Source of the DNA: a virus
Virus record (IMG/VR): IMGVR_UViG_3300006916_000389
Coordinates: 1-23,688 of that record
DNA: 23,688 nucleotides
Reading direction: 5' to 3' (one strand)
Below the pieces are notes generated by a model. It was not told where the DNA came from, did no database searches, and saw nothing but the letters and a program-made list of their open reading frames with translations. Within the stretch, counting starts at the first letter, position 1; the number at the start of each line of letters is the position of its first letter. Positions 1-23,688 of the stretch are shown piece by piece. The position numbers and the translations under genes are program-made.

Positions 1-297
1 GTCATCCATATCCTCCTCGTCTTCATCATAATCATCTTCATCGTCATCGTCTCCTGGATCCTGCTTATCAAGAGCTTCCTTGATTGCTTCGGTGATCTGG
101 CATCCATGTCTCTGGATCCAGCCATGTACCAAGGGGTCAATGTCGGAATAGATATTGTCTGCTACTGTGTCTTTGACTGACTCCCATGCGTCATCGATGT
201 TCTTATTTGCTTCTTCTGCCGCAGCTTCGAGGTCAGAATAGCCATCGCTTTCCTGGTAGTGGTTTTGTGCTGCGTCTGTAAACTCTTCAATACACAT
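1..297 (-). CDS. Acidic-tailed phage protein, partial
   Basis: Function not recognised. The reading frame is open from an ATG at 297 down to the window edge, giving 99 residues with no stop, so the C-terminus is missing. A perfect Shine-Dalgarno AAGGAGGT lies 5 bases upstream and overlaps the stop codon of the glycosylase gene, so the two are translationally linked. The first ~80 residues look helical and soluble. The visible end is an almost pure Asp/Glu/Tyr run (GDDDDEDDYDEDEEDMDD). Such tails occur in single-stranded-DNA-binding proteins and DNA mimics, but no OB-fold signature is visible, so this remains a comparison only. Confidence 0.8.
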   Translation of the reverse strand, partial: MCIEEFTDAAQNHYQESDGYSDLEAAAEEANKNIDDAWESVKDTVADNIYSDIDPLVHGWIQRHGCQITEAIKEALDKQDPGDDDDEDDYDEDEEDMDD

Positions 298-300
298 AAG

Positions 301-1002
301 TTACCTCCTTGGTGAACGTGTTGTTACTATGGTTGGGTCTGAGGGTTGGGCGAGTACATCGTCCAGACAATCTGAGACGAGCTGCATGTGTGCTTCGACT
401 GCGTTGATGTGGTTGTTGTTGCGAAGCACGGCTGCTGGGTGGTAGGTGGAGAAGAGATGGAAGCCCCATCCTTCGTGGTATCCACCATTGAGATTGAATG
501 CTTCGTTGAGGCCCACTGTCTTCTTGCCTCGTGGGATTAGTTCCATCGCATGGTGCTTGTAGAATGCGGTAGTTGCTATTGCACCTAGAGTTACAACGAT
601 CCACTTCTTTGGCTCCCAACTACGCATGAGTTGGAGCTCGTTCATCATGTGGGTTGAGCATTCTCTTACGTGGGATTGTTTAGGTGGAGCGTTCTCAATG
701 GTGTGACATCTGACAGCATTGCCCAGGTATATGGACGCACGTCTCTGTAGATCACACCCTTTGATGTAGACTTCTTTGACCATGTCACCCGATTTACCTA
801 CGAAGGGCCTGTTGTTTAGGTCCTCGTGGTAGCCGGGGTTCTGTCCAACAAAGAAGATTAGGTTGTCCGTAGCTGTATAACCGGGAACAGACGAGGAATG
901 GAAGACAGTAGGTATGCAGACAGACTGTGCCTGCTCGTGTAGTTCACACGAAGTGCACTCTGGTTTGCTAGGTAGAAGAACAGGTAATAGTTCTTTATCC
1001 AT
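301..1002 (-). CDS. udg: Uracil-DNA glycosylase, family 4-like (Fe-S)
   Basis: Predicted to cut uracil from DNA, leaving an abasic site; in a phage it would remove deaminated cytosine or misincorporated dUMP. The 233-aa product has Cys16 and Cys19 as CxxC, and Cys99 and Cys115 spaced by 15 residues. This is the spacing of the 4Fe-4S ligands in family 4 enzymes. GQNPG at 53-57 stands where family 4 has GEAPG, RPFVGKSG at 65-72 matches the GRPFVGxxG motif, and HPAAVLRN at 188-195 is the second active-site motif. The start at 1002 is chosen over an upstream ATG at 1080 because AGGAGG sits just before it and the upstream extension overlaps the neighbouring gene. The Gln-Asn replacement in the first motif is unusual. 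UdgX or family 5 are less likely because the Cys set fits family 4. Confidence 0.85.
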   Translation of the reverse strand: MDKELLPVLLPSKPECTSCELHEQAQSVCIPTVFHSSSVPGYTATDNLIFFVGQNPGYHEDLNNRPFVGKSGDMVKEVYIKGCDLQRRASIYLGNAVRCHTIENAPPKQSHVRECSTHMMNELQLMRSWEPKKWIVVTLGAIATTAFYKHHAMELIPRGKKTVGLNEAFNLNGGYHEGWGFHLFSTYHPAAVLRNNNHINAVEAHMQLVSDCLDDVLAQPSDPTIVTTRSPRR

Positions 1003-1024
1003 AGCAGCCTCCTTGCTATTAGGT

Positions 1025-1480
1025 TTATGAGTTGGGGTCGTCGTGAAGGGAGTCCAGGTGTTTGACGATGCGGAGTTCACGTACTCTGCTATCGAACCTA
1101 GTCTTCGGCCATGTCTTTGCGCTGGTCTTCAGTCCGACGTGATCCTTCAGGTCATGCAGGTTGATGCGGATAGGGACCTCTCCCTCTGCTGTCCAGGTAG
1201 ACAGGTAGGAGTTGCCGGCATCGAAGAACGAATCAAGACGATAGATCCATTCAAGAAGATTAGTGGGGGATATATGGGAGAGATGAATCTCGGACGAGGC
1301 TACAATAATTCCAGAGGTCTTAGGATTCATTCTCATGAGCATCCCGCTGTTATCTCCGGCTGGTTCCCAACCATCATCTCGAGCTAGATCGGGTGAGGGT
1401 TCTGAATACTCCCAACAGATGATGTCTGAGTTTCTGATTCCGGAGAGATCTGCTTCAACACCGTCCATAATATTGCTCAC
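1025..1480 (-). CDS. Hypothetical protein, 151 aa
   Basis: Not recognised. A GTG start at 1480 is favoured because GGAGG lies 8 bases upstream; an ATG four codons later would be too far from it. The product is soluble, with an N-terminal half rich in Asp/Ser/Trp (CWEYSEPSPDL, DDGWEPAGDNSG) and a more basic C-terminus. There is no signal peptide or membrane span. The gene lies 22 bases upstream of the glycosylase start on the same strand and is probably co-transcribed with it. Its upstream neighbour on the other strand starts only 15 bases away, so any promoter for the pair must overlap that gene. Confidence 0.7.
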   Translation of the reverse strand: MSNIMDGVEADLSGIRNSDIICWEYSEPSPDLARDDGWEPAGDNSGMLMRMNPKTSGIIVASSEIHLSHISPTNLLEWIYRLDSFFDAGNSYLSTWTAEGEVPIRINLHDLKDHVGLKTSAKTWPKTRFDSRVRELRIVKHLDSLHDDPNS

Positions 1481-1495
1481 TTAGGTCGCCTCCAA

Positions 1496-1714
1496 ATGAA
1501 TGATACCAATAATCCAAGCAAGGATCCCGCAGAACTTGCCCGCGAAATTGAATTGCAAGAGAGCATGAAGTCAATAGGACTGGGCGATACGGTCGCCAAG
1601 TTTATTGACAAGGCATCTCTCGGTAAGATCAAGCCTTGTGGAAAATGTAAGAAGAGAAAGGAAGCTCTGAATAAGAAGTTTCCTTATCGAAAGAAAACCA
1701 ACGGCGGCCCGTAA
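1496..1714 (+). CDS. Small Cys/Lys-rich phage protein
   Basis: A 72-aa protein of a type I recognise from many phages but without known function. It has an acidic helical N-terminus, a GLGDTVAKFI segment near residues 28-37, and a C-terminal CGKCKKRKEALNKKFPYRK block. The CxxC followed by a basic helix suggests a small metal-binding or nucleic-acid-binding module. It is the only rightward gene in the left arm, divergent from the gene at 1025-1480 and convergent with that at 1752-2456. No good Shine-Dalgarno is visible before ATG 1496, which lowers certainty about the start. Its last codons lie inside the terminator hairpin of the opposing strand. Confidence 0.7.
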   Translation: MNDTNNPSKDPAELAREIELQESMKSIGLGDTVAKFIDKASLGKIKPCGKCKKRKEALNKKFPYRKKTNGGP

Positions 1715-1727
1715 AGACCGCCGTTGG
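1691..1727 (-). terminator. Intrinsic terminator, leftward
   Basis: A perfect 10-bp stem, CCAACGGCGG (1698-1707) against CCGCCGTTGG (1718-1727), with a 10-base loop. Read leftward it is followed by TTTTCTTTCG, the T-tract expected of a Rho-independent terminator. It lies 25 bases beyond the stop of the leftward gene 1752-2456 and overlaps the stop codon of the rightward gene 1496-1714, which falls in the loop. Read rightward there is no T-tract. Confidence 0.8.
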
Positions 1728-1751
1728 GAGAGAAGGGAAAGGCATCTGACC

Positions 1752-2456
1752 TTAGTCGGAACCTTCCAGAAGATGTGACGTATCCATGCCCTTGAGACGG
1801 TCAAGGATTTCCTTGCCGACATCACCTGCTGATTCAAGGGTAGCCTCTGCAAGTTGTGCCCGAGCCTGGCGTTCAAGAGAGTCAACCTCTCTGAGTGCCT
1901 TGCGTACAGACGACAGCTTGTTCTGCACTTCGATTGCTCGATCTCTGAGTGAGTCCGATTCCTTACAGAGTTCCATCATCTGGAATCCGGTGCCGCTCGT
2001 GCATGTGGTGATGTCACGTTCGAACTTGGAGCCGGGGGAGTCATCTCTCCAACTAGAAGGAGGAGCATGTCTTCCGGTGAACCTGATGGCATACTTGAAG
2101 AGGTAGCGGTTACCCGAGCCCTCTTCGATTTGTTCCTTGATGTCTATGCTAGTGTTCTTGACTTCGATATCGATGTCCAAGTCCAACCTAGCTGCAGCAG
2201 TTAGGAACTCACTCTTGGGTGACTTCAAGAGGCTCTCTGCGTATGCGTCCTCCAAGGCTGAAAGTCGAGAGTTGACCTTTCGTGTTTCGGTATTGATCTC
2301 TGCATGCTGTTTAGAAAGAGCTGCCGCCATCTTCTTGAGTTCGATCTCGTGCTTGGACGAGGCGATAGCAACCATGTCCTCGAGACGAATGTTCATGCCC
2401 AGATCAACGGAGTTCGTAAGATCCAGGACTTTACCTAGTGGGTTTTCACTTGTCAT
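1752..2456 (-). CDS. Coiled-coil protein, 234 aa, unknown function
   Basis: Not recognised. The start at ATG 2456 follows AAAGGA by 7 bases and overlaps the stop of the upstream gene by 11 bases, so translation is probably coupled. Two long heptad-like helical stretches are visible at about residues 25-75 (containing KHEIELKKMAAALSKQHAE) and about 165-220 (containing LRDRAIEVQNKLSSVRKAL). Between them is a central acidic and beta-like block with KSPKSEFLTAAARLDLDIDI. This layout suggests an oligomerising or scaffolding role. There is no membrane segment. It is the last gene of a leftward run, directly before the terminator at 1691-1727. Confidence 0.8.
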   Translation of the reverse strand: MTSENPLGKVLDLTNSVDLGMNIRLEDMVAIASSKHEIELKKMAAALSKQHAEINTETRKVNSRLSALEDAYAESLLKSPKSEFLTAAARLDLDIDIEVKNTSIDIKEQIEEGSGNRYLFKYAIRFTGRHAPPSSWRDDSPGSKFERDITTCTSGTGFQMMELCKESDSLRDRAIEVQNKLSSVRKALREVDSLERQARAQLAEATLESAGDVGKEILDRLKGMDTSHLLEGSD

Positions 2457-3360
2457 GTTTCTGTCCTTTGGGGTAAGAAGGTATGTCAATGCCCAGACAA
2501 CCACACTCTGATTCGATGTGTCGGGCAAAAGATATAAGGGAAGGCGAGTCCTGCATGTTCTCCTTGATACCAACCACGTAGTGGGAGGCATCTTCAACTG
2601 CAGGGTACCAGTTCTTTAGTTGGGATCTAATGGCAGGTAGTAGGTGAAGGGAGTCTAGACCATCGTACTGCTTCACAAAAGCAGAGATGGCACCTGCTGT
2701 ACTACCGGATCCGGTAATGTAGCCACCAAAACCTTGTGACCAAAGCCACTGAGCTACGTTGCAGTAGAGCGCATGGGGTACATGATAAGGCATGTTGCCT
2801 TTACGCATTCGACTACGTTTGTAGTACTTGAACTGGTTCTTACGTCGACGTACTTTTGTTGGGCTGTACTCTATCTTTTTGAAGCCGTAATCTTCTCTGT
2901 ACTCCGTGGTGTAGAGCCCTTCCGTGAAGTTGTCCAACTTATATTTATTGGGATAAAGCACAGGACCAAGGTGTCCGGTCACAGTTTTCAACCAAGAAGA
3001 AGTCTGGCGTTCAGTGACTATAGGCAACGGGTACTTTGTGTAAGACCAGACCTTGTTGTCGAGGCTCTTCTTTCGTATGAGACTTGCTATTTCAGAGTGA
3101 GAACCGTGTACTTCCAGTGATTTCATGGACATGTCGATGTACGAAAGCCCTCTGTACAGATCTTTGTCGTGATCAACTTTGAGCAGTTCATAGGCTTCGG
3201 TGTTGCATTCGACAGGGATACACTCTATTCCCTTCAGTTCTGCTTTGATAACGAAGTCAATCATCTCTTCGGTGAGTAGCAACCAATTTTCTCTTAGCCC
3301 TTGGACCGTCATCTGGGTCGCATCAGGCTTGGGCGAGGTGACCTTGATTAGATGTTTCAT
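2446..3360 (-). CDS. Hypothetical protein, 304 aa
   Basis: Not recognised. ATG 3360 is chosen over one 15 codons upstream because a GGTGGAG site precedes it and the overlap with the upstream gene is then 38 bases. The middle of the protein (about residues 175-195) has a dense basic cluster, KVRRRKNQFKYYKRSRMRK, followed by an aromatic, Gly-rich stretch with GFGGYITGSGSTAG. This would suit nucleic-acid contact, but no catalytic motif is apparent. It sits in a tight leftward cluster with the possible DUF932-like gene upstream and the coiled-coil gene downstream. Confidence 0.75.
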   Translation of the reverse strand: MKHLIKVTSPKPDATQMTVQGLRENWLLLTEEMIDFVIKAELKGIECIPVECNTEAYELLKVDHDKDLYRGLSYIDMSMKSLEVHGSHSEIASLIRKKSLDNKVWSYTKYPLPIVTERQTSSWLKTVTGHLGPVLYPNKYKLDNFTEGLYTTEYREDYGFKKIEYSPTKVRRRKNQFKYYKRSRMRKGNMPYHVPHALYCNVAQWLWSQGFGGYITGSGSTAGAISAFVKQYDGLDSLHLLPAIRSQLKNWYPAVEDASHYVVGIKENMQDSPSLISFARHIESECGCLGIDIPSYPKGQKHDK

Positions 3361-4138
3361 TTGCTGTGTTCTCCACCTTGATTCTGTTGCTGTACTTGTC
3401 GACAAACGTTGTCAGTCGACCAGAGAAATCGGCAAGGTCAAAGGGGCTCTTGGTCCTCTGATGTGAGGTGAATGCCTGGACCATGTTACCGAGATTGCGA
3501 CCCTTGAACTCGTCGTGTTCCGGGTTCATCCAGTGCTCACGCACGTGGGGGATGTCACGGTACGTGATGACCTCCTCATCTGCAGCCATGACAAGCAGAT
3601 CGTTCTGCTGTGCTCGGCTGGAGAGGTCGTAGTTGTCGTAGTGTTCCCAACGTTCGTCGAAGTCCTGGACAATAGTGGGGAGCTTACCGATCAGGTCCAT
3701 GGTTGCCAAACGAATGGAGTCCATTGACTTGATGGTGTTCTTACGAACGAACTTGTGGTCGTTGTTGATGAGCCCATTGGTACAGAACTTAGTACCGAAA
3801 CCACCGAGCATCTCCGTAGCCCATGAAGAGTCAACACTCGTCTTGAGCAGAGCAGTGATGTAATCACCATGCTTCTTGGGTGCAAGGTTGGGATGATCCA
3901 ACGTGAGGGTCATGATCATCCGGGTGTCCTTCTGGTTGAGGTAGTAGCAAACGTCCTTGACTTCGAAGTCCTTGCCCTTTGCTGCCTCTCCGACCTGATG
4001 CACGTGCTGATAGAACGGCATCGGATTGTGTCTGGAGCCTCGTTGCTCTGGCTTGGGTAGCTTGAGGAGGTCGTTGTAACTAACCTTCCTACCCCACCTG
4101 GCCATGAGAACGCGCTCAACTCCTTCGGTTGTTTCCAT
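3323..4138 (-). CDS. Possible DUF932-like phage protein
   Basis: A 271-aa soluble protein. Residues ~112-125 (GGFGTKFCTNGLI) and the following HKFVRKNTIKS resemble the 'G-x-x-R-x-V-C-x-N-G' core of DUF932 proteins of plasmids and phages, whose function is unknown. The later SHQRTKSPFDLADF region is where that family has its C-terminal helices. The likeness is by eye and partial. ATG 4138 follows AAAGG by 8 bases; a TTG two codons upstream is the alternative. The start lies inside the tiny membrane-peptide gene 4116-4214, so the three genes 4684-3323 form one overlapping chain. Confidence 0.75.
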   Translation of the reverse strand: METTEGVERVLMARWGRKVSYNDLLKLPKPEQRGSRHNPMPFYQHVHQVGEAAKGKDFEVKDVCYYLNQKDTRMIMTLTLDHPNLAPKKHGDYITALLKTSVDSSWATEMLGGFGTKFCTNGLINNDHKFVRKNTIKSMDSIRLATMDLIGKLPTIVQDFDERWEHYDNYDLSSRAQQNDLLVMAADEEVITYRDIPHVREHWMNPEHDEFKGRNLGNMVQAFTSHQRTKSPFDLADFSGRLTTFVDKYSNRIKVENTANETSNQGHLAQA

Positions 4139-4214
4139 CTTCAATACCTTTCATGTATAGCCATCCACCCCCAATAATGAGGATGAAGGGCATAAAGACA
4201 ATCAATGAGATCAT
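4116..4214 (-). CDS. 32-aa single-span membrane peptide
   Basis: A very short gene supported by its context. ATG 4214 overlaps the stop of the upstream gene as ATGA and is preceded by AAGGGAG at ideal spacing. Residues 1-20 are almost wholly hydrophobic (MISLIVFMPFILIIGGGWLY), followed by a charged tail KGIEDGNNRRS, which predicts one inner-membrane helix with a cytoplasmic C-terminus. The final 23 bases overlap the start of the next gene in another frame. Function is unknown; small phage membrane peptides can act in lysis, superinfection exclusion or host-membrane remodelling. It could also be a leader that couples translation of its neighbours. Confidence 0.6.
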   Translation of the reverse strand: MISLIVFMPFILIIGGGWLYMKGIEDGNNRRS

Positions 4215-4684
4215 GACGCTCCCTTCTCGAGAAGTACAAAGCCCTTGATAGCGTTGAGAATATACTTTTCAGAGAAGGTGAGAAATTCGGTGTCGTCGTT
4301 GTTGGGGTTTTCGACTGCAAATTCGATGATGAACTGGTCTTTGGGTTGCACTGCTCTGTCGGTGTGGATGATGCTGGTGCCGTGTCGTCCGCAAGAGAAC
4401 AAAGGCATAAGTGTGTCCGGTCCCCAGTCAGGATGAATCTCCTGCATCTTCTGGAACCACGTCAGACCATTGATGGTCTTTCCCCCTCTGTCCAGCCCAT
4501 ATTGTACCAGTTGTACGACTACGTCGGGGAGCTCGATGACGTAGTTAGGGACCCCTGCTGCATCCGTTCTGACCCAGCACACACGTGTAACGTGTCGGTC
4601 CTCAACGATTGAGGTGTCGGATGTAGGGGGTGGCTTAGGAGTAAATGTTTCGAACATCTGCTCCGCAAATTGATTGGAATCCAT
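4211..4684 (-). CDS. Hypothetical protein, 157 aa
   Basis: Not recognised. ATG 4684 is preceded by GGAGG with a 7-base spacer, a strong start. The N-terminus is Pro/Thr-rich (FTPKPPPTSDTS), followed by a mixed alpha/beta soluble domain with a Trp-containing HPDWGPDTLMP segment and an acidic C-terminal third. There are no cofactor or nucleotide motifs. It begins just 25 bases leftward of a terminator-like hairpin (4700-4738) and overlaps the downstream membrane peptide by 4 bases, so it probably heads a three- to five-gene transcript ending at the terminator 1691-1727. Confidence 0.8.
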   Translation of the reverse strand: MDSNQFAEQMFETFTPKPPPTSDTSIVEDRHVTRVCWVRTDAAGVPNYVIELPDVVVQLVQYGLDRGGKTINGLTWFQKMQEIHPDWGPDTLMPLFSCGRHGTSIIHTDRAVQPKDQFIIEFAVENPNNDDTEFLTFSEKYILNAIKGFVLLEKGAS

Positions 4685-4699
4685 AGGATACCTCCGTGT

Positions 4700-4738
4700 A
4701 AATGAAAGAGGGTTGGCCCCCGTGAAGAGACCAACCCT
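4700..4738 (-). terminator. Terminator-like hairpin upstream of gene 4211-4684
   Basis: AGGGTTGG (4709-4716) pairs with CCAACCCT (4731-4738). Read leftward the loop region is TCTC-TTCACG-GGGG, which adds four G-C/G-U pairs and leaves a TTCACG hexaloop. It is followed by CTCTTTCATTT, an imperfect T-tract. It lies between the structured intergenic region and the ribosome site of the next gene, so it may be a partial terminator or a processing site rather than a full stop. Confidence 0.6.
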
Positions 4739-4810
4739 TAGTGGGTGACTTGAACCTGTCCCTAAGTCCAGCCACTCCTAACTACAAGTCTGAGTTTACC
4801 GACGAGGTGA

Positions 4811-4895
4811 CCGGGGTAGGCAGGTCGTTTCCACGGGCGGGAGGGACAACAAGTCCCCTGATCCCGGCAGCGGTCGGCCTTACCTCCTACCCCGG
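4811..4895 (-). ncRNA. Candidate structured intergenic RNA
   Basis: No gene fits the 215 bases between the genes at 4684 and 4900, but the stretch folds strongly. A perfect 10-bp stem joins 4811-4820 (CCGGGGTAGG) to 4886-4895 (CCTACCCCGG). AGGT 4822-4825 pairs with ACCT 4882-4885 after a one-base bulge. Inside, CGGGA 4838-4842 pairs with TCCCG 4862-4866, enclosing GGGAC 4843-4847 and GTCCC 4853-4857 around an AACAA loop. Flanking genes are leftward, so the transcript is probably leftward, but inverted repeats fit either strand. There is no T-tract, so it is not a plain terminator. I do not match it to a known riboswitch or tRNA. The adjoining 4741-4810 has weaker pairing. Confidence 0.45.
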
Positions 4896-4899
4896 ACAC

Positions 4900-5361
4900 T
4901 CATTCGTTGGTGTAGTCATTGTGGGACTCCTGGGGGTGCGAATATGCGTGCTGTTCGAGGATGAAAGTGCTACGAATGGGTCGATTCATGTGCTCACCGG
5001 GGTTGAATGACACCTCGAGTTCGATGTGCTTGCGGTCATACTCGGATGGTTCGATGTAGCCAACACGGAGGAACTTGATACCCTCACGTTCTCGGGTAGT
5101 CATTTCCTGGTACGTCTTGACTTCGTAGTAGGTGGGACGCCCACCCTTACGCATGCGTGGCTTGGGTCCAGAGTTGTCACCGTCGTTGTTGATCATCGAC
5201 GGAATGGGGTTGGATTCACGCGACTTGAAGACCCACTTGGGCTGTTCAGCCACTGGGTTGTTGTCGAGTTCTGCCACTGCCCTGTACTCAACCACGATTG
5301 GGAGGTTGGGAAGCTGTGCTGCGTCTGACTCACGCATGTCATGGATCTTGTAGTTATTCAT
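4900..5361 (-). CDS. Hypothetical protein, 153 aa
   Basis: Not recognised. ATG 5361 is preceded by AAGGAAG. The protein is soluble, with an N-terminal segment NLPIVVEYRAVAELDNN and a central Arg/Lys patch SGPKPRMRKGGRPTYYEVKT that could touch nucleic acid. A Glu/Asp-rich beta-like region follows and the C-terminus is polar (SHPQESHNDYTNE). It lies 39 bases downstream of a hairpin and of one copy of an 18-bp repeated motif, and 4 bases upstream of the structured RNA candidate. Confidence 0.75.
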   Translation of the reverse strand: MNNYKIHDMRESDAAQLPNLPIVVEYRAVAELDNNPVAEQPKWVFKSRESNPIPSMINNDGDNSGPKPRMRKGGRPTYYEVKTYQEMTTREREGIKFLRVGYIEPSEYDRKHIELEVSFNPGEHMNRPIRSTFILEQHAYSHPQESHNDYTNE

Positions 5362-5391
5362 GTCATCTTCCTTGATGATTAGAGGGACTTG

Positions 5392-5409
5392 TGTCGTACG
5401 ATTACCTGT
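5392..5409. repeat. Intergenic motif TGTC-N3-CGATTACCTGT, copy 1
   Basis: This 18-base motif recurs at 6474-6491 with only the three central bases free to vary. Read leftward it is ACAGGTAATCG-N3-GACA. It starts 6 bases after the hairpin 5416-5446 and lies about 30 bases before the start codon of the gene at 5361. It could be a promoter element, an RNA-processing signal or a protein-binding site. Confidence 0.5.
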
Positions 5410-5415
5410 TGGAGG

Positions 5416-5446
5416 GCCGACGCCCGCGTCAATCAGGGGCGTCGGC
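5416..5446 (-). other. Stable hairpin at 3' end of gene 5429-5653
   Basis: GCCGACGCCC (5416-5425) pairs perfectly with GGGCGTCGGC (5437-5446) around an 11-base loop that contains the stop codon of the gene 5429-5653. Read leftward the hairpin is followed by CCTCCAACAGG, with no T-tract, so it is unlikely to be an efficient intrinsic terminator. It may protect the 3' end of an mRNA or be an RNase III-type processing stem. Confidence 0.55.
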
Positions 5447-5653
5447 GAAAGGTGGTGTGGTGGGACGTGCCCAGTTGTCTGTTTTGGGGGCCGGCGTAGT
5501 TGAGTTCATGTACATGGCATCCTTTGCTGCGTCCAGTTGGAAGCGGGTCCAACTGCCAGGTACAAGCCTGCGTTTGTGGTTGTCGAAGACTCCGTAGTAC
5601 CTCACTGCATGTGAGATCTTGCTTGTCACGTCGTATCTGCTTTGGTTAGGCAT
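5429..5653 (-). CDS. Hypothetical small basic protein, 74 aa
   Basis: Not recognised. ATG 5653 follows AAGGAG by 7 bases, a strong start. The first 45 residues are basic and aromatic (MPNQSRYDVTSKISHAVRYY, then NHKRRLVPGSWTRF), and the C-terminal 25 are Pro/Thr/Ala-rich and probably disordered. The ribosome site abuts the T-tract of the hairpin 5667-5706, so read-through from upstream or a promoter inside that hairpin is needed for expression. The last codons lie within the hairpin 5416-5446. Confidence 0.7.
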   Translation of the reverse strand: MPNQSRYDVTSKISHAVRYYGVFDNHKRRLVPGSWTRFQLDAAKDAMYMNSTTPAPKTDNWARPTTPPFADAPD

Positions 5654-5666
5654 GTCTGATCTCCTT

Positions 5667-5706
5667 GAAAAGAAAAGGGTCGGTAACCCGTGAAGGCTAC
5701 CGACCC
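5667..5706 (-). terminator. Intrinsic terminator between genes 5727 and 5653
   Basis: GGGTCGGTA (5677-5685) pairs with TACCGACCC (5698-5706). Three further pairs form inside, leaving the TTCACG hexaloop seen also at 4700-4738. Read leftward the stem is followed by TTTTCTTTTC, a good T-tract. It lies 20 bases after the stop of the gene 5727-6368, and the T-tract runs into the Shine-Dalgarno of the next gene, so termination and translation start are tightly juxtaposed. Confidence 0.8.
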
Positions 5707-5726
5707 GAGGTTACTCGGTGTTGGGA

Positions 5727-6368
5727 TCAGGCTCCCGTCCTGGCCTTGTCGCCGTTGATGAGGTTGTGTGCCTCCGAGTAGGTCTTGAAGACCTGATCAG
5801 GCGTTGCAGGCTTGGTGTTGCGGAGTCCGTAGAAACTACGGTTGCCGTACTCGTCGATCTCGAGTCGGTACCCAGCCTTGTGGAGAGGGTGCTTCAGCAA
5901 CTCATCCGGAGTGCTCATCGGGCAGATGTGGCTCGACTCGATCATGCTCATTCCGATCTGTACTGCGACGGTTTCGCCGCCGATCTGGCACTTCGAGGAC
6001 CTGTAGGTGTTCTTGTACCCGTTGGTGCCCCGCTGGTCCATGAGGTTCTCGAACGTCCTGATCGTACCGAAGTTGGACCCGCCTACCTGCCCTGCGTTCT
6101 TGGGCTTGTAGTCGTTGATCTTGTCGTAGTTGATCACCTTGGATCCGTGTGCCCAGTCCCACCGGGTTGGGGTCCGAACCGCGATGAGGGTGACATTCTC
6201 CATCCTGGGGATTGCCTGTCCGTCTTCGCCGATGTCGTACACGGGCTTGCCCTGAGAGGTCTGGGGCACCTCCACCGTCTGGCAGGGCTCGACGAGGTCT
6301 CGCTTACCACTGATGGTCTCATCTCCCAAGTTGATGATGTTGAAGTACTTGGTGTCGATTTCGGTCAT
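5727..6368 (-). CDS. Hypothetical protein, 213 aa
   Basis: Not recognised. ATG 6368 is chosen because AAGG precedes it at normal spacing. The frame stays open far upstream to 7211, but that extension crosses hairpins and two better-supported genes and has Ser/Thr/Arg-rich junk composition. The product is soluble and beta-rich, with segments such as ENVTLIAVRTPTRWDWAHGS, a Gly/Asn-rich GQVGGSNFGTIRTF, and a C-terminal YRLEIDEYGNRSFYGLRN. No catalytic motif is visible. Hairpins stand on both sides (6410-6440 upstream, 5667-5706 downstream), so it may be expressed as a single-gene unit. Confidence 0.8.
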   Translation of the reverse strand: MTEIDTKYFNIINLGDETISGKRDLVEPCQTVEVPQTSQGKPVYDIGEDGQAIPRMENVTLIAVRTPTRWDWAHGSKVINYDKINDYKPKNAGQVGGSNFGTIRTFENLMDQRGTNGYKNTYRSSKCQIGGETVAVQIGMSMIESSHICPMSTPDELLKHPLHKAGYRLEIDEYGNRSFYGLRNTKPATPDQVFKTYSEAHNLINGDKARTGA

Positions 6369-6409
6369 TGTGTTTACCTTTACTGTGAAAAATGAAAAAT
6401 ATTGATTGA

Positions 6410-6440
6410 GGCAACGGCCTCGTAAGAGCCGGCCGTTGCC
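6410..6440 (-). terminator. Hairpin upstream of gene 5727-6368
   Basis: A perfect 10-bp stem GGCAACGGCC (6410-6419) / GGCCGTTGCC (6431-6440). Read leftward, T-runs follow only after nine bases (TCAATCAAT, then ATTTTTCATTTTT), so it would be a weak terminator or a 5' mRNA stabiliser for the gene that starts 42 bases further on. Its loop reads CTC-TTAC-GAG, related to the other left-arm hairpins. Confidence 0.5.
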
Positions 6441-6473
6441 GTAAATTTGTTGATTACATAGTGAAGTAACCCA

Positions 6474-6491
6474 TGTCTTTCGATTACCTGT
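6474..6491. repeat. Intergenic motif TGTC-N3-CGATTACCTGT, copy 2
   Basis: Second copy of the motif at 5392-5409: TGTC, three variable bases, then CGATTACCTGT. As in copy 1 it lies just downstream (leftward sense) of a strong hairpin, here 6510-6564, with 18 bases between. The conserved placement argues against chance, but two copies cannot define a function. Confidence 0.5.
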
Positions 6492-6509
6492 CTTTGTGCA
6501 ATCCCTCGT

Positions 6510-6564
6510 GTCCCTGATGACCCACTGAGTGCCTGAAAGCACCCAGTGAGCCACCTTGAGGGAC
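6510..6564 (-). other. Large hairpin after the RHH gene
   Basis: CCCACTGAGTGC (6521-6532) pairs with GCACCCAGTGAG (6539-6550) as a 12-bp stem with two G-U pairs around a 6-base loop. An outer GTCCCT (6510-6515) pairs with AGGGAC (6559-6564) across internal loops. It begins 8 bases beyond the stop of the ribbon-helix-helix gene. No T-tract follows leftward, so it is better seen as a 3'-end stabiliser, processing stem or regulatory RNA element than as a classical terminator. Confidence 0.55.
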
Positions 6565-6571
6565 CTTCGAG

Positions 6572-6739
6572 TCAACTCTTTTCGTGGATCCACTGTCTGA
6601 TGATGTGTCTTAGCAGACTGGATCTCGACATATCTGCTGTCATGGGTGTCTCCTTGCGTATCTTCTGAGCCTTCTCGTCTAACAAGAAGAGGTCTGTCGG
6701 TTTGAGTCGTACTGATACAACTACGTGTTTCTTGGCCAC
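6572..6739 (-). CDS. Ribbon-helix-helix DNA-binding protein, 55 aa
   Basis: A short gene with GTG start at 6739, preceded by AAAGGAG at 8 bases. The protein opens with basic residues and a beta strand HVVVSVRLKP, then a helix DLFLLDEKAQKIRKE, a turn, and a second helix SRSSLLRHIIRQWIHE. This is the strand-helix-turn-helix order of CopG/Arc/MetJ-type repressors, which bind operator DNA as dimers through the paired strands. It probably regulates phage or host transcription. It lies 14 bases downstream of the gene 6754-7140 and is followed by a large hairpin. The fold call rests on the pattern, not on an alignment. Confidence 0.75.
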   Translation of the reverse strand: MAKKHVVVSVRLKPTDLFLLDEKAQKIRKETPMTADMSRSSLLRHIIRQWIHEKS

Positions 6740-6753
6740 TGGTGGTGCTCCTT

Positions 6754-7140
6754 TCAGGAGTGTGGGTCCTGTGTTGTGTCCAGTTCAGCGAGTTCGTTGA
6801 TCCGCTTTTCGAGTGCGTAACGTATCTCCTGCTCTCTTCGGATCTGAGGGTAGATGTCCCGGTATCTTGCCCCGTCCAGTTGCATCTGGGTGAGTCGTTT
6901 CTCAGTGTTCCAGGACCTACGGATCTTCTCAACGAGTTGCTCCCGTTCTTCTGCTCTTCTGACTTCTTCTGAGTGATCCCCACCGAGTACGATCTCGTAC
7001 CAGCGGTAGTCACACTGCGAAGGGCAAGCAGTGAGTCCTTGGTGAGTCTCCTCGAAGTCGCGTTCTGTGACGATGCGTTCCTCCATGACTTCGCCGTCGT
7101 GATCGAGGATGATGAATAGGTAAGCAGTGTCTTGAGCCAT
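6754..7140 (-). CDS. Hypothetical protein, 128 aa, helical
   Basis: Not recognised. ATG 7140 follows AAAGGAGG by 7 bases, one of the best ribosome sites in the window. The N-terminus (TAYLFIILDHDGEVMEER) looks like a short alpha/beta module, with a Cys-x3-Cys at CPSQC near residue 40. The C-terminal two thirds are strongly charged helix (HSEEVRRAEEREQLVEKIRR, later IRREQEIRYALEKRINELAE), probably coiled coil. It is the first gene after the long non-coding stretch 7141-7544 and pairs with the RHH gene 14 bases downstream, so the two may form one regulatory unit. Confidence 0.8.
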   Translation of the reverse strand: MAQDTAYLFIILDHDGEVMEERIVTERDFEETHQGLTACPSQCDYRWYEIVLGGDHSEEVRRAEEREQLVEKIRRSWNTEKRLTQMQLDGARYRDIYPQIRREQEIRYALEKRINELAELDTTQDPHS

Positions 7141-7544
7141 GGTGTGGCCTCCTTTGTAAGTACAAGATGGTGAGTGATAGTCATCGGTCCGCCGTGACTG
7201 TCAATCAACAACGCCGCACATCAAAGGGGGGTAGTCCGTGTCAAGTCTGTTGCTAGTCAGCACTGTTGTGTGTTGCCCCACCTGTGTGATGTCTCCACCA
7301 CTCCAGCGTCCACAGCAGAAATGTACGAATGTGCCTAGCCGTGTCTATCTAGGTCATGCAATCTGTACGTACAAACCACACAAACCCGTCCGGCCCCTAG
7401 TTGTGTCGGGCGATTGGTAGGGAAACACCGATCCCGTCTAGGATTTCTCGTCGATTCTCAGTGCCGGGTGTGCCGGGTCTATTTCAACCTAATATAGACA
7501 GGTAGTAGATATATAAGATCGGAATGACCCCGGCATGTCTGGCA
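7141..7544. other. 404-bp gene-free region, possible control region or origin
   Basis: No convincing gene is seen. Visible elements: two leftward TTGACA boxes at 7199-7204 and 7239-7244, the first followed after 19 bases by TATCAC, a weak promoter for the gene at 7140; a perfect palindrome TGTACGTACA at 7364-7373; CCTAG/CTAGG pairs at 7334-7338 with 7349-7353, and at 7396-7400 with 7438-7442; a short direct repeat of GTGCCGGGT near 7461-7480; and an AT-rich island at about 7490-7525 just before the stop of the next gene. Such a mix suits an operator/promoter region or a replication origin next to the helicase cluster, but no iteron array is clear. Confidence 0.5.
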
Positions 7545-7838
7545 TTACCCCAGACCATCGGGATCATCGGGGTCGTAATCGTAGTAGTAGTCATCTTCGG
7601 ACTGATATTCGTGATGAGGCCCAGGACCATGCTCATCGGCTAGCTCTGAGTACTCTTCTCCAGGTTTGCCCACTACGATTCGTAGGACACCGGATTCATC
7701 GAGAATATGGATACGTTCGTTGTGGTAGACCCCGTCCCAGATCGAGGCGTCAGGTGCGATAACACTGACACACTCCCGACCGGGCAAATGTCTAATAAAC
7801 GAGTCAACCAAACTGTTGGCAAATGGGATTTGCTGCAT
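7545..7838 (-). CDS. Small protein with acidic Tyr/Asp tail, 97 aa
   Basis: Not recognised. ATG 7838 follows GAGGAAAG and is preferred to a GTG five codons upstream that overlaps the helicase stop. Residues 1-70 are a compact beta-rich domain (CVSVIAPDASIWDGVYHN, then RIHILDESGVLRIVVGKP). The last ~20 residues are SEDDYYYDYDPDDPDG, a strongly acidic, Tyr-rich tail. Acidic C-terminal tails mediate partner exchange in phage and bacterial SSB proteins, so a helicase-associated role is conceivable given the gene lies directly after the helicase, but there is no OB-fold evidence. Confidence 0.75.
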   Translation of the reverse strand: MQQIPFANSLVDSFIRHLPGRECVSVIAPDASIWDGVYHNERIHILDESGVLRIVVGKPGEEYSELADEHGPGPHHEYQSEDDYYYDYDPDDPDGLG

Positions 7839-7849
7839 TGAAACTTTCC

Positions 7850-9265
7850 TCACATAAGGTTTTCGAAGGTACGACGGAGACTCAAACCCTTGAGACCCCG
7901 TTTACTATCGGCACTTGGACGGTGCCTAGAGACATTCCAACTGGACTGACTCTCGACTTGTAGGGCAATCTGGTTGCGGGGAACGTGGATCCCTCTGACT
8001 CCGTTGGTTTCGAGCCAGTCAACCCAGTGGTTCCAGATCATTTCGGTAGCCACAAAGCCCTTCGGGTTCTTGATGAATCGTTCTTCGAGGAAATGGTCAA
8101 ACGGGTTGTTCTGTATGTGGTAAAGCTTGATCGAATCTTGGGCTCGTTCGGGCATGGGGAATCGGCGGCGGGCGTCTTTCTCGTTCTCGAGGCGGTGGGC
8201 ACCATCGAGAGCCCACTTAGCGATACCGGGAAGTTCTTCCATCAGCTGGTCTATGAGGTCAAAGTTCTCTCTGCCCTCGAATGTCACGTCAAAAGGCAAC
8301 ACCAGCATCTTGGAGCTGAGGCCCCTGCCCTTATTGGGTAGCTTGGGTATCTCGTTAGCCTGGACCATGGGTGCTGAGTTGATGAGGACATTGCGCATCT
8401 GTCTCTGGAACTTGATGTTGATAGCGATGGGGTCGCGGCCGACGATGTTCTTGAGTACACGGGTAGCTTTTTCGCCCTGACGGCTATCAAGCTCGCTGAC
8501 TTCTGAGATGCAGAGGACCCTGGACTTCTCGAGACCGTCCAGACCGAAGTCGCCGGCCAAGTCGTCGAGGCTAGTGCCCATGTAGTTACCGGTTCCGATG
8601 AGAGCTTCGATGATATGGGAGATGGTTCCCTTGCCTGCACGGACCTTTCCGTACATCAGGAGCCACTTTGCGTACTTACGATGGGGCATCAGGCAGTACC
8701 CTACCCATCTCTGGAGTAGTTCCTTCCAGATATCGCACCCACCACTCCACTCATCGATACACTGCATCCAACGGGGGCACTCTGCATCCGGATCGTATAG
8801 GCAGGGAATGGTGACTGGGTCAAACCACTCCTCGTCCCTGTCGATAAACTCCTTGGTCTTGGGGTCAACCAGTACGTTTTCGAACGAAATCACGCGATCT
8901 GCATTCAGACGCTCGTGGTTGCCCAGCCAGCAGGGAACTTTCGAGTGGGGAATCTTAACTTGAGCCATGATGGCCCTAACAACGTTTTCGATCTTGTTTT
9001 TGTTGGGACAGAACCTGCGTACTGTTTCGATACCTCGGTCCATGGCCCGGTAGTGCGCGTCTTCCAGGAGCTGCCAGCACATATCCTCGAGCCAAATATC
9101 GTCGCGTACTTGCCAACGCTCTCCGTACCATTGGTAGAATGAGCCTTGATAGAACCAGAGTCCTCTTTTGTTTGAGGGTGTGTTGAAGCAGTGCCTCAAC
9201 AATTCATTCGCGACCTTCATCGGTTCAACCGATTCCATAGGTCTTCCTTGCGTACCCACTCTCAT
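7850..9265 (-). CDS. SF3 (P4/D5-type) replicative helicase
   Basis: A 471-aa ATPase of the phage P4/poxvirus D5 class, expected to form a ring that unwinds DNA at the phage fork. The N-terminal ~190 residues resemble the D5_N accessory region (FYQWYGERWQ, WLEDMCWQLL). Walker A is GKVRAGKGT at 206-214, Walker B lies in RVLCISEVSEL at 249-259, and the sensor/motif C strand is LINSAPMVQANEIPK at 294-308, ending in GLSSKMLVLPF at 315-325. Many relatives have Arg-Arg at the SSK position, so an arginine finger may be replaced by Lys319 or lie elsewhere. No primase domain is present. ATG 9265 follows AAAGGA, and the gene diverges from the late arm across 29 bases. Confidence 0.85.
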   Translation of the reverse strand: MRVGTQGRPMESVEPMKVANELLRHCFNTPSNKRGLWFYQGSFYQWYGERWQVRDDIWLEDMCWQLLEDAHYRAMDRGIETVRRFCPNKNKIENVVRAIMAQVKIPHSKVPCWLGNHERLNADRVISFENVLVDPKTKEFIDRDEEWFDPVTIPCLYDPDAECPRWMQCIDEWSGGCDIWKELLQRWVGYCLMPHRKYAKWLLMYGKVRAGKGTISHIIEALIGTGNYMGTSLDDLAGDFGLDGLEKSRVLCISEVSELDSRQGEKATRVLKNIVGRDPIAINIKFQRQMRNVLINSAPMVQANEIPKLPNKGRGLSSKMLVLPFDVTFEGRENFDLIDQLMEELPGIAKWALDGAHRLENEKDARRRFPMPERAQDSIKLYHIQNNPFDHFLEERFIKNPKGFVATEMIWNHWVDWLETNGVRGIHVPRNQIALQVESQSSWNVSRHRPSADSKRGLKGLSLRRTFENLM

Positions 9266-9276
9266 GTCTTTATCCT
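9248..9276 (+). promoter_or_regulatory. Weak sigma70-like promoter candidate for late arm
   Basis: TTGCGT (9248-9253), a 17-base spacer and TATCCT (9271-9276) precede the first rightward start codon by 18 bases, so transcription would begin near 9283. Matches are 3/6 and 4/6 to consensus. The element overlaps the start and ribosome site of the helicase gene. The gap is only 29 bases, so promoters for either arm must overlap coding sequence or lie inside genes. Confidence 0.25.
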
Positions 9277-9294
9277 TTCACTAGGAGACCGTAC

Positions 9295-10092
9295 ATGCTT
9301 AATCCACTAATTGCTGCAATGCTGGAGTCCGACTCAGGAATCCAACAAGACTTCCAAAACCAGCTTATCGACTTAATGGTTGGCGAGAGAATGAAACAAC
9401 GAGAAGAGGAGCTTGGCCTAAACATGCCGGCTCCGGAGTTCTTGCTGTCTCAAGATCGAGGTGACTTGCTTACAGATTCTGAGCGGGCGTCTATGCTTCG
9501 AGAAGAATCGATGAGGAAGCAGGGCAACATGGAACGTCAAGCTATGTTGGATCTTCAGAAACGAAGTCCTGGGCAAGACGTTGGTATCTATCGTAACCCA
9601 AACGACCCCGAGTATCTACCCGGACAGGCTGTTCAAATGACAAGATCCGGAACAGGCATGGGAGATAGAAGCGGAGTCTCCAACACAAGACTTACGGAAC
9701 TGAAATCCGGAGCTGCAAAAAGAAACAAGTCCTACGAGCCAAACGTTTCTCTTGCTCCCACTGATCCACTTGGCGGATACAACTTCTTGGAACAAGCTGG
9801 ATTGGAAAATCAGTCTGCTCCGCAGCCTGGGCTAGAAACGTCTCCTACAACCTTTGAGCCAAACGTAGATCTTGCTCCTACCGATGGGGCATACAACTTC
9901 AAGAAACAATCGGGGTACAACAAAAGTGCTGCAAAGAAAAGAGTACAGGAGCAGATGAAACAAGCTACTTCTGTATCGCAAGCACTTTCAGCAATGTTCG
10001 GATTCGGAGTTAGGTCTCTTTCCGAAGCCGCTGTTGCCTCACGCCCGACAATGTTCTCACCGTCGATGTTCTTACCGGGTAAAAATGGCTAA
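9295..10092 (+). CDS. Repeat-containing protein, 265 aa, unknown
   Basis: First gene of the rightward arm, with TAGGAGA 6 bases before ATG 9295. The N-terminal ~90 residues are a charged helix rich in Met, Glu, Gln and Arg (VGERMKQREEELGLNMPAP). The middle is low complexity. Two copies of a short unit, YEPNVSLAPTD (147-157) with GYNF, and FEPNVDLAPTD (187-197) with AYNF, sit 40 residues apart. The C-terminus is basic then Phe/Ser-rich (FGFGVRSLSEAAVAS). Repeated linear motifs in a disordered chain suggest a docking protein, perhaps for assembly or packaging. It overlaps the next gene by 8 bases. Confidence 0.75.
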   Translation: MLNPLIAAMLESDSGIQQDFQNQLIDLMVGERMKQREEELGLNMPAPEFLLSQDRGDLLTDSERASMLREESMRKQGNMERQAMLDLQKRSPGQDVGIYRNPNDPEYLPGQAVQMTRSGTGMGDRSGVSNTRLTELKSGAAKRNKSYEPNVSLAPTDPLGGYNFLEQAGLENQSAPQPGLETSPTTFEPNVDLAPTDGAYNFKKQSGYNKSAAKKRVQEQMKQATSVSQALSAMFGFGVRSLSEAAVASRPTMFSPSMFLPGKNG

Positions 10093-10558
10093 AGATTACA
10101 TTAGCTTGGGAAGTGGTCTTCGGCTTTTGTCGGAGGACCAATACGCAGAAGAGATGGGTGTTACGAAGAGGGGGTTTAGAGCTCTTTGTAAGTCGCTCCA
10201 AATCCCCATGCTTGAGATCGGATCCAAGCGGTACGTCGAGATGACAAGCTTTAGTATTGCGATGCGTGCAGTACTTAGCATTGGGAACAAAGACTTCTTA
10301 GCCCCTGGCTCCCAAACGCTTAAGAAGAACCGACGTACAACAGAAAAGACCAGCATGAGCCCGGAAGAGTTCGAAAAGAACTTTGAGACAGCTGTACTTT
10401 GTTTAATGGCCTCAAGTGATCTAAACTTAAAGCGGTCTATCTACGAACTAAAGAAGGCAGCAAAGAAGGTCGCTAGAAAACTTACTGATGCCGGAGTACA
10501 GTTCCTACCTGAGAGGGCACAGAAAAATGCCACGAAGAGCAATAACGAAGAAGGATAG
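10085..10558 (+). CDS. Helix-turn-helix protein (excisionase/MerR-like N-terminus)
   Basis: A 157-aa protein starting at ATG 10085, overlapping the previous gene; an upstream in-frame ATG at 10034 gives an implausible Cys/Arg-rich leader. Residues ~14-50, LLSEDQYAEEMGVTKRGFRA then IPMLEIGSKRYVE, follow the winged-helix pattern of excisionases and MerR proteins: helix, turn, recognition helix, then a wing with Gly-x-x-x-Tyr. The C-terminal half is helical and basic (IYELKKAAKKVARKL). Position two genes before TerL makes a DNA-recognition role in packaging possible, but a late-gene regulator fits equally well. The ribosome site is weak, suggesting coupling to the upstream gene. Confidence 0.75.
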   Translation: MAKDYISLGSGLRLLSEDQYAEEMGVTKRGFRALCKSLQIPMLEIGSKRYVEMTSFSIAMRAVLSIGNKDFLAPGSQTLKKNRRTTEKTSMSPEEFEKNFETAVLCLMASSDLNLKRSIYELKKAAKKVARKLTDAGVQFLPERAQKNATKSNNEEG

Positions 10559-10910
10559 AGGCTTAGCAGGATTCTTTGGTGCTTCCCCACTTGAGAACGC
10601 TATACGTGCTTCTCGATTTGACGTGCAGGAAGAGATCGAGATTCTCATTGGGTTATCTCGAGATCCAGACCCCAAGGTTGCGTTGCCTGCACTTAAGCAA
10701 CTAAGATCAGTCATCAAAGAAGTCGCATCAGCAAACGGTATGTTTGGCAATATGCAACAGACACGAAAGCTTGAAGGAGAGACTGAGGTCGTAGAGCAAA
10801 AAGTTTCTACCAGTGCTCTCTTAACTAACTTGAGGCAGGGCAATGAGCAATCAACCGAAGACGACGAAAAAGATACGCCGCACGAAATCCACAAACCCTT
10901 CGATTCCTAG
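10527..10910 (+). CDS. Candidate terminase small subunit, 127 aa
   Basis: ATG 10527 is preceded by GAGAGG and overlaps the HTH gene by 32 bases. After a basic N-terminus (MPRRAITKKDRG) comes a helical stretch FDVQEEIEILIGLSRDPDPK, then VALPALKQLRSVIKEVASANG, followed by a Thr/Gln/Glu-rich tail. This 'helix - paired alpha repeat - Gly - tail' plan, with residues like the R-xx-A-xx-L region of podovirus DNA-packaging proteins, and the position upstream of TerL suggest the small terminase that recognises the genome end. The similarity is weak, and the HTH protein before it is an alternative candidate for the same job. Confidence 0.7.
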   Translation: MPRRAITKKDRGLAGFFGASPLENAIRASRFDVQEEIEILIGLSRDPDPKVALPALKQLRSVIKEVASANGMFGNMQQTRKLEGETEVVEQKVSTSALLTNLRQGNEQSTEDDEKDTPHEIHKPFDS

Positions 10911-11265
10911 TACAACCGAAATCAAAAGAGCAGAGAAAGAGAAGGAGTACCCACCAATTACTCCTCAAGTGCAGGAAGCATTTGACAACATCGAAATGAT
11001 GGGCGAGATGGAGATCGTTCGGCTTTGCGGTGTAGGTGTCCAAGATCTAGGGATCATTGACCCTATTGATGGTTGGGCCTGGGGAGTCAAAGACCTCTAC
11101 AAAAGACTCAAGCGTTCGTTGTTTGACAATGAGGGCAAGGTACAGAAGCGTTACATTGCTCCCGCTTTAGCAATGGAGAAGAACACCTCTACGCACGAAG
11201 TACCTACAATGATGACATCCATCTGTATGATGGCCGGCGTCATTGCTTTCATGGAACAACAATGA
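10843..11265 (+). CDS. Hypothetical protein, 140 aa, hydrophobic C-terminus
   Basis: Not recognised. ATG 10843 follows GAGGCAGGG and lies 68 bases inside the previous gene, an unusually long overlap, while the last bases overlap the TerL start as ATGA. The first ~35 residues are Lys/Thr-rich and disordered (KTTKKIRRTKSTNPSIPSTT). The middle is a small alpha/beta domain with IDPIDGWAWGVKDLYKRLKR. The end, TMMTSICMMAGVIAFMEQQ, is hydrophobic enough for one marginal membrane helix or a buried one. A role beside the terminase is inferred only from position. Confidence 0.7.
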   Translation: MSNQPKTTKKIRRTKSTNPSIPSTTEIKRAEKEKEYPPITPQVQEAFDNIEMMGEMEIVRLCGVGVQDLGIIDPIDGWAWGVKDLYKRLKRSLFDNEGKVQKRYIAPALAMEKNTSTHEVPTMMTSICMMAGVIAFMEQQ

Positions 11266-13190
11266 AAGTAAAGTGGATCGAAAAAGCGAACAACCCGTTC
11301 TACCCTCTACCCTCTGACTACAACGAATTGGATAGTGACGGACAGAGACAGGCACGTGTAAATGCGTGCCGTCTTTGGTTGTGCCCTGGTCGTTCTTCAG
11401 ATGAGATATCTGAATCTTTTGCTTCTTCCGTTAAATTCTTTGATATGTTCTACCTTTGCCCTGATCATGAGGTGGACTTTGATCCGTTGTTCTATGACGA
11501 CACGCCATTAACAACACCTTCATTCCACTTTGACATACTGAGATCTTGGGCATCAAACAACAGAAACATAACAATCGCCCCACGTGGGTCAGCAAAATCG
11601 TTCCTTGTCCGCAAATCCTGCCTTCTGAGAATGCTAGCTCGTCCGATGTACACGATCTTGTACGCGACATCGACCAACGACAATGCAAAGGGGACAGGCC
11701 AAGCAATGAAGGATCAGTTCCTTCACAATCAAAGGATCTTGGACGATTGGTCACCAGAGTTCCCGGACGGTCGAATCTGCCCCCGGCGAGGTGAGGCTCC
11801 GTTCGGAACCGAGATGATGCAGCTGAAGAATGGTTCTTGGCTTAGATCCATCTCTGCCGAGAGCCGTCAGCGTGGTGGTCGACCGAGACGTTATGTTCTC
11901 GATGACCCCGAGTATGACCCCAAAGCATCTACGTCAATGTCGATCATCCGTCAGTACATGGATGACCTGCTATTCAAGATCGTGCTTCCCATGGTTATGC
12001 GGAAGGGTTGCGGTGTTGACTGGCTAGCTACGTTCGTTTCGCGACGACACTACGCCTGGCACGCCTTGCAGACAGAACAGAACGCTAGTGGGGAAAGGGT
12101 CGCTCAAGACCCGAGGTTTAACCTTTGGTCCAGGATGATTGTCAGAGCAGCCTATGAGGAAGAGGACGGAAGTCTTCAGAGCTGCTGGCCCGATATGTGG
12201 CCCGCTACAAAGACAGAGAAGACAGATGATCGAGTATCTCTTGAAGAGATCAAAAGCATTATCGGTACTGCTAACTTCCTGGCTGAGTATATGGCTCGAC
12301 CTGGTGAGTCAGGCGAGTCGTTCTTTGAGGCACTCAACAAGGACAAGCACGGGTGGTGGATCACCCAAGCCGACGAGTACCTTGAAACTCACCCAAGACA
12401 GTCCAATGCCTACATCAATTGGTACAAGGATGGGGAAGAAGCCAGACTTCCCATGTCAGACTTTCTGCGGGAAGCCAGACTGTTCATGTCCGTGGACACG
12501 TCCTACACCTCCACATCTGACTCCGATTACAAAGTAGCCTGCCTGATGGCAGTTAACTCAGACAACGATCTGTTTATCTTGGATCTCTGGAGTGGTCAGT
12601 GCCAAGAGGGACGACTCATCCAAGAGATCTTCAAGATGGCTGATGTCTGGAAGTGCCCAACTATCCACCCCGAGACAATCAAGCAGGGGATTGGGCTGTT
12701 CCACAACATTGAATCGATCATCAAGACAAGAGCTCTGGACATGGCCGGCGTATCTCACATGCCTGCAGTCAAGAAGCTGAATCCTGGAATGATCGACAAG
12801 TCCTCAAAGATTGCAGCGTTGAATCTGAGGTTTGAGCACGGCAAGATCAAGATGCCTCTTTGGCTTAGGAACAAAGCACAGTGGGCGAGACTGTTTGATC
12901 AGATAGAACAGTTTAATCCTGACGCCAAGGATGGCGGATTGCAGCACGATGATGAACTTGATTGCGTTGCGATGAGCCAATTTATTTTGAGGGGGCGCGT
13001 CCGGGCTCACCAAAGGGACCCGGACGCCGTTCACAATCCTATTGAGGAATTGAAATCAGGCAGAGTCTTCGATGCTCAAGGGAACCCTATTGGGTTTGGA
13101 GTGGACTGGAGAAATGTATCTGCTTCTGACATACTAGAAATACTGGACAATCATGTGGAAGGAACAGATGATGGAAGAACAAAGATCTGA
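11262..13190 (+). CDS. terL: Terminase large subunit (packaging ATPase/nuclease)
   Basis: The motor that pumps DNA into the prohead and cuts it. In the 642-aa product, the Walker A-like loop is APRGSAKS at about 106-113, an RG-SAKS form common in phage terminases. Walker B is YVLDDPE at 211-217, preceded by the basic RQRGGRPRR. The C-terminal RNase H-like nuclease begins with FMSVDTSYT, where Asp412 is a likely metal ligand, and closes with HDDELDCVAM around 562-571, supplying further acidic ligands. Length is at the upper end for podovirus-type TerL. The start overlaps the preceding stop as ATGA. Both domains are complete, with no frameshift. Confidence 0.93.
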   Translation: MKVKWIEKANNPFYPLPSDYNELDSDGQRQARVNACRLWLCPGRSSDEISESFASSVKFFDMFYLCPDHEVDFDPLFYDDTPLTTPSFHFDILRSWASNNRNITIAPRGSAKSFLVRKSCLLRMLARPMYTILYATSTNDNAKGTGQAMKDQFLHNQRILDDWSPEFPDGRICPRRGEAPFGTEMMQLKNGSWLRSISAESRQRGGRPRRYVLDDPEYDPKASTSMSIIRQYMDDLLFKIVLPMVMRKGCGVDWLATFVSRRHYAWHALQTEQNASGERVAQDPRFNLWSRMIVRAAYEEEDGSLQSCWPDMWPATKTEKTDDRVSLEEIKSIIGTANFLAEYMARPGESGESFFEALNKDKHGWWITQADEYLETHPRQSNAYINWYKDGEEARLPMSDFLREARLFMSVDTSYTSTSDSDYKVACLMAVNSDNDLFILDLWSGQCQEGRLIQEIFKMADVWKCPTIHPETIKQGIGLFHNIESIIKTRALDMAGVSHMPAVKKLNPGMIDKSSKIAALNLRFEHGKIKMPLWLRNKAQWARLFDQIEQFNPDAKDGGLQHDDELDCVAMSQFILRGRVRAHQRDPDAVHNPIEELKSGRVFDAQGNPIGFGVDWRNVSASDILEILDNHVEGTDDGRTKI

Positions 13191-13458
13191 ACGACCAGAC
13201 TCTCAGAACTCAGTAGTGGTTCCTCTGGCGTTCTTTGATAAACTGCTTAAGTGTTACTATGGCAGTGGTCCTAGAGAATCAGAGAAATACGCCCAGCGGG
13301 CACCCGAGAGCCCTGCAGTCGAAACCCCCAGTGCCGAGAGCCTTAGAGATTTACAAATCCAAACAAGTCTTCCCTCTGGGTATGTACCCAAAGGGGTGGC
13401 TCTCAGAAAAATAGAGGCCAGAAATGCCGATAGATCAGATCAAACTAACGAAGAATAA
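13168..13458 (+). CDS. Small protein between terL and portal, 96 aa
   Basis: Not recognised. ATG 13168 has GGAAGG at ideal distance; an ATG five codons earlier is less well placed. The gene overlaps terL by 23 bases and the portal gene by 35 bases, each in a different frame. A hydrophobic N-terminal motif VVVPLAFFDKLLKCYYG is followed by a Pro/Ser/Glu-rich, probably disordered, region. Short genes in this position are common in podovirus genomes, but their function is generally unknown. Sandwiched overlap limits confidence that it is expressed. Confidence 0.6.
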   Translation: MMEEQRSERPDSQNSVVVPLAFFDKLLKCYYGSGPRESEKYAQRAPESPAVETPSAESLRDLQIQTSLPSGYVPKGVALRKIEARNADRSDQTNEE

Positions 13459-15466
13459 AAAGGCACTGGCGAGGATTATTGATCAGCACGCTGAGCGTGA
13501 GGAAGCTCGACTCTCGTATCGAAGAACGACCTGGCTGCTCGCTTGGTACTACCTCAATGGTGCTAGGCGTTTCGACGTTTTTGACCCAGAGCAAGGAAGT
13601 ATACATCCCCACTATTTGGATGAAGAGGGGAACATGGAGTTTCAGTCCCAGGAGCTGATCTCCGCGATTGACCGCGTGAGTGCAAGGCTGGCGGCGGCTG
13701 ACTTTATGCCGAGCGTGAAGAGGAAGAACAACAGCCTTACTGCAGTTAAGGACCGTAGTATTGCTCAGATCATTTCCAACTCGTTGGTTTCTACGGACCA
13801 GCTCGAGAAGATCAAGACCCAGTTCTGCCACCTGTTCTCTACCCTGGGTTCCTGTGGAATCACCGGTCATGTGACTGACCACCCAACTATCGGGTTGAGC
13901 TCCGACCTCGAGGTAATTCACCCGAGGGAGCTGTTCCCATTCCCTAGCCTGGGTAACGACTACACCAAACAACAGGGGATCATGAGGCAAAGAACTGTGC
14001 CTCTCTCTTTCCTTAAGGACATCTTTGGCAAGAAGATAAACTCCCACATCAAAGAGATGGAGTACTGGGAAAAGAATGCGGGTGAAAGTCTCGAGGATGC
14101 TGACGACTCTGACTTCTCAGGTGGACTCGAATACGAGCCAGGAAATGCAGTACCCGGACAGCCCAGTAAATCACCAGAAGCTCTTGGCGTAGCTAAGATC
14201 CGAGAGCTCTGGCTCATGGATTCCCAGGACTTGGTATCCCGCTACATCGTGACAAGTGGGGATTACGTTATTCATGACGAAAGCTATGAGGGCCTGGAAG
14301 TCTACTGCCCAATTGGCTTTGCTCGATTCATGGAGAACGGATCCTTCCACGGAGCTGGGATGTTTGATCTGCTGTTCTCTATCTCAAGAGAACTCGAGAG
14401 GATGCTTAAGTCCCTCTTCAACAACATTCGAGAGATCGATAAGTATGGCGTTCTGGTCATGCCCCAGGGTCAGTTCAATGAGCGAGCTATGCTTCGTGAC
14501 GTAGGCAACGGCCTTCGCATGATCCCCTACGAGCCGGACCCAGTATCCGAAGGCTTCCGTCCCTTCACGATTGCACCCCACAACACGGGTGACATTCCCG
14601 GAAAAACCGCAAGCTTTGCGAAGTCGATGATGGACGGGCTTAGTCCTGTGCGAGATCTCATCGAAGAGAAGGGCCGAATCGACTCTGCAGCGGGACTCAA
14701 CTTCCTTGACGAAGAAGTCAACCGTGCAATGACCAACCCTTCTAGGGGTATCGACCAAGCATTCGGTGCTTGCTATCGATCAATGCTATCCAGTGCAAGC
14801 CGGGTAATTATGATGGCCCCCCGTCCTCTTCCGGTCTCAGATCTGACACTGGATATGGCGGGGGTCATCTTTGATCCAGTCGAAGGAACTGTAAGTTTCC
14901 AAGGCATGAACCCCATTCCGAACATCAGCACGCTTAGCTTCAATATCAAGTCTCGTACCCCGAGGTCAGGTACTGCTAGAAAGCAGGAAGCACTTGAGAT
15001 GATGAAGGCAGGACTCATGGACCCAGACGGTCTTAAGATCCTTGCCCTGAAAGAAAACCTGGATTTCGCTGTGTACCTCGATGAGGAAAAAGCAGCGTAC
15101 GAAAGTATTGTCCGTAACTGTCTTATCTTGTTTGGTGACGGTGAAAACTCCGGAGAGGTAGTAGTCACTCCACATACGGCTATGCCCGAAATGCAGCTGA
15201 GGATCCTTGGCTCATTCATGGCTAGCCCTTCAATGGCTATGGCTTCACCGTTAGTGCAAGATGAGTTCATGAAGTATCGTCAGTTCCTATTCGATTCCAT
15301 GGGTATGACACTGCCGGAAGCAGTACCTAATCCCGATGATATGGCTATGCTTATGCAAGCTGAAAGAGCCATGCAGGAACAGAAGATGAGACTGGCACAA
15401 CAAATGCAACAGGAAGGTGGTCCGGGTGGACCTCCTATGCCATTTCCTAACCAAGGAGTAGCTTGA
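13424..15466 (+). CDS. Portal protein (head-tail connector)
   Basis: The dodecameric ring through which DNA enters the head and to which the tail docks. The 680-aa product sits between terL and the scaffold/capsid genes, as portals do. It starts with a helical clip/stem-like region (ALARIIDQHAEREEARLSYR), then shows LELISAIDRVSARLAAADFMP-like wing features, in this protein QELISAIDRVSARLAAADF. The loop-rich core contains DLEVIHPRELFPFPS, and the Met/Gln-rich C-terminus has AERAMQEQKMRLAQQMQQE and a Gly-Pro tail. GAGG precedes ATG 13424. The family call comes from position, length and these features rather than a diagnostic motif. Confidence 0.85.
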   Translation: MPIDQIKLTKNKKALARIIDQHAEREEARLSYRRTTWLLAWYYLNGARRFDVFDPEQGSIHPHYLDEEGNMEFQSQELISAIDRVSARLAAADFMPSVKRKNNSLTAVKDRSIAQIISNSLVSTDQLEKIKTQFCHLFSTLGSCGITGHVTDHPTIGLSSDLEVIHPRELFPFPSLGNDYTKQQGIMRQRTVPLSFLKDIFGKKINSHIKEMEYWEKNAGESLEDADDSDFSGGLEYEPGNAVPGQPSKSPEALGVAKIRELWLMDSQDLVSRYIVTSGDYVIHDESYEGLEVYCPIGFARFMENGSFHGAGMFDLLFSISRELERMLKSLFNNIREIDKYGVLVMPQGQFNERAMLRDVGNGLRMIPYEPDPVSEGFRPFTIAPHNTGDIPGKTASFAKSMMDGLSPVRDLIEEKGRIDSAAGLNFLDEEVNRAMTNPSRGIDQAFGACYRSMLSSASRVIMMAPRPLPVSDLTLDMAGVIFDPVEGTVSFQGMNPIPNISTLSFNIKSRTPRSGTARKQEALEMMKAGLMDPDGLKILALKENLDFAVYLDEEKAAYESIVRNCLILFGDGENSGEVVVTPHTAMPEMQLRILGSFMASPSMAMASPLVQDEFMKYRQFLFDSMGMTLPEAVPNPDDMAMLMQAERAMQEQKMRLAQQMQQEGGPGGPPMPFPNQGVA

Positions 15467-16377
15467 TGTCCGAAGAAACAACGAACGTAAATGCCCCGGA
15501 AGTACCAACGCCACAGGTTCAGGAACAAACTCCTGCCCCTCCGGCAGAGATCAACCTGGACTCAAAGATTACGTTTGAGGGTAAAGAGGTTTCAGTCAAT
15601 GATCTGATTCAGCAGAGCAGAGAAGTAGAGAACCTTCGTGAGTACAGGGAGAACGCAACTACCCTGATGCAGGGTGAAAACGTACCCGAAGAGAAGAGAG
15701 AAAAGGCAATGCGGTATCTCCTCTCCCAGGAGGGGTACGCATCAAACCAGATCGAAGACTACATCAATGCAGCGAGACAGCAGACCATGACCCCAGAAAA
15801 TACAACTCCAGACAACGCACCTGAAATGCCCCAGCAAAATCAAATTAATGAGCAGGAGCAAAGGCGCATTTCTGAGATGGAACAGCGCCAGAACAAACTT
15901 GGCGTTGAGATGATGCGTCGTGACCTGGACTCAGCTGTAGAGCGAACGATGTCAGATAACCCACGTATTCAGTCTCTTATTGCTAAGAGCAAGGAGTTAG
16001 TGGGGGATGCAGACATTGAGGATAGGATCAACAACATTCGCGATGAGGTTCGTCGTTCCACCATGGATAGCATGAGGAATAGAAAATCTCGCGGAGAAAC
16101 ATTTGACAATTCCTGGTTCAATCAGGAAACTGATAAAGCCGCTGATGCGGTATTCGAAAGAATTCGGTCGGTAATCGGTGACCCGGACAAAATCCAGAGG
16201 GCACCGGAAACAGCATCGGACGCAGATAGTTTTGTAAATAAGCCCCCAGTGGCTGAGCCCACCTTCGAGAAGGGTGACAACATGGGTACCGCGACTACCA
16301 AGTCTCACGACTGGACCGTGGATGCCCTAGCCCGTCTCGCAGATGAAACCAGTCAGGGCGGGGAATCTCGTCTTTAA
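15466..16377 (+). CDS. Scaffold-like protein, 303 aa
   Basis: Probably the internal scaffold that shapes the prohead before DNA packaging. The sequence is rich in Gln, Glu, Asn and Pro, with an acidic Pro-rich N-terminus (PEVPTPQVQEQTPAPPAEIN), a conserved-looking strand KITFEGKEVSVNDLIQQ at ~34-50, and a long coiled-coil-like centre (EQEQRRISEMEQRQNKLG). A short basic/polar C-terminus ends WTVDALARLADE, the kind of terminal helix scaffolds use to bind capsid protein. AAGGAG precedes ATG 15466, which overlaps the portal stop by one base (TGATG). It lies directly before the capsid gene. Confidence 0.8.
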   Translation: MSEETTNVNAPEVPTPQVQEQTPAPPAEINLDSKITFEGKEVSVNDLIQQSREVENLREYRENATTLMQGENVPEEKREKAMRYLLSQEGYASNQIEDYINAARQQTMTPENTTPDNAPEMPQQNQINEQEQRRISEMEQRQNKLGVEMMRRDLDSAVERTMSDNPRIQSLIAKSKELVGDADIEDRINNIRDEVRRSTMDSMRNRKSRGETFDNSWFNQETDKAADAVFERIRSVIGDPDKIQRAPETASDADSFVNKPPVAEPTFEKGDNMGTATTKSHDWTVDALARLADETSQGGESRL

Positions 16378-16396
16378 TCTTTAGAGGAAATCCATT

Positions 16397-18028
16397 ATGT
16401 CCGCTACAACCGGATCCCTCTTCGACCACCATTCAACTCGAATCGAAGAAGTCATCAATAAGAATATTGAAGTCTTTCTTCCTTCCCTTGACCCCGTTTG
16501 GCGCGACACTGTCGTGACCTCCCAGGGCGTGGGACCCGCCGATGCTATCGGTCGGGACATGAAGATCCTCAAGGTCTACATGGGTTCGATGGCAGGTGTG
16601 CTCGAACAGGGCAACCCCCGTGGAGACGTTGGTCTTTACGGCGACGACACTGATACCCTTGGTTCGAAGATGTATCTTCAGAACCTTAATCAGACGTGGC
16701 CGGACCCGCTCAACGGTCCTAACGCATCCCCTTATCGTCTTGGTATCCCCATGCGTTCCATGATGTCCAACATCATGTTCACGCTCGGAGAACTCCAGGC
16801 CGAAGCGGTTCCTGCGTTTATCGGTGATGTAATTGCCCCGAAGCTGGAAGGCTTCGCCAAGAACATCTCTCACACTCTTTGTAACTACTGGTACGTCAAC
16901 CAGAACGATCAGTACAAGCTCGGTACTATTGCTTCTATCGTCGACGGCGATGCTTTTGATGCAATTGATAATGCGTCAACAAGTGCACGTCTCACGATTG
17001 ATGAGGGCACGTATGATCGTTTCTATGTCGGACAGTCCGTTGACATCGTTAAGAGCGATGGGGACTTCCGTAAGAATGATTCTGGTGCAGATGGTTCACA
17101 AACTACTGCAACCAGGATTAGGCTTTTCGTCCGTTCTATTGACGAACTGAAGGGTTACGTAACTCTCCAGGCTGCTACTGATGCGACCCATACTAACGGA
17201 ACCGCATTTGTTGCTTCTGGTGGTGATACTGCTCACGATACTTCGGTAGGCGATTACATTGTCTACGCTAACCAGGCTGATGTTACGGTTGCTGCGGGTG
17301 CTAATATGGCACCTACTGGCATTGCCGGTATCAACAGCTGGCTGAAGTCGGGTGACGTTTCCGCAGACAACACCAAGTTCCTTCTTGGTGCTGAACGTGA
17401 CACGTCGAACCAGATCGACCTCAGTGTCCATCCTGAGTTCAAGTCCTTCACGAAGAGTAGCGTTGGAACGCTGACTGAGCATAAGCTCCGCCAGTACCTC
17501 CGTCGCTTCCACTCCGCGAAGAACAAGTATGGTCAGTACATCGATTGCCTTGTTGCATCCGATGGTGTCTGGCTCGCTTATGAAGCTACCAAGATCGGCC
17601 GGGAAATCCTGGACCGCACTGGTCGCCTCAGTAGCATGTCCAGTGAAGGCTCGAACGAAGGGTTCTCCTTTGCGTTCGATGGTCGTACCTACCAGGGTTA
17701 CACCTCCACTTATGTCGAAGACGGCTCCGTCTACGGTATTCGTAAGGGTGGCAACAACTGGAAGCGTTACGTACCGCCCACGCCTTCGGGATACTCGACC
17801 TTCGGCCAGGCCGATTCGTTTGTCCCGTTCAACTTCATTGCTGGAGCCCTTACGGGAACCGGCACCAACAAGCTGCCTATCTACGATAGCTCTGCTACGG
17901 GTAACCGAAGCATGGTTACCGAAGGCGTCCAGATGCCTGGGCTCCTCCGTATGCAGCTTGTCCCTGACCAGCCTGCTGGTATGAAGCTGACTGGTGTCAC
18001 TACTGACACTGTCTACAGCGAATATTGA
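16397..18028 (+). CDS. Major capsid protein
   Basis: The main shell subunit, presumably with an HK97-type fold. The 543-aa product follows the scaffold gene after 19 bases, with AGAGGAAA before ATG 16397. A terminator follows, as is usual for this highly expressed gene. Visible features: an N-terminal arm, a segment WRDTVVTSQGVGPADAIGRD with KILKVYMGSM (~36-65), a Gly/Asp/Thr-rich insertion around residues 175-300 with beta-type composition that may be a surface domain, and a C-terminal core FHSAKNKYGQYIDCLVASDG and PGLLRMQLVPDQPAGM. The codon choice is cleaner and more C-ending than its neighbours, consistent with strong expression. Confidence 0.85.
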   Translation: MSATTGSLFDHHSTRIEEVINKNIEVFLPSLDPVWRDTVVTSQGVGPADAIGRDMKILKVYMGSMAGVLEQGNPRGDVGLYGDDTDTLGSKMYLQNLNQTWPDPLNGPNASPYRLGIPMRSMMSNIMFTLGELQAEAVPAFIGDVIAPKLEGFAKNISHTLCNYWYVNQNDQYKLGTIASIVDGDAFDAIDNASTSARLTIDEGTYDRFYVGQSVDIVKSDGDFRKNDSGADGSQTTATRIRLFVRSIDELKGYVTLQAATDATHTNGTAFVASGGDTAHDTSVGDYIVYANQADVTVAAGANMAPTGIAGINSWLKSGDVSADNTKFLLGAERDTSNQIDLSVHPEFKSFTKSSVGTLTEHKLRQYLRRFHSAKNKYGQYIDCLVASDGVWLAYEATKIGREILDRTGRLSSMSSEGSNEGFSFAFDGRTYQGYTSTYVEDGSVYGIRKGGNNWKRYVPPTPSGYSTFGQADSFVPFNFIAGALTGTGTNKLPIYDSSATGNRSMVTEGVQMPGLLRMQLVPDQPAGMKLTGVTTDTVYSEY

Positions 18029-18069
18029 TCGCTGTAGAGGAAATTTGGAAGAACCTCCTTCCTGCTGGA

Positions 18070-18108
18070 GAGGGGACCCTCAGCCTCCGGGGGTCCCCTC
18101 TTCTATTT
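18070..18108 (+). terminator. Strong intrinsic terminator after capsid gene
   Basis: A perfect 10-bp stem GAGGGGACCC (18070-18079) / GGGTCCCCTC (18091-18100) with an 11-base loop, followed by TTCTATTT. It lies 42 bases after the capsid stop codon. It would cap the packaging-to-capsid transcript and reduce expression of the downstream genes relative to capsid. Confidence 0.85.
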
Positions 18109-18122
18109 CCCCACTTGTAAGG

Positions 18123-18128
18123 TAGAAT
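18123..18128 (+). promoter_or_regulatory. Possible -10 box of a leaderless promoter
   Basis: TAGAAT lies 6 bases before ATG 18135, immediately after the capsid terminator. A TANNNT box at this distance would yield a transcript that begins near the start codon. No good -35 box is seen, and AAGG at 18119-18122 could instead serve as a ribosome site for read-through mRNA. Confidence 0.2.
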
Positions 18129-18134
18129 GATTTC

Positions 18135-18308
18135 ATGGCGAAACGAAAGAAGAAAGCTAGCGATGCTTGCGCAAAGAAGGTTAAGTCCCGATACAAGGTC
18201 TGGCCTTCTGCTTACGCTTCTGGAGCTGTGGTCAAATGCCGAAAGGTAGGGGCTGCTAACTGGGGAAACAGCAAAAAGAAGAAGAAGAAAACGAAGAGGA
18301 AGAAGTAA
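18135..18308 (+). CDS. Tiny basic protein 1 of three (57 aa)
   Basis: Too short for most gene finders but well supported. It starts after the capsid terminator and its stop overlaps the next start as TAATG. The sequence has a Lys-rich start (MAKRKKKASDACAKKVKSRY), a core YKVWPSAYASGAVVKCRKVG, then AANWG and a pure Lys/Arg tail. I recognise the KVWPSAYASG-x-x-x-KC core from small proteins of aquatic phages and large algal viruses, but no function is known. The net charge is very high, with two Cys, so it should bind nucleic acid; packaging with the genome or modifying host chromatin-like DNA are possibilities. Confidence 0.8.
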   Translation: MAKRKKKASDACAKKVKSRYKVWPSAYASGAVVKCRKVGAANWGNSKKKKKKTKRKK

Positions 18309-18544
18309 TGGCTGGACTGCAAGACTGGTTCCAAAAGAACAGCGGAACAGGCTGGGTCGATTGCAAGACCGGTAAACCCTGTGGTCGCAAGTCCGCAAAA
18401 AAGGGTAAGTCAAAACGACCGTACCCTGCTTGCAGGCCAACCAAGTCTCAGTGCACATCAGCTAAAAATAAGAAGAGCGGGCCAGCGAGGGTTAACTGGA
18501 AAAAGAAAAAGAAGAAGGTAACCCGGAAGAAAAGGAAGAAGTAA
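18308..18544 (+). CDS. Tiny basic protein 2 of three (78 aa)
   Basis: ATG 18308 overlaps the preceding TAA by one base. The N-terminus LQDWFQKNSGTGWVDCKTGK is followed by PCGRKSAKKG, then KRPYPACRPTKSQC and a Lys/Arg tail. The W-V-D-C...P-C-G-R...Y-P-A-C-R-P-T...C arrangement gives four regularly spaced Cys, suggesting a small zinc-binding or disulfide knot between basic flanks. I associate this with a Pfam family of unknown function found in viruses (DUF5872 or a relative, from memory). Co-transcription and translational coupling with its two neighbours suggest a joint role, probably DNA binding in the virion or infected cell. Confidence 0.85.
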   Translation: MAGLQDWFQKNSGTGWVDCKTGKPCGRKSAKKGKSKRPYPACRPTKSQCTSAKNKKSGPARVNWKKKKKKVTRKKRKK

Positions 18545-18843
18545 TGGCCCGCAAAAAACAAAAACCAATCCGAAGAACTACTCGAGGCAGTGGAGCAAAC
18601 TACCGGCCCACAAAGAGTGGTGCAGGTATGACTGCTAAAGGGGTTAGGGCTCACCGAAAAGCAAACCCTGGAAGCAAACTAAAGACTGCAGTGACTGGCA
18701 AAGTCAAGAAGGGCAGCAAGGCTGCGAAGCGACGTAAGTCTTACTGTGCTAGATCAGCCGGACAAAAGTCCAGAAGCTCTGCAGCAACAAGAAACGATCC
18801 TAACTCACGAATCAACCAAGCAAGAAGAAGGTGGAAGTGCTAA
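18544..18843 (+). CDS. Tiny basic protein 3 of three (99 aa)
   Basis: ATG 18544 overlaps the preceding TAA. After a basic leader (MARKKQKPIRRTTRGSG) comes the block GMTAKGVRAHRKANPGSKLK, then TAVTGKVKKGSKAAKRRKSY, followed by CARSAGQK and a C-terminal RRRWKC. The MTAKGVxAxRxxNPGSKLxTAVT ... RRKS-x-C-ARS signature is one I recall from many aquatic phage and phycodnavirus proteins (DUF6321-type, from memory), always small and basic. The function is unknown. It is presumably nucleic-acid-binding given more than a quarter Lys/Arg. The stop overlaps the next gene's start as TAATG, extending the coupled chain. Confidence 0.85.
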   Translation: MARKKQKPIRRTTRGSGANYRPTKSGAGMTAKGVRAHRKANPGSKLKTAVTGKVKKGSKAAKRRKSYCARSAGQKSRSSAATRNDPNSRINQARRRWKC

Positions 18844-19400
18844 TGGAAATCGAGATGATTTACGATCCCGTGGAGGTCGCAGTAGGCACCGGTCTCGCTA
18901 TGGACGAACGGCATCAGGTCCTTCCTGAAAGCCAGTACCTCCGAGCAGTCAAAAGAGTAACGGGCAGGGATGACCTGTTTGTTTACCGCCACACTGAAAC
19001 ATGTAACTTTGTTCTGGCCCAGTGGGTATACACTGAGGAAGAGCACGGGTTCAGGGTCTGCATTGAACTAGAGACAATGCCCAAGGCTCCTGACCGGGGT
19101 GGCTGGATTGACCTTGAATACATCAAGATGCGTTGCGGCAAAGAGTCGGCAGCCAACAACATGAGAGCCATGAAGAACAGGATGCGTAACGCAAAGGCTG
19201 CTAAGGAACAAGCTAGACTCGACGCACTAGAGCAGCGAACCGACGCAGCTAAGTACCAAAGAAAACAAGGCAATGACGTTATTGCCGCAAGCATCGAGAG
19301 TGGTCCATATGTAGGAGACTCTCAAGCTAGCGAAGGTATGGAAGAGCTCAAGGATATGCTCGCCCATTCTGCTTCTGGCAAGATCATTACTTCGGGGTAA
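18843..19400 (+). CDS. Hypothetical protein, 185 aa
   Basis: Not recognised. ATG 18843 overlaps the preceding stop as TAATG; a start four codons upstream would lie inside the previous gene. The N-terminal ~100 residues are a soluble mixed domain (IYDPVEVAVGTGLAMDERHQ, later FRVCIELETMPKAPDRGGWI). Residues ~100-140 are a strongly charged helix, AMKNRMRNAKAAKEQARLDA, likely coiled coil. The C-terminus is flexible and Ser/Gly-rich. Despite being linked to the three basic proteins it is not itself Lys-dominated. It lies three bases upstream of the tail adaptor gene, so a connector or tail-assembly role is possible. Confidence 0.75.
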   Translation: MEIEMIYDPVEVAVGTGLAMDERHQVLPESQYLRAVKRVTGRDDLFVYRHTETCNFVLAQWVYTEEEHGFRVCIELETMPKAPDRGGWIDLEYIKMRCGKESAANNMRAMKNRMRNAKAAKEQARLDALEQRTDAAKYQRKQGNDVIAASIESGPYVGDSQASEGMEELKDMLAHSASGKIITSG

Positions 19401-19403
19401 GAC

Positions 19404-20297
19404 ATGCACTCTACTGGATCATTTCTACTGACGGTTATCGAGAGGGTTCGTGCTTACTTGGACGAAGCTATTGTCGATGCCAAGTTTACAAACGACTATT
19501 TGGTACGCCACGTTATTTGTCCCGAGATGGTCAATGTTCTTTCCCGTCTCTCCAACAACGCTGACAACTGCATTCGTGTACGACACGAGATCGCACTTGT
19601 CGATGGGCAGGAGGACTACATACTTCCTCCCAACATCGGAGAGGTCTATAGGTTTGCGGTCCTGGATGCAGAGAAGAGGATCACAAAAGAGTTTGTACCT
19701 CGTAACGAGTTCTCTCCCCGAGGACCAGGGTGGCAGATTCAAGGCAACATGCTTTCATTCCGACCGCTGCCTGCTACGGGTGAGTCGGTAGACCTGCACT
19801 ACATTCCCAACGGAGACTTCCATCCCCACTATGATGCGGACGGTGGAAACCTTTCTACGTCAACAACATTCGTGTTCGACAATGCGCCTACTCTAGGTGA
19901 TATTGATCGTCGTGAGAATGCTTACGCTGGTGCGATCCTCAGAGTCTGGGACTCTAGCACCAATGTAATTGAAGAGAGAGTTATTAGTTCTTATGTTGCG
20001 GACACTCGTACTGCTACGGTTCGAAGACCCTTTACACATTCCACGGGTGGAACTAAGAAGTACGAAGTAGCCCCTGTCGGCATGAACTCGCTTATGCAGG
20101 CAATTGCCTGTGGTGCTGCCATCAACCTGGGTACCTCCAGGAACATTACACAGAAACAGATGCAGTTCATCTTGCTTCAATACAAGATGGCAATGAAGAC
20201 TGTCGGGGATAACCTGAGCTTCATGCAGGCCCGAAAGCCCAAGTCCTATGAGAAGGACACGGTTGATAACAGAAGCATGTACCTCTTTGGTGACTGA
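19404..20297 (+). CDS. Tail tube A-like head-tail adaptor
   Basis: A 297-aa protein. It begins with a helical bundle (VIERVRAYLDEAIVDAKFTN then VICPEMVNVLSRL) and continues into a beta domain opening with IALVDGQEDYILPPNIGEVY. This is the pattern of podovirus gatekeeper proteins such as T7 gp11 and P22 gp4-type adaptors, where 'i-x-l-v-x-G-x-x-x-Y-x-L-P' marks the first strands. A long beta insertion follows and it ends with a basic helical tail. It would bind under the portal and join it to the tail nozzle. It is longer than T7 gp11. Its stop overlaps the next start as TGATG. Confidence 0.65.
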   Translation: MHSTGSFLLTVIERVRAYLDEAIVDAKFTNDYLVRHVICPEMVNVLSRLSNNADNCIRVRHEIALVDGQEDYILPPNIGEVYRFAVLDAEKRITKEFVPRNEFSPRGPGWQIQGNMLSFRPLPATGESVDLHYIPNGDFHPHYDADGGNLSTSTTFVFDNAPTLGDIDRRENAYAGAILRVWDSSTNVIEERVISSYVADTRTATVRRPFTHSTGGTKKYEVAPVGMNSLMQAIACGAAINLGTSRNITQKQMQFILLQYKMAMKTVGDNLSFMQARKPKSYEKDTVDNRSMYLFGD

Positions 20298-21607
20298 TGC
20301 CTCAGTACTACGGAAAGCCCCCGTCAATTGATCTACTCTCTCAAGCGAGTGAGGTCAGAGCTGCATTCGATACGAACAAGCTGGGTGAAACACCCGCTGA
20401 CGTAGAGAGTTTTGCATGGGGATTCCTTCAGTCTAACTTTGAACCTGCAATGGACGAGCTCGTTCTTGCCGGCTTGCCGGGTTACAACAGCTTTGCTAAA
20501 AACCCGAACATAGGCAGGAGCGGTCACCCGCAAGCGGTAGACGGTTCAACAGGAACGCAAGGGCCTCCGGGTCCATCGGGTTCCGACATGAGCTGCCAAG
20601 ATGTATGCAACTGCAACTGCAGCGACCCAGGTCCTCCGGATAACAAGGGTGCTTGTTGTCTGCCTTCCGGGCACAGTGCGGGAGATTGCATATACACAAC
20701 CCCTGCTAACTGCGCTACTCAAGGTGGAACCTACATGGGACACGGGGTGTCTTGCGGATCTGCACAGTGCGGTGGGGTAGAGCCCTCCGATGAATGGACC
20801 AGCGGTAACGATGAGAGCAGTGAGTGCAACTCCCCCGGATGTCCGACTGACTCCAAGACAACAGACGAGTCAACGACCAATACCTCTTCTTCTTCTCACG
20901 AGTGGTCACCCTCAACCTCTGGGTTTGGCGATCCCGGTATAGGTAGTGGTTACCCCAACGTAGAGTTCTCCGAAGATAGGCCAGGACCTAAACCTCCAGG
21001 CCCCGGTGGAAACGTAGGCGTATGGTTCTCTGAGAGTGCAGCTGAAGATGGGGGATGTATCTCCGAGACTAGTGGGGGATACATTGAGATACCTCCGTAT
21101 GAGCAGCCACATACGCACCACTTCTTTCAAGACAATAAAGAGATGTGCTGTGGTGATCCTTGCAAGGAAAGATGCACAGACCCCAATTGCTGGACTAGGC
21201 TGCCGAACTGCATCCCTGTCCCATCTAGGACAATTGTTGTTTGTCCCTGCGGTCCTAACGTGGAGTACAACGGAAGCGACCCAGACCAAACGCCTTGGCA
21301 ACAAGAGAGTGTTCCGGGAGGAACGAAGTGGAAATTCAATGTTCCCTCTAACTGCTGCTGCGGTCAAAACGAAATACCTGACACAGATGACGATGGCGTC
21401 TACTCCGGAAGCCCTGCCGAGATAACACCCGGTGCGGGAGGAGAAGTTTGTATACGAGTCATTTGGGAAATGTACTGCAGTGGCGGGGATAACACACCTC
21501 CTAAGCCTGGGGTATGTTCCATCTGTCAAGATTGTGATGAGTGGTGGTCTGAAGTTCACTACTCAATCCCCACTGAGCATTGCAAGGATTGCTGTAAAGA
21601 CTTTTAA
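20297..21607 (+). CDS. Cys-rich virion protein with collagen-like patch (436 aa)
   Basis: A remarkable protein of unknown function. Residues 1-70 are helical and Cys-free. GTQGPPGPSG at 86-95 is a short collagen-like Gly-x-y run, and from residue 100 onward there are 32 cysteines by my count, many as CC, CNC, CPC or CCC. Residues 118-158 follow the plan GACCLPSG...DC...NC...GG-T-Y-x-G-x-G-x-x-C...C, a repeat type I associate with planctomycete secreted proteins and marine viral tail genes. Other segments are Ser/Thr/Pro- and Gly-rich, with an acidic DTDDDG. It is probably an exposed virion or tail protein stabilised by disulfides or metal. ATG 20297 overlaps the upstream stop. Confidence 0.85.
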   Translation: MPQYYGKPPSIDLLSQASEVRAAFDTNKLGETPADVESFAWGFLQSNFEPAMDELVLAGLPGYNSFAKNPNIGRSGHPQAVDGSTGTQGPPGPSGSDMSCQDVCNCNCSDPGPPDNKGACCLPSGHSAGDCIYTTPANCATQGGTYMGHGVSCGSAQCGGVEPSDEWTSGNDESSECNSPGCPTDSKTTDESTTNTSSSSHEWSPSTSGFGDPGIGSGYPNVEFSEDRPGPKPPGPGGNVGVWFSESAAEDGGCISETSGGYIEIPPYEQPHTHHFFQDNKEMCCGDPCKERCTDPNCWTRLPNCIPVPSRTIVVCPCGPNVEYNGSDPDQTPWQQESVPGGTKWKFNVPSNCCCGQNEIPDTDDDGVYSGSPAEITPGAGGEVCIRVIWEMYCSGGDNTPPKPGVCSICQDCDEWWSEVHYSIPTEHCKDCCKDF

Positions 21608-21619
21608 GTTGAGCTATGT

Positions 21620-22570
21620 ATGAGACGGGGTAAGGAAGCTCAAAACTTTAACCTTGACCCTGGTGCTTACCTAGGGACAGCTCCTACACACAGTAAGTCA
21701 AAACCCTTCACTACCCGCAGGGATCTGGGGGAGATGATGTTTTCAACCTCTACTTCCAGCAGGTTGTCTTTGACCAACCTGTTCCTGAACCAACCCATCT
21801 TCCTGATCCTTAGTGGGCCTTCGCTCAATCTGTTGGATCTGGGCAGGATCAACGAGGTAGGGGCCATGAGCTTCGGAGTCAACAACAGCTGGTCTGTATT
21901 CAAGCCTTCATTCTGGACCTGTGCTGACCACCCAAACAGGTTTCTGTACTCGCGGTGGAAAGACCCTAATGTCGTAAAGTTCTGCCCTCTCCCCCTCAAG
22001 AACTCAAAGCTAAGAAGGAAAGAAGGGGAGAAACTAGCGACAGTACAGGACTCTCCTTCTTCTTGTCCCAACGTATTCTTCTACCCCCGTAATCTTCGAT
22101 TCGACCCTAGATCGTTTCTTCAGCAGAACAGCGTCAACTGGGGATCTGAGAGCAAGGAGAGAGATGCTCTCGGGTATACCGGAGCTAGGTCAGTCATGTT
22201 CTCCGCTCTTAGGATCTGTCATCTACTAGGCTTCCGCAGGATCTACCTATGCGGGGCAGACTTTAAGATGGAAGCAGGTCAACAGAACTACGCTTTCCCC
22301 CAGTCACGGGATGCCGGAGCAATAAAAGGAAACAACTCTTCCTACAAAACGAATTCAAAAAGGCTAAAATCCTTGAACGAGGTACTCATCCAATCGGGTA
22401 CTAAGGTTTGGAACTGCAGCCCTACCAGCCAACTAGACGCTTTCCCCTACTTACCTTTCGGTCAGGCAATAGAAAATTGCAAGGACTTGATTCCGGAGCA
22501 AGAAAGCAGCTTGGGATGGTACGATAAGAAAAAAGAAACCAAGACCAAACTAGCGGTCAAGAGGAAATAA
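21620..22570 (+). CDS. DUF115-like putative glycosyltransferase
   Basis: A 316-aa protein with the hallmarks of the DUF115/sialyltransferase-like superfamily. The N-terminal half has IFLILSGPSLNLLDLGRI (60-77), equivalent to 'l-i-G-x-G-P-S-L', then MSFGVNNSW and FWTCADHPNRF, matching the 'g-v-N-x-a ... p-x-Y-x-v-x-x-D' stretch. The second half carries GYTGARSVMFSALRICHLLG (185-204), then FRRIYLCGADFKM with the acidic GADF at 212-215. Members of this superfamily are nucleotide-sugar transferases or MptE-type pyrophosphokinases; in phages the role may be glycosylation of virion or host surface. The ribosome site is weak. It sits between the Cys-rich gene and the tail protein gene. Confidence 0.8.
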   Translation: MRRGKEAQNFNLDPGAYLGTAPTHSKSKPFTTRRDLGEMMFSTSTSSRLSLTNLFLNQPIFLILSGPSLNLLDLGRINEVGAMSFGVNNSWSVFKPSFWTCADHPNRFLYSRWKDPNVVKFCPLPLKNSKLRRKEGEKLATVQDSPSSCPNVFFYPRNLRFDPRSFLQQNSVNWGSESKERDALGYTGARSVMFSALRICHLLGFRRIYLCGADFKMEAGQQNYAFPQSRDAGAIKGNNSSYKTNSKRLKSLNEVLIQSGTKVWNCSPTSQLDAFPYLPFGQAIENCKDLIPEQESSLGWYDKKKETKTKLAVKRK

Positions 22571-22571
22571 A

Positions 22572-23688
22572 ATGGCTAATGAACTGAGTACCAAGTGGAC
22601 TTACCCCCTCACCATGGTGAGTCAGGACAAGAGGGTCCCTCTTCCTGGCGTCATGGACGGATACGCTGGAGAGCTGGCTGGGGTAGATGGATCGGTTCAG
22701 GGTGGTCTACGACCCTTTGGCGGATTCAGGACAGTCTATGAACTCAACTTCTTTTCCCACCCAAACCACAACCACAACTCATTCGTCACCGATTTCTTCC
22801 CCGTCAACTTCAAGATCGACTTCGACTCGTACGGGTATGGGTTTGTTTACAGAGCACAACGACAGACCTCAGCTGCAGCCGGCGTAGTTGAATTCGCATC
22901 GACCGCTAACGATGGCGATACTCTCCAGATTACTTCGACCGATCTTACTGACCGTACTTACCGGGCATTCAGCGGCAGCACCCACGGTTACTCCAACGGA
23001 GATACGGGTAAAGCCGAGACTCGATTCGAGTTTCTGAAGGAAGCAGTCGTAGGCGGGACCATCAGCTTCACATCCGAAGATGGCTTCACTCGTTCCTACA
23101 AGGGTGTCCAAGATGGAAGCACGACCAACGGAACGTACGATCCAGTAGATGGGACAGTCCTATTCAACGTAGGAGGTACTGACCGTTCCTACATTACGGA
23201 ATCTGCTTCGGGCCTGACTCTCCAGTCCTCGATTGAAGACAGTGGCAATCACATCACTTCCTACTCGGGGGGCACGGGTACATCTCAAGAGGGCTTACCT
23301 GACTACACGGACACGTCTGGCTACTACCAAAACTGGGAAGGCCGAACTACGAGAGCCATAGCCACACTAGCTATGACTTCTATCAGTAGTCTGACAGGCA
23401 AGACTGTAATCTTTGAAGACGACACCAAGGCCCATACGATCACCTTTGACGATACTCGTACTGTTTCATCTACGGGACAGGGAGCTGTCTCCACTATCAC
23501 CCAGGTAGAGAAGACCGCCGGAACTCTCAACGGGAAGACGATTATCCTGCAGGATGCAGGGGGCACGAATCACACCGTCACTTTTGATAACACGATCAAC
23601 CAGAAAGCGTCGGGTGCTGCAGCAACCATTACTGTAGCAAACGTAACTTCTCTGAACGGTCTGACTACGATCATCGAAGACTCGAAGA
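22572..23688 (+). CDS. Large tail protein with beta repeats (tail tube B-like), partial
   Basis: ATG 22572 follows GAGGAA, and the frame stays open to the window edge for 372 codons, so the C-terminus is missing. The N-terminus TYPLTMVSQDKRVPLPGVMD and GGLRPFGGF resemble the start of nozzle (tail tubular B-like) proteins of marine podoviruses. From ~residue 113 short beta units recur: DGDTLQI, GGTISFTSEDGF, DGTVLFNVGGTD, LTGKTVIFEDDTKAHTITF, LNGKTIILQDAGGTNHTVTF and LNGLTTIIED, the last three 41-45 residues apart. Position after the adaptor supports the nozzle role. A fiber or decoration function of the repeats is possible. Confidence 0.75.
   Translation, partial: MANELSTKWTYPLTMVSQDKRVPLPGVMDGYAGELAGVDGSVQGGLRPFGGFRTVYELNFFSHPNHNHNSFVTDFFPVNFKIDFDSYGYGFVYRAQRQTSAAAGVVEFASTANDGDTLQITSTDLTDRTYRAFSGSTHGYSNGDTGKAETRFEFLKEAVVGGTISFTSEDGFTRSYKGVQDGSTTNGTYDPVDGTVLFNVGGTDRSYITESASGLTLQSSIEDSGNHITSYSGGTGTSQEGLPDYTDTSGYYQNWEGRTTRAIATLAMTSISSLTGKTVIFEDDTKAHTITFDDTRTVSSTGQGAVSTITQVEKTAGTLNGKTIILQDAGGTNHTVTFDNTINQKASGAAATITVANVTSLNGLTTIIEDSK
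23392..23688 (+). repeat. Tandem beta-repeat units inside the tail protein
   Basis: Three consecutive units in the protein encoded here begin at residues 274 (LTGKTVIFEDD), 319 (LNGKTIILQDA) and 361 (LNGLTTIIEDS). The first two continue with THTITFDDT-like and NHTVTFDNT strands, and the last is cut by the window edge. The DNA copies have diverged, so the repetition is clear at protein level only. Confidence 0.6.

Follow-up and report, generated by a model that had tools for sequence, protein, structure and literature searches.

General features of the cassette and its surroundings

The window, by which we mean the whole stretch of DNA that was analysed, is a virus contig of 23.7 kb, the plus strand of which carries a cassette of three small genes for basic proteins, named here M1, M2 and M3. 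M1 (18135-18308) encodes a 57-aa protein with a WPSAYAS core and two cysteines, M2 (18308-18544) a 78-aa protein with the motif CGRK...YPACRPT and, in the window copy, four cysteines, and M3 (18544-18843) a 99-aa protein of the DUF6321 family. Three one-base TAATG overlaps join M1, M2, M3 and the next plus-strand gene (18843-19400; 185 aa when counted from its ATG) in a chain, the last of these genes overlapping M3 by one base and matching no Pfam or PHROG family. Lysine plus arginine residues against aspartate plus glutamate residues number 23/1 in M1, 28/2 in M2 and 32/1 in M3, with net charges of +22, +26 and +31 (+79 per set) and isoelectric points of 10.9, 10.9 and 12.0, respectively. An equal per-residue basicity was found in just 0.5% (M1), 3% (M2) and 4% (M3) of 1011 other small plus-strand ORFs from related contigs. 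The initial annotation had described three small ORFs of 57, 78 and 99 aa chained to the 185-aa gene, and its coordinates, overlaps and charge are all borne out.

Comparison of M1-M3 with two relatives gave dN/dS ratios of 0.05-0.19 in five of six comparisons (0.06-0.19 for M1), dS being saturated in the sixth. Because the ratios were this low wherever dS could be estimated, M1-M3 are translated genes under purifying selection, and the low ratios together with hundreds of homologues of each protein identify them as genes and not chance ORFs. Residues C25 and C42 of M2 are invariant in 39 aligned relatives, as are C68, R70, W97 and the C-terminal C99 in the alignment of M3. The AlphaFold2 model of M3 is mostly helical (pLDDT 83, pTM 0.63; helices at residues 31-40, 59-77, 80-84 and 89-97), and a Foldseek search of the PDB with it returned no fold match; the M1 and M3 sequences likewise matched none of the solved structures searched. 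When M3 was compared with a viral structure library, the named matches were DUF6321 proteins, mostly from phages, and a virion protein of the cyanophage S-SCSM1; a single 'uncultured virus' and a few entries without a name made up the rest.

Upstream of the cassette, a 543-aa gene (16397-18028, plus strand), which follows a 304-aa gene, had been called the capsid gene. This label is positional, since the AlphaFold2 model of the product was unusable (pLDDT 40) and hhalign profile comparison with three known capsid proteins gave no match; no PHROG or Pfam family matched the gene either. The gene order does support its identity as the capsid gene: a terminase large subunit gene (11262-13190, plus strand; phrog_38, E 1.2e-41) is followed by a 680-aa gene, which sits in the portal position and has no family match, the 304-aa gene, the 543-aa gene and, beyond the cassette, a SU10-type head-tail adaptor gene (19404-20297, plus strand), whose match to PF24175 (E 2.8e-5, 25.1 bits) lies slightly below the cut-off of 27. 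The 543-aa gene is conserved at 51-99% identity in 28 IMG/VR loci. Neither it nor the 680-aa gene (together within window positions 13424-18028) matched any of 50,697 phage records, their relatives being found in metagenomic virus contigs only, so that the capsid assignment stands on gene order and is without a counterpart among phage isolates. Between the putative capsid gene and the cassette lies a hairpin of 15 bp (18067-18103, plus strand), a probable terminator or mRNA-end hairpin. It had been described as a strong terminator, and its RNA fold is indeed stable (-30.8 kcal/mol, z -3.4). The U-tract, on the other hand, is poor, and a consensus scan recovered just a 5-pair fragment of the hairpin. 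At the other end of the window, a gene of the uracil-DNA glycosylase superfamily is located on the minus strand (301-1080; PF03167, E 2.4e-21).

Protein families and distribution of the modules

M3 was assigned to DUF6321 (PF19846) with 42.6 bits against a cut-off of 28.5 (E 1e-10), the match covering profile positions 6-72 of 72. M1 matched PHROG 727 (E 3e-18); with 15.0 bits against a cut-off of 27.5 it fell below the threshold of DUF5872 (PF19197), a family that was matched by 33 of the 46 aligned M1 proteins at an E value of 0.1 or better (best E 3.4e-10). Judged from these alignments, the window M1 belongs to DUF5872 at best through its relatives. No Pfam match was obtained for M2, the relatives of which match PHROGs 727, 3477, 23735 and 12753; some of these are also matched by M1 or M3, and PHROG 727 is common to M1, M3 and the M2 relatives. 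DUF6321, DUF5872 and PHROGs 727, 3477 and 10346 carry no function.

Among the 600 stretches listed per IMG/VR search, relatives were encoded by at least 465 for M1, 579 for M2 and 598 for M3. In the phage record collection, 366 records contained M1, most of them from phages of Synechococcus and Prochlorococcus, and 293 contained M3, pelagiphages among them. The recurrence of the cores in aquatic phages, stated in the initial annotation, thus holds on a large scale, with at least 450 IMG/VR contigs per module and about 300 phage records for M1 and M3. The link to algal viruses that was proposed along with it holds by family label for M1 only, DUF5872 being listed for a haptophyte virus (PMC12085832), while the structure-library matches of M3 are mostly from phages. 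DUF6321 and DUF5872-like modules, to which no role has been assigned, are found in the genomes of hundreds of marine phages. Homologues of M3 were also seen in 48 contigs (L300-L347) of bacterial or archaeal genome bins and single cells, many of them marine (Pelagibacteraceae, Flavobacteria and others); these are probably phage contigs.

Separate and fused architectures

All three modules occurred as separate neighbouring genes at 92 of the loci fetched, in the order M3-M1-M2 at 55 and M1-M2-M3 at 37, while 51 loci had M1-M2 only, 43 had M3 only, and 30 had M2-M1-M3 within one ORF. In separate sets in which a module follows M1, this module is M2 in all but one, and M1 overlaps the gene after it by one base (TAATG) in 94 of 150 cases. 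Among isolated phages, separate cassette genes are carried by Phage DSL-LC04, Prochlorococcus phage P-SCSP2 and Roseobacter phage CRP-902, and M3 by HTVC010P. When the count was restricted to loci flanked by 1.5 kb or more at either end, M2 was present at 43 of 47 M1 loci and M1 at all 47 M2 loci; M3 stood without M1 or M2 at 22 of the 45 loci with adequate flank. The idea that M1-M3 always travel together was therefore dropped, the M1-M2 pair being constant and M3 not. Fusion of M1 and M2 was found on one contig of the window's own lineage.

The fused M2-M1-M3 chains belong to T4-like cyanophages, in which the modules are strung as beads in long ORFs, with linkers between them and other recurring modules interspersed. 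One of the latter is a CWKGYEKKGMK module. In chains such as L057, L085, L086 and gene 29 of S-SCSM1 we also noted a small module CWKGYEKKGMKTMFGKRYPNC (52 matches), a YYCxTDKKCKPIPxG module and one domain that looks DUF192-like by eye only. In the Roseobacter phage CRP-902 (L004), two more tiny basic proteins (4201-4371 and 5117-5374) adjoin M1 and M2, of which one has a KGVKHY module and the other, of the 'HVA1 family', ends in SFRARHNCDNPGPKTKARYWSCKAW, a sequence that by eye is like the end of M3.

Protease-site-like, targeting-like and tag motifs

The prohead protease gp21 of phage T4 cleaves after L/I-X-E, and the T4 internal proteins carry an N-terminal capsid-targeting peptide that is removed by gp21 after this motif; they are non-essential and variable (PMC9026906). 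In 68 fused module ORFs, with related sequences counted as independent, the motif [LIVMF]xE was found directly before M1 in 47 of 57 cases (18.5 expected), before M2 in 36 of 42 (11 expected) and before a further module, M4, in 33 of 46 (11 expected); the excess before M3 was weak (21 of 39, 12 expected; p 0.003). Hydrophobic-x-E was thus commoner before modules than in linkers at large, and the strict L/I-x-E form was less enriched at these positions than [LIVMF]xE. As far as sequence can tell, these motifs resemble the gp21 cutting rule; by our own reading, ILTE is found where such a site would be expected in the capsid protein of S-SM1. In the S-SCSM1 chain the candidate sites read VSE|G, FNE|D and VSE|G.

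Several cyanophage chains also begin in a manner like T4 IPI. An MK-x-[FY]-x-[EQ]-F-[ILV]-x-E start was present in 7 of the 68 fused chains, but in no more than 5 of the 3953 other ORFs compared (Fisher p 2e-10, again with relatives counted as independent), and T4 IPI itself starts with the closely similar MKTFKEF. A compact example is gene 192 of S-SZBM1, which starts with MKTFKQYITE and has M3 after MRAE. In contrast, M1-M3 of the window begin straight with the basic modules; a capsid-targeting peptide with a prohead-protease site at its end is missing from their N-termini. Some separate proteins bear a C-terminal tag, e.g. GGFIAKGCGKVMNNRRKVTSIS or RGQGAVMKERLR, of the patterns RGQGxVMxxRLR or KGCGxVMxxRRKxT (L222, L217, L208, L109 and others). 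It was found on 25 of 150 M1 and 29 of 145 M2 proteins (54 of 295). Among 8720 other plus-strand ORFs it ended just 9, and several of these resemble cassette members. The tag may be a sorting signal; the window M1-M3 are without it.

Detection of fused relatives in virions

For two of the fused relatives, published work gives a listing as virion protein. ORF137 of S-CREM2 (108049-109521), whose C-terminus after '..SSMNE' is M3, was detected in the virion proteome with four unique peptides and 4.1% coverage (PMC10665884, Table 3). Gene 29 of S-SCSM1 (42662-44215), located between terminase genes, encodes the whole M2-M1-M4-M3 chain; this second case is based on the label 'virion protein' in the genome record of a phage in whose virion 45 phage proteins were detected by mass spectrometry (PMC9602691). 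ORF136 of S-CREM2 (L293:996-1709), which adjoins the M3 chain, is Lys-rich with a somewhat capsid-targeting-peptide-like start, MQTFSMFFSEDAG, and was itself detected in virions (8 peptides, 24.1% coverage; PMC10665884, Table 3).

Two further candidates were set aside. The S-SZBM1 'virion structural protein' encoded by gene 190, which was detected, was considered as a module chain and rejected, the module protein of this phage being gene 192. A P-SSM2 annotation, 'similar to S-SM1 protein', was considered as a mark of proteomics and dropped because the S-SM1 homologue is itself annotated 'hypothetical', other S-SM1 genes being called structural.

None of the 30 proteins detected in S-SZBM1 virions is the M3 protein of that phage, gene 192 (PMC9146016), as would be expected if the modules were non-virion DNA- or RNA-binding proteins of the infected cell that serve, for instance, in replication, recombination or packaging. 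The two listed virion proteins argue against such a role, in which, moreover, the capsid-targeting-like and protease-site-like motifs would lack purpose.

Genomic context and patchy presence of the cassette

The neighbours of 138 separate-cassette loci were classified. At least one terminase, portal, capsid, scaffold or virion-protein gene and no replication gene was found near the cassette at 104 of them, whereas five loci had replication genes only, 28 had no recognised neighbour, and the window had both kinds; this count is descriptive, since the seeds came from the neighbours themselves, and replication seeds were fewer than head seeds. The capsid seeds near cassettes span PHROG families 371, 267, 1328 and 334, and judged by these assignments the cassettes adjoin head genes of several unrelated lineages. 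The idea that head genes invariably accompany the cassette was dropped: besides the five loci with replication genes alone, two relatives of the window, G013 and G014 (loci L291 and L290), carry M3-M1-M2 on the opposite strand, adjoining DNA polymerase A. In G014, genes for a 2OG-Fe(II) oxygenase, a PD-(D/E)XK exonuclease and Sak4 follow. These arrangements suit a function in the infected cell outside the virion, but where neighbours could be recognised, cassettes adjoin head genes in the large majority of cases, and on balance we regard that explanation as quite unlikely.

The putative capsid gene has 28 relatives. In three of them (L252, L253 and L255) the complete cassette comes next, and in two (L254 and L277) part of the cassette or a rearranged form; in nearly all others the 185-aa gene comes next, with no module in between. 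When 19 whole contigs of this capsid lineage, which may be incomplete, were searched, M3 was found in six and M1 in four, M3 being unmatched in 13 and M1 in 15. Patchy and relocated in this way within the window's capsid lineage, the cassette behaves as a portable add-on. The fixed stoichiometry that had been proposed for the three proteins does not survive these comparisons: the gene order varies, M3 often stands without M1 and M2, and most relatives of the window phage are without the cassette.

This distribution also bears on the possibility that the modules act on the capsid shell as cement, decoration or scaffold, where their cysteines and tryptophans would serve for contacts or disulfides. 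The invariant Cys and Trp residues would fit such a structural part, and a cement protein is encoded two genes before M3 in DSL-LC04. Yet close relatives with the same putative capsid protein do without the cassette, the charge of the modules is far beyond the need of a shell protein, and T4 capsid-targeting sequences direct proteins to the core and not to the surface (PMC9026906). Such a shell function is considered very improbable.

Proposed role inside the phage head

The most economical reading is that of a basic protein set inside the head. We consider it probable that M1-M3 are accessory head-internal proteins, packaged along with the phage DNA to which they bind, and that they occur as separate proteins in phages like that of the window and as a processed polyprotein in cyanomyoviruses. 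The virion-internal location put forward in the initial annotation gains support in this respect from the head-gene neighbours and, in fused relatives, from the protease-like sites, the targeting-like N-termini and the two virion detections; location as head-internal cargo is the likelier part, and a dominant DNA-condensing role is ranked lower. What speaks against this reading is that most relatives of the window phage are without the cassette, that a few carry it beside replication genes, that M3 often stands apart from M1 and M2 and its model matches no PDB fold, that S-SZBM1 gene 192 was not detected in virions, and that the S-SM1 homologue is annotated 'hypothetical'. In T4-like cyanophages, a chain of M2-M1-M3 and further modules would enter the prohead and be cut by a gp21-type protease, leaving a set of similar small basic proteins inside the head, while phages like that of the window would make separate small proteins from overlapping genes. 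The Lys/Arg-rich parts would bind the packaged DNA, neutralising and ordering part of its charge. Cleavage, location within the head, DNA binding and an equal location of the window's separate proteins are what we infer from these data; condensation of DNA by M1-M3 would follow from their charge.

Inside the head, the set could act by charge neutralisation or as ejected effectors. Composition speaks for the former, as does the comparison with P64 of ascoviruses and with proteins of a chlorella virus. P64, a modular virion protein with Cys-containing motifs and basic stretches, was shown to bind and condense DNA (PMC6163548), and is a functional analogue of the modules; it belongs, however, to an insect virus, and its PF08793 (2-cysteine adaptor) motif, which matched neither M1-M3 nor the M1 alignment, and its Arg/Ser repeats were not found in the window proteins. 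In the chlorella virus PBCV-1, likewise a virus of eukaryotes and thus unlike the window phage, six basic proteins on the virion DNA were proposed to neutralise charge (PMC3281028).

Ejected effectors, which would be carried in the head and act in the new host by blocking its defences or altering its DNA processes, are favoured by analogy with T4 IPI, a small head protein that is injected with the T4 DNA and inhibits a restriction enzyme. The internal proteins of T4 are dispensable, and the patchy presence of the cassette within one phage lineage, as well as the varied extra modules of the cyanophage chains, would fit an accessory arsenal. The modules are nevertheless extremely basic and fairly constant across hosts (dN/dS 0.05-0.19), unlike a typical arms-race effector, and no similarity to known inhibitors was found, so that we hold this role to be unlikely. 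Remodelling of host DNA by M1-M3, one of the functions suggested at the outset, is possible.

The closest precedent for a basic head-internal set are the T4 proteins IPI, IPII and IPIII, small basic head proteins present at about 360 copies each (PMC9026906, PMC9958956). In contrast to these, the basic modules described here have Cys/Trp cores of their own that are conserved, none of the Pfam and PHROG families matched by M1-M3 is by name an IP family, and the modules share one chain in cyanophages or are separate genes without a targeting peptide in the window. Polyvalent proteins of phages and conjugative elements are also multi-domain, and some, such as DarA and DdrB of P1, are cut and packed in the head (PMC5512222); these are large enzymes or effectors, unlike the strings of tiny basic modules seen here. 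In the literature searched, we found no proposal that the separate genes and the fused chains represent alternative versions of a single virion cargo.

A broader proposal, which we advance tentatively and with some doubt, is that a portable, chromatin- or protamine-like set of tiny basic modules is common to tailed phages of aquatic habitats that belong to several unrelated capsid lineages. The modules would be made as separate proteins, some of them C-terminally tagged, or released from a polyprotein by the prohead protease, and much of the DNA packaged in these phages would be neutralised by protein in addition to metal ions and polyamines. If the modules are indeed virion-internal, proteins of this set would be very widespread inside virions in the ocean. 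The PBCV-1 paper cited above states that there is no evidence for much contribution of basic proteins to the neutralisation of phage DNA (PMC3281028), and this view, which credits cations and polyamines and not protein, would need revision for aquatic phages. By our rough arithmetic, about 28% of the phosphates in a genome of 50 kb would be offset by a charge of +79 per set if each protein were present at the copy number of about 360 known for the T4 internal proteins (PMC9958956).

Follow-up and report, generated by a model that had tools for sequence, protein, structure and literature searches.

Phage proteins are usually poor in cysteine. Collagen-bearing fibers are known from phages, and EPclA and EPclB of E. 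coli O157:H7 prophages combine an N-terminal part, a Gly-X-Y stalk, and a distal domain in a tail gene context (PMC3368898). In marine pelagimyophages, which are T4-like, the region beside gp14 forms a host recognition cluster that contains tail fibers and glycosyltransferases (PMC7029224). The protein described here resembles EPclA and EPclB in its general layout, but it has just two Gly-X-Y triplets, lacks a Pfam fiber domain, and is rich in Cys in its distal part.

A second point of comparison comes from animals. The iRhom homology domain (IRHD) of iRhom1 and iRhom2 is not predicted to resemble known domains (PMC6451368), and has been described as structurally unprecedented and stapled by disulfides (PMC11248996). 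A small unit of the phage protein, named GACC after the residues with which it starts, may be like the IRHD in local fold, as judged from its model, and in the spacing of its six Cys. The two differ considerably in size and setting: the IRHD comprises about 230 aa with 16 Cys (eight disulfides) and belongs to a rhomboid pseudoprotease, in which TMD1 and TMD2 flank it, whereas the GACC unit is 41 aa long and free-standing. This undescribed domain and its link to the iRhoms are the most surprising part of the locus, while the phage protein itself appears to be a modular appendage, a known type of part.

A Cys-rich gene in a conserved slot

The DNA analyzed here, referred to as the window, is a stretch of 23,688 nt (IMGVR_UViG_3300006916_000389), a genome fragment of an uncultured marine phage. 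Its structural genes are encoded on the plus strand, beginning with the terminase large subunit (11262..13190; phrog_38, 1.2e-41). Portal-like, scaffold-like, and capsid-like genes, each named from position and size, start at 13424, 15463, and 16397, respectively, and the gene for a DUF6321 protein starts at 18544. These are followed by an SU10-type head-tail adaptor (19404..20297), whose match to Pfam SU10_adaptor (2.8e-5) falls just below the cut-off of that model, the Cys-rich gene (20297..21607), a glycosyltransferase-like gene (21620..22570; phrog_4603 alpha-2,3-sialyltransferase, 6e-6), and the N-terminal part of a very large tail-region protein (22572..23687) that continues beyond the window. 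The large protein has no family match in Pfam and PHROG searches, and is nozzle-like from its position and an N-terminal motif only. The Cys-rich gene thus lies among tail genes, as expected of a tail fiber or spike, with the tail role of its large downstream neighbor taken from position.

The ORF at 20297-21607 (plus strand, ATG start) encodes 436 aa with 32 Cys (7.3%), and a recount agrees with the original prediction. The 24 other window genes that were counted encode 6,579 aa in all, among them 73 Cys (1.1%); at this background rate, the chance of at least 32 Cys in 436 aa is P ~1e-16. Every motif that had been named can be located in the translation, with CC at residues 120-121, 284-285, and 432-433, CPC at residues 316-318, CCC at residues 353-355, and the GACC unit at residues 118-158. 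The counterpart in L182 (contig 3300030117_004487), a relative at 39-45% identity, has 466 aa and likewise 32 Cys. Between the two proteins 29 of 33 Cys columns are kept, compared with 159 of 384 non-Cys columns (41%; Fisher P 1.7e-7), and for 13 of the 29 conserved Cys the codon differs between the two phages. Because the Cys columns are maintained, in part through altered codons, the frame is real and selected. A frameshift, which had been named as an error that would remove the Cys frame, is ruled out by Cys kept through synonymous changes, as are sequencing error and misassembly.

Profile searches against Pfam, PHROGs, and NCBIfam match the protein to no structural family, and searches with the protein by itself find no counterpart among viral contigs or phage records. 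The window/L182 alignment and the L181 and L183 proteins, used as queries in later scans, lead to no additional family members. Furthermore, no signal peptide is seen by eye, and the protein has no membrane-like stretch (top 19-residue mean hydropathy 0.79).

Comparison with L182 divides the protein into modules, all on the plus strand. The N-terminal segment (residues 1-66; 20297..20494), a candidate for docking on the virion, is 65% identical, while the Gly/Pro spacer that follows (residues 67-99; 20495..20593) is variable, with 18% identity. The GACC unit (residues 118-158; 20648..20770) has six Cys, and identity in the GACC stretch is 55%. Next comes a Ser/Thr/Gly-rich linker (residues 159-253; 20771..21055) with a conserved CxSPGC-x2-DSKTT motif and 25% identity over residues 194-250. 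The C-terminal Cys-rich region (residues 254-436; 21056..21604) contains 20 Cys and is 45% identical, a value measured over residues 251-436. From this pattern, the protein seems to be built of a docking segment that is conserved, spacers that are flexible, and modules stapled by Cys. Traces of the C-terminal region occur in L181 and L183, close relatives in which the GACC unit is absent and the Cys-rich C-terminal region is retained. AlphaFold2 predicts this region to be mostly beta, at low confidence (pLDDT 53). A fold assignment was dropped, since this confidence is too weak and structure matches with TM <=0.28 are not meaningful.

The GPPGPSG motif, originally described as collagen-like, is indeed present inside the Gly/Pro spacer (residues 89-95; 20561-20581), but amounts to two Gly-X-Y triplets, and the collagen model PF01391 finds no match in the protein. 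The syntenic L184/L009 protein, on the other hand, does match Pfam Collagen (2.7e-12) over a long collagen-like stretch. In L184, this stretch lies between an N-terminal segment and a Cys-rich region, and the protein holds 59 Cys in total.

Relatives of the phage were reached through the terminase (75 loci) and the adaptor, whose profile matches 31 of 37 related records. Genes were read in the DNA downstream of the adaptor from 29 related records, of which 18 are distinct and have a complete interval. In all 18, a Cys-rich gene lies between the adaptor and the large downstream tail-region gene, which bears out the virion-region location first proposed for the window gene. The slot genes contain 2.2-12.5% Cys (median 3.9%), compared with a median of 0.39% for the other genes in the same stretches that encode 250 aa or more (63 genes); taking the most Cys-rich gene per slot favors this contrast, but the other long genes still never exceed 2.5%. 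Most of these slot proteins have no recognizable sequence likeness to the window protein, so that conservation applies to the slot and to the Cys habit. Across a whole clade of uncultured phages, one position in the tail region is kept for Cys-rich proteins that evolve fast, despite the general Cys-poverty of phage proteins. The slot genes of distant relatives, with as little as 2-4% Cys and no sequence likeness to the window protein, need not have one function.

Among near relatives, the Cys-rich gene diverges most of all genes from the terminase to the window end. Against the L011 contig its product is 39% identical, while the others range from 61 to 93% (terminase 89%, portal 88%, capsid 84%, DUF6321 protein 93%, adaptor 77%). 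Against the L004 contig, whose Cys-rich protein is missing the GACC unit, identity is 25% for the Cys-rich protein and 78% for the adaptor, within a range of 70-78% for terminase, portal, capsid, and adaptor. Divergence at this rate is also compatible with a surface protein that has no role in host binding.

Several variations on the slot and its borders were observed. In one subclade, the Cys-rich gene is directly followed by a small one that encodes about 88 aa with 6-7 Cys (L185 5813-6079, L186 8765-9028, and L188 5978-6250, in the reading direction of the adaptor). The slot genes of L192, L203, and L206 have a second N-terminal type, with variants in L190, L191, and L195, in which a short strand-like start (e.g., MQIFTKNGRVVMYKGRIAISPSCCSC or MSLYIKNGKIVTINGQLAAGGDCC) leads directly into the Cys-rich chain. 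The adaptor is a single open frame of 894 aa in two related contigs (L006 7728-10412 and L184 36-2720), and a profile search finds three tandem adaptor copies in the record behind L184. A tandem-fused adaptor could alter the subunit count of the ring.

The GACC unit and the iRhom homology domain

The GACC unit is a real stand-alone six-Cys domain. It spans about 41 residues, and its six Cys are invariant across 99 diverse units; other hallmarks are the G-A-C-C start, a GG-x-[YFW] motif, and a conserved Gly ahead of the third strand. The window unit matches profile A1 with an E-value of 2e-12, a figure to be read with the fact that it is itself one of the 16 rows of A1. Pfam, PHROG, and NCBIfam hold no model for the unit. 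Even a planctomycete fragment in which the GACC motif recurs 39 times has zero Pfam matches, and in NCBIfam only a weak anchor-domain match elsewhere in the fragment. A literature search returned nothing relevant on a named GACC domain. The unit is a small, probably disulfide-bonded domain that the searched libraries do not model.

Structure prediction, one of the checks first proposed for this protein, models the GACC unit well, in contrast to the C-terminal region. With the 99-unit alignment, AlphaFold2 gives a beta-beta-alpha-beta arrangement (pLDDT 84). A Foldseek search against 350,542 PDB chains places iRhom1/iRhom2 in the top three positions (query TM 0.69-0.71; 2.1-2.2 A over 42-43 columns), with E-values of 1.3-2.5 for the 47-residue query, and the remaining four matches have TM <=0.27. 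The best PDB matches of the sequence profile are also iRhoms (E 0.0018; per-domain E 0.16), with all six Cys aligned; the iRhom segment concerned lies near residues 201-238 of 9xy4 chain A. When the iRhom1 segment is shuffled with its Cys fixed, 2 of 3,000 shuffles reach the real score (27.6 bits; shuffled mean 9.8, sd 4.0), which indicates that the match does not depend on Cys spacing alone. By sequence and predicted fold, the IRHD appears to be the sole convincing match of the GACC unit in the PDB. A structure search of BFVD with the unit gave nothing convincing. The likeness is local, as the window protein has neither the membrane segment nor the rhomboid match that would accompany a full IRHD.

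On these results, the IRHD may have a relative in bacteria, and convergence is also possible as the origin of the likeness. It is conceivable, if somewhat short of probable, that the GACC unit is a widespread and undescribed extracellular domain of bacteria and phages, of which the animal IRHD holds a homologous copy, and that phages trade such units as binding modules of their tails.

Distribution of the GACC unit and the question of host

When each bacterial or archaeal species was represented by one genome, a search for GACCLPDG yielded 324 stretches, of which 274 were confirmed; alignment A3, with unaltered sequences, served for the genome scan. Of the best 79 cellular loci, 69 have titles that name Planctomycetota, for the most part Phycisphaerae, and the motif was thus aptly called planctomycete-like. 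Profile A6 finds the unit in 32 of 150 genomes from the class (Phycisphaerae) to which a marine Phycisphaerales genome belongs; profile A1 finds it in 7 of 149 Planctomycetota genomes (one being the seed), 3 of 146 Myxococcota (one the seed, leaving 2 of 145), and 1 of 148 Bacteroidota (the seed, leaving 0 of 147), and the tallies by A6 and A1 are not strictly comparable. GACC units also lie on contigs labeled otherwise than planctomycete, namely L164 (a Myxococcales MAG), L112, L153, and L155 (Bacteroidota MAGs), L159, and L173; some of these may be mis-binned planctomycete contigs.

The planctomycete proteins share with the phage protein the GACC start, six Cys with the same spacing, and GG-x-[YFW]. 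Many of them look exported and, by eye, many have dockerin-like tails, and they carry up to 39 units, whereas a single unit and no visible signal peptide are present in the phage protein.

Viral copies extend well beyond the clade of the window phage. GACCLPDG is found in 20 viral contigs; at least two of these matches, those in L088 and L094, look fortuitous. Several contigs have T4-like baseplate-wedge (phrog_219, 261, 232) or head-closure (phrog_460) genes beside Cys-rich proteins, and two GACC proteins of T4-like contigs begin with collagen-like GPTGPTG or GPVGPIGPTG. The proteins of the T4-like contigs L079, L083, L086, L089, and L098 are thus like the window protein in their GACC units, in some of their openings, and in their tail or neck neighborhood. 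They differ in length (about 400 to 2,015 aa), in their number of Cys (as many as 233), in usually carrying more than one unit, and in belonging to an unrelated virion architecture. Three are giant Cys-rich proteins: L089 2135-8182 (2,015 aa, 233 Cys), L098 4533-10187 (1,884 aa, 187 Cys), and L079 5008-9270 (1,420 aa, 170 Cys).

The occurrence of the unit in unrelated phages at similar genomic places supports a role in host contact. It also weakens any inference of host from the motif alone: the profile search for taxonomic spread finds cellular copies mainly in Planctomycetota, and the unit in T4-like phages as well. The GACC unit is a module common to planctomycete proteins and phages, not proof of a host. 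The host suggestion attached to the motif in the original prediction is accordingly not established. The pattern named there as fatal to the host hint, homologues in phages of unrelated hosts and none in cells, is not what is seen, because a strong cellular counterpart exists.

A planctomycete host is plausible for the window phage. A more specific proposal, that the phage took its GACC unit from a Phycisphaerae host and pairs it with GACC-repeat surface proteins of that host, is possible but rather doubtful. The strong Phycisphaerae bias of the unit favors it, as does the closest cellular unit, which is 53% identical to that of the window and belongs to a Phycisphaerae MAG. However, the unit is common to unrelated phage types and too short for a reliable tree, and the genomes themselves offer no link. 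No relative of the terminase was found in 392 Planctomycetota genomes by a search run without a positive control, and a planctomycete prophage was set aside on this ground. In 298 Phycisphaerae genomes, the best CRISPR-spacer-like DNA match covers 39 bases at 85% (E 0.0016) and is not significant. The absence of terminase and spacer matches is weak evidence, the phage having no known lysogeny. A literature search found no relevant paper on planctomycete phages in the library covered, and the GACC unit provides an entry point to phages with possible planctomycete hosts.

A putative tail appendage

The window protein is probably a tail-associated host-contact appendage of an uncultured and likely short-tailed phage. 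Its N-terminal segment would dock on the tail, and the spacer, replaced in L184 by a long collagen-like stalk, would keep the Cys-rich part off the particle. The protein would be made in reduced form in the cytoplasm, with disulfides forming once lysis exposes it, and the stapled modules may then attach to a component of the host surface. Phages would swap the variable modules among themselves, as the GACC unit appears to be gained or lost among close relatives. An exposed appendage that oxidizes after lysis had been proposed from the start. The missing signal peptide and membrane segment, the gene position, the collagen-like relatives, and the fastest divergence in the region are all consistent with it, but the product may be absent from the virion.

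The lack of an export signal also fits a virion protein that binds metal, in which CC, CPC, and CCC would hold zinc or another metal and allow folding in the reducing cytoplasm where the protein is synthesized. The C-terminal region does place its CPC and CCC clusters among several His and Asp. However, the six Cys of the GACC unit are not accompanied by an invariant His, the cellular GACC copies are in apparently exported proteins, and disulfides hold together the nearest solved fold, that of the iRhom domain (PMC11248996). Metal binding is an unlikely explanation for the Cys as a whole, but the C-terminal CPC and CCC clusters, whose model is poor, may bind metal.

Multidomain decoration proteins and collagen-like capsid fibers are known in phages. 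The window protein could accordingly sit on the capsid as a fiber or decoration protein that attaches loosely to surfaces or particles, and nothing in its sequence fixes the docking site. We regard this as less likely still, as the gene always adjoins the adaptor ahead of the large tail-region gene, and the GACC genes of T4-like contigs sit with baseplate and neck genes. Least likely is a late protein outside the virion that works at the cell envelope or excludes superinfecting phages: incorporation into the virion is itself inferred and a glycosyltransferase-like gene adjoins, but the protein has neither an export signal nor a membrane segment, has collagen-like relatives, and is encoded inside the structural gene block throughout the clade.

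Two other genes of the window deserve mention. The glycosyltransferase-like gene beside the Cys-rich gene (21620-22570) has a counterpart at the same place in L181-L183, and its product might modify either the appendage or the host surface. On the minus strand, the gene at 301-1080 has no PHROG match and is uracil-DNA glycosylase-like by eye (FVGQNPGYHEDLNNRPFVGKSG).
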